Shown here: piece after piece, positions 1 through 58,162 of the stretch | How the letters are laid out: each line of letters opens with the position of its first letter | How positions within the stretch are numbered: position 1 is the first letter of the stretch | NCBI GenBank assembly: GCA_017993615.1 | Contig: JAGOMJ010000011.1 | Location: forward strand, 1-58,162 | Source of the DNA: Smithella sp. | GTDB taxonomy: Bacteria > Desulfobacterota > Syntrophia > Syntrophales > Smithellaceae | Direction of reading: 5' to 3' | Length of the DNA stretch: 58,162 bases | Notes under the pieces: generated by a model | Told to the model about the DNA's origin: nothing | What the model saw: the letters and a program-made list of their open reading frames with translations, nothing else | The model's database searches: none | Program-made: the position numbers and the translations under genes

Positions 1-1
1 T

Positions 2-127
2 TCTTTGAAACGCAAATATGACAAGATGTATGTCGGTGAAGTGGTCGGCATCTTCGCCCTGTACACCATTCTGATGGCGCTGTTCACCAACCCGGTCATC
101 GAAACGGTCAAAACCATCGTCAGCTAA
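2..127 (+). CDS. C-terminal fragment of an integral membrane protein (gene continues off the left edge)
   Basis: An open frame enters from the left edge and stops at a TAA at 125-127, giving the last 41 residues. They consist of a short basic stretch (KRKYDK), one hydrophobic segment (roughly GEVVGIFALYTILMALF) and a short polar tail. This looks like the last transmembrane helix of a transporter or ion-translocating membrane subunit. I cannot assign a family from so little sequence. It lies 42 nt upstream of an AtpI-like gene in the same direction, so the two may be co-transcribed and end at the terminator at 442-478. Confidence 0.5.
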   Translation, partial: SLKRKYDKMYVGEVVGIFALYTILMALFTNPVIETVKTIVS

Positions 128-169
128 GCATTGCTAAAACAACATCTCACGGGAAAGGAGGAATGAATC

Positions 170-409
170 ATGCTGGCAACTCATAAAATACACCAAAAAG
201 ATTTCAATAATCTCAAACAGGTCTTTATGCTCTCCGCGTGGGGTTTCACCATGGTAGTTGTTTCTTTCCTGTTCCTGTATATCGGACATCTGGTCGACGG
301 TCTGCTGGGAACCACACCGAATTTTATGCTGGGGTTTTTTATTCTGGGACTTTTCCTGTGCATGATGAGGCTTTATCAGGAAGCCTGTATTCGAAGGAAG
401 GATGTCTGA
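170..409 (+). CDS. AtpI/ATPase_gene1-like small membrane protein
   Basis: The 79-residue protein has a charged N-terminus followed by two hydrophobic segments (about residues 22-40 and 52-68) joined by a short loop, IGHLVDGLLGTTPNFM. The loop pattern of GxxxD followed by a short TP-containing turn is typical of the AtpI/AtpZ-type helical hairpin proteins (PF09527) that accompany ATP synthases or other ion-coupled complexes. The start is supported by a strong ribosome binding site, AAAGGAGG, just upstream. No other ATP synthase gene is visible, so the partner may be the truncated upstream membrane protein. Family assignment is moderately sure; the role is inferred. Confidence 0.65.
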   Translation: MLATHKIHQKDFNNLKQVFMLSAWGFTMVVVSFLFLYIGHLVDGLLGTTPNFMLGFFILGLFLCMMRLYQEACIRRKDV

Positions 410-441
410 TCATTAAAAACATGATCTGCTATATCATATGA

Positions 442-478
442 CCCTCCTGCAAGACGCTATGTTTTCAGGAGGGTTTTT
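442..478 (+). terminator. Rho-independent terminator after the AtpI-like gene
   Basis: CCCTCCTG at 442-449 pairs with CAGGAGGG at 466-473 and is followed directly by TTTTT. It lies 33 nt past the stop codon of the upstream gene and separates it from the convergent ydcF-like gene. Confidence 0.85.
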
Positions 479-488
479 CTGATCAAAA

Positions 489-1109
489 TCAAAGGAAATA
501 ATCCAACCAGGCGGAATAAATAAAAAACCAGATTATTTTACTGTATTCCCTCCTGACCTTTCTCCAATCCGAAGACGATAATTCCCAGAAATTGGCCGGC
601 GCTTTCTCATAGCGCGTCGGAACAAAATAAAAAGAGGCGTCGTTAAAATTGAATTCCTTCGCCGCCATGAATCGTATCCTTCGCATATGATAGGGAGAGC
701 TTACAAAAATTGCCGATTTAAGGCCATAGGCGGTCATGACCTTTTTGGCTTTGATGATTTCGATATGCGTGTCTTCATAAAAACCCGGAAAAGGCGCATT
801 GTTTTCTGAATCAGCATCCGGCGCATGCTTATCCAGAACAAGCTGCCGCGTCCCGTCCTGATCATGATTTCTGTAGGTTTTATTATAGGCTGAAATAATC
901 AGATAATCCGCCATGCCGGAAGCAACCAGTTCCCTGGCCGCCTTGTGGCGCGCCTTGAAATCCGGTCCCAGCAAAAGAATGACGGCATCCGCTTTTTTAT
1001 AATCCGTGGCGTAAAGCAGAAAATACGGAGAAGCCAGAACCATTCCGGCCGTCAACAGCAGAACGAAAATGAAACATGCCAATCCCTTATGACGTCTGAT
1101 CATAATCAT
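489..1109 (-). CDS. YdcF/ElyC-SanA family (DUF218) membrane-anchored protein
   Basis: The 206-residue protein begins with a basic N-terminus and one hydrophobic signal-anchor segment (about residues 8-30), followed by a periplasmic DUF218-type domain. Visible family features are the ADAVILLLG strand, the RxxxARELVASGMADYLIISAY segment and the SSPYHMRRIRFMA motif near residue 150. Members of this family (SanA, ElyC, YdcF) are linked to envelope integrity, but the biochemical activity is largely unknown. It is the last gene of a minus-strand run after the MEMO and AMMECR1 genes, 47 nt downstream of the latter. No phosphatase or transferase activity can be claimed from sequence. Confidence 0.8.
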   Translation of the reverse strand: MIMIRRHKGLACFIFVLLLTAGMVLASPYFLLYATDYKKADAVILLLGPDFKARHKAARELVASGMADYLIISAYNKTYRNHDQDGTRQLVLDKHAPDADSENNAPFPGFYEDTHIEIIKAKKVMTAYGLKSAIFVSSPYHMRRIRFMAAKEFNFNDASFYFVPTRYEKAPANFWELSSSDWRKVRREYSKIIWFFIYSAWLDYFL

Positions 1110-1156
1110 CTCTTCAATCGTTTTACAAAATGAGCATGAATTGTCTGAACGGTTTT

Positions 1157-1705
1157 TCAGGAAATGTCGCCGAAATAATCTGCTGAAAAAATGTAGATTT
1201 CCGTTTCCTTATCCTTCCAGGCATCCGGCGGCAATCCGGCTTTGTGGCAGGTCTCCTCCAGAAATGTTTCTCTGTCCCATTTATATTCCGTTGCCACCTG
1301 CGGCAGCAACAAACCCGAGTGATGCCCGCGGATGATGTACAAACCGTGCCTGCCGACTTCAATGTCGTTGACATCCGCAATGCGCTTGAGCGGACTCAAG
1401 ACGGATATTTCAAAGGTCAGTTGTTGAATTTCTTCCGCTCTTAAAGACGGGAATCGCGGATCATGGAAAGCCGCGGCAACGGCCATTTCCTGCACGGTTT
1501 CCCAGAGCGGTTTGTATGCTTTAATATAACCGATGCAACCGCGCAACCGCCCCTGCTTCTTCAGGGTGACGAATGCGCCTCTTTTCAACCGCAGATTGTT
1601 GGAGTCAATGTTCAACTCGGGAGTTTCCCGATGATTGATTTTAGCGGCAATCGCATTTTTGGCGATGTCCAGAAGCGTGTTTTTTTCCTGATCTGTCAGT
1701 TCCAT
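1157..1705 (-). CDS. amrA: AmmeMemoRadiSam system protein A (AMMECR1 domain)
   Basis: The 182-residue protein is a complete AMMECR1 domain. The hallmark LRGCIG is at residues 54-59 and is followed by the conserved AVAAAFHDPRFPSL segment. AMMECR1 proteins occur with MEMO-like proteins and a radical SAM enzyme in the AmmeMemoRadiSam system, whose chemistry is not well defined. Here the MEMO partner lies immediately upstream on the same strand, but no matching radical SAM gene is present in the window. Start at 1705 fits the family: the domain begins within the first 15 residues. Confidence 0.9.
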   Translation of the reverse strand: MELTDQEKNTLLDIAKNAIAAKINHRETPELNIDSNNLRLKRGAFVTLKKQGRLRGCIGYIKAYKPLWETVQEMAVAAAFHDPRFPSLRAEEIQQLTFEISVLSPLKRIADVNDIEVGRHGLYIIRGHHSGLLLPQVATEYKWDRETFLEETCHKAGLPPDAWKDKETEIYIFSADYFGDIS

Positions 1706-1781
1706 GTTGCTTTCCTTTCTCCATCATTCAATGACGCATACATTTTTCCGTCGTTACGAAAGAAAATAAACAAGATCCCTT

Positions 1782-2609
1782 TTAAGGAGAACGGTAAAAA
1801 ACGGCGGCGGCGTATCCGACAACGGATTCCTTATCCCCCGTGACGTCTCCGGAATTGGCGTATTTCAAAAGACACGGCCTGTCGGCCTTTAACATGCGGG
1901 CAACAGACATCACAACCGCCATGGGTCCGCCCCCGCAGGCTTCCACGTCACCATTTTCCAGACTTTGCAAAAGCCCCTGTGAGTCGCCGTGTTTCAAATG
2001 GCCCAGGGCAACGGCATCCATTTTCTTTGCTGCATTGTAGTTATAAAAATGCGACAAATCGGAGCTTCCCACAATCAGCAGATTTTTATCTGCCGATACG
2101 TCAGCTATCGCTTCAGCCAGCTCCCGGCAGGTGGCGGCATCCTGACTGCCCATGACCAGCGGTAAAAATGAAAATTGGCCCAGGGCAACCTGCAGAAAGG
2201 GAAGCTGTATTTCCACGGCATGCTCCTGCAGATGGGCTTGCGGAATGTCCGTGACGATCGGACTTTTTTTCTTCAGCTTGTCCGCCAGAGCTTCTTCAAC
2301 GGGAACGACACCCAAAGGCGTTTCGTAGCCGCCCTTGCTGAAAATCGAAATGCCGCGGAAAGCAACCCGGTGGCTGGGTCCTACGACCATCACCGCATCG
2401 TATGTCCTGCCGCGGACCAGTTTGTAAGCATGGGCCGCGACGTGTCCCGAATACAAGTAGCCGGCATGCGGGGCGATCAACCCGACGATATTGCCGTCAA
2501 TCGTCATTTCGGGAACGGCATCAAAATACTTTTCGATGTCCCTGCGCAAAACGGCAGGATTTCCCGGATACCAGGAACCGGCTATCACTGATTTCTTGAT
2601 AGGATTCAT
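1782..2609 (-). CDS. amrB: AmmeMemoRadiSam system protein B (MEMO-like)
   Basis: MEMO-family protein of 275 residues from the chosen start. Motifs read in order: SWYPGN (12-17), APHAGY (46-51), GPSHR (77-81) and SSDLSHF further on; the histidines correspond to the metal-site histidines of the family. I start at the ATG at 2609 rather than the longer frame at 2657, because the extra residues would overlap the end of the cysK-cysS gene and are not MEMO-like, and AGAGAG precedes this ATG. It lies 4 nt after cysK-cysS and 76 nt before the AMMECR1 gene, so the three are probably co-transcribed. Confidence 0.88.
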   Translation of the reverse strand: MNPIKKSVIAGSWYPGNPAVLRRDIEKYFDAVPEMTIDGNIVGLIAPHAGYLYSGHVAAHAYKLVRGRTYDAVMVVGPSHRVAFRGISIFSKGGYETPLGVVPVEEALADKLKKKSPIVTDIPQAHLQEHAVEIQLPFLQVALGQFSFLPLVMGSQDAATCRELAEAIADVSADKNLLIVGSSDLSHFYNYNAAKKMDAVALGHLKHGDSQGLLQSLENGDVEACGGGPMAVVMSVARMLKADRPCLLKYANSGDVTGDKESVVGYAAAVFYRSP

Positions 2610-2613
2610 CTCT

Positions 2614-4935
2614 CTATTTAAACCGCCAGATGACACCCCGGGGGGTGTCCAAAACATCCACGCCCAGCTCCGCCAGACGGGCCCTGCAGGAATCCGCTTC
2701 TTTCCAGTCCCGGGCTTTTCTGGCCGCGTTGCGTTTGTCGATCAATTCTTCTATATTCCGGTGAATCGTCCCGACCTCGAAATCCATGACCCCCAGAACA
2801 ATATTGATATTTTCCAGCGCTTTTAAAATCTTTACCGCATTATTCTTATTGATCAAGCCTTTCGTCAGAGGCTCGTTAATCTTACCGATGAAAGAAAACA
2901 AAGCGGCCAGCGCTCCCGCGATGTTCAGATCGTCATCCAACGCGGCGGCAAACTGCTGCTTGAGATCGTATATCAACTGATCGGTTTCTGCAAAACCGTT
3001 CCCGCCGACACCGTCATCGATCGCATGAAGCCGTCGAATAAACGTATGAATTTTTCTGACGGTATTCTTGGCCGTCTGTAAAGCCCCCGCCGAATAATTG
3101 ACCGGTTTCCGGTAATGGATGCTCAGCAGAAAAAGACGGATATCGCTGCCGCTGTAACCGTCCTTCTGCAACCCGGACAGCGATAAGGCATTGTTCAGCG
3201 AACGGGACATTTTGCGCCCCTCCACCATGACCAGTTCGACGTTCATCCAGTAATTGGGGCCTTGATGTCCGGAAAAAGCCTTCTGAATGGCTAAAACGTT
3301 TTCGCAGTGAGGAAACGTCTCATCCGCGCCGGAAACATGAATGTCATACGTGTCTCCCAGATACTTCTGAGAAATTGCCGCGCACTCCAGATGCCAGCTC
3401 GGTCTGACATTTCCCCATACCGTTTTATAATAAATCCCTCTTTTGAGCTCTTTCAGACTCGACCGCTTCAGCAGGGCAAAATCCGCCGGGCTGTCTTTTT
3501 CGTAATCATCAACATCAACGGATTTGACCTTTCTGGTTTTGCCGAGATCGATATTGGACAGGGCGCCGTAATCCGCAAGCTTGGATATATTGTAATACAC
3601 CGAATGCAGCTTTTCATACGCGTACTCTTTATCCGTTAGTTTTTCGACCATCTTCAACATCGCCTCCACATTTTCAGAGGACTTGACACAGATATTGTCC
3701 TGACGAATGTTGAGAAATTTCGTATCCTCAATGAACGTCTGCAAATATTTTTTCGAGTACTCCGCAAGCGCCACGGATTCTTTTTCCGATCCTCTGATGG
3801 ATTTGTCTCCGAAATCGACAATATCCAGAACATGCTTCACCTTGTATCCCTTGTAGATCAAATAACGGTTGATCAGATCGGATACCACAAGGCGCCGGTA
3901 ATTACCCAAATGAGGCGTATCGTGTATGGTCGGCCCGCAGGTCCGCATGGCCACTTCATCCGTTTTAATCGGATTAAAAAGCGTTTTTTTGCGCGCAAAC
4001 GCATTGAAAAGATAAAAGGTGGATATTGCTTTTTTTACGGCAAAAAGTTCCGTGCTTAAATATCTTTCTCCGCCGTCGGGGAAGATCACAACGATCAGTC
4101 CCTCGTCCATCTGCCGGGCCTGCTGCAACGCCACGAACAGGGCTGCGCCCGAACTCATACCCACAAAGAGACCTTCCTCCCGGGCTAGCCTCCGGGACAT
4201 TTCAAAGGCATCCTCGTCCTGAATGTTGATCTTCTCATCCAGCATGTTTTTGTTGAATATCCCGGGACGATAGGATTCCCGCATATTTTTCAACCCCTGT
4301 ATCTTATGCTGGAGGTAGGGTTCGACACCGACCATTTTGATCTGCGGATTCAGTTCTTTGAGCCTTTTGGAAATGCCCATGGCCGTCCCGCTGGTACCGA
4401 GACTCGCCACCACCATGGTCACTTTTCCGTCCGTCTGATCCCATATTTCCTGTCCGGTGCCGAAATAATGAGCGGCAACATTATCTTCATTGTTAAACTG
4501 ATCCGTCCCGAAATATTTATCCGGATTCTCGCGCAGCATTTTATAGGCCACTTCTATGGCGCCGTCGGTGCCGTGGCCGGCCGGCGTAAAGTATAATTCG
4601 GCCCCCATCGCCCGCAGAATCTTTTTTCTTTCTTCACTGGCCGATTCCGGCATGATCAGGCACAGTTTATAGCCTTTGACGGCTGCAATCATGGCCAGGC
4701 CGATACCGGTGTTACCGCTCGTTGCTTCCAGAATAATTTTGTCGTGCGTCAGATTACCTCTGGATTCCGCGCTTTCGATCATAAACAGGGCGGTTCGGTC
4801 TTTGATGGATCCGCCGGGATTGGCGCTTTCCATTTTAGCCAGAATTCTGACCTTTTTATTGGGATTGAGCCTGGTAATTTCCACCAGCGGCGTATTGCCG
4901 ATCCCTTCCATGACATTTTTATAGAATGTACTCAT
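2614..4935 (-). CDS. cysS: Fusion of cysteine synthase (CysK/CysM type) and cysteinyl-tRNA synthetase
   Basis: One uninterrupted 773-residue frame joins two enzymes. Residues 1-300 are a PLP-dependent O-acetylserine sulfhydrylase: SIKDR with the PLP lysine K45, TSGNTG (72-77), the phosphate-binding GTSGT (180-184) and DGGERYLST. Residues about 305-773 are a class I cysteinyl-tRNA synthetase: CGPTIHDTPHLGN (333-345, HIGH equivalent), WHLECAA (514-520) and KMSRS (575-579). Joining synthesis and tRNA charging of cysteine is the obvious inference. The synthetase half is unusual. The canonical FPHHENE reads FPHCENV, so the fourth zinc ligand (Glu238 in E. coli) is Val547. The canonical NITDIDDK reads DIVDFGDK. 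It may be divergent but active, or a paralogue with another role. Confidence 0.9.
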   Translation of the reverse strand: MSTFYKNVMEGIGNTPLVEITRLNPNKKVRILAKMESANPGGSIKDRTALFMIESAESRGNLTHDKIILEATSGNTGIGLAMIAAVKGYKLCLIMPESASEERKKILRAMGAELYFTPAGHGTDGAIEVAYKMLRENPDKYFGTDQFNNEDNVAAHYFGTGQEIWDQTDGKVTMVVASLGTSGTAMGISKRLKELNPQIKMVGVEPYLQHKIQGLKNMRESYRPGIFNKNMLDEKINIQDEDAFEMSRRLAREEGLFVGMSSGAALFVALQQARQMDEGLIVVIFPDGGERYLSTELFAVKKAISTFYLFNAFARKKTLFNPIKTDEVAMRTCGPTIHDTPHLGNYRRLVVSDLINRYLIYKGYKVKHVLDIVDFGDKSIRGSEKESVALAEYSKKYLQTFIEDTKFLNIRQDNICVKSSENVEAMLKMVEKLTDKEYAYEKLHSVYYNISKLADYGALSNIDLGKTRKVKSVDVDDYEKDSPADFALLKRSSLKELKRGIYYKTVWGNVRPSWHLECAAISQKYLGDTYDIHVSGADETFPHCENVLAIQKAFSGHQGPNYWMNVELVMVEGRKMSRSLNNALSLSGLQKDGYSGSDIRLFLLSIHYRKPVNYSAGALQTAKNTVRKIHTFIRRLHAIDDGVGGNGFAETDQLIYDLKQQFAAALDDDLNIAGALAALFSFIGKINEPLTKGLINKNNAVKILKALENINIVLGVMDFEVGTIHRNIEELIDKRNAARKARDWKEADSCRARLAELGVDVLDTPRGVIWRFK

Positions 4936-4950
4936 ACGTAAAAATACCTT

Positions 4951-4974
4951 AAAATAAAAAAACCCGCAGGGGTT
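4951..4974 (-). terminator. Probable terminator between the DUF1178 gene and cysK-cysS (minus strand)
   Basis: Read on the minus strand, AACCC-CTGC-GGGTT (4974 to 4961) is followed by a run of seven T. It lies between the end of the DUF1178 gene and the start of cysK-cysS. The stem is only 5 bp, so termination may be partial. Confidence 0.5.
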
Positions 4975-5023
4975 AAAAAATAATCAGCATCTTTGGGAAT
5001 CTTTATTCATTTCCGGACGTGAA

Positions 5024-5440
5024 TCAACTATCCATTTTGGCCACGGGAATTTTAAAATATTGCACCCCCTCTTCTTTTAAGGTTTCCTCCTCCCGGGGCG
5101 TGCTGGTACCCTTGATGTTTCTTTTTTCTTCATCTCCGTAATGAATCTTCAGCGCCACTTCCGCAAATTTATCGCCCACATCTTCGAAATTTTTATCAAT
5201 ATACTGATGCAGCATTTTCAGAGCGCCCATCCCAGACAGTTCCTTGCTCCGGGATTTATTTTCCGTCCGGGATTCTTTTCCCATGATCGTAATTGAGGAC
5301 GGAACAATCTCCACACCGGAGCTGTTACAGATCGGGCAGGAAACCAGTTTTTTTGAATGTTGCAGAACAAAGTTTTCCCGATCTTTGAACCACCCTTCAA
5401 ACGCGTGTCCGTTTTCACACTTCAAATCGTATATAATCAT
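5024..5440 (-). CDS. DUF1178 family zinc-ribbon-like protein
   Basis: The 138-residue protein begins MIIYDLKCENGHAFEGWF, the signature N-terminus of DUF1178. Paired C8/H12 and C35/C38 (CPIC) are likely zinc ligands. The middle is low-complexity and charged, and the C-terminal part (ALKMLHQYIDKNFEDVGDKFAEVALKIHYGD) is the conserved family segment. Function of the family is unknown. It is the first gene upstream of cysK-cysS on the minus strand but is separated from it by a short terminator-like hairpin. Confidence 0.85.
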   Translation of the reverse strand: MIIYDLKCENGHAFEGWFKDRENFVLQHSKKLVSCPICNSSGVEIVPSSITIMGKESRTENKSRSKELSGMGALKMLHQYIDKNFEDVGDKFAEVALKIHYGDEEKRNIKGTSTPREEETLKEEGVQYFKIPVAKMDS

Positions 5441-5596
5441 AATAAATAACCTGTTTTATGACCCATTTGCATTATTTATAACATGCCTGTTTATAAATTA
5501 CAATTACATATCAATTCTTTCGAGCTTTATTCCTTTCCGTTAAAATCATATTTTTGATGTAAATGATAAAGAAAACGGAAAAATGAACAAAAAAAG

Positions 5597-5624
5597 TTGG
5601 ACAATTGCAAATAAATTTTATATC
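5597..5624 (+). promoter_or_regulatory. Sigma-70-type promoter of tRNA-Pro
   Basis: TTGGAC (5597-5602), 16-nt spacer, TATATC (5619-5624). Predicted transcription start is about 7 nt before the tRNA. Confidence 0.5.
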
Positions 5625-5637
5625 GTCCGCCGTGAGT

Positions 5638-5714
5638 CGGGATGTGGCCCAGTTTGGTAGGGCACTGCGTTCGGGACGCAGGAGTCGCGCGTTCAAATCG
5701 CGCCATCCCGACCA
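5638..5714 (+). tRNA. tRNA-Pro (anticodon CGG), CCA encoded
   Basis: A full cloverleaf can be drawn. The acceptor arm CGGGATG pairs with CATCCCG. The anticodon arm is CTGCG-TTCGGGA-CGCAG, giving anticodon CGG, and the T arm contains GTTCAAATC. It ends ACCA, so the CCA is encoded. The gene is single and flanked by the DUF1178 gene and the region behind pilC. Confidence 0.95.
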
Positions 5715-6000
5715 TTTTTATGAAGTCCCGATTTCAAAAGCGTATCCCCTCAATAGCCCGAAGGGCACGATAGGCGTACTCAAAAATGTGTTGATCGAAT
5801 TATCCCGAAAGTGAATGACCTGAATACCCTCCAGGGCACCATGGGGTCGCTATAGGCGACGCGGTCTCTGAAACGTTTGCGAAACAATCCCGCCGGCAAA
5901 GCTCACAGGATCGTCTCCAACCGCAAACCGTCAGGCGCCCTCTGTGGAAAACGACAGGCACCATGCCCGCGATGGCATCCTGTGAGGCAGGAGCTTCGCA
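5715..6000. other. 286-nt GC-rich gap with hairpins, no gene recognised
   Basis: Between tRNA-Pro and the stop of pilC. It is more GC-rich than the other intergenic regions here and contains inverted repeats, for example ACAGG...CCTGT enclosing CCAT...ATGG around 5954-5983. I found no coding frame with a ribosome binding site, no tRNA or known riboswitch pattern, and no target-site duplication. It could be a decayed element or a structured transcript downstream of pilC. Confidence 0.4.
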
Positions 6001-7209
6001 TCAACCGACAACGGATGCAAGTTTGAAGATCGGCAGATACATCGCCACAATCATGCCGCCGACAACGCCTCCAAGAAAAACCATCATCACCGGTTCCAGA
6101 AGCGCCGTCATGGCATCCACCGCAGCATCGACCTCATCGTCATAGAAATCGGCAATTTTGGACAGCATTGAATCCAGCGCGCCTGTCGCTTCACCGACCG
6201 CAATCATTTGCACAACCATGGGAGGGAAAATTCCCGTTTTGGTCAGCGGTTCGGCAATGGACTGACCTTCGCTGATGCCCTGGCGTGTTTTCATGAGCGC
6301 ATCTTCAATAACGACATTCCCGGACGTTTTGCTGACGATGGACAAACCTTCCAGAATGGGCACACCGGAGCTCATCATCGTAGACAGCGTGCGCGCAAAT
6401 TTGGCCACGGCAACTTTTTTCAAGAGCGGCCCGAAAACCGGCGACTTGAGAATCAGCGAATCAATCGTCCAACGTCCCTTTTCCGTTCTATAAAACCTCG
6501 AAAGAATAATGTAAATTACTACCAGAATGGCAACGCCAAGGTACCAGTAACTTTGTGCAAACTGACTCGCAGCAATCAGCGCGGCGGTCAATGCCGGCAA
6601 TTCCCCGCCCATTCCCTCAAACATTTTTTGAAAAACGGGAATAACCTTGATCAGCAGCAGGGCCACGACCGCACAGGAGATCACCAGAACGGCGGCCGGA
6701 TACGTCATCGCACCCTTGACACGCGCTTTCAGTTTCATCGCCTTTTCCATGTAGCTGGAAAGTCTTTGCAGAATGATATCGAGAATACCGCCCGCTTCAC
6801 CTGCGGCAATGAGGTTGACAAAAAGTTCATCGAAGATTTCGGGATATTTTTTCAACGCGTTCGTTAAACTCGTTCCGCCCTCGATGTCTTCTTTGATCGA
6901 CTTGATAATTTTGGAGAAGGCCTTGTTTTGCTCCTGCTGGGCGAGAAGATCGAGACATTGTATCAGCGGAAGACCGGCGTTGATCATCGTGGAAAAAATA
7001 CGGCAGAAGATAACGACGTTTTTTTCCTTAACCTTCCCCTGTAAAAAGGGCAGGTATTCAAGAAGATCTTTGGGTTTTCTCTTGACTTCAATGGATTTGT
7101 AACCCTGGCGGCGTAAAAGACTGCGAACGGTAATTTCATCTACGGCTTCCATTTCTCCTTTTTTGGCTTCATCTTTTTTCGTTACCGCTTCCCAGATAAA
7201 TACAGGCAT
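6001..7209 (-). CDS. pilC: Type IV pilus / type II secretion inner-membrane platform protein PilC
   Basis: At 402 residues it has the usual PilC/GspF length. It shows two tandem T2SSF domains (about residues 68-190 and 270-392), each with the FCRxxSTMxxAGLPL or FARTLSTMMSSGVPI pattern and GEAGG/GEATG motifs. There are three hydrophobic segments (about 170-190, 220-240, 370-392). PilC is the inner-membrane platform on which the PilB/PilT ATPases act. No pilB, pilT or pilin gene is adjacent, so this copy is an orphan at the end of a housekeeping run. It is 170 nt downstream of rlmB, with a long-range inverted repeat in that gap (7291-7299 with 7361-7369). Confidence 0.92.
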   Translation of the reverse strand: MPVFIWEAVTKKDEAKKGEMEAVDEITVRSLLRRQGYKSIEVKRKPKDLLEYLPFLQGKVKEKNVVIFCRIFSTMINAGLPLIQCLDLLAQQEQNKAFSKIIKSIKEDIEGGTSLTNALKKYPEIFDELFVNLIAAGEAGGILDIILQRLSSYMEKAMKLKARVKGAMTYPAAVLVISCAVVALLLIKVIPVFQKMFEGMGGELPALTAALIAASQFAQSYWYLGVAILVVIYIILSRFYRTEKGRWTIDSLILKSPVFGPLLKKVAVAKFARTLSTMMSSGVPILEGLSIVSKTSGNVVIEDALMKTRQGISEGQSIAEPLTKTGIFPPMVVQMIAVGEATGALDSMLSKIADFYDDEVDAAVDAMTALLEPVMMVFLGGVVGGMIVAMYLPIFKLASVVG

Positions 7210-7290
7210 ATTTAGTCCTTTCCCCCAATCGGATAACTTAAAGTTTTCGCATTTTAAACCAGATTTTTTACAAATTCAACAAGTTAAATA

Positions 7291-7369
7291 ACCGTCTTTC
7301 GTCGAACCGGCAGGCCATTTTCCAAAATCGCTTATTCCCTGCGCACGATGCACGCATCAAAAAGACGGT
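7291..7369. repeat. Long-range inverted repeat upstream of pilC
   Basis: ACCGTCTTT (7291-7299) and AAAGACGGT (7361-7369) are perfect 9-nt inverted arms enclosing 61 nt. They lie in the gap between rlmB and pilC, so they would be in the pilC leader or the rlmB 3' region. No known riboswitch was recognised inside. Confidence 0.4.
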
Positions 7370-7379
7370 GACGATCAAT

Positions 7380-8135
7380 TCATTTGCCGCTTTGTTTAGT
7401 TGACCGGGTTCGCTGACGGGATATTTCATACAAAATAATTCCTGCGGCAACAGACACGTTCAACGAATCAAAATTACCGGTCAGCGGGATCGTGGTCAAA
7501 AAGTCGCATTTTTTCTTTAAGAGAGGCCTGATGCCTTTTGCTTCGCCTCCCATCACCAGAGCGACGGGACAGTCAAAGTCGGTTTCCGTCAATTTCTTCC
7601 CGCCGTGCGTCTCCGCACCGAAAATCCAGAACCCCCGATCTTTCAGGTGATCCAGCAATTGAGCCAGGTTGACAACTTTGGCGACGGGGATATGATGAAC
7701 GCTCCCGGCGGAGGCTTTGTTCACGGCCGCCGTCACCCCTGCCGATCTGTCTTCCGGAATAATCACGCCGTTGGCCCCCCAGCAATGAGCCGTCCGGATT
7801 ATCGAACCGAGATTTTGAGGATCCATGACGCTGTCCAGAATGAGAATCAGATCGTGACCACACGCGGGGTGACGATTTTTCATCACAGTTTCCAGATCCG
7901 CGTAAGCAAATGTTTGACGAAAAGCGATCATGCCCTGATTGTTGGGTGTTCCGGCCAGTTTATCCAGTTTTTTCCGTTCACAAAATTCCACGGGAATGTT
8001 GTGAGCTTCCGCCATAGCGATAATGTCCTGCACAGCGGGGCCGGTCCTTCCGGAGGCAATCATGATTTTTTCCCATCCGCTTTTCTGCAGCCGGAGGAGA
8101 TCTCTGATGGAATTTATGCCGTAAATGAACTCCAT
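7380..8135 (-). CDS. rlmB: 23S rRNA (guanosine-2'-O)-methyltransferase, RlmB/TrmH family
   Basis: SpoU-type SAM-dependent methyltransferase. Near the N-terminus is the substrate-binding segment (EFIYGINSIRDLL...KLAGTPNNQGMIA). The three SPOUT motifs follow: DSVMDPQNLGSIIRTA (motif 1), ALVMGGEAKGI (motif 2) and SLNVSVAAGIILYE (motif 3). The frame extends upstream to 8198, but I start at the ATG at 8135 because GGAAGA precedes it at good spacing. The longer version would overlap pyrF and adds non-family residues. It follows pyrF by 25 nt. Family members methylate G2251 of 23S rRNA or related nucleosides; exact target is inferred. Confidence 0.9.
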   Translation of the reverse strand: MEFIYGINSIRDLLRLQKSGWEKIMIASGRTGPAVQDIIAMAEAHNIPVEFCERKKLDKLAGTPNNQGMIAFRQTFAYADLETVMKNRHPACGHDLILILDSVMDPQNLGSIIRTAHCWGANGVIIPEDRSAGVTAAVNKASAGSVHHIPVAKVVNLAQLLDHLKDRGFWIFGAETHGGKKLTETDFDCPVALVMGGEAKGIRPLLKKKCDFLTTIPLTGNFDSLNVSVAAGIILYEISRQRTRSTKQSGK

Positions 8136-8160
8136 GGTATCTTCCGCGATCGGAAAGGCA

Positions 8161-8913
8161 TTACCGTGCCGACAGCCCTTCGGCAATTTCCTGGACAATC
8201 TGGCGGCAGGCTTTCAAGGGATCGGCTGCCGTGCGAATAGGCCTGCCGACGACAATATAATCGGCGCCGGCTGCCACAGCGTCATACGCGCTGAGCGTTC
8301 TTTTCTGATCGTCGTCTTTTCGGATTTCGGCCGCACTGCGAATGCCCGGCGTGACAATGACAAAATCCTCGCCGAATGCCTTCCTCAACATGACAATATC
8401 CTGCGCTGAAGCCACCACGCCGGATGCTCCGGCCGCCTTCGCCAACCCGGCCAGGTGAACAACCAGTTCGTTTGTTGTTTTTTGAAAGCCGATTTCTTTC
8501 AAATCGTCGTTATTCAGACTGGTGAGCACCGTCACCGCCAGCAGGATCGGCCTGGCACGACCGAGTGCATCGGAACACGTCCATGAGGCGGAAACCGACT
8601 CTCGGATCATCCGGGAACCGCCCGACGCGTGAACGTTGAACATGTCCACATGCATTTTGACGGCGGCTTCGGCAGCACGGGCAACGGTGTTAGGAATATC
8701 GTGAAACTTCAGATCTAAAAATACTTTTTGATTTCTTTCCTTGATCGCCCGGATGATTTTCGGCCCGGCGGCTGTGAAAAGTTCTTTGCCGATCTTGAAC
8801 ATTCCGACATGGCCGGACAACAGGTCCACCAGCGATAACGCATCTTCATAATTCTGAACATCAAGCGCGAAGATTAATCTCTCGCCTGCATTCTTACTCG
8901 ATATATTCTTCAT
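8161..8913 (-). CDS. pyrF: Orotidine 5'-phosphate decarboxylase
   Basis: Decarboxylates OMP to UMP in pyrimidine synthesis. The 250-residue protein shows the family signature FALDV at the start of the barrel, K40 and the catalytic cluster DLKFHDIPNT (67-76), with the phosphate-binding loop VVGRPIRTAADP near the C-terminus. Its first codons overlap the end of rpoZ by 20 nt, implying translational coupling in the gmk-rpoZ-pyrF-rlmB run. Confidence 0.95.
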   Translation of the reverse strand: MKNISSKNAGERLIFALDVQNYEDALSLVDLLSGHVGMFKIGKELFTAAGPKIIRAIKERNQKVFLDLKFHDIPNTVARAAEAAVKMHVDMFNVHASGGSRMIRESVSASWTCSDALGRARPILLAVTVLTSLNNDDLKEIGFQKTTNELVVHLAGLAKAAGASGVVASAQDIVMLRKAFGEDFVIVTPGIRSAAEIRKDDDQKRTLSAYDAVAAGADYIVVGRPIRTAADPLKACRQIVQEIAEGLSAR

Positions 8914-9163
8914 CGCCGATAAACTCTGTGCTGTCCGGAATTGGTTTGAAATCCTCTTTGGTTCCGTTCAGATATTCGGGATTGGCATAAACAACCTTGC
9001 CTGCAGCAATTTCGCGCAGCGCCTGAACGATTTCTCTGTTTTTACTCACGACCAGAGGCTGCGAACTCTTCAGCAGCTGATGCGCCCGTTTGGAGGCCAG
9101 GGACACCAGACCGAACCGGGTTTTGGCCACTCGCAACGAATCTTCAATGGTAATTCTCGCCAT
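8894..9163 (-). CDS. rpoZ: RNA polymerase omega subunit
   Basis: An 89-residue omega subunit. It has the conserved MARITIEDSL start and the RFGLVSLASKRAHQL helix that clamps the beta' subunit, followed by the KNREIVQALREIAAGKV segment. Its position directly after gmk is the common arrangement in proteobacteria. Confidence 0.95.
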   Translation of the reverse strand: MARITIEDSLRVAKTRFGLVSLASKRAHQLLKSSQPLVVSKNREIVQALREIAAGKVVYANPEYLNGTKEDFKPIPDSTEFIGDEEYIE

Positions 9164-9191
9164 AGCGTTTACATCTCCTTCAAGTATATAT

Positions 9192-9794
9192 TTATTTTAT
9201 AAATTCTCTTATTTCTCTGTTTAATCTTGTCCTCTTGCACTTTTCCGCCGTATAAATGGCAATCAATTCATTGACGGCCTTTTTCAGATCATTGTTAAAG
9301 ATGACGTAATCATACCAGGAAATCTCTTTTATTTCACTTTCCGACTGCTTATATCTTTTTTGAATAACGTTTTCACGCTCATGACCTCGTTTTTTCAGCC
9401 TTTTCAATAGTTCCTGACGGGACGGCGGAAGAATAAAAACATAAATGCCTCTCCGGAATTCCTGTTTTATTTTTTTGGCGCCCCGCGGTTCGATATCCAG
9501 CAGCAGATCCCTGCCGTCACGCACACCTTCTTCTATGAAGCGCCGCGACGATCCGTACAGGTGGCCGTAATTTTCCACCCACTCAATGAACTCGCCCTGC
9601 CTGATTTTTTTCCGAAACGCCTCACGAGAAATAAAATTATAATCCTTTCCGTCTATTTCACCGGGACGCGGCGGTCTCGACGTATACGAAACCGAAAATT
9701 TTATTTCCGGAAACGCTTCCATAAAGCCCTGACAGATGCTGCTCTTCCCCGTGCCTGACGGCGCGGAAACGACGATGAATAATCCTTTGGACAT
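9192..9794 (-). CDS. gmk: Guanylate kinase
   Basis: Phosphorylates GMP to GDP. The P-loop APSGTGKS is at residues 11-18, followed by the GMP-binding segment SYTSRPPRPGEIDGKDYNFI and the lid DLLLDIEPRGA. At 200 residues it has normal length. It starts 4 nt after yicC and precedes rpoZ by 28 nt, consistent with one operon. Confidence 0.95.
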   Translation of the reverse strand: MSKGLFIVVSAPSGTGKSSICQGFMEAFPEIKFSVSYTSRPPRPGEIDGKDYNFISREAFRKKIRQGEFIEWVENYGHLYGSSRRFIEEGVRDGRDLLLDIEPRGAKKIKQEFRRGIYVFILPPSRQELLKRLKKRGHERENVIQKRYKQSESEIKEISWYDYVIFNNDLKKAVNELIAIYTAEKCKRTRLNREIREFIK

Positions 9795-9798
9795 AGCC

Positions 9799-10677
9799 TC
9801 ACTCTATATTTTGCGCCTGTTCGCGTAATTTTCCCAGTTCGCTTTTCACGTCGATGACATGACGCGTGATGTCGACATCGCCGACCTTCGATCCGATGGT
9901 ATTGATCTCGCGGTTCATTTCCTGCAGCAGAAAATCGATTTTTCTGCCCTCGGATTCATCGCTGTGCAGAAGAACTTCAAATTGGCCCAGATGACTTCGC
10001 AGGCGAACGATTTCTTCCGTAATGTCGGTCCTTTCCGCCATGATGGCCACTTCCTGAGCCAAACGGTTTTCATCAAGCGCAAACCCTTCGGTCAGTTCTT
10101 TAATGCGTTCCGAGAGGCGTTTCTGATATTCCGAAACGACCTGCGGCGCACGCACGGCAATATCATTAAGAACACCGTCTATCATTTTCAGCCTCATTTG
10201 CATATCCTGCAACAGGACAAGCCCTTCCCCCTGCCGCATCGCGGCCAGAATTTCCAAGGCCTCGAGAAACGATTTTTCCACCTCGCAGAGAAAATCAGAG
10301 CCGATTTCAGTTTCCGCGGGCGGCGTAAAAATATCGCGAAAGGCGGTCAATGTTTTTAGCGTCACGGGGGACTCCAGATCGAATTCTTCCCGAAGTCTGT
10401 TTAATACATTAAAATACCCTCGCGCTATTTCCATATTCAGATTCACTTTCGCTGTGTCGGCACCTTCGCCTTCGAACTTGATGAATACTTCAATGCGTCC
10501 GCGCTTGAATCTTTCGGTAATTTTCTTTTTATAGTCCATCTCCATCGGGAAAAGTGCCGACGGCGTGCGCAGCACGATTTCCAGAAAACGATGGTTCACG
10601 GATTTGGCTTCAACAATGATATTTTTGTCCTGAAAAAATTTTTCCGCCCGTCCGTAGCCGGTCATGCTTTTAATCAT
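9799..10677 (-). CDS. yicC: YicC/YloC family endoribonuclease
   Basis: Full-length 292-residue YicC protein. It begins MIKSMTGYGRAE, the invariant family start. It has the EAKSVNHRFLEI strand in the N-terminal domain and the DUF1732 C-terminal signature GRKIDFLLQEMNREINTIGSK. E. coli YicC has been characterised as an endoribonuclease involved in RNA turnover. It heads the gmk-rpoZ segment, as in many proteobacteria. Confidence 0.95.
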   Translation of the reverse strand: MIKSMTGYGRAEKFFQDKNIIVEAKSVNHRFLEIVLRTPSALFPMEMDYKKKITERFKRGRIEVFIKFEGEGADTAKVNLNMEIARGYFNVLNRLREEFDLESPVTLKTLTAFRDIFTPPAETEIGSDFLCEVEKSFLEALEILAAMRQGEGLVLLQDMQMRLKMIDGVLNDIAVRAPQVVSEYQKRLSERIKELTEGFALDENRLAQEVAIMAERTDITEEIVRLRSHLGQFEVLLHSDESEGRKIDFLLQEMNREINTIGSKVGDVDITRHVIDVKSELGKLREQAQNIE

Positions 10678-10717
10678 TTTAATAAACCTGTCTTTGTTCG
10701 ATTATTATTCACTATTT

Positions 10718-11251
10718 TTAATGATCCGTCATTTTCAACTGCGTCAAATATCTGTTTCTGATCCGGTCCAGCATCTCCAGCTGTTTTGCATCGGCATAAT
10801 CCGGATAGGTCCAGGGCAGAACACAGAATTTTTTCCCCTGATAAACAAGCGTCAAATCGGCATAAATTCCGTCTCTCAAATATGGACGGTGGGTGTAACT
10901 CTTGCCGGTCGCTAAAATCAGATGAGCCTTGGATATGTAACCCGGATCAATGTTTATCCTTCTCTTCAAACCGGCTGCCGATTTTATTTCAATGTCATTG
11001 GTGGCCAGTTTGATATCCGGCAGGGATTCCGGATGGATTAATTTTTCCATGGTCAGATACCGGCGAATCAGATTTTCGCCCATTTCTCCGCCGTAGTAAT
11101 CCGTGTAATCAAACGGCTGAAGCGCACTTATAAAATCCGGGTCCCCGTAAGCCCGGGAAAGCTCTTTTATCGTCTCGTCTATGATTACGGCATCCTGCGC
11201 AAAAAGGCTGAAAAATAATTTCACCGGTTCGGCCGGACTCGGTTTACTCAT
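10718..11251 (-). CDS. DUF4416 family protein
   Basis: The 177-residue protein begins MSKPSPAEPVKLFFSLFAQD, typical of DUF4416, and contains QPFDYTDYYGGEMG and a RRINIDPGYI motif. The family is frequent in Desulfobacterota and related lineages and has no known activity. The frame is open further upstream to 11371, but the ATG at 11251 overlaps the stop of the heptose kinase gene as ATGA, which is the expected coupled start, so I use it. Confidence 0.85.
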   Translation of the reverse strand: MSKPSPAEPVKLFFSLFAQDAVIIDETIKELSRAYGDPDFISALQPFDYTDYYGGEMGENLIRRYLTMEKLIHPESLPDIKLATNDIEIKSAAGLKRRINIDPGYISKAHLILATGKSYTHRPYLRDGIYADLTLVYQGKKFCVLPWTYPDYADAKQLEMLDRIRNRYLTQLKMTDH

Positions 11252-12249
11252 AATACGTCGATCAGCTCCTGTCGCGAAACGGTGGCCGTTCCGACTTTCT
11301 CGACCACAATGCCGGCAGCCAGATTCGCCAGACACGTGGCTTCCTTGAGGCTGGCTTTTGCCGCCAGGCACAGCGCAAGGACACCGATCACCGTATCCCC
11401 CGCACCGGTCACATCATAGACTTCTCTGGCCTGTGCCGGAAAGTGCGTGTGAACGATTTTCCGGCCATTCTCAAACAAGCTCACGCCTTCTTCACCCCGT
11501 GTCACCAGAAGGGCCGGAAACGAATGTTTCTTCAAAATGATTTCGCTCAATCTCTCAATATTATTGGTCCCGTTCAGCTCCATACCGACAGCGCGCTGAA
11601 CCTCGTAATGGTTGGGAGTGATGACATGTACGCCCTTATAAACGGAAAAATTGCTTTGTTTCGGATCCAGACAAATAAAAATCCCCGAATGATCAACAAT
11701 TTTTTTTATGCCCTGAATGAGTTCCTTCGAGACAACACCTTTATTGTAATCGGAAATGACGATCGCTCCTATTTTATCGACCCGGGACCGAACATAGTCC
11801 AGAATCTTGTGGATGCTTACCGGAGAAATCGGTTTCCTGTCTTCCTTGTCAAACCGCACCATCTGCTGTCCGTGAGCCACGATTCGCGTTTTCAATGTCG
11901 TCGGACGGTCTTTTTTAACCACAATGCCCTTCGTTTCAATCTTACGATCATTCAACTCGGCCAGCAGCTGTTTGCCGATCGTATCGGCCCCGACAACTCC
12001 CGAAACGTACGCCCGGCCTCCCATGGAATGGATGTTGTTGAGCACATTCGTGCAACCGCCGAGCAAAATGTTGTCTTTCTGAACGTCAACGACGGGGACC
12101 GGAGCTTCCGGCGAAATACGCGACACATTCCCCCAGATGAAATGATCGACCATGACATCGCCAATCACCAGAACGCCCGCGCGGGGGAAACCGGCGATGA
12201 TTTCCAACGCTCTCTTTTTTGTCAGTAATTTTTGCACGTTTGAAGGCAA
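11248..12249 (-). CDS. hldA: D-glycero-beta-D-manno-heptose-7-phosphate kinase (PfkB family)
   Basis: PfkB/ribokinase-fold sugar kinase of 333 residues for the ADP-heptose branch of lipopolysaccharide core synthesis. It shows VLVIGDVMVDHFIWG at the N-terminus, a GG-containing sugar loop, the MVRFDKEDRKPIS strand typical of RfaE-type kinases, and the catalytic DVTGAGDT near residue 285. It lacks the nucleotidyltransferase domain of bifunctional HldE. The start is uncertain: the frame opens with TTG at 12249, directly behind GGGAG, and a GTG four codons later is an alternative. It is coupled to the DUF4416 gene by an ATGA overlap. Confidence 0.85.
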   Translation of the reverse strand: MPSNVQKLLTKKRALEIIAGFPRAGVLVIGDVMVDHFIWGNVSRISPEAPVPVVDVQKDNILLGGCTNVLNNIHSMGGRAYVSGVVGADTIGKQLLAELNDRKIETKGIVVKKDRPTTLKTRIVAHGQQMVRFDKEDRKPISPVSIHKILDYVRSRVDKIGAIVISDYNKGVVSKELIQGIKKIVDHSGIFICLDPKQSNFSVYKGVHVITPNHYEVQRAVGMELNGTNNIERLSEIILKKHSFPALLVTRGEEGVSLFENGRKIVHTHFPAQAREVYDVTGAGDTVIGVLALCLAAKASLKEATCLANLAAGIVVEKVGTATVSRQELIDVL

Positions 12250-12480
12250 CTCCCGAAACCATCATGCTGAAAATTAAAAAAAGCGCTTCACGCGCCCGTA
12301 CGTTTACAAAGTTGCGTGATATTATTATTAAGATCTGAATTTGTCAAACATTTTCTAAAAAACAGGACGTCGGCTATTTATGATTATCTTGACATGTCCC
12401 CGGAATCTTCATTAATATGCCTGCGGGAGAAAAACGAAACCCGAAAAGCCGTTATTCGGCGAATCGAATGGGATAAGACC

Positions 12481-13185
12481 ATGTTGAATATTAAACAGTT
12501 ACGGTATGGAACGGACAATTTCTCATACCTTCTGTACGGAAAAACGCAAGCCGTGGCCGTCGACGGGGGCGCATGGAAAGAAATACTTGATTTTCTGAAG
12601 CAAAACAATCTCATGCTGAAAATCGTCACCAACACGCATTCGCACTACGACCATACCCCGGGAAACGACCATTTGCTGCAAAAAACAGGCGCCGAATTCA
12701 TTCGCGCGGCTGATTTCCAGGACCATCAGCCTCTTGTTATCAACGCAGAACGCATCCTGGTCTACCGAACTCCCGGACATACAGACGATTCCGTCTGCTT
12801 TCATGCCGGGAGTTTTCTCATTACCGGGGACACGCTTTTCAACGGAACCGTGGGCAACTGTTTTTCCGGCAACATGAATATTTTCTTCCTTTCCATCAAA
12901 CGGCTGATGGACCTGTCCGGTGAAACGATGATTTATGCCGGCCACGACTATATCCTGAATGCTCTGGCGTTCGCCCGTCATCTGGAACCCCGGAATAAAA
13001 ATATCGATCTTTTCCGGAATGCCTGCCGCTCCAGGAACACAACCTATTCCACCCTGGATGAAGAGCGCGGCATTAACCCGTACCTGCGGTTTAATGAAGA
13101 ATCGATCATCCATCTTCTTCGCAAAAACAATCTGCCTCACGCCACCGAGCAGGAACGCTGGAACTCCCTGATGTCCCTGGAATAA
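12481..13185 (+). CDS. Metallo-beta-lactamase fold hydrolase (glyoxalase II-like)
   Basis: About 234 residues from the chosen start. Metal-binding motif THSHYDHTPG, then RTPGHTDDSVCF, GDTLFNGTVG and YAGHDY supply the histidines and bridging aspartate of the family. Order and spacing resemble hydroxyacylglutathione hydrolases. The C-terminal 60 residues (NPYLRFNEESIIHLL) also fit that group. The frame is open from 12316, but homology begins at MLNIKQLRYGTDNFSYLL, so I start at the ATG at 12481; no strong ribosome binding site marks either start. The substrate is not determinable: thiol esters of low-molecular-weight thiols are a guess. Confidence 0.8.
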   Translation: MLNIKQLRYGTDNFSYLLYGKTQAVAVDGGAWKEILDFLKQNNLMLKIVTNTHSHYDHTPGNDHLLQKTGAEFIRAADFQDHQPLVINAERILVYRTPGHTDDSVCFHAGSFLITGDTLFNGTVGNCFSGNMNIFFLSIKRLMDLSGETMIYAGHDYILNALAFARHLEPRNKNIDLFRNACRSRNTTYSTLDEERGINPYLRFNEESIIHLLRKNNLPHATEQERWNSLMSLE

Positions 13186-13319
13186 AAAATCCGCCGGGCA
13201 TTTAATATTTGACAGACGCAATAAATTATTTTATATTTTAGCATACTTATTCATTTTCATTCCGGCATTGTTGCGCAACATCTTCGAAAATCCACAAAGG
13301 ACTCGAGACGGATGGACGA

Positions 13320-15152
13320 ATGCAGGAAATAAAAACGGCAAATGCAAAAAAAACACCTCCAGTAAAAAGCAGAAAAGACACAAAAGAAGCCTTCCTTTAC
13401 CGACCCCAACCGGAAGAAAAGCATGAAAACTGGCTCCAGAAATCCCTTTTCCTTTTTCAGCACAACCCTGCTTCCATTGTTCTGTTAAGACTTCCCGAAA
13501 AAAAATACATCGACATCAATAAAACCGTTTTGCGGACGTTCGGTTTTTCCCGGCAGGACGTCATAGGAAAAACCAGCGACGAACTTGATATTTTTGTCGA
13601 ACAGGACAAACGACAGCTCGCACTGAAACAACTGATGCAGCAGGGTTATATTGAAAATTTCGAAATGAAGTTCAGGCGAAGGGACAAGACGATCCTTGAC
13701 GGTCTTTTTTCCGCGGAAATCATCCAACATCGCGAAAAACGATATGTCCTGGTTGTTATTACGGATATTACATCCCGGAATCTGGCACAGCAGGCACAAC
13801 GCGAAAACGAAGAAAAATACCGGACGATTCTGGAAACCACCGAGGAAGGGTATTATGAAATAGATCTTGCCGGCAATTTCACTTTTTTTAACGACCCGGT
13901 CTGTGCACTGCTGGGTTATTCCGAAAACGAATTAAGGGGAATGAACAACCGTCAATATACCAGCCGGGAAACCGCAAGAAAAGTTTTCCAGGCCTTTAAC
14001 AAGGTCTATAGAACGGGACGCCCCACAAAAGAATTCGACTGGGAAATCATCCGGAAGGATGGGACAAAGCGCTACATCGAACAGTCGGCGTCCCTGAAAA
14101 AGGATTCGTCCGGAAAGCCGATCGGCTTCCGCGGAATTATTCACGACATTACCGAACGGAAACAAATGGAAGATGCCCTGCGAAAAAGCGAGGAAAATTT
14201 CCGTCATTCCCTTGATGATTCTCCTCTGGGCGTACGCATTGTCACGGAGGAAGGCGAAACGCTCTATGCCAATCAAGCCATTCTCGATATTTACGGTTAC
14301 ACTTATGTGGATGAATTAAAAAACACGCCTCTGCACAAACGTTACACCGCAGAGAGTTACGCCGATTTTCAACAGCGGCAGGAAAAGCGGTTAATGGGGG
14401 AAGCCGGTCCGCCCGAATACGAAATCAGCATTGTCAGAAAAGACGGTGAAGTGCGGCATGTCCTTGCACTGCGCAAGGAAATATTCTGGAACGGGCAAAA
14501 ACGATATCAAATCATTTATCAAGACATTACCGAACGAAGAAAGGCCGAGTTGAAACTGCAGGAGACCCTTCATACGCTGCGCAAATCCATTAATACGACC
14601 ATTCAGGTGCTGGGCATCGCTTCGGAAGCAAGAGATCCGTATACCGCCGGACATCAACGGAGAGTGGCCGATCTGGCCCGCGCTATCGCGACGGAGATGA
14701 AACTGCCGCAAGATACCATCGAAGGAATCCGCATGGCCGGAGCGATCCACGATATCGGTAAGATTTCCATCCCGTCGGAAATATTATGCAAACCAACCAC
14801 GTTGAGCGAACTGGAATTTTCTTTGATAAAATCGCATTGCCAGTACAGTTACGAAATCATCAAAGACGTCGAATCCCCCTGGCCGCTTGCCGACATTGTA
14901 TACCAGCATCATGAACGGATGGACGGTTCCGGGTATCCCCGGAGTCTCAAAGGCGAGGATATTCTGATTGAAGCGCGCATTATTGCCGTCGCCGATGTCG
15001 TGGAAGCGATCATTTCCTACCGTCCGTACCGGCCGGCGCTGGGCATAGAGATCGCTCTGGCTGAAATCGAAAACAATGCCGGTACGCTCTATGACGTTGA
15101 AGCGGTGTCAGCCTGCCTGAAACTGTTCAGGAACAAGAATTTTAAAATCTGA
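13320..15152 (+). CDS. Triple-PAS HD-GYP domain protein (probable cyclic-di-GMP phosphodiesterase)
   Basis: The 610-residue protein appears soluble. It has three PAS sensory domains (about 40-155, 165-285 and 290-410; the last two end in DITER motifs) and a C-terminal HD-GYP domain (about 425-610). Catalytic signatures are present: H477-D478 in AIHDIGKI, and HHERMDGSGYP at 530-540. HD-GYP domains hydrolyse cyclic-di-GMP. No REC or membrane segment is seen, so the signal is probably cytoplasmic (ligand or redox through PAS). The HD-GYP half closely resembles that of the membrane protein at 29430-30785, suggesting paralogues. Confidence 0.9.
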   Translation: MQEIKTANAKKTPPVKSRKDTKEAFLYRPQPEEKHENWLQKSLFLFQHNPASIVLLRLPEKKYIDINKTVLRTFGFSRQDVIGKTSDELDIFVEQDKRQLALKQLMQQGYIENFEMKFRRRDKTILDGLFSAEIIQHREKRYVLVVITDITSRNLAQQAQRENEEKYRTILETTEEGYYEIDLAGNFTFFNDPVCALLGYSENELRGMNNRQYTSRETARKVFQAFNKVYRTGRPTKEFDWEIIRKDGTKRYIEQSASLKKDSSGKPIGFRGIIHDITERKQMEDALRKSEENFRHSLDDSPLGVRIVTEEGETLYANQAILDIYGYTYVDELKNTPLHKRYTAESYADFQQRQEKRLMGEAGPPEYEISIVRKDGEVRHVLALRKEIFWNGQKRYQIIYQDITERRKAELKLQETLHTLRKSINTTIQVLGIASEARDPYTAGHQRRVADLARAIATEMKLPQDTIEGIRMAGAIHDIGKISIPSEILCKPTTLSELEFSLIKSHCQYSYEIIKDVESPWPLADIVYQHHERMDGSGYPRSLKGEDILIEARIIAVADVVEAIISYRPYRPALGIEIALAEIENNAGTLYDVEAVSACLKLFRNKNFKI

Positions 15153-15291
15153 ACGCCCTGATTTTTTTATTCTCTACCTCCGATACGTTTGAAGACGACT
15201 TCATCATTCTTGAAACTTTTTTCATGATTGACTTCACTATTATTATCAAGTAAAAATTTATTCATTAATCCGTCTGAGCAGGAAAACGTTT

Positions 15292-16044
15292 ATGGTCCAT
15301 TCAGCGTTACTGGTCACATTAGGTGTTGCCATAACGGCGTTCATGTCGTTCTGGTCGGTGGTGTTTTCCGTCTTTCCCGCCGCTGACAATAAAATTCACA
15401 AGGTGGCAACATTGTGGGCAAAGCTATTACTGATGATCTGCAACACAAAAGTCGATGTCATCGGTAAAGAAAACATTCTGTTCGGAAAACCGCAGATTTT
15501 TATGGCCAATCATCAAAGCGATTTTGATATTTTAATTTCACTGGCGCATATTCCGGTGCAATTCCGCTGGATCGCAAAAAAGGAATTGTTCGCCATTCCG
15601 GTATTCGGCGCAGCCATGCGCAGCGCCGGATATATTGAAATCGACCGGAGCAACCGCGAAAAAGCAATGCAAAGCATTGATGAAGCCGCACTGCGCATCC
15701 GGAGCGGCAAGTCCGTCATGACCTTTCCGGAAGGCACGAGAAGCCGCGAAGGAGAAATCAAAGCGTTCAAACAGGGCGCCTTTCATCTGGCCGTCAAATC
15801 GGGAGTGCCGATCATTCCGATTTCCATTATCGGCAGCGGCCGGATCATGCCCAAGCGGTCCCTCCGGATAAAACCCGGTCAGTTGAAAATGGTGATTGGA
15901 AAACCCATCGACGTTCAGGACGTCACGATTGAAAACAGACACGCACTGATAGAAAAAGTCAGAAATGAAATAATAAAAAATTACAATGCCTGGCAGGATA
16001 TTGAAATGTCTCCTCTGAAAGATCTGGAAAGCGGGGCACATTGA
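15292..16044 (+). CDS. plsC: 1-acyl-sn-glycerol-3-phosphate acyltransferase (PlsC family)
   Basis: The 250-residue protein has an N-terminal hydrophobic segment (about 5-30), the acyltransferase motif NHQSDFD (73-79), the acceptor-binding motif FPEGTRS (145-151) and the VPIIPISI motif. It acylates lysophosphatidic acid to phosphatidic acid at the inner membrane. Its stop overlaps the TTG start of the UppP-like gene by 3 nt, so the two are translationally coupled. Confidence 0.9.
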   Translation: MVHSALLVTLGVAITAFMSFWSVVFSVFPAADNKIHKVATLWAKLLLMICNTKVDVIGKENILFGKPQIFMANHQSDFDILISLAHIPVQFRWIAKKELFAIPVFGAAMRSAGYIEIDRSNREKAMQSIDEAALRIRSGKSVMTFPEGTRSREGEIKAFKQGAFHLAVKSGVPIIPISIIGSGRIMPKRSLRIKPGQLKMVIGKPIDVQDVTIENRHALIEKVRNEIIKNYNAWQDIEMSPLKDLESGAH

Positions 16045-16727
16045 ATCTGCTTACCGTTATCGTTCCCGGCATCGTTCAGGAATTTACCGAACTGTTTCCT
16101 GTCAGCAGGTTTGAGCACCTGGTTATTGTACAGAGCTTTTTCCCGGGATTTCATCAGCCGGGCGGGGCCTTCGACGCGGTGCTTTTATTGATTATCGCCG
16201 CAATACCGGTTGCCGTTATCGGGTATCTGTTCAAAGACCAGATGCACAACATCTTTGAATCAGCCCGGGCAGCGGCATTTTTCTTAATCATCACCGGCAT
16301 TCTTTTGTTCTTAGCAGACAAGATGAAGAAGACGCGACGGGATATCAAAAATATGACCGTCATCGACGGTATCCTCTCCGGAAGCGCCCGTGCCGTCCCT
16401 TTTCTTACGGGCATTTCCCGCTCGGGGACAACGATCACGTCCGGAATTTTCTGCAATCTGAACCGGAACGCGGCGGCACGCTTTTCTTTTCTGCTCTCCC
16501 TGCCGGCGGTATGCGGGGCGGTGATTCTGAAAGCCGGCTATCTACGGCAGATTTCCTCCCCGGAATCATATCTCTACTTCGCAGGGTTCGTTTGTGCGGC
16601 ATTGGCCGGACTCCTCGCCCTGAAACTGTTTTTCCTGATTATCCGGGAGGCGCGTTTAAAATACTTTGCCTATTATGGCTGGTTCTTCGGAACGTTTACG
16701 CTGCTTGTAAAATCTTCTCTTTTCTGA
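16041..16727 (+). CDS. Shortened UppP/BacA-like undecaprenyl-diphosphatase homologue
   Basis: The 228-residue polytopic protein is recognisable as UppP by GIVQEFTELFPVS at the N-terminus (canonical GIxQGLTEFLPISSSGH, here with E17 and H26 kept but the SSSG triplet replaced) and by GISRSGTT at 124-131, including R127. UppP proteins usually have 260-280 residues. Here the chain passes directly from FPGFHQPGGAFDAVLLL to IIAAIPVAVIGYLFKD, so about 35 residues carrying one transmembrane segment are missing. It may be a divergent or degraded phosphatase; activity is uncertain. Start is TTG, overlapping plsC. Confidence 0.75.
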   Translation: MNLLTVIVPGIVQEFTELFPVSRFEHLVIVQSFFPGFHQPGGAFDAVLLLIIAAIPVAVIGYLFKDQMHNIFESARAAAFFLIITGILLFLADKMKKTRRDIKNMTVIDGILSGSARAVPFLTGISRSGTTITSGIFCNLNRNAAARFSFLLSLPAVCGAVILKAGYLRQISSPESYLYFAGFVCAALAGLLALKLFFLIIREARLKYFAYYGWFFGTFTLLVKSSLF

Positions 16728-16765
16728 AATAATATCGGTATTACTATTATTGATTCGGCCACAAC

Positions 16766-19021
16766 ATGGAAAAAAAACAGACGGACAATAAAAGAACAAG
16801 AGAAATCAAAGGCGCGGTTTGTCTGGCGCTGGGCCTCTTTTTGCTCCTGTGCCTGGTTTCCTATCACCCGCAGGACCCCTCTTTCACACATTTTGTCGCG
16901 GGCGATCACACCACGCATAATTTTACCGGCAAGGCCGGATCGTATACCGCAGATTCACTGATCCGCCTGCTGGGCGCCGCTTCGTTGCTTTTCCCTCTGA
17001 TGCTGTTCGTTTGCAGTTTTAAATATTTTCGGTCTTCCGACTTTCGCATCGGCACCGGCCGTTTAATCGGCTTTCTGTTTTTCATCTTTTCCTTCGCCGG
17101 CATCATGGCGCTTCTGATCAGCGGAAGCATCTCCCTTTACGGAGAATCGTTGAAAAACGGTACCGGAGGCCTCACAGGCGTCGCCATTGTCGGTTTGCTG
17201 CGCAACTATTTCAATGTGGCGGGAACCTATATTATTTTATTTTTGATTTTCGTCGTGTCACTGACTTTCCTGGTCGATTTTTCGATGATCTCGTTCACGG
17301 AAAAAATTTCCAAATCCGGCGCCGCCTTTTTGTTAAGATGGAAAGAGCGCATCATGGCCTTTGTCGATTTCGTCTTCAACCGCATGAAATCCGAACCCCC
17401 GTCCCCGCCGCAACCCGCTATTGTCGAAAAAGCGCCGGACGTGACCAAAAAAGCGCCGGCCAAGAAAGTTGAACAGACACATTTCGATTTTACGAAGGTA
17501 AAAAGCGACGATAAATTTCAGTTGCCGCCATTCACCCTGCTGGAGGAGGCCCCGCAAAAGGATGCCCGCGTCAAACGCGATGCGCTGGTCACCAATTCCC
17601 GGATTCTGGAAAAGAAACTGTCCGATTTCGGCGTCGAGGGACGGGTGGTAGAAGTCACGCCCGGACCGGTCATCACCATGTATGAGCTGGAACCCGCTCC
17701 GGGAGTGAAAATCAACAAGATCGTCAACCTCGCAGACGATCTGGCGCTGGCGCTGATGGCTCCGAGCATCCGCATTCTGGCCCCGATTCCGGGCAAATCG
17801 GTCATCGGTATTGAGATTCCAAATTTAAAAAGAGAATCTGTTTTCCTCAAAGAGGTCATCGACAACGATTCCTTCACGCAATCATCTTTCCGGCTGCCGA
17901 TCGCGCTGGGCGTTAATTTCGTCGGGACGCCCGTGATTGCCGACCTGACCAAGATGCCTCATCTGCTCATCGCCGGGACCACCGGCTCCGGGAAAAGCGT
18001 CGCGCTTAACGCCATGATCTGCAGCATCCTTTTCAAGGCCCAACCGGAAGATGTAAAATTTCTGATGATCGATCCCAAACGGCTGGAGCTATCCTCGTAC
18101 GAAGGTATTTCGCACCTGATGCATCCGGTGGTGACGGACCCGAAAAAGGCGTCGCAGGTGTTGCGCTGGACGGTGGAAGAAATGGAAAGACGTTACAAGG
18201 TCCTCAATGATTTGAAAGCAAAAAGCATCGATGCCTATAATGAGCTGCTCCTCAAAGGGCTGAAAAGCAAAACGGTGCTGGCCATGCCGAAACAAATCGA
18301 CCCCGAACTGGAATCCGGACAAACCATCGATGAAACGGCCCGGGAAGAACAGGAAATCAAGCACACAAAACTGCCTTATATCATCGTCGTGATCGATGAA
18401 CTGGCCGATTTGATGATGGTTGCGCCAAGGGATGTGGAAGAATCGCTGACCCGGCTGGCGCAGATGGCGCGGGCCGCCGGAATTCATCTGATCATCGCCA
18501 CGCAGCGGCCTTCCGTGGACGTCATTACCGGCCTGATTAAAGCCAATTTTCCCACGCGCATTTCGTTTCAGGTGTCCTCCAAAATCGATTCGCGTACGAT
18601 TATTGATCAGCAGGGGGCGGAAAAGCTGCTGGGATCCGGCGACATGCTTTTTATTCCTCCCGGGACCTCCAAACTCTCCCGCATTCACGGCGCATACGTT
18701 TCGGACAAGGAGATTTCCCGCATCGTCGACTTTATCAAAATGCAGGCACAGCCCGCATACGACGATTCCATCGAAAAATATGCCCTGGCGGCCGCGCAGA
18801 TCCAGCATGAAGGCGACGATGATTTCGACGCAAAATACGATGAAGCCGTGGCACTGGTCAGCGAACTGGGACAGGCCTCCATTTCACTGGTCCAGCGTTA
18901 CATGAAAATAGGGTACAACCGCGCCGCCCGCATTATTGAAAAAATGGAATCCGAAGGCATCGTCGGTCCTTCCGACGGCGCCAAACCCAGAAAAGTTCTG
19001 ATTAGAAAGCTTCCCGGTTGA
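16766..19021 (+). CDS. ftsK: DNA translocase FtsK/SpoIIIE
   Basis: The 751-residue protein has four N-terminal transmembrane segments (about residues 15-35, 65-85, 95-120, 150-175), a proline- and charge-rich linker, and a RecA-like motor. Walker A GTTGSGKS lies near residue 405 and Walker B IVVIDELADLMM follows. The C-terminal gamma winged helix (SELGQASISLVQRYMKIGYNRAARIIEKME) binds KOPS-type polar sequences. It segregates chromosome termini at division. Its stop overlaps the TTG start of rimO. Confidence 0.95.
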   Translation: MEKKQTDNKRTREIKGAVCLALGLFLLLCLVSYHPQDPSFTHFVAGDHTTHNFTGKAGSYTADSLIRLLGAASLLFPLMLFVCSFKYFRSSDFRIGTGRLIGFLFFIFSFAGIMALLISGSISLYGESLKNGTGGLTGVAIVGLLRNYFNVAGTYIILFLIFVVSLTFLVDFSMISFTEKISKSGAAFLLRWKERIMAFVDFVFNRMKSEPPSPPQPAIVEKAPDVTKKAPAKKVEQTHFDFTKVKSDDKFQLPPFTLLEEAPQKDARVKRDALVTNSRILEKKLSDFGVEGRVVEVTPGPVITMYELEPAPGVKINKIVNLADDLALALMAPSIRILAPIPGKSVIGIEIPNLKRESVFLKEVIDNDSFTQSSFRLPIALGVNFVGTPVIADLTKMPHLLIAGTTGSGKSVALNAMICSILFKAQPEDVKFLMIDPKRLELSSYEGISHLMHPVVTDPKKASQVLRWTVEEMERRYKVLNDLKAKSIDAYNELLLKGLKSKTVLAMPKQIDPELESGQTIDETAREEQEIKHTKLPYIIVVIDELADLMMVAPRDVEESLTRLAQMARAAGIHLIIATQRPSVDVITGLIKANFPTRISFQVSSKIDSRTIIDQQGAEKLLGSGDMLFIPPGTSKLSRIHGAYVSDKEISRIVDFIKMQAQPAYDDSIEKYALAAAQIQHEGDDDFDAKYDEAVALVSELGQASISLVQRYMKIGYNRAARIIEKMESEGIVGPSDGAKPRKVLIRKLPG

Positions 19022-20376
19022 AAAACGCAGAGAAAACAAAAATCAATATTATCAGTCTGGGCTGTCCGAAAAATCTGATTGATTCGGAAGTCATGGGAGG
19101 ATTTCTCCGCCAGTCCGGCCATGCCCTGGTTGACAAACATACCGACGCGGATATCGTCATCATCAATACCTGCGCTTTTATTAATCCGGCCAAAGAAGAA
19201 GCCATTGACGAAATCCTGACCGTCGCCGAAGCAAAAAAAAACCGCCCGAACCTGCGGATCATCGTGGCGGGATGTCTCGCACAACGCTACGGCAGGGAAC
19301 TTCTGGATCAGATACCGGAGGCGGATCGGGTCATCGGAACCGGCGAGGTCGGCAACATTGTCAGGCACGTCACAGAACTCATCCGGTGCAAAAACCGCCG
19401 TAAGGCTGTGATCACCCGGCCGGTTTATTTAATGAACTGCAACCACCGGCGTATTTTACCGGCATCGGCATTCAGTACCTACCTTAAGATATCTGAAGGA
19501 TGCTCCAACCGCTGTTCTTACTGTGTCATCCCTTCCCTGCGCGGCGCGGCGCGCAGCCGTCCGCCGGATGATATTCTCCGCGAAGCCGAACGACTGGCCC
19601 AAAGAGGCATCAGGGAAATCATCATTACGGCGCAGGACACGACCGGTTACGGCTGGAATTTGAAAGGGCGGCCCAGGCTTTCCGATCTGTTGAACGATCT
19701 GACGCAAATTAAGGGGATCGAATGGATCCGGCTGCTTTATGCGCATCCGGCCCGTATTACCGCCGATTTGCTCAGCACGATCGCTGAAAACGATAAAATA
19801 TGTTCCTACATCGATCTGCCCATTCAGCATATTGACGATGCCATCCTCAACGCCATGAAGCGCAAAGTGAACGCTGCGGAAATCAGGCAGGTAATTGCTC
19901 AAATCCGGCATATCATTCCCGATGTCGCCCTGAGAACATCCCTGATTACCGGGTTCCCCGGCGAGACACCGGCCCGGTTCAACCGGATGCTGGATTTTGT
20001 CCGACAAACCCGGTTCGATCATCTCGGTGTTTTCACCTATTCCAGAGAAGAAGGCACAGAAGCCGCCGGCTTGCGATATCATGTGCCGGAAAAGGAAAAA
20101 GAACGGCGCCGTGAAACGATCATGCATGACCAGATGGAAATTTCCGCTTCCATCAACACGTCGCTCATCGGTTCCGTCCAGGAGGTGATCATTGAAGGGA
20201 AAAGCGACCGCCCGGATTATCCTTATATCGGCAGATGCCGCCGCCAAGCGCCCGAGATCGACGGGGTTACCTATATCAAGGGGCCTTCGCCGGACATCGG
20301 TCATATCGTCAAATGCCGGATAACCGCAGCGGACGACTATGACCTTTTTGGAAAGATCATCCGGAAGTCTTCCTAG
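19018..20376 (+). CDS. rimO: Ribosomal protein S12 methylthiotransferase RimO
   Basis: At 452 residues this is full-length. The N-terminal MTTase domain opens with INIISLGCPKNLIDSEVMGG. The radical SAM cysteines are C162, C166 and C169 in CSNRCSYC, followed by VIPSLRG, which is RimO-specific. A C-terminal TRAM domain follows. RimO adds a methylthio group to Asp89 of S12. Translation starts at TTG overlapping the ftsK stop, implying coupling. Confidence 0.95.
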   Translation: MKNAEKTKINIISLGCPKNLIDSEVMGGFLRQSGHALVDKHTDADIVIINTCAFINPAKEEAIDEILTVAEAKKNRPNLRIIVAGCLAQRYGRELLDQIPEADRVIGTGEVGNIVRHVTELIRCKNRRKAVITRPVYLMNCNHRRILPASAFSTYLKISEGCSNRCSYCVIPSLRGAARSRPPDDILREAERLAQRGIREIIITAQDTTGYGWNLKGRPRLSDLLNDLTQIKGIEWIRLLYAHPARITADLLSTIAENDKICSYIDLPIQHIDDAILNAMKRKVNAAEIRQVIAQIRHIIPDVALRTSLITGFPGETPARFNRMLDFVRQTRFDHLGVFTYSREEGTEAAGLRYHVPEKEKERRRETIMHDQMEISASINTSLIGSVQEVIIEGKSDRPDYPYIGRCRRQAPEIDGVTYIKGPSPDIGHIVKCRITAADDYDLFGKIIRKSS

Positions 20377-20386
20377 CCCCTGGATT

Positions 20387-20776
20387 TTATTCTTCCTTTT
20401 TTTTTCTGTTTTTCCACTGCGGACATAATTCGGACGATCCGGGCTGATAGTCACGGCAGATTAACGGCCTTGTTTCGTATATGGAGCAGAGCCAGACCTT
20501 GCCTGTATTGTAAAGGAAGGGACATTCCCCCGGCGCATTGCCCGTATCCGAAGATATCATTCTGTCGCCCGCCCAGAACAAATGGCGATGGTCGATCATC
20601 TCCAGAATGTCCTGCCTGTTTTCGGCTCGCCAGCGGTCATAATCTTCCTGCTGCGCATAAGCCGTAAAATCGACGAAACAACATTTTCCGCATTGCAGAC
20701 AGGAGAGTGATTTTTTCATCAAAACCGTTTTGTTCCTTTTCACCGGATTAAATATTTTCAGAAGATTTGCCGTCAT
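20387..20776 (-). CDS. YkgJ-type cysteine cluster protein
   Basis: The protein of up to 129 residues has the CxxCGxCC motif (CLQCGKCC) and downstream cysteines in GECPFLY, WLCSIYETRPLICRDY and ELCP. This is the YkgJ/CxxCxxCC family (PF03692), thought to bind zinc or an iron-sulfur cluster; function unknown. An internal ATG at 20719 (MKKSLSCLQC) may be the real start, since family homology begins there. It is convergent with rimO. Confidence 0.8.
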   Translation of the reverse strand: MTANLLKIFNPVKRNKTVLMKKSLSCLQCGKCCFVDFTAYAQQEDYDRWRAENRQDILEMIDHRHLFWAGDRMISSDTGNAPGECPFLYNTGKVWLCSIYETRPLICRDYQPGSSELCPQWKNRKKKEE

Positions 20777-20883
20777 CTTTCAATACTTTAAAATTATCTC
20801 ACATTTCCGGATGAATTCATAGCCCGTCGGTTTCTCTTCCGACCGATAAGCGCATGATGCGCAAGAAATGCTGAATTTACCCT

Positions 20884-20912
20884 TTGAAATACCCCTATAA
20901 TTGTTGTATGAA
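20884..20912 (+). promoter_or_regulatory. Sigma-70-type promoter of the carboxyltransferase gene
   Basis: TTGAAA (20884-20889), 17-nt spacer, TATGAA (20907-20912). It would give a leader of about 40 nt before the start codon at 20958. Confidence 0.45.
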
Positions 20913-20957
20913 TTTTGACATAGAACACGTCGGGGCAACCCAGGGAGCAGAACGCGC

Positions 20958-22595
20958 ATGACGACATCTCCAGACCGGAAAGAAACTGAACAAACCGGCG
21001 TCTCCTTCAATACAAAGCAGACCGAAACGACATCCGTGCGGCCGGAACTTGCCGAAATGTTTGCACGGCAGAAATTTGGTCTGGATCAAAACAGACCCGA
21101 GGCGGTGGAAAAACGCAGACAGAAAAATCAACGAACAGCCCGGGCAAATGTTGAGGATCTGTGCGACGCCGGAAGTTTTATGGAATACGGAGCGCTGGCG
21201 ATGGCGGCGCAGCGCGGCAGACGTTCCGAAGAGGATCTCATGGCCAGGACACCCGCCGATGGACTGATTGCGGGCATCGGAACAATCAACGGCACTTTCT
21301 TCAAAGAAGAAAAGGCCCGCTGCATGGTCATGGCCTACGATTACACGGTTCTGGCCGGCACGCAGGGATTTTTCAATCACAAAAAAATGGACCGGATGCT
21401 CAAACTTGCCCATGAACAGTCTGTCCCGCTGGTCCTGTTCGCGGAAGGCGGCGGCGGAAGGCCGGGAGACGTCGACGCCATCGGTGTGATGACCGCCGGC
21501 CTGGATTTGTCAACGTTTGCCATGTTCGCCGGACTCAGCGGCAAAGTGCCGCTTGTCGGGATCGTGTCCGGCCCCTGTTTTGCCGGGAATGCGGCGCTGC
21601 TGGGCTGCTGCGATGTCATCATTGCAGCGAAAAATTCCAATATCGGCATGGGCGGCCCGGTGATGATCGAAGGCGGCGGCCTAGGAAATTTTAAACCGGA
21701 ACAGATCGGGCCTATTGACGTCCAGACACAAAACGGCGTGGTAGATATCGAAGTTGCCGATGACGTGGAAGCCGTTGCCGCAGCAAAAAAATATCTCTCC
21801 TATTTTCAGGGGACAACGCCGTCATGGGAAGCGGCGGATCCGCTTCAGCTGCGCGACCTCATTCCCGAAAACAACAGGCGCGCCTACAACATGCGAACCG
21901 TCATTAAAGCGCTCGCCGATACGGATTCATATCTGGAACTGCGCCCTAAATTCGGCGCGGGGATGATTACGGGATTGATTCGCATCGAAGGGCGGCCTTT
22001 CGGATTGATCGCCAACAACTGCCTGCATATGGCCGGCGCCATTGAAGCCGAGGGCGCGGACAAAACGGTGCGGCTGATGCAGCTTTGTCAGGCACACGGC
22101 CTGCCGATTCTGTCTCTGTGTGACACTCCCGGATTTATGGTGGGTCCGGAAATCGAAAAACGCGCGCAGGTGCGCCATGTCTGCCGGATGTTTGTTGTCG
22201 GCTCGCACCTGACCGTTCCATATTTTACGGTTGTCCTGCGCCGCGGTTACGGCCTGGGCGCCATGGCGATGGCCAAAGGAGGTTTCCATGAATCCTTCTT
22301 CACGGCTTCCTGGCCCACGGGAGAATTCGGTGCCATGGGCATTGAGGGGGCCATCAAGGCGGGGTTTAAAAAAGAGCTGGCGGCCATCGAAGATCAGGAT
22401 CAGCGTGAGCAGCTATACCGGGACCTGGTGGCCCAACTTTACAAGCGGGGCAAGGCCGTCAACATCGCATCCTACCTGGAAATCGATGCCGTGATCGATC
22501 CGTCCGAGACCCGGAAGTGGATCATGCGGGGCATAAAATCCGCAGCAACGGGAAAAAAACAGAGCCCCGTTCATAATTATGTCGATCCCTGGTAA
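20958..22595 (+). CDS. Acyl-CoA carboxylase carboxyltransferase (PccB/MMCD-alpha family)
   Basis: The 545-residue protein has the two crotonase-like halves of biotin-dependent carboxyltransferases: an N-terminal half with DGLIAGIGTING, EGGGGRPGD and GPCFAGNAALLGCCD, and a C-terminal half with RPFGLIANN and LCDTPGFMVG. It transfers CO2 between carboxybiotin and an acyl-CoA. The substrate (propionyl-, acetyl-, methylcrotonyl- or glutaconyl-CoA) cannot be fixed by eye. No biotin carboxylase, biotin carrier or decarboxylase membrane subunit is adjacent, so partners must be encoded elsewhere. AGGGAG precedes the ATG. Confidence 0.85.
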   Translation: MTTSPDRKETEQTGVSFNTKQTETTSVRPELAEMFARQKFGLDQNRPEAVEKRRQKNQRTARANVEDLCDAGSFMEYGALAMAAQRGRRSEEDLMARTPADGLIAGIGTINGTFFKEEKARCMVMAYDYTVLAGTQGFFNHKKMDRMLKLAHEQSVPLVLFAEGGGGRPGDVDAIGVMTAGLDLSTFAMFAGLSGKVPLVGIVSGPCFAGNAALLGCCDVIIAAKNSNIGMGGPVMIEGGGLGNFKPEQIGPIDVQTQNGVVDIEVADDVEAVAAAKKYLSYFQGTTPSWEAADPLQLRDLIPENNRRAYNMRTVIKALADTDSYLELRPKFGAGMITGLIRIEGRPFGLIANNCLHMAGAIEAEGADKTVRLMQLCQAHGLPILSLCDTPGFMVGPEIEKRAQVRHVCRMFVVGSHLTVPYFTVVLRRGYGLGAMAMAKGGFHESFFTASWPTGEFGAMGIEGAIKAGFKKELAAIEDQDQREQLYRDLVAQLYKRGKAVNIASYLEIDAVIDPSETRKWIMRGIKSAATGKKQSPVHNYVDPW

Positions 22596-22617
22596 CCACA
22601 ACAAGGCGGATTTTACG

Positions 22618-23592
22618 ATGCAAATTCAAGAAATTTTTTCCATCTACAAAGAGGATCTTCAACAGGTCGAAAAATGCATCAGTGACAATGCAATCTCTGA
22701 AATAAAATTAATTCCCGAAGTGGCTCATCATCTGATCGACAGCGGCGGGAAGCGATTCCGTCCCCTTTTGCTGCTGATCGCGTCCCGGCTTTGCGGCTAT
22801 CACGGGGAACACCGTTATGCCATGGGGACCGTCATGGAATACATTCATACGGCAACACTCCTGCATGACGATGTCATTGATCAGGCCCTGATCAGACGCG
22901 GCAAAACGTCCGCCAATAAAGTATTCGGAAATTCCGTCAGTATTCTGGTGGGCGATTTTCTGTGTTTCAAGGCCTTTATGCTGATGAGCGAAATCGGCAA
23001 CAACAATATTTTTGAACTGGTCTCCCGGATGGGAAATATCATGTCGGAAGGCGAAGTTTTCCAACTGACCAAATGCGGGGATATCAACATGACGCGGGAT
23101 GACTATCTCAACATTATTGAAAAGAAGACGGCCGTTCTGATTTCGGCATCCTGCGCCGCGGGAGCGATCCTGGGCTCGGCATCCCCGGAAAAGATCGACG
23201 CCATGGCCCGGTTCGGGAAAAACGCGGGCATGGCTTTTCAAATTACGGACGATATTCTGGATTACGCGGCCAAAGGCCAGACATTCGGCAAATCGATCGG
23301 CAAGGATCTGGAGGAAGGCAAAATCACCCTGCCGCTCATCTTTGCCCTCAAACAAAGCACGGACGAAGAAAAAAACACCATGAAAGAGATCCTCTCCCGA
23401 AAAAAAAGCTCCAGGAAAGCCGCTCTGCAGGTCCGGACATTCATTGAAAAATACGAAGGGCTGGAATTGTCGCGGTATACGGCGGCGGGATACATCAAAG
23501 AGGCCAAACGGCAACTCGACGTTTTTGAAGATTGCGCCGAAAAAAAACACCTGATTACCGTTGCCGATTACATTCTCTCCCGAAACGTATAA
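22618..23592 (+). CDS. Long-chain trans-polyprenyl diphosphate synthase (IspB-like)
   Basis: From the ATG at 22618 the protein has 324 residues. GGKRFRP (43-49) and the first aspartate-rich motif DDVID (84-88) are followed by the second, TDDILD. Residues before the first motif are small (IHTATLLHDD), as in long-chain synthases making octaprenyl or similar side chains for quinones. I prefer 22618 to the in-frame ATG at 22579 because AAGGCGG precedes it and the upstream start would overlap the carboxyltransferase gene. It ends 3 nt from the stop of the convergent glycyl radical enzyme gene. Confidence 0.9.
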   Translation: MQIQEIFSIYKEDLQQVEKCISDNAISEIKLIPEVAHHLIDSGGKRFRPLLLLIASRLCGYHGEHRYAMGTVMEYIHTATLLHDDVIDQALIRRGKTSANKVFGNSVSILVGDFLCFKAFMLMSEIGNNNIFELVSRMGNIMSEGEVFQLTKCGDINMTRDDYLNIIEKKTAVLISASCAAGAILGSASPEKIDAMARFGKNAGMAFQITDDILDYAAKGQTFGKSIGKDLEEGKITLPLIFALKQSTDEEKNTMKEILSRKKSSRKAALQVRTFIEKYEGLELSRYTAAGYIKEAKRQLDVFEDCAEKKHLITVADYILSRNV

Positions 23593-23595
23593 ACT

Positions 23596-26500
23596 CTATA
23601 TTTTATATTCAGCGCGCCGAATGACTTCCAGCTGCAAATCACGCTGCAACCTTGTGAAATAGGCCACGAACCCGGAAATTCTGACCATCAAATCGCTGTA
23701 ATATTCCGGATGGGCCATCGCATCTTTCAGCGTCTCCGTGGAAATCACATTGAACTGCGTCTGCATGCCTCCCATCCTGAAATACGTATCCGCGTAATTG
23801 GCCATGATTTCAATAATCCTTTCATGACTGTCCGAGGAAGCGGGAACAATTTTGACATTGAAGGCGATGTTATTATCCAGCGTTTCGGGTTTCAATTTCG
23901 CCACGTCCCGGAGATTATCCAGCAGATTCGGCGATGCCGTCGGATGCGGTGTGAGTCCGGGGGTAAAAGGTTCGCCGGCCAACCGGCCCGACGGGGAGGC
24001 TCCCGTGACGCGCCCGTAAACCGTATGATTGGCCATGGACCACCAACCGGTCGCGTGGGGTCCTCCTCGATAATTTTGGTGAGAGGCAAAATAATCATGC
24101 ACCAATGACGTCACCCGGTTGGCCATTGTTACGGATTCTTCATTGCCCGAACCGAAACGCGGCACTCTGGTTTTAATCATGGCATGCAACCGGGGGTGAT
24201 GGGCGAAATTGCTGTCAATCGCCTCTTTAAGTTCGGCAAACGTGATTTTTTTCTCATCATAGACCAGTGTTTTGATCGCCATCAGAGAATCGACAACATC
24301 CGCCATTCCGATAACGGATACGCCGGACGAATTATATCTGGCTCCGCCCCGGGTTACCCCTCTGCCGCTTTCAATACACCCTTCGGTCATGCTGGAAATC
24401 AGCGGCGCGGGCTGATGCTGTTGATAGATCTCGCCCAATTGGTTATTGCCGATAATGGATTGCTCGCACAGAAATTCACACTGTTCTTTGAACGCTTTCC
24501 AGAAATCGTCAAAGGTCTCGAAATCGCCCTGCCCGATGATGCCTGTGTCCGGACCAAGTTTCCAGTTCATCAGGGGATGTTTTCCGTTATTCAGCGCCAT
24601 TTCCAGTACGGCGACCAGATTGAATTCTATGCTGGACGTGGCGCTGCAGTGCTTGCCGGGAATGCCCGGTTCCACGCAGCCGTTGACAACCCAATCCCTC
24701 ACATCCTCAACGGCCCAGCCGCGCGCCGTCAAGGATTCCATGACGGCGTCATCGCCGTGGATGCAGGGCGTCGCGCCTGTGATGTAATTCACATCGCAAA
24801 CCCTTTTCAGATAGGCAAAACTGTTTTTATCCGGTTTATACCGGGCATGAACATTGGGATTATTCAACGAAAGCAATTCCGTCACCTTGAGAAGGATATA
24901 TGTCATGTCGTTGACCGCATCTTCCCCCTGAGGCGTCACGCCTCCCAGCGTGATCGTGCCGTTGGGCGACGAGCCGCCGTTCTGCCAGTTGCCGATATCC
25001 GGAGCAAGAATCTGATGACTGGATTCTATAAAGTAAAGACATCCGAGAATATCGATCACCTGTTTGATGTATGCTTCCCGTTTTTGCGGGGTGGTGAGTT
25101 TATGCATATCCGATTCAAAATACGGCTGAAGAATCTGATCCAGCCTTCCGTACATGGGACCGTCGTCGGTGCTTTCCATCCCCAGACAAAGGTGCATCAG
25201 AATAATATTCTGAACGGCCTCATGAAGCGTTTCAGATGGACTTTCCGGAATTTTGAGCAGCATCCGATGCATGGTTTCCAATTCGGCTTTACGCTGCGGG
25301 TTCGTTGCCGTTTTGGACTCTTCAAGCGCCTGACGGGCAAGATTGCGGGCGTAGGCGTTGACACCCTCCAGACTGATGATCATCGCCTTTAACGTATTTT
25401 TCTTTTCATCGTCGGCATGAGCATCTCTGGCAAGTTCTTCTTCTATCTTTCTGATCAACCCTCCGGTCCCCAGCTTGATAAGCGCTTCGTGTCCCGGGGG
25501 CACTTCCGACATGGATATCGTTTTCCAATAATAAACGGAAAAAAACCTGTCATGAATCTGAACGGGCAGACCGCCGTTTGTCCGGCTTCTCCACAATTCG
25601 TGAATATTTCTTTTTGCCCAATAGGGAAATACGTGCCTGTGCAGAATATGAATGGATTCCTCGCTGATCTCATACGGCATGAGCTCCCTTTTTGAAAAGG
25701 ACCGCAGCTCACCCCAGCTGTAACAGCCGATGGAGAAAGGATGTCCGACGCAGGTGGAAACGGGAGATGTGGTGTACGTTCCGGCCAGCAGATCGTTTGT
25801 CCTGATCACCGGCGTTCTGTTCTCCAGGATATACTTCAGGCTTTCCGCTTTACGCAGGTTGGGATCCCAGGGTTTGCCGTCCTTATCCACCTCGTATCCG
25901 TTGGCCAGATGGAAATCTGTGATCAGTTTTCCGTATTCGTGACAGACCACCGCTTCCTTTTTTTTACCGAAATACTCGGCGCGAAATTGTTCCAGCCTCG
26001 GAAAATCCTCCAGCCCTAAGCCGGCCAGATGCGGGTCCTCCAGATATTTGACACCGGGATCAACTTTTCCGCCCGCTACGCGGCTGATTTTTCTTCTCTG
26101 ACGTTCCTGCCTGCAGCAATCGGTGTCGGCCACATCCCGGCCGACGGATTTGTTTGCCTTTCTATGTTCTTCAATCTGTCGGTCCACGGCTTTCTGCTGT
26201 CCCTTGTCAAAAACAAGCGCCATCAGATAATTGAACAGGGAGGCGAGCATGATGTTGCCTTGTGTTCGAATGGTGCCGATCAGCATCATTTTATACATTT
26301 CATCGGGGGTTGCATCGGTCATATCCAGAAGATGATCAGAGGTTTTAAAGATAATGACCGTTTCCACATTTTCAGGAATTGTCTTCAGCACACGGACCAC
26401 GCCATCCTGAAACACGATCGCCGCTTCGATGGCGCTGTCCTCCGATCTCATCCCCAGAGAAAGGTTGATCCAGCCCTGCGTGCCTTTCAACTCCTCGAGC

Positions 26501-26691
26501 AGCGCTTCGGAAGTATTGAATCGGCCGGCGATAAATTGCAGAAACCCTTCCAGAAGCAACTGATGCTTGCGCAGCACTTTACCGATGCCGACCTTTGATG
26601 CGCTTACCGCCAGACCCCAATAGCCTGATCGCCGATTTTGATCTGAACTGTTTTCCAGCGTGTTTTGCATGGCTTTTTTCTTGCCTGACAT
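23596..26691 (-). CDS. Glycyl radical enzyme with N-terminal SCP2 sterol-carrier-like domain
   Basis: A single 1031-residue frame. Residues about 40-165 look like an SCP2 lipid-binding domain (INLSLGMRSEDSAIEAAIVFQDG, then a GTIRTQGN strand and terminal helix). A charged linker (165-205) follows. Residues about 215-1031 are a glycyl radical enzyme: thiyl cysteine C672 and base E674 in NGCVEPG (670-676), and radical glycine G1007 in RISGF, followed by RLQRDLQLEVIRR. The GCxE signature places it with dehydratase, C-N/C-S lyase or decarboxylase members, not with PFL (tandem Cys) or, by my recollection of their motif, alkyl/benzylsuccinate synthases. No glycyl radical activase gene is nearby. The lipid domain suggests a hydrophobic substrate (inference). 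Upstream is a promoter covered by a palindrome; AAGGG abuts the first ATG, and M8 (26670) is an alternative start. Confidence 0.88.
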   Translation of the reverse strand: MSGKKKAMQNTLENSSDQNRRSGYWGLAVSASKVGIGKVLRKHQLLLEGFLQFIAGRFNTSEALLEELKGTQGWINLSLGMRSEDSAIEAAIVFQDGVVRVLKTIPENVETVIIFKTSDHLLDMTDATPDEMYKMMLIGTIRTQGNIMLASLFNYLMALVFDKGQQKAVDRQIEEHRKANKSVGRDVADTDCCRQERQRRKISRVAGGKVDPGVKYLEDPHLAGLGLEDFPRLEQFRAEYFGKKKEAVVCHEYGKLITDFHLANGYEVDKDGKPWDPNLRKAESLKYILENRTPVIRTNDLLAGTYTTSPVSTCVGHPFSIGCYSWGELRSFSKRELMPYEISEESIHILHRHVFPYWAKRNIHELWRSRTNGGLPVQIHDRFFSVYYWKTISMSEVPPGHEALIKLGTGGLIRKIEEELARDAHADDEKKNTLKAMIISLEGVNAYARNLARQALEESKTATNPQRKAELETMHRMLLKIPESPSETLHEAVQNIILMHLCLGMESTDDGPMYGRLDQILQPYFESDMHKLTTPQKREAYIKQVIDILGCLYFIESSHQILAPDIGNWQNGGSSPNGTITLGGVTPQGEDAVNDMTYILLKVTELLSLNNPNVHARYKPDKNSFAYLKRVCDVNYITGATPCIHGDDAVMESLTARGWAVEDVRDWVVNGCVEPGIPGKHCSATSSIEFNLVAVLEMALNNGKHPLMNWKLGPDTGIIGQGDFETFDDFWKAFKEQCEFLCEQSIIGNNQLGEIYQQHQPAPLISSMTEGCIESGRGVTRGGARYNSSGVSVIGMADVVDSLMAIKTLVYDEKKITFAELKEAIDSNFAHHPRLHAMIKTRVPRFGSGNEESVTMANRVTSLVHDYFASHQNYRGGPHATGWWSMANHTVYGRVTGASPSGRLAGEPFTPGLTPHPTASPNLLDNLRDVAKLKPETLDNNIAFNVKIVPASSDSHERIIEIMANYADTYFRMGGMQTQFNVISTETLKDAMAHPEYYSDLMVRISGFVAYFTRLQRDLQLEVIRRAEYKI

Positions 26692-26718
26692 CCCTTGCAG
26701 AAGCGTCAGTTTTTTGTC

Positions 26719-26750
26719 TTAAATTTAACGCTATTAAATTTAAAAGTCAA
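26719..26750 (-). promoter_or_regulatory. Promoter of the glycyl radical enzyme gene with overlapping TetR-type palindromic operator
   Basis: On the minus strand: -35 TTGACT (26750-26745), a 17-nt spacer, and -10 TAAATT (26727-26722). A perfect palindrome spans 26719-26743: TTAAATTTAA, central 5 bases, TTAAATTTAA. Each arm is itself self-complementary. It covers most of the spacer and all of the -10 box, so a bound dimer would block RNA polymerase. A TetR gene lies just upstream, the natural candidate ligand-controlled repressor. Predicted leader is about 24 nt. Confidence 0.65.
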
Positions 26751-26893
26751 TCGTTTTCCGTCAGGATTCAGAAACCGATGATAGCGATAACGTATCGAAA
26801 AAGAATCATCCGCCGCCACCGCAACAGCGGACCGGATTGGCAGGAAAGGCCGTTGAGCCGAAGTCAAATCTTGCGTCTGATATTTCTATGAGA

Positions 26894-27562
26894 TCACCGG
26901 TATTTCCTCCTGATGTAGGCAGTCAGTAAATCATCGACGATACGATGCATTGCACGTTCGGGATTTTTAACGATCACCTTTAAAATACCGCTGTTGTAAA
27001 GAGAGACAATGCCATGCAGTTCGCTAAAGGTCCTGATAAAATAAAACTCCACGTCCCGGACATCCGGCTCAGAAGATGAGGACAGAACGTTCTTGCCGAT
27101 ACTCATGACCAGATTAAGATTTCTCACCGAGCTTTCATATTCCTCGCGGGCAAGAGATTCTTCGGATGTTCCATAATAGTCGGATACCTGAGGCACCCGG
27201 CGATTAAACATGATGTCGTAATAATTCGGATATTTTTTAGCAAACGTCAAAAATGTTTTGATTATTTTTTTCAGTTTGGCCATCGGCTCCGCTTCTTTCC
27301 GGACAGCCTTCGAAAGCATGGCATATAACAACTCAAATGTTTTTTTATGGATTGCGATGATCAGTTGATCTTTGTTTCTGAAATAATTGTAGAGGTTGGC
27401 CGCCGTCATATTGGTTCGTCTGCCCAGTTGGTACATGGAAAGCTTCTCAAATCCTTCTTCTCTCAGAATCGTCAGGGCTTCTTCGAGAATGGCGTTTCGT
27501 ACCTCTTCTATTTCTTTTTCGCTGCGTGTGATTTTGGACAATGCAATTCCCGCTCTAGACAA
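26894..27562 (-). CDS. TetR/AcrR family transcriptional regulator
   Basis: The 222-residue protein has an N-terminal TetR helix-turn-helix (about residues 20-80: ILEEALTILREEGFEKLSMY, then RRTNMTAANLYNYFRNKDQL). An all-helical ligand-binding domain follows, resembling the WHG-type C-terminal domain (YPNYYDIMFNRRVP). It overlaps the radical SAM gene by 8 nt and sits 202 nt upstream of the glycyl radical enzyme gene. The palindrome in that enzyme's promoter is a plausible target. The inducing ligand is unknown; an acyl-CoA or hydrophobic compound would fit the neighbourhood. Confidence 0.88.
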   Translation of the reverse strand: MSRAGIALSKITRSEKEIEEVRNAILEEALTILREEGFEKLSMYQLGRRTNMTAANLYNYFRNKDQLIIAIHKKTFELLYAMLSKAVRKEAEPMAKLKKIIKTFLTFAKKYPNYYDIMFNRRVPQVSDYYGTSEESLAREEYESSVRNLNLVMSIGKNVLSSSSEPDVRDVEFYFIRTFSELHGIVSLYNSGILKVIVKNPERAMHRIVDDLLTAYIRRKYR

Positions 27563-29378
27563 AATTCTCCACGTATTTTTTGAACATCTTCCTCACGGTT
27601 GGATTTTTTTCCCATTGATATAATCTTTCAAATGTTCCCGGAAGCGAACTTGTGGAATACGCAAGCCCCTTGTACAGCTCAAAGTAGGCACTCGCCCCCA
27701 GTTGAAATCCAATGCCGGCAAAAGCATCCACCATGCGGTCTTTGAAGCTTTGCGCCCCTTTTGACGAATGGACACTCCAGGATTTCTTCGCCATACCAAA
27801 AGCAATATGCAAAGCGCTGATGTAGGATCCTATTTTTTCCATGGTGTCGTACAGCATGTAAAAAGTCACCAGCGGACTGTTGAACAGGGCATCCGGTATC
27901 TTTCGGTTGCTCTCCGTCAAATCGGCAATGGTTAACGAACAGAAATAATCCATTGAACCGGGATTGCCGTAGATCAGCTCATGCGTCTCCAGGCCTTTAA
28001 GAAAATCAAGCGAGCCCGGCAGATTGCTCAGGCAGGTCGGCTGAATGCCGATTTTATTCTTCTTGCAGAATTCAACAATTTTCCTGCCGGAATGATCCTC
28101 TAAAGAATGAAAATAATCGTAGGGCATTCCGAACATGAACGCACCATGAACGGAAATACCGTGATCCTGAATTTTTTTAATTCGCGATGCGTAATACTCT
28201 TCGACGGATATTTTCTCTTTTTTGATTTTGGCTACGATATTCTTGCCGACATACTCCAGATTCCTGATATCCAGCGATTCCAATCCGATAAAGAAATGCG
28301 ATGCGCCGGAAAGCCTCAGTTTTTGAAGGAGCTTGTCACTATCGGCGACCTCAATGCTGATTTGCGCCGCGTAATTGATCCGTAAAGGACTTTCGATCAT
28401 TTTGTCCAGAACATCGTGCAGCTTTTTCCCCCCGAACAAAAGGTTATCGGGCGAGATGAAATAGAACCGGTTCTTAAACGTGACACCTTTCTTCTGCTTA
28501 TCCAGCAGTTCACAGGTAAAATCCTCGGGTGAACGAGATGTGAACTTTCTTCGCTCTTCCGGGAACGAAGATATGGAACAGAAACTGCAGGAAAACGGAC
28601 AGCCTAAAAAGGGAGTCGTCACGTTCGTTTCAATGATTCGTGAAAGGAGCGGGCCGATGACGGGAAATTTATTAATAAAGTATGGTTTGATTTTAGGTAA
28701 TTCGATGACCCGGTCACATCCCCAGACGCCATCCTCAATCGGGATATTTCCGTGATACTCTTTTTTCAGATTCGAACGCGCAAGATCCGACATAACGTTT
28801 TTAATGGTCGGCAAATCGCCGGCGCCGATAACCTGCGTAACGATTTGGGGATGCGGCAGATACTTTCTCAGATACATGTCCACATCATTAAAGCTGGTTG
28901 AAACATGGATGCCGCCGATGACGACCGGTATGTTGACTTTGTTCAAAATCAGAATCACGGCACAAGCGGTGGGAAACGTTGAACTGATCAGAGACATGAA
29001 GACTGCCACCGGTTTTTGTTTTTCTTCCGCAATGATCTGTCCGATCGTTTTCCGGGTATCATCGGCGATGATGACTCTTGCGTCTTGATCCGCCCGGCAA
29101 ATCTGATTGGCAATATAGTAGGCTTTATAGGGCTCGATGGCCATCTGCTCGAGCATCCCTTTCCGGAGCAGGTTGGTATTGAAGCTCAGGAATTCGGTAT
29201 AATTCGTTTCATTGCACGCTTCCAGCTTTCTGCCCGTCAGGTATTCAACCGTATCTTCAACGGTGAAGCCCGCCACGCCTATTTTTCCCATCAGATCCAC
29301 GGTCGTGGGATCGTACATAATATAATATTTTTTCAAATTCTTTTTTGTGTCACGATTTTCAGCGAATGATTTTGTCAT
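27555..29378 (-). CDS. B12-binding-domain radical SAM protein, unknown function
   Basis: The 607-residue protein has a cobalamin-binding-like Rossmann region (about 85-205; PVVIGGIHVSTS at 151-162 is typical, but no DxHxxG histidine motif is seen). The radical SAM core carries C260, C264 and C267 in CPFSCSFC, and a helical C-terminal extension of about 150 residues follows. Relatives include methylases and ring-modifying enzymes acting on unactivated carbons (HpnP/HpnR, BchE classes). It is not a glycyl radical activase: those are about 250-350 residues with a different cysteine arrangement. It is coupled to the TetR gene by an 8-nt overlap and follows the HD-GYP gene by 51 nt. Substrate unknown. 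Confidence 0.85.
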   Translation of the reverse strand: MTKSFAENRDTKKNLKKYYIMYDPTTVDLMGKIGVAGFTVEDTVEYLTGRKLEACNETNYTEFLSFNTNLLRKGMLEQMAIEPYKAYYIANQICRADQDARVIIADDTRKTIGQIIAEEKQKPVAVFMSLISSTFPTACAVILILNKVNIPVVIGGIHVSTSFNDVDMYLRKYLPHPQIVTQVIGAGDLPTIKNVMSDLARSNLKKEYHGNIPIEDGVWGCDRVIELPKIKPYFINKFPVIGPLLSRIIETNVTTPFLGCPFSCSFCSISSFPEERRKFTSRSPEDFTCELLDKQKKGVTFKNRFYFISPDNLLFGGKKLHDVLDKMIESPLRINYAAQISIEVADSDKLLQKLRLSGASHFFIGLESLDIRNLEYVGKNIVAKIKKEKISVEEYYASRIKKIQDHGISVHGAFMFGMPYDYFHSLEDHSGRKIVEFCKKNKIGIQPTCLSNLPGSLDFLKGLETHELIYGNPGSMDYFCSLTIADLTESNRKIPDALFNSPLVTFYMLYDTMEKIGSYISALHIAFGMAKKSWSVHSSKGAQSFKDRMVDAFAGIGFQLGASAYFELYKGLAYSTSSLPGTFERLYQWEKNPTVRKMFKKYVENFV

Positions 29379-29429
29379 TTTTCAGTTCTCACGAAACAAT
29401 TTAATGAGGCATCTTCAATGGCAGAAACT

Positions 29430-30785
29430 TTACTCAAGGTAGAAGTTCTTTTCTCTGAACAACTTCAGACAGGCGTCCACGACAGCGCTATCATAGAGAA
29501 TTCCCCTGTTTTTTTCGATTTCTTCCAGAGCGGCTCCGATTCCCAGCGACGGACGGTATGGACGATGGGACGCCATGGATTCCACAACATCGGAAACAGC
29601 CAGAATACGGGCTTCAAGGAGTATTTCATCCCCTTTAAGCTGTCTGGGATATCCCGAACCGTTCATCCTTTCATGATGCTGAAAAATGATTTCCGCCAGC
29701 GGCCATTGCGATTCCACATTTTTCAGCATTTCATATCCGCAGGCCGAGTGCTCCTTAATGAGGGAATATTCCAGATTGGTCAATTTTGTCGGTTTTGTCA
29801 GTATCTCCGCCGGTATGGACAATTTTCCGATATCATGAATGGAACTGGCCATTTGAATACCGTCAATTTTTTCCTGGGGCAACCCCATTTCCGCTGCAAT
29901 CGCACAGGCCAGATTGGAGGATCTGATCTGATGGCCTGCTGTATACGGATCCCGTGCCTCCACGGCGGACACCATGACCTGAATGGTTACTCCCATGGAT
30001 TTCTTGAGACTGTCCAGAGCTTCCTGCAGTTTCTCTTTCGCCTGCTCATGACCGGCAACCTCCTGCAAAAGCGCCTGATTAAGGTTTTTATAATCTTCCG
30101 TACGCTGTTTGACCCGGTCTTCCAGTTCCTCATTGATCCTGGAGACTTTTTCCCTCTCCTCTTCCACCTGCTGGTTCATGAGAAAGTCGCGCCGGGCATA
30201 AAATTCAATCGCGTAGCAGGCCATCATTCCGACCAGATTGGCGCTGATGAAGAAGAAATTATTGCCCAGGAAAACATCCAGCGGCGTCGGGTTGAGCCCG
30301 ACGGTAACGGTTTCATAAAAGATAACCTGCAGCCATCCGGCAACAGACGCCCAGGTAAAAAAGAGCCGGATGAGGGTGTATCCCCACATGAAAACGAGCA
30401 TAAGGCCGGCGTAGTATGAATAGCTGACCGGCGGCGGTGCAACAACGATCATGCCGATGATGCCGGCACCGGCCAGAAAATAAACCAGTGCAAGTATGGG
30501 CTGTATGTATTTTTCAAATATGGGCAAAAAAGATATCGCCAGCACGCCCACCAGCACCGGACCGATGACAATGAAACGAATGATCCAGAGCGCAACGACT
30601 TGCTGCGGCATCAGGAGAACATCCAGAACACCGAACGCCGCATAAAGCATCGCTCCCAGAATCATCATCATGCGGATGTGCGGCAGAGACGACGTATAAT
30701 ACTCTTTCAGAAACGGCGCTTCGAGATAAGACAATTCCCCGGAAAATTTGAGGGTCAGCCGATTTATTTGCATTGGAAGATTCAT
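29430..30785 (-). CDS. Membrane-anchored HD-GYP protein (probable cyclic-di-GMP phosphodiesterase)
   Basis: In this 451-residue protein the N-terminal half has about six hydrophobic segments (roughly residues 38-200) forming an uncharacterised membrane sensor. A coiled-coil linker (205-260) rich in Glu, Lys and Gln follows, then a C-terminal HD-GYP domain with IHDIGKLSIP and HHERMNGSGYP. The phosphodiesterase domain is strikingly similar to that of the PAS protein at 13320-15152 (SIHDIGK, LIKEHSACGYEMLKNVESQWPLA versus LIKSHCQYSYEIIKDVESPWPLA), pointing to duplication with swapped sensor domains. It lies between nnrDE and the radical SAM gene on the same strand with short gaps, so co-transcription is possible. 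Confidence 0.9.
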   Translation of the reverse strand: MNLPMQINRLTLKFSGELSYLEAPFLKEYYTSSLPHIRMMMILGAMLYAAFGVLDVLLMPQQVVALWIIRFIVIGPVLVGVLAISFLPIFEKYIQPILALVYFLAGAGIIGMIVVAPPPVSYSYYAGLMLVFMWGYTLIRLFFTWASVAGWLQVIFYETVTVGLNPTPLDVFLGNNFFFISANLVGMMACYAIEFYARRDFLMNQQVEEEREKVSRINEELEDRVKQRTEDYKNLNQALLQEVAGHEQAKEKLQEALDSLKKSMGVTIQVMVSAVEARDPYTAGHQIRSSNLACAIAAEMGLPQEKIDGIQMASSIHDIGKLSIPAEILTKPTKLTNLEYSLIKEHSACGYEMLKNVESQWPLAEIIFQHHERMNGSGYPRQLKGDEILLEARILAVSDVVESMASHRPYRPSLGIGAALEEIEKNRGILYDSAVVDACLKLFREKNFYLE

Positions 30786-30825
30786 AGCCTATCGTAAAAC
30801 GCCCTGTTCGATTTTACAACATTTA

Positions 30826-32391
30826 TTAAACGCCGTCGGGAAGGGCATATTGATCCTGAAGCCTTCCGGACCTGTCTTCTTTCAGCGCCTGAGGCAGCGC
30901 ATTCATAATATCCTGCGCCGTCATGCCGTCCGTTCCTTTTTTTAACGCCGCCAGATCTCCGGCGACCCCGTGAAGGAATACCCCCTTGCGGGTTGCTTCA
31001 TCGAAGGACAACCCCATGCCGAACATCGCCGCAATGCAGCCGGTCAGCACATCACCGGAACCGGCCGTCGCCATTCCCGCATTACCGCTTAAATTAACGT
31101 AAACATTCCCGTCACGGGTGCCGATAAGCGAATGCGGTCCTTTGAGCACGATACAGGCGTTCAATGTTTGCACCGTCTCCCGCAATACTTTTATTTTATC
31201 GGCATGGATTTCCTTCAATGATTTGCCCGTCAGCCTCGCCATTTCTCCCATATGCGGTGTCAGAATCGTTGCCGCTTTCCGCCGGCGAATGCTGTCCGGA
31301 CAGCCTGCCACAGCGGTAAGACCATCGCCGTCAATCAGCATCGGCTTACGAACCGTCGCAGCGATTTCCCTGACAAGGTTGACCGTTTCGTCCTGCAGAG
31401 AAAGTCCCGGACCGATGACCACCATATCCGCCTTTGCCGAATGCTCCAGCAACGCCTTCTTGTTTTTCAAAGCCATGCTCCCTGCCTCGGTTTCTTCCTG
31501 CGGCAGATAAACAATTTCCCGGCCGCGCCTGGCAATTACCGGAATCACCGCACGCGGCGCTGCCAGTCTTGCATAACCGCCGCCGGCCTTCAAAAAGGAC
31601 ATGGCCGACAGATACGGAGCTCCGTAATAATTGACCGCTCCTGCGATGAACAGGACATCGCCCATGGCGCCCTTATAGGCATCGGCAGGCCTCGGCGGCA
31701 AAGCCATAGCGTCATTCGTCCTCACCGGGATGTCATCCCGGTCATACAGCGACGGCGGAAAAGAAATGTGACTGACCCATAATTCGCCGTTGACGTCACA
31801 ACCGGGATAAAGCAGGTTGCCGATTTTGGGAAGGCCGAACGTGACGGTATAGTCGGCTGTAACAGCGGCTCCCATGATTTCTCCGGTATTGCCGTTGACC
31901 CCGGAGGGAATGTCGAGCGATAAAACTTTTTTTCCGCCTTTATTAATCAGTGAAATGGTGTCCGCAACCAATCCGGAAACCGGACGATCCAATCCCGTCC
32001 CCAGGATGGCATCAATCACAACGTCGCAATGGGCCACGTGCCTGCCAGCCGGTCGGGCATTTGTCAGCTGCGCTGTTTCCAGCGGCAACCGTTTGACGAT
32101 TTCGAAATTCGTCGCGGCCGCACCTCTGAATTTTTCGCTGTCATTGAGTAAAAATACCCTGACAAGGCCGCCGCGTGAATGGAGCAGACGTGCAACGACA
32201 AGACCGTCCCCTCCGTTATTACCGGATCCGCAGAAAATGGCGAATTTCTTGCCGCGAATGCCTGTGCGCGACAAAAGAACGCTGACGGCTGCCCGTCCCG
32301 CGTTTTCCATCAGTACGTCCTCGGGAATGCCCAGATGCTCAATAGCAAAGCGATCCATGGAACGCATTTCACCGACACTGGCTATTTTCAT
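30826..32391 (-). CDS. nnr: Bifunctional NAD(P)HX epimerase / ADP-dependent NAD(P)HX dehydratase
   Basis: 521 residues from the chosen start. The N-terminal YjeF_N epimerase domain contains MENAGRAA and GSGNNGGDGLVVAR. The C-terminal carbohydrate-kinase-like dehydratase domain contains DGDGLTAVAG, LTPHMGEMARLTG and TAGSGDVLTG. Together they repair hydrated NADH and NADPH. I begin at the ATG at 32391 because GGAG precedes it by 8 nt and MKIASVGEMRSMDR is the usual family start; the frame extends to 32430 without support. Confidence 0.92.
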   Translation of the reverse strand: MKIASVGEMRSMDRFAIEHLGIPEDVLMENAGRAAVSVLLSRTGIRGKKFAIFCGSGNNGGDGLVVARLLHSRGGLVRVFLLNDSEKFRGAAATNFEIVKRLPLETAQLTNARPAGRHVAHCDVVIDAILGTGLDRPVSGLVADTISLINKGGKKVLSLDIPSGVNGNTGEIMGAAVTADYTVTFGLPKIGNLLYPGCDVNGELWVSHISFPPSLYDRDDIPVRTNDAMALPPRPADAYKGAMGDVLFIAGAVNYYGAPYLSAMSFLKAGGGYARLAAPRAVIPVIARRGREIVYLPQEETEAGSMALKNKKALLEHSAKADMVVIGPGLSLQDETVNLVREIAATVRKPMLIDGDGLTAVAGCPDSIRRRKAATILTPHMGEMARLTGKSLKEIHADKIKVLRETVQTLNACIVLKGPHSLIGTRDGNVYVNLSGNAGMATAGSGDVLTGCIAAMFGMGLSFDEATRKGVFLHGVAGDLAALKKGTDGMTAQDIMNALPQALKEDRSGRLQDQYALPDGV

Positions 32392-32547
32392 AATGAGTTC
32401 TCCGCAAACCTCGATCCCATTTCCTGCCAATTATCCGGCATAAAAAAGAGCCACAAACTTTAAATCCGTTGCGGTTTCCGGTTATGGTAGCGTTAATAAA
32501 AATTTACAAATTAATATATTAATAATACGCAGATTGCCGTTGAAAAA

Positions 32548-33579
32548 TCAACTGATTATTAAGACCTTGGCTCCGCGGATTTTACCTTCTTTCAATTCGC
32601 CGAGCGCTTGATTGACGTCGTTGAGCGGATAGGCCTGCACGTCCGGAACAATGCGCATGTCGGAGGCCAGTTTAAGAAAGTTCTCAATATCACAAAGGGC
32701 CACGTTGGCCACGCTTTTGATTTCTTTTTCCATCCAGAGATGACGTCCGTAATTCAGTTGCAGAAGATAATCTTTGTCTGTGTCCTCTTTGCGGATTGCG
32801 TTAATCACCAGCCGGCCGGCCGGTTCCAGATTTTTTAACGCTTCGACCACCGGTTTCCAGACCGGCGTCGTATCAATGACGGCATGAAGCTTTTCCGGAG
32901 ATTCGTCGGATGTATCTCCGGCCCAGACGGCACCCAGGTCAAGGGCAAATTGACGTTCCGCCGGATTGCGGGCAAACACGAACAATGGTGTTTGCGGGTA
33001 AAGATACCGGGCCATCTTCAAAACCAGATGGGCCGACGCGCCGAATCCGGTCAGACCGAGACGTTGTCCGTTTGTCAGATTTGCCAGACGCAGGGAACGA
33101 AAACCGATGGCGCCGGCACACAGAAGGGGCGCGGCCTGACTATCGGAAAAAATTTCGGGAATGGGAAACGCGAATTTTTCGGATACGGTCAGATACTGGG
33201 CATAGCCGCCGGAGACATCCCTGCCCGTGGCCTTAAAACCGGCGCATAGATTTTCATTTCCGGAAAGACAGAAAGGACATTGACCGCAGGATCGATTAAT
33301 CCAGCCAATGCCCACTCTGTCGCCGATTGCAAATTTGCGCGCGCGCCTGCCCTGTCCGGCAACAACGCCAACCACCTGATGTCCCAAAATAACAGGGAAT
33401 GAAGGCAGAAAGATTCTGCCTTCAATTTCGTCGAGTTCCGTGTGACAAACGCCGCATACCGACACTTTAACCAGCACGTCGTCACCGTCGCCCACCGCAG
33501 GTTCGGCAACCTCGGTTATTTTCAGAGGCTTCTTATTTTTCTTTAAGCTGGTTGTTTGCTCTAAAATCGCCGCTTTCAT
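32548..33579 (-). CDS. Zinc-dependent alcohol dehydrogenase (MDR superfamily)
   Basis: The 343-residue protein shows catalytic-zinc ligands C42 (CGVCHTE) and H67 (GHQVVG) and the structural-zinc cysteines C98, C101, C104 and C112. The nucleotide-binding region reads LGLTGFGASAHLVLKMA, a GxGxxA variant of the usual GxGxxG, so NAD(P) preference cannot be read by eye. It overlaps the aldolase gene by 4 nt (ATGA), so it belongs to the fbp-aldolase transcription unit. Substrate unknown; a primary alcohol or aldehyde is likely for this group. Confidence 0.88.
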   Translation of the reverse strand: MKAAILEQTTSLKKNKKPLKITEVAEPAVGDGDDVLVKVSVCGVCHTELDEIEGRIFLPSFPVILGHQVVGVVAGQGRRARKFAIGDRVGIGWINRSCGQCPFCLSGNENLCAGFKATGRDVSGGYAQYLTVSEKFAFPIPEIFSDSQAAPLLCAGAIGFRSLRLANLTNGQRLGLTGFGASAHLVLKMARYLYPQTPLFVFARNPAERQFALDLGAVWAGDTSDESPEKLHAVIDTTPVWKPVVEALKNLEPAGRLVINAIRKEDTDKDYLLQLNYGRHLWMEKEIKSVANVALCDIENFLKLASDMRIVPDVQAYPLNDVNQALGELKEGKIRGAKVLIIS

Positions 33580-34967
33580 TTCAGGCTGACAGGAACATCC
33601 GGCGCGACGTCCACGGGTTGAACATATTTTTCAACCACATCCTGCGTATTGTTCATTTTCAGTTTGTCAAATAGAAAGGCAAACTGTTTTTCCAGTCCGG
33701 CGCTGATTTTATCGCGGGTGTCCGCCGGCAAATGCCACATATCCTGCTTAAAGGGACCGAAACCCTTTTTGCGGGTTTTGTAAATAAATTGTTCTTCCGT
33801 ATCTTTATCCTTCCATTCAGACTGGAATGCCGTTTTCAGATGATCGTATATTCTGGCCTTCAAGTCAGCCGGGAAAGCCGAACTGTCGTAAATAATATTT
33901 TGAAAGCCGGTGGCCAGATGAATTTCAGCCGTCCCCACCGCGGGGAACCGGTCAAACGCCTCGTCGGGTAATGTCGACGCTCCGTGCTGAACCGCACCGG
34001 CCAGACCGTATTTGGACCGGGCCACCGCCGATAATTTCTCCAGAACCGCAAAATCGATTTTGACTTTGGCGACGCTGCCGTCTGCCAGCGGAACGCCGCC
34101 GTGCGTCGTTCCCGTCTGGACGCTGATTTTACTGATCCCTTTGAGCGATTCACCCTGTTTTTTAAGCTCCGCCAGATAACCGTCCATATAGGCCTCCAGC
34201 TCTTCCACCGTGCTGTTTTTCCCGCCCACTTCACCGATTTCGCCGCCGACTGATATTGTGATTCCCTCCGGTTCCAGATCGCGGATCATGGTGGTCAGTT
34301 CGGCTGCGAGACTGAAATTCGTCTGTTGCTGTTCTGTGACGGTGGGTTTGGAAAGATCCACCAGCGTCGACGTATCGATATCGATATTGTAAAATCCCGC
34401 TTCAATCGCTTCCCAGATTAAATTTTTTACCGTCTGGGTTTCTTTCGCTGCGTCGGCCGCAAATTTCTTGGCGTTGATTTGAAAATGGTCCCCCTGCAAA
34501 AAGACGGGCCCGCGATATCCGGTTTTGATTGCGGCAGCAATGACGGCCGCTGTGTATTCCACCGGCCGTTGCGAGGTATAATCAATTTCCGACCGGGCGA
34601 TTTCGAAAATGACAGGACCGACTTTCCCTTTCATCATCGCGCGGAAAACCGCCTGGGCCGATTCATAGGTCAGGCCGCGGAGATTGATTGCCGGAACGGT
34701 AAATCCCCTGACGTCTTCCCGGCCCATCGCTTCATAAAGGGGTTGAATGGAGGCGGACACAATTCCCAGGGCAGCGCCTGCGCGGCGGATCAGCCAGCAT
34801 GCGGCTTGCTGTGCTGCCTGATCGGCGCTGAACACGGCGGTATAAATCAAATGATCAATCAAGTCTCCTCTGAGTGCCGTCTCATTCAAAATGCTCACAT
34901 CGTTGCCCTCGATGGCAATAATTTTTTCGTATTTCTTCTGCAATTCATTTTTATCTTTGTAAATCAT
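33576..34967 (-). CDS. Class II (metal-dependent) fructose-bisphosphate aldolase-like protein
   Basis: 463 residues, longer than E. coli FbaA (about 360). The N-terminal 85 residues are an extra helical region. The barrel follows: RGFTVPAINLRG, then the catalytic aspartate and metal histidine in QGDHFQIN (D160, H161), IDTSTLVDLSK, the histidine in TGTTHGGV, and QHGAST with the phosphate-binding end. AAGGAG precedes the ATG at 34967, which I choose over the frame start at 34982. It lies 86 nt after fbp, so it probably acts with it in gluconeogenesis or sugar phosphate cycling; tagatose-type or other ketose bisphosphate specificity cannot be excluded. Confidence 0.85.
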   Translation of the reverse strand: MIYKDKNELQKKYEKIIAIEGNDVSILNETALRGDLIDHLIYTAVFSADQAAQQAACWLIRRAGAALGIVSASIQPLYEAMGREDVRGFTVPAINLRGLTYESAQAVFRAMMKGKVGPVIFEIARSEIDYTSQRPVEYTAAVIAAAIKTGYRGPVFLQGDHFQINAKKFAADAAKETQTVKNLIWEAIEAGFYNIDIDTSTLVDLSKPTVTEQQQTNFSLAAELTTMIRDLEPEGITISVGGEIGEVGGKNSTVEELEAYMDGYLAELKKQGESLKGISKISVQTGTTHGGVPLADGSVAKVKIDFAVLEKLSAVARSKYGLAGAVQHGASTLPDEAFDRFPAVGTAEIHLATGFQNIIYDSSAFPADLKARIYDHLKTAFQSEWKDKDTEEQFIYKTRKKGFGPFKQDMWHLPADTRDKISAGLEKQFAFLFDKLKMNNTQDVVEKYVQPVDVAPDVPVSLK

Positions 34968-35053
34968 AATCACTCCTTGCAATTATATTTTATTCAGTCG
35001 CCGGCGGGGAAATCACCCGCCCGTTCCGACCATCTCCGCACCGGGATTATTTT

Positions 35054-35995
35054 TCACGATGCCGACAGCATTTCTTTTGCCAGTTGGACTTCGTAAGTGC
35101 TTCCGATATAGATCGGCGAGAGCTGATTGATCGTCTCCACCTTCACAGAAAGAATATCCTGATCGCCGTCGATGGCGAGGCCTCCGGCCTGTTCCATGAT
35201 GAAGGCCATCGGTTGCAATTCAAACAGCAGCCGCAGCTTGCCTTTCGGCGATTTTTTTAAAGCCGGATACGTGAATAATCCTCCCTTTTTAATCAGAACC
35301 TGATTGATGTCAGGAACGAAACCGCCGCTGTAGCGGAGTTTGTAGCCGTCGTTTTCCAGTTTGTCAATAAACTGAAGATGCGCCGGATTCCAGTCCCGGC
35401 GCAGGCCGCCCGGTGAAAATATCGACCCCTTTTCTTTCAATTTGATATTTTCCTGCGACAGAACATACTCTCCCTCGCGATTAAGGACGAATTCATGGGC
35501 GCCCTTGCCTGCCGAATAAATCATCGTAATCAGAGGACCGTAAGTAATATACAGGGCAGCCACCATGGTATTTCGTCCGCAATCCAGAACCGATTCCTTG
35601 TGAATGCCGATAATGGTTCCTATCGCCAGATTGGTATCCACCAGGGATGAGCCGTCGAGCGGATCAGCCGTTACGATGTATTTTTCCTGACCGGTGCCTA
35701 TTTTTACGATATTCTCCAGCTCTTCAGATGCGTATTCACGGACAAAACCCGAAAATTCCAGCTGGTTTTTCAGTATCTCGTCGGAAGCGCGATCCAGCGC
35801 CATCTGTTCCTCGCCGTAGACATTCTTCAGTCCGGCAAGCTTTCTGTTGGACTCATGAATCTTTGCTGAGATATATTTGCCGACGACGGCAATCTGCCAG
35901 ATGAGACGACGAAGTTCAACCTCCACACCGGCCATCCACATATGTCTTCTTAAATCAACTATGTTTTTTGTGTAATCGCCAATTCCTTCTCCCAT
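35054..35995 (-). CDS. fbp: Class I fructose-1,6-bisphosphatase
   Basis: 313 residues from the ATG at 35995, which has GGAGG five nucleotides upstream (the longer frame to 36076 lacks this). The metal-binding signature DPLDGSS is at 111-117. The downstream active-site region (PMAFIMEQAGGLAIDG) is present. It hydrolyses fructose-1,6-bisphosphate to fructose-6-phosphate. It heads a transcription unit with a class II aldolase and a zinc alcohol dehydrogenase, which makes a gluconeogenic role likely in an organism living on acids or alcohols (inference). Confidence 0.93.
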   Translation of the reverse strand: MGEGIGDYTKNIVDLRRHMWMAGVEVELRRLIWQIAVVGKYISAKIHESNRKLAGLKNVYGEEQMALDRASDEILKNQLEFSGFVREYASEELENIVKIGTGQEKYIVTADPLDGSSLVDTNLAIGTIIGIHKESVLDCGRNTMVAALYITYGPLITMIYSAGKGAHEFVLNREGEYVLSQENIKLKEKGSIFSPGGLRRDWNPAHLQFIDKLENDGYKLRYSGGFVPDINQVLIKKGGLFTYPALKKSPKGKLRLLFELQPMAFIMEQAGGLAIDGDQDILSVKVETINQLSPIYIGSTYEVQLAKEMLSAS

Positions 35996-36256
35996 AATCA
36001 CCTCCACATTAGTTAAAAAGCCTGACTGTGCGGGCACGTTTTGCCAGTATGAATTGCTGGCTTTATTGATTAACATTCTTTGAGTTTACTTGCAAATATT
36101 TAAGGTATAATCAGAAAAGAATTTCTACCCTTCACAGCCATAATGATTTGATATCTTTGTAGATTATCAGAATAAAGGTATTATTATCATCTCCCCTTCT
36201 GTTTTCAAAAATTAAGGGCCGGGAAAACTATTTTGGAGAACGCAACGGCTTAAATA

Positions 36257-36285
36257 TTGACTTTGACCTTTCCTTGCGTTATGAC
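36257..36285 (+). promoter_or_regulatory. Sigma-70-type promoter in the fbp / isopropylmalate-dehydrogenase-like divergent region
   Basis: TTGACT (36257-36262), 17-nt spacer, TATGAC (36280-36285). The 338-nt divergent gap 35996-36333 is otherwise AT-rich; I see no other clear element. AGGAGG at 36323-36328 precedes the GTG start. Confidence 0.5.
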
Positions 36286-36333
36286 TGCGCCCTCTTTATT
36301 TTTGCATGATCGAACATAATCCAGGAGGTTTCT

Positions 36334-37401
36334 GTGGTTTCATCAAAATCGTATAAAATCGCCGTCGTCCCCGGTGACGGCACAGGCCCGGAAGTTGTTG
36401 CCGAAGGGTTGAAAGTCCTTCAGGCCGTGTCTGCATCCGAATCGATAAAATATGAGCTCGTCCATTACGATCTGGGCGGCGAACGTTATAAAAAAACAGG
36501 TGAAATTTTACCCGACTCCGTTCTGGAGGAATTTAAAAAGTTTGACGCCATTTATCTGGGCGCCATCGGTCATCCGGATATCAAGCCGGGCATTCTGGAA
36601 AAAGGAATCCTTCTGCGGATGCGTTTCGAACTCGACCAGTACATTAATCTCCGGCCGGTCAAACTTTACCCCAACGTGCCCTGCCCGCTCAAGGACAAAG
36701 GACCGAAAGATATCGATTTTGTTGTCGTCCGGGAAAACACGGAAGGCCTCTATACAGGCGGCGGGGGATTTCTTAAAAAAGGCACCGTTGATGAAGTGGC
36801 CATCCAGGAATCGATCAATACCCGGAAAGGCGTTGAACGCTGTTTGCGCTACGCCTTTCAGTATACCGCCAAAAGAAACAAGGCGAACAAATTAACCCTG
36901 TGCGGCAAGACGAACGTTCTGACGTATGCCTTTGATCTCTGGGAAAGAACCTTCAATGAGCTGGCAAAAGACTATCCCCAAATAAAAACCGATTACGTCA
37001 ATGTGGACGCGACCTGCATGTGGATGGTAAAAAATCCTGAATGGTTTGACGTCATAGTGACCGATAACATGTTCGGAGACATCATTACCGATCTGGGCGC
37101 CATGGTTCAGGGCGGCATGGGCATCGCAGCAGGCGGAAACATTAATCCCGAAGGCGTCTCCATGTTTGAACCCATCGGCGGTTCTGCGCCGAAATATACC
37201 GGGAAGAATATCATCAATCCTCTGGCGGCCATCTGTGCCGGCGGTATGCTGCTGGAAACGCTGGGTGAAGAAAAGGCAGCCAAAAGAGTGGAAGCCGCGG
37301 TCGTTAAACTTCTGGAAAGCGGGAAACTCAAAAGCCTCGATGCCGGCAAGATGGGCATGTCCACCAGCGAAATCGGCGACTGGCTGTCCGATAACATCTG
37401 A
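36334..37401 (+). CDS. Isopropylmalate/isocitrate/malate dehydrogenase family enzyme (LeuB-like)
   Basis: The 355-residue beta-decarboxylating dehydrogenase starts at GTG, with AGGAGG 5 nt upstream. Family motifs: [32 protein letters not shown] (substrate arginines), [12 protein letters not shown], the CGKTNVL lysine, and the metal-site aspartates in [15 protein letters not shown]. The [13 protein letters not shown] stretch fits isopropylmalate or D-malate/tartrate dehydrogenases better than isocitrate dehydrogenase. No leuA, leuC or leuD gene is adjacent, so a role outside leucine synthesis is possible. Confidence 0.82.
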
Positions 37402-37807
37402 GCCGGTTAATTATCTTTCCGCCATCCGTTTTGATCAGGAAGCCGTTTGGTGTGTCTTTCGGCGATCTTTACCGTTTTGAAGACAACGGATAAGATCATC
37501 TTTCCCCGGCCGGAAATTTTCCCGAAGATCTGTAAAAATTCTTTCGCACACGATTTCCCTTCATCAACAGCGAAAAAGTTGCATCTTTATCTTTGTTCAA
37601 GCATCTGATATCGCTAATCGGGTTTTCCACTGTTGAGCATCTTTTAAGAATGCTGCTTGATGTTTTTAACGGCAAAAAACCCGGTTGAAACAAATTATTT
37701 TCAGTTCTTGCATTTTTAATTTAACCTTGTTATCAAAATCCATTAAATATTGAAGGCATTCCGGATCAAATCGAAGATGAATTGGTTTTTACATAGCGGA
37801 TCCTGTT
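37402..37807. other. About 400-nt gap before the sensor kinase-like gene
   Basis: No convincing gene. It contains an imperfect long hairpin: CGGGTTTT near 37619 pairs with AAAACCCG near 37680, enclosing a smaller AGCAT/ATGCT stem. A short minus-strand frame at 37496-37693 lacks a ribosome binding site and recognisable motifs. A possible promoter for the downstream gene is listed separately. Confidence 0.4.
37708..37736 (+). promoter_or_regulatory. Candidate sigma-70 promoter of the sensor kinase-like gene
   Basis: TTGCAT (37708-37713), 17-nt spacer, TATCAA (37731-37736), about 70 nt upstream of the ATG at 37809. The match is moderate. Confidence 0.35.
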
Positions 37808-37808
37808 T

Positions 37809-39041
37809 ATGAACAATTTTTTTATTTTTATTTTCGTTTTTGTTCTTTCCATCGCCGTCATCATCAGTTTTATTTATACCATGTGGCGTATGAACCGGGA
37901 CGAGCAGAAACTGATCAGCATTATCCACGGCTCCCCTATCCCCACGTTCGTCATATCCAAAAATCACAAAGTCGTTTACTGGAACAGAGCGCTGCAGGCG
38001 GCAAGCAAAATCAAGCCCAGCGACGTTCTGGGCACAGACCAGCACTGGCGCGCGTTTTACACATCGCCCCGTCCCTGTCTGGCGGATCTCATTCTGGACG
38101 GGAAAACCGCCCAGATTGCCGAACTGTATCCAGACCGCTGGAGCAGATCCAAGCTGCTGGAAGACGCCTACGAGGTGACACAGTTTTATCCTGACATGGG
38201 CGAAAAGGGGAAATGGTATCGCATAACATCGGCAGGCCTCAAAGATTCCAGAGGAAATCTGTTCGGCGTCATGGAAACACTGGAGGACATCACAGAACAG
38301 AAATTAGCGCAGGACGAACTGCTCCGGCGGACGAAACTGGAATCCCTGGGAACCTTTGCGGACGGGGTTGCCAAAGACTTTGACAGTCTGCTGACCGCGA
38401 TTTTACGGAATGTTTTCCTGGCCAAAATATCCGCCAGTGATGAAGATAAAATGCTGGAGAACGGTCTTGCCGTAGCCGAACGTGCCGGCCTTCAGGCCAA
38501 GGAACTGGCCCACCGTCTTATCACCTTCGCTCAGGGAGGATACCCGGTGCGCAAGCTGGAAAAAATAGAACCTGTGTTGCATGAGGCGGCGGAAAGTGTT
38601 TTTAAAAACTCGGCCATCACCTGCAATATTACCATCGCGGAAGATCTCTGGCCCTGCGAAATTGACGCCACACAGATCAAACAGGTTATTGAAAACGTCT
38701 TGATCAACGCCAGAGAAGCGATGCCGGATGGCGGTTCCGTGCAGATGACCACGGAAAATACCACCACCGGAACCAACATCCGGTCGCTGGGACAGGGGAA
38801 TTACATCCGAATTATTATCAAGGACAGCGGCATCGGCATTCCCCGGGAAAATCTTCCCCGGATCTTCGATCCCTACTTTACGACAAAAAAGACAAAAGAA
38901 CACGGGGGAATCGGCCTGGGGCTGGCAATCAGCGATTCCATCATTAAATACCATAACGGATTAATTACCGTTGAATCGATCGTCAATTCCGGAACAACCT
39001 TTTCCATTTATCTGCCCGCAAAAACAACAAACGGTTCTTAG
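37809..39041 (+). CDS. Membrane PAS histidine-kinase-like protein with Lys in place of the phospho-acceptor His
   Basis: The 410-residue protein has one N-terminal transmembrane segment (about 4-26), a PAS domain (about 35-165, ending EDITEQK), a dimerisation region, and a well-kept HATPase domain: N-box ENVLINAREAM (295-305), DSGIGI (339-344) and GGIGLGLA (366-373). In NtrB-type kinases the H-box reads GxAHDFNNLL; here it reads GVAKDFDSLL, so position 189 is lysine. The codon is AAA in an unbroken frame. It cannot autophosphorylate in the usual way. It may act as a phosphatase, an ATP-dependent scaffold or a heterodimer partner. It faces the sigma-54 response regulator gene convergently, 54 nt apart. 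Confidence 0.88.
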   Translation: MNNFFIFIFVFVLSIAVIISFIYTMWRMNRDEQKLISIIHGSPIPTFVISKNHKVVYWNRALQAASKIKPSDVLGTDQHWRAFYTSPRPCLADLILDGKTAQIAELYPDRWSRSKLLEDAYEVTQFYPDMGEKGKWYRITSAGLKDSRGNLFGVMETLEDITEQKLAQDELLRRTKLESLGTFADGVAKDFDSLLTAILRNVFLAKISASDEDKMLENGLAVAERAGLQAKELAHRLITFAQGGYPVRKLEKIEPVLHEAAESVFKNSAITCNITIAEDLWPCEIDATQIKQVIENVLINAREAMPDGGSVQMTTENTTTGTNIRSLGQGNYIRIIIKDSGIGIPRENLPRIFDPYFTTKKTKEHGGIGLGLAISDSIIKYHNGLITVESIVNSGTTFSIYLPAKTTNGS

Positions 39042-39095
39042 CGTTTATTTTCGTCTCATCAATTCTCAAGAGCGTGACCCGCTGAACGGGAGGCA

Positions 39096-40463
39096 TTACC
39101 GGTTCATCTCATATTTGATTAATTTCGCGCGCAGCGTTTTTCTGGTAATGCCCAGCCGGCGCGCCGTTTCGCTTTTATTGCCTCTGCAATCAGCCAGCAC
39201 CGCCAGAATATTTTTTTTCTCCATGCTTTCCAGAGATAAATTTCGTATCGCTTCCCCCTGCTCCGCAATACCGGAAACCTCATGGCTTTTCTCCATGACC
39301 AGCGTCATATCGTCGGCGTCCAGATAATCCGTTCGTGACAGAACAACCGACCGTTCCACAGCGTTCATCAGTTCCCGTATGTTACCCGGCCAGTGATAGG
39401 CTAAAAGTTTTTCCATCGCCCGCGGAGTGAATGCTTTGATGGTTTTTTTATTGCGCCCGGCAAACAACTCGAGAAAATGCTGCGCCAGTATCGGAATGTC
39501 TTCTTTCCGTTCGCGCAGCGGCGGCACATTCAAGGAAACAACGTTTAAGCGATAAAACAAATCCTCGCGGAAATTTCCGTTCTGAACTTCTTCTTTCAAG
39601 TTCTTATTGGAAGCGGCAATAACCCGCACGTCGACTTTAATCACTTCCGCTCCGCCCACGCGTGTCAACTCGCGTTCCTGCAAGACACGCAGAAGTTTGA
39701 CCTGCATCGCCTTGGACATCTCGCTGACTTCATCCAGAAATAAGCTGCCGCCGTGAGCCTGAAGGAATTTCCCTTCCCTCCTGCGTTCCGCACCGGTAAA
39801 GGCTCCCTTCTCGTGCCCGAAAAGCTCCGACTCCAGAAGCGTTTCCGTCAGCGCCGAACAGTTTATTTTGATAAAAACCGTTTCCGCCCGCATGCTGTTG
39901 AAATGAATGGCGTTGGCAATCAATTCCTTACCGGTGCCCGACTCGCCGGTAATCAGCACATTGGCCTCCGTGGGCGCCACCTGGGCCACTGTTTCCAAGA
40001 GCTTGACCATCGGGTAACTCTGTCCGATGAGATTCTGCCGGTTAAATTTTTCATCCAGCCTGTTTCTTAAATATCTGTTTTCCTTTTTCAGCCGATTATG
40101 TTCCGTCGCCCGTCCGATGGCAATTCTCAGTTCGTCGAAGTTAAGCGGTTTGGTCAGATAATCATAAGCTCCCTTTTTCAGGGCACTGACCGCCGTTTCC
40201 AATGAAGCGTACGCCGTCATAATAATCACCGGGGTTTCCGGATTGATGGCTTTAATCTGTCCCAAGGCTTCTATTCCGGAAACATTCAACATACAAATGT
40301 CCATGATGATCAGATCAAAAGGCATTCGCCGGACCGCTTCGACCGCGACGTGACCGTCGTCCGCTTCATTGACTTGATACCCCCAGTCGTTCAAATGTTT
40401 TTTGAGTATCATCCGGTGAACGGAATCATCGTCAACAATCAGCACAGCTTTTTCAACAACCAT
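39096..40463 (-). CDS. NtrC-family sigma-54-dependent response regulator
   Basis: The 455-residue protein has an N-terminal receiver domain with acidic D11-D13, phospho-acceptor D55, T83 and K105. The AAA+ domain has Walker A GESGTGKE (173-180), the sigma-54 contact loop GAFTGA (220-225) and Walker B SLFLDEVSEM. A C-terminal Fis-type helix-turn-helix (NKSETARRLGITRKTLRAKL) completes it, so the domain set is complete. The gene runs away from a region with paired TGGATAA palindromes and a sigma-54 promoter reading the other way, so it probably drives the small RNA and may regulate itself. AGGGG precedes the ATG. Confidence 0.95.
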   Translation of the reverse strand: MVVEKAVLIVDDDSVHRMILKKHLNDWGYQVNEADDGHVAVEAVRRMPFDLIIMDICMLNVSGIEALGQIKAINPETPVIIMTAYASLETAVSALKKGAYDYLTKPLNFDELRIAIGRATEHNRLKKENRYLRNRLDEKFNRQNLIGQSYPMVKLLETVAQVAPTEANVLITGESGTGKELIANAIHFNSMRAETVFIKINCSALTETLLESELFGHEKGAFTGAERRREGKFLQAHGGSLFLDEVSEMSKAMQVKLLRVLQERELTRVGGAEVIKVDVRVIAASNKNLKEEVQNGNFREDLFYRLNVVSLNVPPLRERKEDIPILAQHFLELFAGRNKKTIKAFTPRAMEKLLAYHWPGNIRELMNAVERSVVLSRTDYLDADDMTLVMEKSHEVSGIAEQGEAIRNLSLESMEKKNILAVLADCRGNKSETARRLGITRKTLRAKLIKYEMNR

Positions 40464-40501
40464 GATTATTACCCCTGGTTCTTTGTTTCATCATCCTTTA
40501 T

Positions 40502-40532
40502 AAAAAAATGAGACGGACCTCATTTCTTTTTT
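40502..40532. terminator. Bidirectional terminator-like hairpin in the response regulator leader
   Basis: AAATGAG (40506-40512) pairs with CTCATTT (40519-40525) around a 6-nt loop. A-rich and T-rich flanks give a T run on either strand. It lies 43 nt upstream of the response regulator start, so on the minus strand it could attenuate transcripts from further upstream; on the plus strand it could stop readthrough. Confidence 0.5.
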
Positions 40533-40544
40533 AAAAAATGAAAC

Positions 40545-40609
40545 CATCTGGATAATTATTATCCAGATGAATGCTAAATTGGATACGTAAATTGGATCAT
40601 TATTATCCA
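40545..40609. promoter_or_regulatory. Tandem palindromic activator sites (putative sigma-54 enhancer)
   Basis: A perfect palindrome at 40545-40569 has 11-bp arms CATCTGGATAA and TTATCCAGATG around TTA. A second copy at 40593-40609, TGGATCA-TTA-TTATCCA, has one mismatch. An extra half site TGGATAC is at 40580-40586. The two palindrome centres are 44 bp apart, about four helical turns, and lie about 160 and 120 bp before the predicted sigma-54 start, the usual place for NtrC-type enhancers. Confidence 0.7.
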
Positions 40610-40693
40610 TAATATTTTATAAAACACAATCTATTTTTTAAAACATTTCGATAATGCTTGTAATTTCAATATATTAAAAAAATCAGCAAGCTA

Positions 40694-40709
40694 TGGCACA
40701 TCAATTGCA
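40694..40709 (+). promoter_or_regulatory. Sigma-54 (-24/-12) promoter
   Basis: TGGCACATCAATTGCA matches the consensus TGGCAC-R-N4-TTGCW exactly, with GG and GC separated by 10 nt. Predicted start is near 40720. It reads away from the response regulator gene. Confidence 0.75.
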
Positions 40710-40719
40710 GATAAAAATT

Positions 40720-40804
40720 ATACGCAAACCATGAAACCCTTTAAGTCTTCTCCTAGGTTTCAACTCTCAGCAAAAGCGGGAGGCTATTAAGCCTCCCGCT
40801 TTTT
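40720..40804 (+). ncRNA. Predicted sigma-54-dependent small regulatory RNA (about 85 nt)
   Basis: Transcription from the -24/-12 promoter would meet a strong terminator after about 85 nt with no credible gene between. The RNA can form a 5' hairpin, TGAAACC (40732-40738) with GGTTTCA (40756-40762). Its 17-nt loop contains TCTTCTCCT (40746-40754), complementary to Shine-Dalgarno sequences such as AGGAGAAGA. The second hairpin is the terminator. This is the layout of trans-acting small RNAs that block ribosome binding. An ATG-initiated 19-codon frame (40731-40790) has no ribosome binding site and ends in the terminator loop; I consider it incidental. Targets are unknown. Confidence 0.65.
40776..40804 (+). 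terminator. Strong rho-independent terminator (small RNA; also serves mutS on the minus strand)
   Basis: GCGGGAGGC (40776-40784), loop TATTAA, GCCTCCCGC (40791-40799), TTTTT. AAAA on the left side gives a T run on the minus strand as well, so it probably also ends the mutS transcript. Confidence 0.9.
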
Positions 40805-40932
40805 CTTGAATAAACCTTTTCAGAGTATTTGTTAATAAACAAGCTCTTAAAAAAATCAAAGAGTGCCAGGAGCGCCAAGGAATATAAAGATCGATGGAGG
40901 ATTGAAAGCTTTCCTCATGAATCGTAAATGAT

Positions 40933-43590
40933 TTAATCAGAAATTTTATTCTTCAGTTCGTTCAATTTATTGAGCGCTTCGAGAGGCGACAGGGAGGAAA
41001 TATCGATATTCTTCAGTGCCTCGATGAGGTTCTGTCCTTTCTTTTCGAGAGCAATGGCGGTTTCCCGTCTTGAAAAAAGACTCAATTGCGGATTGGCGTT
41101 TTTGCCTTCGCGGGCTCCCCGGACTATGCGGGGCATGCCGATCTCGTCGAATTCCCCTTTTTCCAGATTCCGCAATATTTCCTTTGCGCGCATAATGACG
41201 TCGGCCGGCACGCCCGCAATGCGCGCCACTTCGATCCCGTAACTGCGGCTGGTCCCGCCTTCCATAATTTTGCGCAGAAAAATTATTTTTTCTCCCCATT
41301 CCTTCACGGCGATATTATAATTTTTCGCCCCGGGTTTTGTTACCACCAGATCGGTCAGTTGATGATAATGCGTGGCAAAGAGAGCGCGGACACCGCGTCC
41401 CTGGAAATCATGAATGTATTCGGCAACCGCCCAGGCAATGCTCAATCCGTCGAAGGTGGAGGTTCCGCGACCGACTTCATCGATGATGACCAGCGACCGG
41501 GGTGTAGCGTTTTTCAGGATTTCCGCCGTTTCCGTCATTTCCACCATGAACGTGCTCTGTCCCTTGATCAGGCTGTCGGAGGCGCCGATACGCGTAAATA
41601 TTTTATCAACAATTCCGATTTTTGCTTTGGCCGCCGGGACGAAACTTCCCATCTGGGCAAGCAGAACAATCAAGGCCACCTGCCTGATATACGTGGATTT
41701 ACCCGCCATATTCGGCCCGGTGATGACGAGCAGTTTATTCTGGCGCAAATCCATTAAACAGTCGTTCGGCACAAACCCTTCGTTTTTCAAAGCCGACTCC
41801 ACAACGGGGTGGCGTCCGTCCTGAATGTCGATGGTCTCCTCATCATCGATTTCCGGGCAGACGTAATGATATTTTTCGGCCACGTCCGCCAGCGCAGCCA
41901 GGGCGTCAAGATCGGCAATCAGATTTGCATTGCCTTGAATCTCCGCGATATACCGGTCAAGTCCGTCACGCAGATTGATGAAAAGTTCCTGCTCCTTCTG
42001 CTTGATTCTTTCCTCCGCGTTGAGAACCGTCTGTTCGAATTCTTTCAATGCCTGATTGATATACCGTTCCGCGTTGACCAGGGTCTGTTTGCGGATATAA
42101 GAGTCGGGAACCAGAGCTGCGTTGGCTTTGGTGACTTCAATGTAATAACCGAACACATTGTTAAAGCCCACTTTCAGGGAATTGATGCCTGTTTTCTTGC
42201 GTTCTTCCGCCTCCAGAGCAGCAATCCATTGCTTGCCGTCGCGGCTGATCAATCGCAACTTATCAAGTTCTTCATCATACCCTGCAGCGATAAATCCGCC
42301 GTCCTGAATTTTCTGCGGCGGACTGTCGACAATCGCCCGTGAAATCACATCCACAACATCGGTCATCTCCGTGATGTGCGACCGGATGGCGCAAATGGCC
42401 GGCGCCGTGCAATCGCTGAGCAGGGACTTGATCTCCGGAACGGCAAGAAGCGAATTTTTCAGGGCGACCAGATCGCGGGCATTGGCCGCTTTGAGCGACA
42501 CTCTTCCGGCCAGCCTCTCCAGATCATATATACGCGACAATGTTTTTCGCAGATTCGCCCGCCGAAGAGGATCATCTTTCAGCTCCGCCACTGCGGCCAG
42601 CCGGGTTTTAATTTTTTCTGCATCCACCAGCGGATAGCTCATCCACCAGCGCAAACGGCGTGTCCCCATCGGCGTTTGCGTTTCACTGAAAAGAGAAAAA
42701 AGCGACCCGGCCGCCGTATTGTTCTGGATCGACGTGAAGATTTCCAGATTGCGGCGGGCGGTATCATCCAACAGAAGAAACTTTTCCGCGGAGTACCATC
42801 TGATCGCGCTGATGTGCTGCGGATTGATCTTTTGCGTCTCGTTGACGTAGCTCAATATGGCACCGGACGCCTTCAATGCCGCCGGATGTTCGCTGATGCC
42901 GCACGCATCCAGAACGTCCGTTGAAAACGTCCGCTGTAGAACATCCCCGGCCTGGCCGGTCAGAAAATAGTTTTCGTCCAGATCGTTGATGCGCAATTGA
43001 GGCATCTGTGCTTCGATGGTGTCGAGTAAAATTCTGTCGGGGAAATTTCGCGGCAGGAGCAATTCCTTAAAATCCAGGCCGGAAATTACCGTGAAGAAAT
43101 AATCGCGGTCCGTGAATTCACCGATCTGGAATTCGCCGGTTGAAATATCCAGAAAAGCCAGACCCAGGGTGTTTTTTTCGGCGCAGAGGCAGGCCAGATA
43201 ATTATTTTCACCGGGAGCCAGATTTTCTTCATCCACGACCAGTCCGGGAGTAATGATCCGGATAACCTCCCGTTTGACAATCCCTTTGGCCTTTTTGGGA
43301 TCCTCGACCTGCTCGCATATCGCCACTTTGAATCCCTTTTCCACAAGCTTGGTGATGTAGGCGGACGCAGCATGATACGGGAAACCGCAAAGCGGCACGC
43401 TGTCCTCTTTGCCCTTATTGCGCGACGTGAGCGTGATCTCCAGAACGGGCGCGGCCGTCACCGCGTCCTCGAAGAACATCTCGTAAAAATCGCCCATCCG
43501 GTAGAGCAGAATGCAATCAGGATGCTGTTGCTTGATTTTGACATACTGTTTCATCGCCGGAGTCAAATCGAGCGTCGCGCCTACCGCCAT
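40933..43590 (-). CDS. mutS: DNA mismatch repair protein MutS
   Basis: The 885-residue protein has all MutS domains. The mismatch-binding domain includes the GDFYEMF motif, the connector, lever and clamp regions follow, and the ATPase domain has Walker [11 protein letters not shown] (about residue 625), the [12 protein letters not shown] Walker B and the ATHYHQL motif. The C-terminal tail ([14 protein letters not shown]) fits the dimer/tetramer region. Its first codons overlap the upstream small membrane protein gene by 10 nt. No mutL is present in the window. Confidence 0.96.
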
Positions 43591-43991
43591 TTACCGTCGT
43601 CCCCTTTCCGCAGATCAATGTAGTCCGGATCGTCCTTTTTGACGATTTTATGCGAGGTGATAAATGAATTGGCCAGCCAGCTGACGATGCTGATAATCAG
43701 CGAGCCGGCAAATGCGGAAAAAAAGTTTTTAATCGCAAATCCCGATACAAAATAAGCAACCAGTTCCAGCAAAAAAGCGTTGATAAAAAAATAAAACACC
43801 CCCAGCGTCAGAATACTCAACGGCAGGGTCAGGATCACCACAATCGGTCTGATAAAAATGTTGATCAGCCCCAGGACGCAGGCGGCAATGACAGCGGTGG
43901 AAAGTTTATCGACTTCGATCCCCGGCACGAATTGCGAAGCCAGCAGAATCGCCGCCGTGATGATCAGCCATCTTGTAATAATCATAATCAT
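43581..43991 (-). CDS. Small four-helix membrane protein of the PF04020 (phage holin-like) family
   Basis: About 136 residues with four hydrophobic segments and the family pattern [32 protein letters not shown] (given here only as the region near residues 44-75). Despite the holin-like name, these proteins are chromosomal and of unknown function. The frame opens at 44006 (TTG); I prefer the ATG at 43991 because a GGG lies at suitable distance and the first helix begins there. It overlaps mutS by 10 nt. Confidence 0.8.
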
Positions 43992-44049
43992 ATCAGGACC
44001 CATCAATATCTGAAATCAGGCAACGCGTTCAACCCTTTTTCACGGAGGG

Positions 44050-44889
44050 CTATTTTTCCGCGTTTACCATCTTTTCCGATTTAAAAAATATCCAGGAAAC
44101 GTTGAAACCGCTCATCATGGACGTTTCCCTTTTCACCAGCGGACTGTCTTCAAAAGAAGCGCCCTGAAGAAAATCGGCGCTGACAAAAGCATGAAAGATA
44201 AAGTGTTTATAGGTTTTGCTCAAACCGATTGTCACCGTTGAACCGCTGTACCCGCCGTCAGCGCGATACACGGGACGAGTCACCCTGGCATCACGGGGTT
44301 CCACTTCATAAAAGTATTCGTGATAACCGCTGTCGGCAAACATCGGTCCGGCAGAAACGCCCAGATTTAAACCGGTACGGGGAATTAAATCATCCTTCAC
44401 AATGTTGATCCGCGGGCTGAAGACCCATCCCTCGTGACGCACGGAAGAAAAATCCGTCGAAAAAAAAGCACGGGCGGGCAGCGTCAGATCCATTCGGGTT
44501 TTGTGTTGCTTGTGTTCCCACAGCTTAATCTTCAAAGCCGGTCCCAATTCAAACGTCGGATCCAGATCATCCATCCCCTCGCGGGCGGCATTGTCGTCAC
44601 TGTTGACCGGTACGGAGCCGAAAATACTGAAATCCAGCAAGACCCTGTCCGTTTTAAAAATTTGTCCGGTAATCCGGTTCTCATCGACTTTAAAAAAATC
44701 GCCGCGATAGACAACATGAGGATACGGCAGCGGATAAAATCTGCTTTCATCCGACCCCCGATAATCGGGCATCTGGAGAAAAGCCATTCCCGCACCAATC
44801 TCCCATAGCGGCTTTTCTTCGCCAATGGCTTTACCGGGTGAAAAATAAATGATCAATAAAAAAACCGTGACGGTATATCGAATGTGCAC
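44050..44889 (-). CDS. MipA/OmpV family outer membrane protein
   Basis: The 279-residue protein begins with a signal peptide (about residues 1-23, cleavage after AIG). The PDYRGSDESRFYPLPY segment is the MipA/OmpV hallmark. Alternating hydrophobic strands run to the end, consistent with a small outer-membrane beta barrel. It does not end in the usual terminal phenylalanine; the last residues are charged. Function in this family ranges from scaffold for murein hydrolases to porin-like roles. It lies 80 nt downstream of rubrerythrin on the same strand. Confidence 0.82.
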   Translation of the reverse strand: MHIRYTVTVFLLIIYFSPGKAIGEEKPLWEIGAGMAFLQMPDYRGSDESRFYPLPYPHVVYRGDFFKVDENRITGQIFKTDRVLLDFSIFGSVPVNSDDNAAREGMDDLDPTFELGPALKIKLWEHKQHKTRMDLTLPARAFFSTDFSSVRHEGWVFSPRINIVKDDLIPRTGLNLGVSAGPMFADSGYHEYFYEVEPRDARVTRPVYRADGGYSGSTVTIGLSKTYKHFIFHAFVSADFLQGASFEDSPLVKRETSMMSGFNVSWIFFKSEKMVNAEK

Positions 44890-44969
44890 GTATTTGCCCT
44901 ATTCATCAGGTTGCGCCCGTCAAATACCCCGGGCGGTTGCTCAATATCGCAAACCCGCTTCAAAAAACC

Positions 44970-45464
44970 TCATCCCTGAAACGCCACGAACATTTTCGCC
45001 TTCGCGCCGCAGACCGGACATTCCTCCGGTAAAACGCCGTCGGCGACATATCCGCAAATTTTACAGACAAAATAATCGGTTTCGCGTTCTTCCATAAAAT
45101 GGTTCATGGCCTGCTTGTAAAGTTTGGCGTGCGTTTCTTCCACATCCTTGCTCTGGCTGAAATGCAGGACGGCCTCCTTGTTGCCTTCGGCTTCCGCCAG
45201 TTTCACAAACCGGTCGTAGGCAACTTCGGCAACCTGCGTTTCCGATTCAAAACTGGCCGCAAGATTTTCTTCCGTGCTTTTTATTTCCTTAAGACCTTTC
45301 AGAGCCCGGGCGCCGTGAATCTCTTCCGAAAAAGCAATAACCCGAAAAAGCTTCGCCATTTGTTTGTAGCCTTCATCCTCAGCCTTCTGCGCGTAAACCT
45401 TAAGCCGGAGAGCCGCCTTCGCCTCTCCGGTATATGCCTGACTCAACGCTTCCTTTATATCCAT
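44970..45464 (-). CDS. Rubrerythrin
   Basis: 164 residues from MDIKEALSQAYTGE at 45464; the frame to 45545 adds residues with no homology. The four-helix ferritin-like domain carries the ExxH diiron ligands (for example SEEIHGARAL and VEETHAKLY). A C-terminal rubredoxin-like domain has CKICGYV and CPVCGAK. Rubrerythrins reduce hydrogen peroxide in anaerobes. It follows the rubredoxin and flavodiiron genes, its likely electron donors and partners. Confidence 0.92.
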   Translation of the reverse strand: MDIKEALSQAYTGEAKAALRLKVYAQKAEDEGYKQMAKLFRVIAFSEEIHGARALKGLKEIKSTEENLAASFESETQVAEVAYDRFVKLAEAEGNKEAVLHFSQSKDVEETHAKLYKQAMNHFMEERETDYFVCKICGYVADGVLPEECPVCGAKAKMFVAFQG

Positions 45465-45550
45465 ACGTTTTACCAACCTTTTATTTTTTGCCACTTCAAC
45501 CGGCAAGTTATAGTCCAGCCATGCCGGGGAAAAGTCTTGTTTCAAGATTG

Positions 45551-45578
45551 CAAAGCCTTCTGAGAAAAGGCTCGCAAT
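45551..45578 (-). terminator. Weak hairpin between rubredoxin and rubrerythrin
   Basis: On the minus strand AGCCTT (45572-45567) pairs with AAGGCT (45559-45554), followed by only TTTG. It might reduce but not stop readthrough into rubrerythrin. Confidence 0.3.
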
Positions 45579-45596
45579 ATCATTTTACCGGGACCA

Positions 45597-45755
45597 CTAT
45601 TCCGGCGAGAATTCGTCTTTGGCCGCTCCGCACACCGGACAGACCCAGTTTTCCGGCAATTTTTCAAAAGGAGTACCGGCAGGAATATTGCCTTCTGAAT
45701 CCCCTTCAGCAGGATCGTATATGTAACCGCATACACCGCAAACGTACTTTTTCAT
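45597..45755 (-). CDS. Rubredoxin
   Basis: A 52-residue protein beginning [19 protein letters not shown], with the two metal pairs CGVCG (C6, C9) and CPVCGA (C39, C42) and the conserved [11 protein letters not shown]. It is a one-electron carrier. AAAGGAGG lies 8 nt before the ATG. It sits between the flavodiiron protein gene (31-nt gap) and rubrerythrin, so it probably feeds electrons to both. Confidence 0.95.
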
Positions 45756-45786
45756 CTTCACATCCTCCTTTATATATTTCGATATT

Positions 45787-46998
45787 TTACTGGCTATTCA
45801 CCTTCTCGAGTAGTTTTGCCGCCACCGTTTTGCCCAGTTTTTGACATTGATCCAATTCGTCGGCGCCGGGAACATGTTTCACCGCAACGGACTCGGACGC
45901 AATATCAACCTTCATCTCTTTGAGCATGGCCTCCAGATGTTTCACAGATTCTCCGCTCCAGCCGAAAGATCCGAACGCCGCGCCGATCTTATTGACCGGT
46001 TTCAAACCCTTCAGATAAGTCATCACATCCGCCATCTGGGGCAGAATGTTGTTGTTGAGTGTCGGCGAGCCGACAATGAGCGCACCGGCATCAAGCACTT
46101 CATAAACCGCTTCACTGCGGTGCGTTTCGTTCATGGAAATAAGGCTGACCTTGACACCGGCCTGAGCCAGCGCTTCGCTGATGATCCTCGCCATTTTTTC
46201 GGTAGAGTGCCACATGGTCGCATAAATCACCACGGCCTTGGCTGTCGGTTTCTGCAAAGCCCATTTCTTATATAAATCGATAATCCAACCGATATCCTTA
46301 CGCCAGATCGGTCCGTGATCGGGAGCGATCACGCTGATTTTCAATCCCGATGCCGCGACCTTCTCCAGCGCTTTCAACACAATAGGAGAATACGGCAGAA
46401 CAATATTGGCGTAGTATGTCGCTCCTTCATATTCGAGGGTCGAAACGGGAATTTCATCGGCAAAACGCTCCAGCGTCGCCAGATGCATGCCGAAAGCGTC
46501 CTGCGAAAACAGCAGTTCATCGACATCCAGATACGTAAACATACTGTCCGGCCAGTGAATCATGCGCGTTTCCATAAAGGTCAGATTCATATTGCCCAGA
46601 TTCAGAGACTGTCCGTTTTCGACAGCAATAATTTCCCGCTCGTCATGAAAAAGATCTTTTAATGTTTTTGTCCCCACCCCGGACGCAAAAACCTTTTGGG
46701 GTTTTATGAAATCAATCACGTCCGGCAGAGAACCGGTATGATCCAGTTCAGAATGATTGGACACAATATATTTTATTTTGGATGGATCGACGACGGATTT
46801 GATCCGGGCAAGCATTTCATCCATAAAAGGCTTTTTAACGGTGTCGATCAGGGTAATCTCATCCGCCATCACCAGATAAGCATTGTATGTGCTGCCGCGC
46901 GGCGTGGTGTAGCCGTGAAAATCCCGGATGGTCCAATCGATCGCCCCAACCCAGTAAACATGATCTGTCACTTTAACAGCCGAATAAATATCGTTCAT
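45787..46998 (-). CDS. Flavodiiron protein (FprA/ROO, A-type flavoprotein)
   Basis: 403 residues from the ATG at 46998, which has GAGGTGG upstream. The N-terminal metallo-beta-lactamase domain carries the diiron ligands H82, E84, D86 and H87 in [11 protein letters not shown]-terminal flavodoxin domain (about 255-400; [28 protein letters not shown]) binds FMN. It reduces oxygen to water (or nitric oxide) using rubredoxin. With rubredoxin and rubrerythrin downstream it forms an oxidative stress operon of an obligate anaerobe. Confidence 0.95.
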
Positions 46999-47031
46999 GG
47001 TCCCACCTCTTGATGAATTTCCGTTGAGAAT

Positions 47032-47059
47032 AATATAAGGTCTCATCCGGTCATGTCAA
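47032..47059 (-). promoter_or_regulatory. Sigma-70 promoter of the flavodiiron-rubredoxin-rubrerythrin operon
   Basis: On the minus strand TTGACA (47059-47054), 16-nt spacer, TATATT (47037-47032). It would give a leader of about 27 nt. Confidence 0.6.
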
Positions 47060-47217
47060 TCAATACTTATATAAAATCGACGGTATTTTTTATTCGATGC
47101 ATTGGCAGAAATTGCAAAAGGCAACAAAGCCTGAATAATATAGATTTTTTTCGCGCCGCCATTATTTTTTTCATCATTCCGGCCAGCGCAAGCCAACCGG
47201 CATGATCGCGAATCGTA

Positions 47218-47246
47218 TTGACATGCCTCTCGTTTATTCCTATAGT
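47218..47246 (+). promoter_or_regulatory. Sigma-70 promoter of the radical SAM gene
   Basis: TTGACA (47218-47223), 17-nt spacer, TATAGT (47241-47246). It starts about 100 nt before the gene. The 300-nt divergent gap 46999-47349 holds this and the flavodiiron promoter but no gene I recognise. Confidence 0.6.
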
Positions 47247-47349
47247 TTCTAAAGGAAAATTTCGTCATCTTTCAACCGGAAAAAAGCTGCTTGAACTTTT
47301 ATTTTGCCGGCTGATATTTTCCTGAATACCGGAGACACGTGATACCATT

Positions 47350-48291
47350 TTGCGCAAAGACATCAGAAATCCGGACATCCATTCATCGCCCTGGCTGCTT
47401 GATCTTGCGTGGTTTTATATTCAACGAAAAATGCTGGGGCGAAAACTGCCTTTGCTGGCCAGCTTCAAGATCACCTATCGCTGCAACCTGAGCTGCCGGG
47501 CATGTCCTTTTCATCTGCGTTCCGATCGCGAAAAAGAACATATGTCGCGGGATGCCGCCGTGCACATAATGGATCTGCTCAATCAGCTCGGCACGCGGAT
47601 GATTGTTTTCGAAGGCGGAGAGCCGCTGCTGTGGCGGGACGGTTCTTATCGTCTTCACGATCTTATTCTTTACGCCAGAAAAAAATTCCTCCGTGTAGCG
47701 GTGACCACCAACGGCACCATGCCTCTGGATGTGCCGTCCCATACCCTCTGGGTAAGTTTGGACGGTCAAAGGGAGACGCATAATACATTGAGAAGCAATT
47801 CCTTCGATCAAGTCCGCGCCAATATTCAAAACACCCGTCACCCGCGTGTTTTTATTCATTACACCCTGAACCGCCGCAACTGGCAGGATCTGCCGTTCGT
47901 AGCACAATGGGTTCAGGACACACCCGCATTAAAAGGGATGACCGTTCAGTTCTTTTACCCTTACCATCAGGGAGAAGACGATCTCTCGCTGCCACCGGAA
48001 GAACGCCGCGCCGCCATCGAAAAACTGCTGCAACTGAAGAAATCCGGGTTGCCCATATTAAACTCCGCGGGGCGACTCCGAGCAATGATCGACAACCGCT
48101 GGTCCTGTCATGATGATATTCTGATCAACGTCGATCCGGACGGCACCATCACGAAAGGCTGCTACGTCAAAAACCGCGGCAACATTAACTGCGATGCCTG
48201 CGGATTCACGCCCGTTGCTGAGGCGTCCGGGGCGCTGGATTTCATTCCGGGTTCGCTTTATGCGGGATGGCGCCTGTTTCTGAAGATGTGA
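47350..48291 (+). CDS. Radical SAM protein with SPASM-like C-terminal cysteines
   Basis: The 313-residue radical SAM core has cysteines C45, C49 and C52 (CNLSCRAC) and the GGEPLL motif. A cysteine cluster near the C-terminus (KGCYVKNRGNINCDACG) is likely to bind an extra iron-sulfur cluster. Members of this group modify peptides or other substrates; no precursor peptide or partner was recognised nearby. The start is uncertain: the frame opens with TTG at 47350 and GGAG is 17 nt away. It is convergent with the TPR protein gene. Confidence 0.8.
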   Translation: MRKDIRNPDIHSSPWLLDLAWFYIQRKMLGRKLPLLASFKITYRCNLSCRACPFHLRSDREKEHMSRDAAVHIMDLLNQLGTRMIVFEGGEPLLWRDGSYRLHDLILYARKKFLRVAVTTNGTMPLDVPSHTLWVSLDGQRETHNTLRSNSFDQVRANIQNTRHPRVFIHYTLNRRNWQDLPFVAQWVQDTPALKGMTVQFFYPYHQGEDDLSLPPEERRAAIEKLLQLKKSGLPILNSAGRLRAMIDNRWSCHDDILINVDPDGTITKGCYVKNRGNINCDACGFTPVAEASGALDFIPGSLYAGWRLFLKM

Positions 48292-48366
48292 GACAGCCGT
48301 CATTCATCCCTCTGACCGGCTTTTTAAGAAAAGATTTTTTACAGAACGAAGACCCACCGGAACCAA

Positions 48367-50427
48367 TCACCGGCATAAGTTTTTGCTTCCTGCTGCCTCC
48401 AGTATTTCGCAATTGCCCAGTTGGCAGGCCTTGCGGGCATCATCACATCCTGATGCAGCATAACCATACATCAGGTAAATTCCGCCTCGGTAATGGTAGG
48501 CATTCGTATAATCCGCTTTCAGTCGAATGGCTTCATTAAAATCCGAGAAAGCCTCCTGATGACGGCCCAGTTCGATGTAAGCAACGCCTCTGTTATAATA
48601 AATATTGGCATCATCAGGGACCAGTGTCAGTGCTTTTTCAAAATCTTCAAAAGCATTCTGATAAAGTTTGAGGCTCGCACAGGCAATCCCTCTGTTCTTA
48701 TACAGCTCCGCGTTATTCGGGTTCATCAAAACGGCCTGATTGAAATCCTGCAGCGCCTGCCGGTGCATACCTGTTTCAGCGTACAGTAATCCTCTGTTGT
48801 TGTAAGCCCTGTAATCACGTCGGTCCAGACGGATGGCTTCATTAAAATCTCTGATGGCGTCTTTCTTCCGTCCCAGGCGGCTGTAAGCCGTCCCCCTGAA
48901 ATTATAGGTCCGCACATGATCCGGCGTTATGGGACGCATGGCAATCGCCCTGGTATAGTGATGCACAGCCTCCTGATATTTTTTCTGCTTTGTATAGACG
49001 TTGCCCAGACTGACATCAATAAGCTGGCGGAGTTTATTTTCCGCAATACCCATTTTATTATACGCCATGACGTTCCCGCCTGTCTCAGGAAGCATTCCCC
49101 AGGCTTTGTTGTAATAGACAACCGCCTCTTCAAGCCTGCCCTCACCGGCCAGCGCATTGCCGTAATTGATATGCGCCAGGGCGTTTTCCTCATTGATCCG
49201 CGAGGCGTTTCTGAACAGTGCTTCACTGTTTTTCCAGAAACCGCACTGGTGCCAGGTCATCCCGGACAGAACAGCAAAAAAAATCAAAGCGGCGGGCGGC
49301 AAAAAAAACTTTTTGATCTTTTCATTTTCAACCAGCAGAGGAATCCCGAAAAAAATCATGACTGCAATGCCGATGGACGGCAGATAGAGATAACGGTCCG
49401 CCATCGCATTGTTTCCCGCGGGAATAATGCCGATGACTGGAAGTATGGTGATGATAAACCAGAGCCACCCGACCAAAAGACACGGTGATTTTTTCATCAT
49501 CCAAACGACGGCCGCGCTGACGGCGAAAAACAGTAAAACCGCCGCAATGATTTGTCCGGCGGGAGCCCGGCCGAAAAACGGATAGCAAATGGCCAGATCA
49601 TACGGCCAGAACAATTTCTGCAGATAAAGAACGAATGAAATAATCGCGTTGATGATTCTTGATTCCAGCGAAAACGGCCAACCGTCGATAGGAAATTTCG
49701 GCTGGGCGTAAATGGCGATAAGGGAGAAAACCGCCGAAAGAAGGAAGAAAGGCAGTTTCTCTTTCAACTGCCATAAAAACAGATTTTGTCTGCGTGATGC
49801 AAAACGTTTCAGCGGCCAGTAATCCAGAAGCATCATGATGACTGGCAGGGTCACCGTCAGCGGTTTGCTCATCAGTGAGCAGGCAAAAAAGAAGACGGCC
49901 GCCAGATATCTTCTGAATACCGGTTTTTCCGTGTACAGAGCATAAAAATATAACGTCAGCATCCAGAAAAAAACGCTTAATACATCTTTACGTTCGGCTA
50001 CCCAGGCAACGGATTCCACCCGCAGCGGATGCAAAGAGAAAAAAGCGGCGACAAAGGCGCTCGGCCAGAAAGCGCCGGTCATCCGCTGAAACATCCCAAA
50101 CAGCAGCAAGGAGCTGATGATATGAAGAAAAAGATTCGTGAGATGATAGCCGCCTGCATGTAAGCCGTATAATTCATAATCGAGCATCAGCGAAAGCCAC
50201 GTCAGGGGATGCCAGAATTCGGCGTACAAGGTGGTAAAGGCCCAGCGGATTCCATCAAGCGTCAGGCCGGACCGGATGTAATCGTTTTCAGTCACGTAGA
50301 CACTGTCATCAATATTGACGAAATCAAATTGATGCACCTGCAGGTAAGCAGCAAGAATCAACGCCGTCAAAACCATACAGAAAATAATATTACGTCCGGA
50401 TGGACCGATGTTTATCTTATCTGACAT
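48367..50427 (-). CDS. Membrane GT-C-like protein with C-terminal TPR repeats
   Basis: In this 686-residue protein the first 400 or so have about ten hydrophobic segments and the motif HPLRVESVAWVAERKDVLS, a hallmark of the large bacterial family related to TMTC/protein O-mannosyltransferases. The rest is a run of TPR motifs (for example DAIRDFNEAIRLDRRDYRAYNNRG, given as 535-558 region) up to residue 660. FDFVNIDDSVYV near the N-terminus resembles the GT-C catalytic loop with paired aspartates. A polyprenyl-linked glycosyl transfer is possible, but donor and acceptor are unknown. Confidence 0.82.
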   Translation of the reverse strand: MSDKINIGPSGRNIIFCMVLTALILAAYLQVHQFDFVNIDDSVYVTENDYIRSGLTLDGIRWAFTTLYAEFWHPLTWLSLMLDYELYGLHAGGYHLTNLFLHIISSLLLFGMFQRMTGAFWPSAFVAAFFSLHPLRVESVAWVAERKDVLSVFFWMLTLYFYALYTEKPVFRRYLAAVFFFACSLMSKPLTVTLPVIMMLLDYWPLKRFASRRQNLFLWQLKEKLPFFLLSAVFSLIAIYAQPKFPIDGWPFSLESRIINAIISFVLYLQKLFWPYDLAICYPFFGRAPAGQIIAAVLLFFAVSAAVVWMMKKSPCLLVGWLWFIITILPVIGIIPAGNNAMADRYLYLPSIGIAVMIFFGIPLLVENEKIKKFFLPPAALIFFAVLSGMTWHQCGFWKNSEALFRNASRINEENALAHINYGNALAGEGRLEEAVVYYNKAWGMLPETGGNVMAYNKMGIAENKLRQLIDVSLGNVYTKQKKYQEAVHHYTRAIAMRPITPDHVRTYNFRGTAYSRLGRKKDAIRDFNEAIRLDRRDYRAYNNRGLLYAETGMHRQALQDFNQAVLMNPNNAELYKNRGIACASLKLYQNAFEDFEKALTLVPDDANIYYNRGVAYIELGRHQEAFSDFNEAIRLKADYTNAYHYRGGIYLMYGYAASGCDDARKACQLGNCEILEAAGSKNLCR

Positions 50428-50593
50428 GGGGACCTGTTTGGATTTCTTCTATCATATGCGCATATATAGTTCACCCGTTTTTTGATCACAGCCACTGAAG
50501 GCATACAATATTATTCGGGAAATTAACACTATTGAAAGCAGCCCCTTTTAAATATTATTGTCCGGGATTTCTGGAATTTTCATAAACGATCTG

Positions 50594-50622
50594 TTGACTT
50601 GACCGGTAAAAAGCATTATTTT
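50594..50622 (+). promoter_or_regulatory. Sigma-70-type promoter of the 3-hydroxyacyl-CoA dehydrogenase gene
   Basis: TTGACT (50594-50599), 17-nt spacer, TATTTT (50617-50622). The leader would be about 125 nt. The 325-nt divergent gap 50428-50752 shows no gene. Confidence 0.45.
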
Positions 50623-50752
50623 GCGCCGGATAAATAAAACGGTTTTACACGAAATAAAGCAGATAAATGTTTGGTTTGGTTCATTCTGAAAATCGGTCAT
50701 CCGACTCCGACCATAGATTTTTTTTTGCAGCTATTTCGGAAAGCGGGGAAAA

Positions 50753-51637
50753 ATGAAAGCTGAAGATATTAAAAAAATACTCATTGCCGGAGCGGGAACC
50801 ATGGGCCGGAGCATCGGTCTTTCCTGCGTCACAAGCGGCTATGCCATCGTCCTGTACGACATCAACGATGACATCCCGGCAAAGGCCAGGGACATCATGA
50901 ACAAAAAGATTGATAAAATGGCGGACTTCGGGATGATGCCGAAGGACAAGGCCGAATCGTTTAAGAACAACATCACGGCGACAACCGATCTTGCTGCCGC
51001 CGGGGCCGATGCCGATGTGGTCAGCGAATCGATTCCTGAAGATCCCGACATCAAGGGAGATTTTTTTGCAGAACTCAACAAGGTCTGCCCGGCGCGGACC
51101 ATCTTTACCACAAACGCCTCTTCTCTGGTGCCGTCGATGTTTGCCGATAAAACCGGCCGGCCCGAAAAATTTCTCGCCTGGCATTTTCATCCCGGTTTTA
51201 AGCTGGTGGATGTGATGGGACATCCGGGCACATCGCCGGAAACGGTTGAAACCGTCCAGCGTTTCAGCGAATTAATCGGACATTCGCCGATTGTCCTTAA
51301 GCAGGAAAAAGCCGGGTACGTGTTCAACTCGCTTCTCAATCCCTGGTTTTTGGCGGCGTTGAATCTGGCTTCGCGGGACATCGCGTCTCCCGAAGACGTG
51401 GACCGTTCCTGGAAGGAAATCACCGCTTCACCGCTGGGTCCCTTTGAGATGATGGATTACGTGGGTCTGGAAACCGTATGGCGAATCACCGATTTCTGGG
51501 CGAAAAAACGCAATAATCACCAGGCAAAATTAAGCGCCGACCTGCTGAAGAAATACGTGGACCGGGGCGAGCTGGGAATGAAAACAGGCAAGGGATTTTA
51601 CGATTATACGCAAAAGAAGTCACCCGGCGAATCCTGA
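50753..51637 (+). CDS. 3-hydroxyacyl-CoA dehydrogenase family protein
   Basis: The 294-residue protein has an N-terminal Rossmann fold with GAGTMG (13-18) and the conserved SESIPED turn. The C-terminal helical domain has LLNPWFLAALNL and a final GMKTGKGFYDY. In characterised enzymes the active site reads HFFNPxxxMxLVE. Here it reads HFHPGFKLVD: catalytic H144 is kept, the loop is two residues shorter and the paired Glu is D153. It probably acts in beta-oxidation or a related acyl-CoA pathway, but with a changed active site. Its own promoter and terminator suggest a single-gene unit. Confidence 0.85.
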   Translation: MKAEDIKKILIAGAGTMGRSIGLSCVTSGYAIVLYDINDDIPAKARDIMNKKIDKMADFGMMPKDKAESFKNNITATTDLAAAGADADVVSESIPEDPDIKGDFFAELNKVCPARTIFTTNASSLVPSMFADKTGRPEKFLAWHFHPGFKLVDVMGHPGTSPETVETVQRFSELIGHSPIVLKQEKAGYVFNSLLNPWFLAALNLASRDIASPEDVDRSWKEITASPLGPFEMMDYVGLETVWRITDFWAKKRNNHQAKLSADLLKKYVDRGELGMKTGKGFYDYTQKKSPGES

Positions 51638-51666
51638 AAAAAACAAACCCTGAACGGTTGTTTTTA
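51638..51666 (+). terminator. Probable terminator after the dehydrogenase gene
   Basis: An AACAA(A)CC stem pairs with GGTTGTT, with one bulge, followed by TTT. It lies directly behind the stop codon. Confidence 0.5.
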
Positions 51667-51709
51667 GAGCGGAAACGCTTTTAAAATTTTGTAGACAATT
51701 CAAGGTAAT

Positions 51710-52453
51710 TCAGGAAGCGTTATTGGCACCCGGCGTCGATTCAAAATATCCTTTAAACAAATACTCAAGATCATTGGCCATCCGTCCGTCCATCGAGAAA
51801 TTGACGCTGTCGGCGAAAATATCCAGCAGCACGACAGCATTCAGACTGGCGTCCTGCCCCTGGATCATTCTGAGCCTTTTGCAAAAGTATTCGTTAACGA
51901 TTCGCACATTCTCATACGCTTCCGCCAGTTTCTTTAAATCCCAGTCGGGCTGACGTCCATGCTGATACAGAAAATACTGAGCCATCAAATACATTGAAAT
52001 CGCCCGATATTTGGTTTCCTCTATTGTGGCAAACGGCAGGTGAAAACGCACCATGGGCTTTAATGTTTCCATCACCGGGCATCCGCTGGTAACCATATAT
52101 ATTCCGATCAAAGAACTGACGCCGTGCTGCAAAGACACCGTACGAAAATATTTTCTTTCCTGTGCCGTAACAATTGTCTCCACGATATCGTAAGAAAAAT
52201 AATTGCGGAAATAATCTACGACATCCACCATATTGATGGCTATGGGACAATATTCGCATTGATCGTTTAACGTACAATGAGAACACCTGAAACAATTCAG
52301 CTTTGTCCATTCCGGATAATTTTTTTTATCCGTCGGCAGTAAATTCAAAGTGACGCTGTCCAACGCGATGTTAAATTCTTTTTCCACGCCGTCTTTGAAT
52401 ATAAACCTGTAATTGTATGTTACTTTGCCTGAAGAACCGTGGTCAGCGTCCAT
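51710..52453 (-). CDS. Conserved cysteine-motif protein of unknown function
   Basis: The 247-residue protein has a short N-terminal beta region (YNYRFIFKDGVEKEFNIALD), then a cysteine cluster CFRCSHCTLNDQCEYCPIA near residues 54-72 that could bind a metal or iron-sulfur cluster, and an all-helical rest. It resembles the uncharacterised family annotated as DUF6901 in Desulfobacterota (from memory, unverified). It lies 31 nt downstream of iorB on the same strand, so it is probably part of that operon. Confidence 0.7.
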   Translation of the reverse strand: MDADHGSSGKVTYNYRFIFKDGVEKEFNIALDSVTLNLLPTDKKNYPEWTKLNCFRCSHCTLNDQCEYCPIAINMVDVVDYFRNYFSYDIVETIVTAQERKYFRTVSLQHGVSSLIGIYMVTSGCPVMETLKPMVRFHLPFATIEETKYRAISMYLMAQYFLYQHGRQPDWDLKKLAEAYENVRIVNEYFCKRLRMIQGQDASLNAVVLLDIFADSVNFSMDGRMANDLEYLFKGYFESTPGANNAS

Positions 52454-52484
52454 CCTTGCACCCCTTCTACAGCCCTACATTACG

Positions 52485-53096
52485 TTAGAGCATTTTTACC
52501 CCGGCATCAAAAGCTTTCAGATTGATTTGATGTTTACCGGCTGGAATGGTTTTGGCGATTTCCTTTTCAAACGCCCGGCGGTCAATCGGCAACAGTGACG
52601 TACCTGCCAGCGCGCCGATCATCACGATATTGCTCAAAACCGGATTTCCCAATTCCACCGCAACGGACGTGGCGTCGATGATCCAGTTTTTTGCCGATAT
52701 TTTTTCAAACATCGATTTGACTTCTTCAATCGTCGGATAAGTAAATTCGCCGGTGATCACGCCCATGGGATAAACCATGCGTGAATTGGTCAGCACCGCT
52801 ACATCGGGATTACCATATTTGGTGAGTACTCTGAGCGCCTCCACCGGCTCCAGCGCAATCACAATGTCCCCCCTGCCCTGCGGGATCTGCGGACTTAAGA
52901 CGGATGTTGAAGAAACACGCAGATGACTCATCACCGAACCGCCGCGCTGGGACATGCCGAACGTTTCACCGATGGTTACGACAAATCCTGCGTTCACCAG
53001 CATTCCGGCGAGCACCCGAGAGGCCATGACGTTCCCCTGCCCGCCGACACCGGTGATAATAATGTTTGTTGGATTTTTCTTAAGAGACTTTTTCAT
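52485..53096 (-). CDS. iorB: Indolepyruvate:ferredoxin oxidoreductase, beta subunit
   Basis: The 203-residue gamma-type domain of 2-oxoacid:ferredoxin oxidoreductases. It shows the GVGGQGNVMASRVLA nucleotide-like turn, GMSQRGGSVMSHLR and ALEPVEALR. Together with IorA it oxidatively decarboxylates aryl pyruvates to aryl acetyl-CoA with ferredoxin as acceptor. Its start overlaps the iorA stop by 4 nt (ATGA). The organism probably uses it in aromatic amino acid metabolism, or in reverse to make such amino acids. Confidence 0.92.
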   Translation of the reverse strand: MKKSLKKNPTNIIITGVGGQGNVMASRVLAGMLVNAGFVVTIGETFGMSQRGGSVMSHLRVSSTSVLSPQIPQGRGDIVIALEPVEALRVLTKYGNPDVAVLTNSRMVYPMGVITGEFTYPTIEEVKSMFEKISAKNWIIDATSVAVELGNPVLSNIVMIGALAGTSLLPIDRRAFEKEIAKTIPAGKHQINLKAFDAGVKML

Positions 53097-55036
53097 GCTT
53101 CAGCCTCCACTCTGGCAATCGCCTTTTGCGGGCAGATGGAGTAGCAGACGCCGCAGCCGGCGCAGATGACGTCGTCAATCACGGCTTTTTGCTTTTTCCG
53201 GTCCCAGGTCAGCGCCGGACAGCGGAAAATTCTAGTGCACAAACGGTTGCAGCCGCATTGATCGCCCAGGCAAAGATCTTCATTGACTTTCATCTGGTAC
53301 TGTTTCTTGCCCTTCTTTTCAGGGCTCAAAGCGCAAGCCTGTTTCATGATTAACACTTTCATGGAGCCGCGCTCGGCCATGAACGATGTCAGTATTCTGC
53401 TTGTTCCTTCCAGATCAAACGGATCGCTCACTTTAACCTTTGCGCCTATTGCGCGGCAGACCGCTTCAATATCCACGGGAGGCAGTGGTTCGCCTATCGC
53501 GCTTTCATTAATACCGGGATGCGGCTGGAACCCGGTCATCGCCGTTCCCGCGTTGTCCAGCACGATAAAGGTGATATCGGCCTGGTTATGTTGGGCGTTG
53601 ATCAGCGCCGGAATAACGGCATGATAAAACGTGGAATCGCCGCAAACCGCCATAACGGGCTTGTCCAGACCGAAAGCCGAAAGCTTCGCAAAGCCGCTGG
53701 CGAGCCCCGTGCCCGACCCCATGGAATGCAGCGTGCGCACGGTATGGAAACCGATTTCCGGCCAGAGCGAGGCCATCGCATAGCAGCCGATATCCCCGCA
53801 GACAATGCCTTCGCGGCCGTCGAGTTTCAGCGCCGTGTTGATGTTCCAGAAAGACGCACGGTGCGGACAGCCCGGACAGAACGTTTGCGCCCGCGGAGCA
53901 ATCTTCGGCGCCACTTTTTGAACTTCCTTGAGATAACCGGCAGGCAAGGACTGGAGTTTGACCTTCATGATTTTGCTCAGAGCCCGCATAACTATTTCGG
54001 GATTCAATTCGCCGGCTGAAGGCAGGGTCTTGTCCGTTTTCCCGTAAAACGTTTTGATGCCTATATCCTTGATCATACCCATTGCGGCTACTTTGATGTT
54101 TTCCTCCAGAAACGGCAGTACCTCTTCCACAATCATAATCTTTTTGGTCAGGCGCAGATATTTTTTCAAAAGCTTTTCCGGCAACGGCCAGGTACAGCTC
54201 AATTTCAAAATTCCGACACGTTTTTGCAAGCCCAGTATTTCAAGAGCCTCCCGGCTGTATAGGAAGCAGGCGCTGCTGGTGATGATCAAAAGCTCCGGTT
54301 TTTTAGGACCAACGTAGCTGTTGAAAGGACTCTTTTCAAAAAGCTTCGCTGCTGTCTGTAATTTTTTCTGTTGCAGGCCGTGTTTAATAACCACCGGCGT
54401 GCTGACGACCGGCCCGCGCAGAGGATCCATGACCGATCCGTCGGAAATAAAGCGGGCGGTGCGGAATTTAGCCGGCAACTTACCGCAGATGACATTACCG
54501 CTGGCGTGCGACATACGCGTGACCGAGCGCACCATGACGATATTTCGGATTTTCTCGGATAACTCAAAGGCCCACCGGGTCAGGTCCTTGGCTTCCTGAA
54601 AATTGGCGGGCTCCAGCATAGGAATTTCGAGCATGCGCGCGAAATAGCGCGATTCACCCTCGTTAACACTGGAGAGTGCGCCGGGGTCTTCACATTCGAC
54701 CAGCACAATCCCGCCGCGTGTTCCCGACGAGGCCAGATGCAGAAGAAAATCGGAGGCAACGTTGACGCCGTTTTGCTTCATCACGCACATGGAACGCAAA
54801 CCGGAAAACGATGCGGCGGCGGCCACTTCCAGCGCCACCTTTTCATTGGTGGACCACTCCACGTAGAGATTTCTTTCACGGGCCACTTCGGACAGGCGCT
54901 CGATCACTTCCGAAGACGGCGTGCCGGGATAACCGGAAACGACACTTACGCCGGCCTCCAGAGCCCCGCGCGCGATGGCTTCGTTGCCCATGAACAACAC
55001 TTCTGTTTTGGCCGGTGATAATAATTTATTTATCAT
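53093..55036 (-). CDS. iorA: Indolepyruvate:ferredoxin oxidoreductase, alpha subunit
   Basis: 647 residues from the ATG at 55036; a GTG four codons earlier is possible. Pyruvate-domain and TPP-binding regions are present: SGYPGTPSSEV near residue 35, and in the second half GDIGCYAMA and GDSTFYHAVIPALINA. The C-terminal ferredoxin part has one clear cluster (CAGCGVCYSICP) and a preceding cysteine-rich motif (CLGDQCGCNRLC) that differs from the usual CxxCxxC. It forms the complex with IorB; the genes overlap by 4 nt. Confidence 0.93.
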   Translation of the reverse strand: MINKLLSPAKTEVLFMGNEAIARGALEAGVSVVSGYPGTPSSEVIERLSEVARERNLYVEWSTNEKVALEVAAAASFSGLRSMCVMKQNGVNVASDFLLHLASSGTRGGIVLVECEDPGALSSVNEGESRYFARMLEIPMLEPANFQEAKDLTRWAFELSEKIRNIVMVRSVTRMSHASGNVICGKLPAKFRTARFISDGSVMDPLRGPVVSTPVVIKHGLQQKKLQTAAKLFEKSPFNSYVGPKKPELLIITSSACFLYSREALEILGLQKRVGILKLSCTWPLPEKLLKKYLRLTKKIMIVEEVLPFLEENIKVAAMGMIKDIGIKTFYGKTDKTLPSAGELNPEIVMRALSKIMKVKLQSLPAGYLKEVQKVAPKIAPRAQTFCPGCPHRASFWNINTALKLDGREGIVCGDIGCYAMASLWPEIGFHTVRTLHSMGSGTGLASGFAKLSAFGLDKPVMAVCGDSTFYHAVIPALINAQHNQADITFIVLDNAGTAMTGFQPHPGINESAIGEPLPPVDIEAVCRAIGAKVKVSDPFDLEGTSRILTSFMAERGSMKVLIMKQACALSPEKKGKKQYQMKVNEDLCLGDQCGCNRLCTRIFRCPALTWDRKKQKAVIDDVICAGCGVCYSICPQKAIARVEAEA

Positions 55037-55120
55037 TTTATAATTCACTTAAAAGTATTTCTATCATTTCCGACGCTGCCCGGAAGTTTAGTTTCTTATT
55101 ATACAGAATCGGCTTCTTTA

Positions 55121-56389
55121 TTATTCCGGTAGAGCATTTTCTTTTTTGGATTGATCTTTCCCATCCACGTTAATTTTTATGCCGAGCGCCCCTGCCCGTT
55201 CTTCCCATTTTTTTCTGGCCAAAACACGCATATCCACAACCGTGTCCATTTCATCAACAATTTCCAAACCCATTAATGTTTCGATCAGATCTTCGAGCGT
55301 AACAAGCCCTGTTGTTCCTCCGTATTCATCGACTATAATGGCGATGTGCTGACGTTCTTTTAGAAAAATTTCCAGTAAATCCGTAAGTACTGCAGACTCG
55401 GGAACAACCAATATTTCTCTCTTTAAGGTCTTGAGCGCCTCGCCACCTCTTTCCTGATTATCCCGCAGCAGCACATCATCTCTCAAAACAAACCCGGTTA
55501 TATCGTCTATATCCTTCTTATATATCACAATTCGTGAAAATGGTATTTTTACAACATATTCCGCCGCGTCGGCTACCGTTTTATCCTCGGAAAGTGCCGC
55601 GATCACCGTGCGTGGAGTCATGATATCCGTTACGTTGAGCGACCCGAACCGGAAGAGATTCTTGATAATCCGCGCCTCGTTATCGTCTATCTGTCCGGAT
55701 TGTTCGCCCACTCTTGCCATGGCAACAAACTCGTCTCTGCTAAAAATGTGCAGATTCTTACCGTGCGAAATAAATTTTGTCATTTTTTCCGAAATCCAAA
55801 CAATCGGAAACAGCGTTACAATGAGGGTTTGTACGTAAAATACCGTGGGCACAACGAGTTTGGGCCAGTAAATGGCGCCAATGGTTTTAGGAACGATTTC
55901 TGAAAGAAAAAGGATCATTAATGTCATAACCGCTGAAAAGATTCCAAACCATGCGCTTCCAAACACGACCGTAGCTTTTGCTCCCGCCCCGATGGCGCCC
56001 ACCGTATGCGCGATGGTGTTCAGTGTTAAAATCGCCGCCAGCGAGCGATCCACATTATCCTGTTTCAGTCGCTTCAACAGAATGGCCCGCTTGGGATTTT
56101 TTTCTTTCTGTTCCTCAATGAACGAAGGCGTAATACTTAATAAGACCGCTTCCGCTATTGAACATAGAAATGAAACCAATAAAGCCAGAAGAACATAGGC
56201 TATTAATATCGCAATGTCCTCACTCATATTACCGATACTGAACCGCCCTGAAGCCACGGAGCAAAAAGCAGAGCTCGAGGCAAACATAAATATGGAAACA
56301 GAAAATAAAATCAAACGTAAAATCTTATGAATATATTTCATAAAAGTTGTCATGCCGAGGGTGTAATATCGTTTCATTATTCTTGACAT
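55121..56389 (-). CDS. CNNM/HlyC-CorC family membrane protein with CBS domains
   Basis: About 422 residues from the chosen start. A signal-like first hydrophobic segment is followed by a DUF21 transmembrane domain (LLALLVSFLCSIAEAVLLS, LSEIVPKTIGAIYWP) and a CBS pair (DIMTPRTVIAALSEDKTVADA and DEYGGTTGLVTLEDLIETLMG). Relatives are implicated in magnesium or other cation transport. The frame is open to 56521, but its first 44 codons cross a C9 tract and hairpins and look non-coding. I chose the ATG at 56389; the ATGs at 56377, 56353 and 56341 are alternatives. No clear ribosome binding site distinguishes them. Confidence 0.82.
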   Translation of the reverse strand: MSRIMKRYYTLGMTTFMKYIHKILRLILFSVSIFMFASSSAFCSVASGRFSIGNMSEDIAILIAYVLLALLVSFLCSIAEAVLLSITPSFIEEQKEKNPKRAILLKRLKQDNVDRSLAAILTLNTIAHTVGAIGAGAKATVVFGSAWFGIFSAVMTLMILFLSEIVPKTIGAIYWPKLVVPTVFYVQTLIVTLFPIVWISEKMTKFISHGKNLHIFSRDEFVAMARVGEQSGQIDDNEARIIKNLFRFGSLNVTDIMTPRTVIAALSEDKTVADAAEYVVKIPFSRIVIYKKDIDDITGFVLRDDVLLRDNQERGGEALKTLKREILVVPESAVLTDLLEIFLKERQHIAIIVDEYGGTTGLVTLEDLIETLMGLEIVDEMDTVVDMRVLARKKWEERAGALGIKINVDGKDQSKKENALPE

Positions 56390-56421
56390 TTCATTGATTT
56401 TCTCTTGTTTACCCCGCCGTT

Positions 56422-56500
56422 CCCCCCCCCTCAAGCTCAGTCGAGTCTTTTGGACCCGACTGATTTTTTTATTGACAGCCAAGTCAAAAAGACTTGGCTG
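56422..56500. repeat. C9 homopolymer and two tandem hairpins between the FrhB-like and CNNM genes
   Basis: Nine consecutive C at 56422-56430. Hairpin 1: CAGTCGAGTC (56438-56447) with GACCCGACTG (56453-56462), one mismatch, followed on the plus strand by ATTTTTTT. Hairpin 2: CAGCCAAGTC (56476-56485) with GACTTGGCTG (56491-56500), a perfect 10-bp stem with an AAAAA loop. The two hairpins have similar arms and loops. Confidence 0.7.
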
Positions 56501-56531
56501 AACAGAGGCACAAATATTCACTTCTCACCAT

Positions 56532-57689
56532 TCACTTTTTACTTTTTTTCTTTTCAGCTTCCAAATATTTCAGCACCGCCGGATCGCGACTGTCCAAGTA
56601 TAACAGATTTTTTGCCGAGCCGCTCTTTTGGATAATATTTTTCAACGCATTTTTCTTCTTATTGACCGCCGCTTCCTTCAGTTCTTTTAAACTGTCGGCG
56701 GGCGCCTCCCGCAATTCCAGAACGCCCTTCTCAACGGCCAGATCCGTCAGTTCTTTCCCTTTTGTCGTTCTGACGATCAACTGATTCCACTGGCGAACGT
56801 CTTCCCAATTTCCCGAAAACCGCGCCGAACCGACCGACACATCGGCGAATTCCGCCGTGCTGTCCATACAATACAGACAAGCTTCCCGGATACAGGTTTG
56901 CGCTTCCTCCATCGCAATCGAATGTAGCCGATCTTCCGTCCGGATCTCCAGAACGTTCCTGCCGGCGGGGATGTCCATTTTGGTTATGGATTCCAAAGCG
57001 ATGCCCTTATCCGTCAGTAACTTTAAATATTTTTCTTCGGAAAGCGTCCAGCCGCAGTACAAACCGATTACCAGCGTCAGTTGATTGACTCTGGCAATGT
57101 CTTCATGTCCCGGATTGAATTTCATCTTGGCCAGGGCCAGCGCCTGACAAGGCGTGGCGACAATTCCGACTTGACCGGTTTGCTTCGTCACCAGTTGGTG
57201 AAAAGCGGCTACCGTCGCCGATACGGTAAATTGACTGCCGGCATGTGTTCTGATCGCTTCCCTGTTTTGTACAATAACGCCTTTTCGCAGCGATAATTGG
57301 TCCCGGGAAGAAACAACAGCCGCATCAATCAGGCCTTCAGACAGGGCCAACTCCAGCATAGCCGTTACTGTTGCTCCATGCTGGCCGATGTTTCGTAACC
57401 CAGGATCAGCAGCTCTGGAAAAATAATATCCCTTGACCGCGCCGATTTCCGGCGTCAGATCACCGGCTGCGCAATATCGTTCCCTGATGGCTCCGACATC
57501 ACAGGGCGTCCGGGGACAATAATCATAACAACGGCCTTTTACCAAATCGCAGCCGTGTAATTGCACCGTTCGGTCATGATAAATCACCTGATACGGACAA
57601 ATGCCCACGCAGGCGCCGCAACCGGTGCATAACCCCTCGTCCAAAACATGTTTTTTCAAGAATTTCTGGCTGCCTGTCATCATTGCCAA
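56532..57689 (-). CDS. F420 hydrogenase/dehydrogenase beta subunit (FrhB) family iron-sulfur flavoprotein
   Basis: The 385-residue protein has an N-terminal ferredoxin domain with C21, C24, C27 and C31 (CTGCGACVGICP) and a further CYDYCPRTPC cluster. The FrhB domain shows ATPCQALALAKM, LVIGLYCGW and CLYCMD motifs. FrhB-type subunits bind FAD and iron-sulfur clusters and pass electrons between ferredoxin and a soluble carrier. In syntrophic bacteria they often pair with heterodisulfide-reductase or formate dehydrogenase modules; none is adjacent here, so the partner is unknown. Confidence 0.9.
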   Translation of the reverse strand: MAMMTGSQKFLKKHVLDEGLCTGCGACVGICPYQVIYHDRTVQLHGCDLVKGRCYDYCPRTPCDVGAIRERYCAAGDLTPEIGAVKGYYFSRAADPGLRNIGQHGATVTAMLELALSEGLIDAAVVSSRDQLSLRKGVIVQNREAIRTHAGSQFTVSATVAAFHQLVTKQTGQVGIVATPCQALALAKMKFNPGHEDIARVNQLTLVIGLYCGWTLSEEKYLKLLTDKGIALESITKMDIPAGRNVLEIRTEDRLHSIAMEEAQTCIREACLYCMDSTAEFADVSVGSARFSGNWEDVRQWNQLIVRTTKGKELTDLAVEKGVLELREAPADSLKELKEAAVNKKKNALKNIIQKSGSAKNLLYLDSRDPAVLKYLEAEKKKSKK

Positions 57690-57873
57690 CCTTATTTGCC
57701 GTTCTGATTCATAAAAGTAGGCTTTTATATCCTATCGTGATTTTTGAGGCAAGGAAATGATACGGCCTGATGAAACATTTCGGCGGTCAATTTTCCGAAC
57801 ATTGCAAAAGAATTCGGCATTTTTCATATAAAGATCCGGTTTTTTATCATTTTGAATAAATATTTAATTGATG

Positions 57874-57902
57874 TTGACATCTGTCTCTTCTTGTATTATG
57901 AA
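57874..57902 (+). promoter_or_regulatory. Promoter of tRNA-Asn
   Basis: TTGACA (57874-57879), 17-nt spacer, TATGAA (57897-57902). The rest of the gap 57690-57982 shows no gene. Confidence 0.5.
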
Positions 57903-57982
57903 GCGCCAGAAAAAAATGCTTCGGCAATCCGTCATGTCGGATCAATACCCGGGGCAAAAATTCGGAATCTTTGAAAATACGT

Positions 57983-58058
57983 TCCCCAGTAGCTCAGTCG
58001 GTAGAGCGGCTGGCTGTTAACCAGCATGTCCGTGGTTCGAGTCCGCGCTGGGGAGCCA
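57983..58058 (+). tRNA. tRNA-Asn (anticodon GTT), CCA encoded
   Basis: The acceptor arm TCCCCAG pairs with CTGGGGA. The D arm is AGCTCAGTCGGTAGAGC, the anticodon arm GCTGG-CTGTTAA-CCAGC gives GTT, and the T arm contains GGTTCGAGTCC. It ends in GCCA, so the CCA is encoded. Confidence 0.96.
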
Positions 58059-58062
58059 GTAC

Positions 58063-58096
58063 AAAAAAACCCAACTCCCAAGGTTGGGTTTTTTTA
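58063..58096 (+). terminator. Rho-independent terminator after tRNA-Asn
   Basis: CCCAAC (58070-58075) pairs with GTTGGG (58083-58088), extended by A-T pairs, with a run of seven or more T. It follows the tRNA by a few nucleotides. Confidence 0.9.
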
Positions 58097-58162
58097 TTAT
58101 GAATCGGATTTTTTTCTCTTGAAAATTCTTCGGCATCTTGTTATTTCAATATAACGTCTTTC

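Follow-up and report, generated by a model that had tools for sequence, protein, structure and literature searches.

A widespread, apparently undescribed family of glycyl radical enzymes carries an SCP2 domain and points to radical chemistry on hydrophobic molecules

We find that a 1031-residue protein encoded on a 58,162-nucleotide stretch of Smithella sp. DNA (GenBank JAGOMJ010000011.1, positions 1-58,162, referred to here as the window) belongs to a real, widespread and apparently undescribed subfamily of glycyl radical enzymes (GREs) in which the catalytic barrel is preceded by an SCP2 domain. GREs are oxygen-sensitive, and the eliminase-type members characterised so far work on small polar substrates such as choline, diols, hydroxyproline and sulfonates. 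The present family, found in anaerobic bacteria, probably cleaves a bond in a hydrophobic molecule and would thereby extend to greasy substrates a chemistry previously seen just with small, water-soluble compounds.

Positions 23596-26691 are interrupted by stop codons on the plus strand and open for 1031 codons on the minus strand. The features of this gene are as follows.

23596..26691, minus strand: SCP2-fused GRE, 1031 residues (open frame, Pfam, AF2 model)
26197..26580, minus strand: SCP2 domain, residues 38-165 (Pfam in relatives, predicted fold, structure matches)
24013..25998, minus strand: PFL-like barrel domain, residues 232-893 (Pfam, E 1e-148)
23653..23964, minus strand: Gly_radical domain, residues 910-1013 (Pfam, E 6e-21)
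23671-23673, minus strand: G1007 within the RISGF motif (Pfam and an alignment of 60 sequences)
24670..24678, minus strand: thiyl-radical Cys672 and acid/base Glu674 of the GCVE motif (the same in 60 of 60 sequences)
25504..25506, minus strand: E396, at the alignment position of His164 in glycerol dehydratase

The PFL-like barrel, the Gly_radical domain, the RxSG loop and the active-site cysteine of the GRE superfamily are present in this protein. The AF2 model has a mean pLDDT of 90.6 and a pTM of 0.91, with pLDDT below 50 only at residues 1-38. A preliminary description of this DNA, which gave no strand, had read the frame as an SCP2-like domain, at about residues 40-165, joined to a complete GRE with C672, E674 and G1007; the open frame, the Pfam matches, the alignment of 60 relatives and the fold all bear this out.

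Taken alone, the window N-terminus gave no secure SCP2 match with either Pfam or phmmer (PF02036, 15.2-15.9 bits against a curated cut-off of 21.3), and we therefore turned to relatives and to predicted folds. A homologue from the same genus (L057) scores 24.4 bits, over the cut-off, and SCP2 is matched at E<=0.1 in 32 of 58 aligned family N-termini; the next Pfam family, Alkyl_sulf_C, which is the alkylsulfatase counterpart of the SCP2 domain, appears in two of the 58, and all other listed families appear once each. When the N-terminal domain was predicted separately, Foldseek matched it to SCP2 structures (E 8e-6), and structural comparison placed it closest to the C-terminal SCP2-like domain of the Pisa1 alkylsulfatase (VIA Z 13.5, the top match) and to the SCP2 domain of human MFE-2 (VIA Z 13.0). 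The model comprises a helix at residues 37-60, five strands at 77-145 and a long helix at 147-184 that begins inside the domain, in agreement with the boundaries first proposed. On the strength of the relatives and the predicted fold, we consider the assignment of this domain as SCP2 secure.

Proteins of this kind were found in many of 60 related genomes searched, and 84,980 species genomes, when scanned, yielded 250 relatives. We kept 80 of these, in each of which the match starts at residue 63 or earlier and so spans the N-terminal domain entirely or in large part; a GRE frame was called in 78 of the 80 loci, about 980-1070 residues long bar one frameshifted locus. The fusion recurs in essentially every full-length relative, which excludes a one-off event or an assembly error as its source. 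About 80 further SCP2-GREs, from named genomes, span seven or more phyla. Their hosts are mostly Thermodesulfobacteriota, with members also in Spirochaetota, Chloroflexota, Actinomycetota, Bacillota, Planctomycetota, Pseudomonadota (Fangia hongkongensis DSM 21703) and others; phylum counts are approximate, since some of the automatic 'Myxococcota' labels stem from record titles that say Deltaproteobacteria. In plasmid records, no full-length relative was found.

When the tree is built from the GRE portion only, a single branch (SH-aLRT 100) divides the 33 SCP2-GREs sampled, as one clade, from 13 other GREs, with L029 and L030 as the nearest GREs lacking the domain; the tree is confined to GREs that are not biochemically characterised, and separation from the known families comes from curated HMM scores. 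More distant SCP2-GREs (38-39% identity) occur in same-genus genomes at L061 8721-11807 and L067 615-3683, where the N-termini align with the family and lack a Pfam SCP2 match. At L148 6353-16321, in a Desulfobacterium metagenome-assembled genome, three SCP2-GRE genes lie in tandem. On the contig of L074, the SCP2 and GRE parts occupy two overlapping frames (L056 8346-8939 and 8815-11403) that break at the inter-domain linker, reflecting a frameshift, a sequencing error or a true fission.

The genes around family members tend to recur. We compared 85 loci: 57 of them have an activase homologue near the GRE, 39 a TetR_C_33 regulator, 14 a short-chain dehydrogenase/reductase (SDR), 11 an NAD-epimerase/3beta-HSD-like protein (closest to the HpnA and OleD models, though scoring far under both cut-offs) and seven an aldehyde:ferredoxin oxidoreductase; an aldehyde dehydrogenase adjoins the GRE at a single locus. 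The usual cassette runs TetR regulator, GRE, activase and then often SDR/epimerase oxidoreductases, and at a single Smithella locus a hydroxyacyl-CoA dehydrogenase/hydratase and a thiolase lie upstream. These partners are of carbonyl and acyl type; when the other operon neighbours were pooled and scanned with Pfam, no one partner stood out.

These neighbours bear on the leading alternative, in which SCP2 would be a docking, dimerisation or membrane-anchoring module and the GRE substrate itself would not be lipid-bound. SCP2 domains can serve in complex assembly too. The domain is less conserved than the protein as a whole (mean column identity 46% versus 56%), and the SCP2-like domains of Eis acetyltransferases, for which we know of no carrier role, also match the predicted domain (Z about 7). 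Two observations speak against a docking module: all full-length relatives inspected have kept SCP2, whichever their phylum, and several recurrent adjacent genes come from oxidoreductase families that include lipid- and carbonyl-acting enzymes; we judge such a module unlikely, if the strongest of the alternatives, and favour a domain that would hold the substrate.

The immediate surroundings of the window gene are those of its own Smithella subclade (window, L073, L074 and L082), in which the GRE has no activase, SDR or epimerase gene next to it, and the neighbours encode a B12-binding radical SAM protein and, except in L074, where it was not called, a TetR protein. In the window these are:

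26719..26743, no strand: perfect inverted repeat TTAAATTTAA-5-TTAAATTTAA, candidate TetR operator (three-locus comparison)
26894..27562, minus strand: TetR regulator (TetR_N and TetR_C_33, Pfam)
27555..29378, minus strand: B12-binding radical SAM protein (Pfam and curated profiles), overlapping the TetR gene by 8 bases

The radical SAM protein is found with the GRE in only five loci, chiefly of the Smithella clade, and a sequence search of the PDB found no relative of the window copy (27555-29378). On the other side, carboxyltransferase-type and polyprenyl diphosphate synthase genes (20958-23592) run convergently with the GRE, an arrangement conserved only in four Smithella-clade loci. Between the TetR gene and the GRE lies the element TTAAATTTAATAGCGTTAAATTTAA. 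A promoter scan placed a promoter-like site at 26722-26750 on the minus strand, overlapping the palindrome. The palindrome arms and a TTGAC(T/A) box are unchanged in the window, L073 and L082, and the remaining spacer has diverged; the palindrome occurs once in the 2.52-Mb genome, with none expected in shuffled sequence. Judging from these sequence comparisons, the palindrome is likely the operator of the adjacent TetR protein.

Two activases score over cut-off in the host genome. One, on contig C15, follows a second SCP2-GRE, a paralogue with a histidine at the position of E396, which is itself recovered in two halves on contigs C85 and C15 with an exact 127-base end overlap. The other forms the N-terminus of a different GRE, in a 1101-residue frame on the minus strand of contig C40 (L004 8608-11913; TIGR02494, 220 bits, over cut-off). 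Because one activase accompanies the paralogue and the other is fused to another GRE, activation of the window GRE in trans by the C15 protein is likely. Fusion of a GRE to its own activase is unusual; C40-type frames of about 1064-1127 residues occur in at least ten same-genus genomes. B12-binding radical SAM proteins of a similar kind lie near both this fused activase-GRE (L004 15932-17746) and the window GRE.

Inspection of the active site revealed that G671-C672-V673-E674, R1004, S1006 and G1007 are unchanged in all 60 aligned sequences, and that the surrounding residues define two classes. The first (46 of 60) has H396, H684, F571 and N1009 together. The second (14 of 60), to which the window gene belongs, lacks H684 and carries E (in nine), Q, P or A at position 396; D509, D510, P512 and N571 further mark this class. 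Four residues of glycerol dehydratase, S282, D447, Y339 and H164, we take to be substrate-site residues; by alignment, the first three correspond to G511, S686 and N577 of the window GRE and the fourth to E396, so that the glycerol/propanediol dehydratase residue set is incomplete, with GCVE kept. The residues that hold the diol are thus largely replaced and the substrate geometry must differ; an invariant GCVE alongside changes at the S282, Y339 and D447 positions indicates an eliminase-type site with a remodelled pocket.

The acid at position 396 raises the idea of a C-N lyase, in which at least the window class would split off the amine of an amino alcohol or quaternary ammonium compound with a long chain, as a lipid version of the choline TMA-lyase CutC. 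An acid occupies the H164 position in most of this class, at a site that we take, from the alignment, to be D216 in CutC, and the class is also distinct at D509/D510/P512 and N571. Alignment positions in the loops are uncertain, however, other class members carry Q, P or A at 396, and the protein falls well short of the CutC equivalog cut-off (371 of 1050 bits); we consider this reading improbable and prefer loss of a hydroxyl group.

Curated profiles place the enzyme outside the known families. Its best PDB sequence match is glycerol dehydratase, and the closest solved folds to the barrel are 1r8w (glycerol dehydratase), 5i2g (propanediol dehydratase) and CutC, with TM by target of 0.92-0.94. 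The window protein stays far below the curated cut-offs: PFL2-3 (TIGR01774) scores 423.9 bits against a curated subfamily cut-off of 678.2, the CutC equivalog 370.6 against 1050, and the HypD (trans-4-hydroxyproline dehydratase) equivalog 400.8 against 1100. Best equivalog scores amount to about 20-36% of the cut-offs, which excludes membership in known GRE equivalogs. The absence of BMC shell genes from the host genome likewise excludes a microcompartment-borne propanediol or choline enzyme. The preliminary description would have fallen had the N-terminus lacked an SCP2 fold or had the enzyme joined a family acting on small substrates, and neither is the case; it also knew of no characterised member with this architecture, which our searches support. 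PDB sequence searches returned no such member; a literature search, with most subscription journals outside its coverage, found no published GRE joined to an SCP2 or sterol carrier domain, its one match being an unrelated paper on a fungal genome, and nothing linking GREs to long-chain substrates, diol dehydratase and lipid. A limonene GRE from the literature is a succinate synthase of another branch.

The same scores weigh on a decarboxylase of arylacetate type acting on a hydrophobic acid. 4-Hydroxyphenylacetate and indoleacetate decarboxylases likewise use Cys-x-Glu, and their models match the window protein at 229-260 bits; these values fall far under those of HypD (401), CutC (371) and PFL2-3 (424) and cover only part of the profile, making a decarboxylase very improbable. 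Least plausible is fumarate addition to a hydrocarbon by an alkylsuccinate synthase-like enzyme, as known from Smithella: eliminases have a glutamate after the radical cysteine and succinate synthases do not, and here it is invariant two residues on (60 of 60), MasD and BssA come almost last among the PDB profile matches, and BssB/C-type small subunits were not recognised among annotated neighbours (ORFs of at least 90 residues, a threshold that could miss short ones), even though the host clade includes alkane-degrading Smithella (PMC5606693).

Our favoured model, which we hold with about as much doubt as confidence, is that the SCP2-GRE is a GCxE-type eliminase, repressed by TetR and activated in trans, that would turn a hydroxylated, hydrophobic substrate, bound in the SCP2 domain of the same protein, into a carbonyl. 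An activase, the nearest candidate here being the C15 protein beside the paralogue, would install a radical on G1007; the radical would pass to C672, which would abstract hydrogen from the hydroxyl-bearing substrate carbon, with E674 and residue 396 aiding proton transfer. The adjacent substituent, OH or with lower probability an amine or some other leaving group, would then depart to leave an aldehyde or ketone. The reaction type would be that of diol dehydratase, CutC and IslA, whose reactions yield aldehydes by spin-centre shift (PMC6386719). The SCP2 domain would hold the alkyl or polycyclic part and present the polar head to the radical site. The carbonyl might then be reduced or oxidised by the SDR, NAD-epimerase-like protein, aldehyde dehydrogenase or aldehyde:ferredoxin oxidoreductase encoded beside some members, and the product would probably enter beta-oxidation in some hosts. 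The TetR protein may keep the GRE repressed as long as the substrate, or a lipid related to it, is missing.

That GREs with an integral lipid-carrier domain form a clade, occur in at least seven phyla of anaerobes and are usually encoded beside an activase and a regulator suggests that radical elimination extends to hydrophobic molecules. Such enzymes could supply a missing step in anaerobic lipid degradation or editing in sediments and methanogenic digesters. More tentatively, the lipid-domain GREs of these phyla might act on membrane-type or long-chain lipids themselves, by radical elimination at a C-O (or C-N) bond, with the two active-site classes corresponding to two substrates; if true, direct lipid elimination would be an unrecognised anaerobic route for lipid breakdown or remodelling. 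The family is open to experiment: the genes are intact and mostly have an activase beside them, and F. hongkongensis DSM 21703, the host of one member, is a culture-collection strain.

Among known systems, the B12-independent glycerol and 1,2-propanediol dehydratases share with the SCP2-GREs the barrel fold, GCxE, the glycyl-radical motif and, in most family loci, a nearby activase; the window GRE differs from them by its SCP2 domain and by replacement of the S282, D447 and Y339 equivalents, at about 27-28% identity in the structure alignment. CutC shares the fold, the GCVEP motif and, in most of the window class, an acid at the D216 position, whereas the window GRE carries an SCP2 domain and its host genome lacks microcompartment genes. 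The L029 and L030 GREs, from a sister branch in the same order, have 35% identity, GCVE and an SHT motif in common with the family; they lack the SCP2 domain, and they too fall under every curated cut-off. The alkylsulfatases SdsA1, SdsAP and Pisa1 offer an architectural precedent, in that each carries its own SCP-2-like domain on an enzyme for long-chain alkyl substrates (PMC5426288). Their catalytic domain is unrelated, however, and their SCP2 domain is C-terminal; theirs is an enzyme of hydrolysis, whereas the window protein would join such a domain to radical chemistry.

Follow-up and report, generated by a model that had tools for sequence, protein, structure and literature searches.

Small RNAs such as GlmY/GlmZ and Qrr are transcribed from sigma-54 promoters that have activator sites upstream. 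ZraSR-ZraP, an enterobacterial system for zinc and envelope stress with an NtrC-type regulator, has been described in Salmonella and E. coli (PMC4987338). The CpxQ sRNA is cut from the 3'UTR of the cpxP mRNA and ends at its terminator (PMC9438474, PMC4817254). The Alpha-r14 or cuckoo anti-Shine-Dalgarno (anti-SD) sRNAs have three hairpins whose unpaired regions carry CCUCCUCCC, and NfeR1 has a sigma-70 promoter that is repressed by NtrC (PMC10746234).

We compared with these systems a locus within a 58,162-nucleotide stretch of a Smithella sp. metagenome-assembled genome (MAG), hereafter the window. As in ZraSR-ZraP, the window has an NtrC-type regulator next to a divergent sigma-54 promoter with palindromic activator sites, and relatives carry a kinase-regulator operon together with a small periplasmic Spy/CpxP/ZraP-like protein. 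Unlike ZraSR-ZraP, the window has no ZraP-like ORF after the promoter (another copy lies on contig C5), the regulator operon is without the cognate kinase that is present in relatives, and a search of the window for a sigma-54 promoter facing the regulator found none; toward the kinase there are weak candidates only, in 12 relatives. The likeness to CpxQ is seen in the relatives, in which a terminator-ended RNA element lies within the 3'UTR of an mRNA of the Spy/CpxP/ZraP class. The differences are that there is no Rfam match, that sigma-54 and an NtrC-type regulator stand in place of CpxR, that no Hfq was found, that the coding part is absent in the window and that a released RNA is hypothetical here. 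The window shares an unpaired C/U-rich anti-SD motif with the Alpha-r14 and cuckoo RNAs (NfeR1), but it has one loop, with UCUUCUCCU instead of CCUCCUCCC, a sigma-54 promoter and no Rfam match. Like GlmY/GlmZ and Qrr, it combines a predicted small RNA with a sigma-54 promoter and upstream activator sites; unlike them, it has no covariance-model match and a putative origin in a protein-gene locus. We consider that the locus is most probably a ZraP-type sigma-54 transcription unit that lost its ORF (probability of about 0.8), a reading that is based on synteny and promoter-region homology and drawn from a single MAG of 105 contigs.

The sigma-54 promoter (TGGCAC-N5-TTGCA; 40694–40709, plus strand) matches the -24/-12 consensus exactly. 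By itself this motif is weak, as chance alone would give 0.91 matches with at most one mismatch in the window and a second exact copy occurs elsewhere in the 2.52-Mb genome, within a repeat-protein ORF. The motif alone is thus not decisive; the palindromes upstream of the promoter are, since four matches (two sites, both strands) were found in the window against 0.01 expected. The first predicted activator-binding palindrome (TGGATAATTATTATCCA, 40549–40565) is exact over 17 bp and the second (TGGATCATTATTATCCA, 40593–40609) is a near copy of it with one mismatch, neither being assigned to a strand. The exact palindrome is found in the genome only at 40549, and one-mismatch forms are found at 40593, upstream of a kinase on contig C49 and in two further places. 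The spacing of the two sites is 44 bp in the window and 32–33 bp in several relatives with two sites; the ZraP-like gene is preceded in 22 of 28 relatives by the 17-bp palindrome, either identical or differing in one end letter. Both sites are located upstream of the gene from which the promoter is divergent (39096–40463, minus strand), an intact ORF for a ZraR/NtrC-type response regulator with REC, AAA+ and Fis HTH domains (Pfam) and a GAFTGA motif. The first-pass annotation had described an exact -24/-12 element facing away from a sigma-54 activator gene with palindromic sites upstream, and all of this agrees with our analysis. The gene for sigma-54, rpoN, was also found in the genome.

An ORF-less transcript of ~85 nt (40720–40806, plus strand) is predicted from the promoter and the terminator. 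The terminator (40772–40804, plus strand) has a 9-bp stem (40776–40784/40791–40799) followed by T5; one terminator scan missed it because A4/T4 lengthen the stem into the T run. No credible ORF lies between promoter and terminator, and a short peptide was rejected as a candidate, since the only in-frame ATG opens 19 codons (MKPFKSSPRFQLSAKAGGY) without a Shine-Dalgarno sequence. The 89-nt RNA has a predicted folding energy of -32.9 kcal/mol (z = -6.3), to which the terminator contributes most. The predicted 5' hairpin (40732–40762, plus strand) exposes the C/U-rich loop UCUUCUCCU (40746–40754), largely unpaired save for two weakly paired bases and complementary to ribosome binding sites of the AGGAGAAG type. 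The terminator, the lack of a credible gene and the exposed loop had all been proposed earlier and were recovered here. Rfam models, including those of GlmY/GlmZ and Qrr, gave no match to the predicted RNA at gathering scores, the sub-threshold matches (E up to 5) being mostly over the terminator, and a DNA similarity search with the 161-bp region in 149 relatives gave no convincing homologue.

The comparison with relatives carries the argument. A sigma-54 promoter of this type precedes a ZraP/Spy-like ORF and is divergent from a kinase-regulator operon in 25 of the 28 relatives in which the locus was read through. The ZraP-like proteins of the relatives (161–178 aa) belong to Pfam Metal_resist/LTXXQ, the Spy/CpxP/ZraP class, and their ORFs begin 37–54 nt from the promoter, or 138–264 nt in some. 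Regulator homologues, with up to 77% identity, are present in nearly every searched genome of the order, and in the examined loci each is located 3' of its own kinase. The gene order in the nearest syntenic relative, G015, is mutS, terminator, ZraP-like ORF, sigma-54 promoter, palindromes, kinase, regulator, kinase, IDH and FBP; the window keeps this order but has neither the ZraP-like ORF nor the partner kinase. From mutS (40933–43590, minus strand), the syntenic anchor on the terminator side, to the regulator there are 2.6 kb in G015, which hold the ZraP-like ORF and the kinase, against 470 bp in the window with neither gene. The DNA from palindrome to promoter in the window is collinear over ~170 bp with the region of G015 that holds the ZraP-like promoter (score 57, with 200 shuffles reaching at most 32), and the tree places the window regulator with those of G015, G011 and g2. 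Since the promoter of the relatives drives a ZraP-like gene and the window keeps the gene order, the locus is better described as an ORF-less ZraP-type unit than as an independent sRNA family.

On the other side of the regulator lies a convergent gene for a PAS-HATPase histidine kinase (37809–39041, plus strand; Pfam), a distinct gene that is kept in relatives. The ancestral operon partner is a different kinase, only ~28% similar to its product. This kinase has no HisKA match, is conserved in the genus, lies beside IDH and directly adjoins mutS in G003, G010 and G013.

In the ancestor, a phosphorylated ZraR-like regulator would have occupied the TGGATA-N5-TATCCA palindromes and switched on transcription by sigma-54 RNA polymerase from the -24/-12 element. 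The resulting mRNA would have encoded a periplasmic ZraP/Spy-like protein, and its 3'UTR would have held a C/U-rich, anti-SD-like stretch followed by the terminator. In the lineage of the window, deletion would have removed the ORF of the ZraP-like protein as well as the gene for the partner kinase, while the regulator, palindromes, promoter and terminator were kept. The regulator may still fire the promoter, and the resulting RNA of ~85 nt would be the leader joined to what is probably the old 3'UTR. This origin of the 3' half rests on position and a short match, since its score against the 3'UTRs of relatives is no higher than against unrelated terminators (best 28 in both). The window sequence 3' of the promoter (TGAAACCCTT-TAAGT) was matched to the post-stop sequence of G034 (TTGAAACCCTTCTAAGT; TGAAACCCTTCTAAGT) with a shuffle p of ~0.003, as the best of 28 relatives and before allowing for 28 comparisons. 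The loop UCUUCUCCU lies about where G015 and G011 have CCUUCUCU, directly 3' of the stop codon, and a GCGGGAG..CTCCCGC stem is also found 3' of the ZraP-like ORF in both. The ATGAAA of the window may derive from the old start codon or from sequence beyond the stop. The loss would be tolerable and is plausible, because a second ZraP-like gene with its own sigma-54 promoter remains on C5 and a second kinase-regulator pair on C49, its regulator being 71% identical to that of the window and grouping with G013/G003/G002 in the tree. The pair (L116, G000:C49) and the ZraP-like gene (L140, G000:C5) are on separate contigs here, and that type is linked in G013.

Given ORF loss, two sub-cases were weighed. 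The first, to which we give an even chance, is a decaying relic, in which promoter, palindromes and terminator are left over, any RNA produced would be functionless and the terminator would be retained because mutS uses it. Consistent with a relic, a scan of 60 genomes for a promoter followed by CTCCT and a T run but no ORF left the window locus as the sole fit, the stem of hairpin 1 shows no conservation in relatives, no ZraP-like gene passed the threshold in G007, G010 and G016, and no Hfq was found in the genome, whose 97.7% completeness leaves a small doubt. The terminator is possibly shared with the convergent mutS; its retention says little about the RNA, because it sits between convergent genes and may serve mutS. 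The regulator also departs from six columns otherwise invariant in the family (0–2 in most others checked), and its receiver domain is 72% similar to outgroups to which those of G015 and G011 show 82–83%. Against a relic stand the perfect -24/-12 element and palindrome, the intact regulator ORF and an AAA+ domain as conserved relative to the same outgroups as in intact systems (79.5% versus 78.9–79.3%), although other sites served by the regulator, such as the near palindrome by the C49 kinase, may account for this. The statistics are modest, with p of 0.01–0.035 for the excess of receiver departures and 0.10–0.32 for the contrast between receiver and AAA+ domains; MutS of this genome is not fast-evolving. 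The pattern fits a regulator that lost its kinase yet is still held as an activator, and it could be held by other targets. Two substitutions, L53I and R57C, lie on either side of D55, the presumed phospho-acceptor, in columns that are invariant in all other aligned regulators.

The second sub-case, which we regard as possible though doubtful, is a working stand-alone anti-SD sRNA: the ZraP-like 3'UTR would yield a base-pairing RNA as cpxP yields CpxQ (PMC9438474, PMC4817254), and with the protein part lost sigma-54 would transcribe the sRNA directly. The CpxQ precedent, the constraint on the AAA+ domain and the complementarity of the loop to ribosome binding sites are in its favour, and so is the 3'UTR of the family. 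Of the 45 family 3'UTRs, 33 have CCUCC or CUCCU, mostly predicted to be unpaired, in the first 60 nt beyond the stop; the 45 include the C5 copy of this genome, where the motif is absent. CCTCCT lies ahead of the terminator in 22 of the 28 cases with a strict terminator and in 1 of 45 controls, drawn from other terminators of the retrieved loci and of the window (p = 3e-12, kinship ignored). The motif is kept despite an unrelated terminator in G001, G002, G004 and G008, and outside it the rest of the ZraP-like 3'UTR is not conserved. CCUCCUU, which resembles the anti-SD of 16S rRNA, stands directly before the terminator of ZraP-like genes in most family genomes (for example L113, L117, L132 and L152). 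A Shine-Dalgarno sequence on the opposite strand was rejected as the cause of CCTCCTT, no consistent start codon being seen when judged by eye.

On the other side, the stand-alone form is not conserved, the lack of a detected Hfq also counts against an sRNA, and the closest relatives, G015 and G011, carry CCUUCUCU in place of CCUCCUU; moreover, the species are not independent. The family-wide 3'UTR motif lends indirect support to the anti-SD idea. The CCUCCUU element before ZraP-like terminators appears to be an undescribed regulatory feature parallel to CpxQ; our literature searches found no report of it, which does not prove absence. Searches for sRNA origin by ORF loss, or for 3'UTR anti-SD elements in this group, likewise found nothing in the literature. 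The bolder proposal, that ZraP-like 3'UTRs hold a conserved trans-acting anti-SD RNA which here, with the protein lost, became a stand-alone sRNA gene driven by sigma-54, having arisen when the coding part of the parent mRNA was deleted, we regard as speculative and more probably wrong than right. If the RNA works, the locus would be a natural experiment in which the coding output of a stress mRNA is parted from the non-coding one, and would reveal one way for 3'UTR-derived sRNAs to turn into genes of their own. Should the locus be a relic, the family-wide CCUCCUU before the terminators of ZraP-like mRNAs would still appear to be a testable regulatory feature.

The same motif could instead act in cis, the C/U-rich 3'UTR pairing with the Shine-Dalgarno sequence of its own mRNA and limiting translation of the ZraP-like protein; in the window it would be idle, its partner being gone. 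The 3' segments do pair with the 5'UTRs better than shuffles (-9.2 versus -7.1 kcal/mol), but any anti-SD pairs with any SD, and because own 5'UTR-3'UTR pairs are no better than between-species swaps (p = 0.87) cis pairing is not favoured and we judge it unlikely.

A join across missing sequence in the assembly is suggested by the absence of two genes in a single MAG of 105 contigs, but would take two separate joins flanking an intact palindrome-promoter block in correct order, and is very improbable. A contig scan returned Syntrophaceae and Deltaproteobacteria MAGs, with no closer species. The proposal of the first-pass annotation, an independent sigma-54 sRNA gene of an undescribed family with no tie to a protein gene, fits the anatomy and the Rfam result, but is scarcely credible, since ZraP-like genes are what this promoter and these palindromes drive in relatives, synteny contradicts it, the ORF-less form was found in this genome only among 60, and hairpin 1 is not conserved in relatives.

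Returning to intact ZraP-type units, six of the relatives' loci (L122, L123, L126, L127, L128 and L114) have a small ORF of ~50–62 codons (MKKLTLTLLSIAMGLLLGSYYSLIPRKMLVEYI...), with an RBS-like sequence ahead, between the sigma-54 promoter and the ZraP-like ORF, which possibly encodes a small membrane protein of the ZraP-like regulon.
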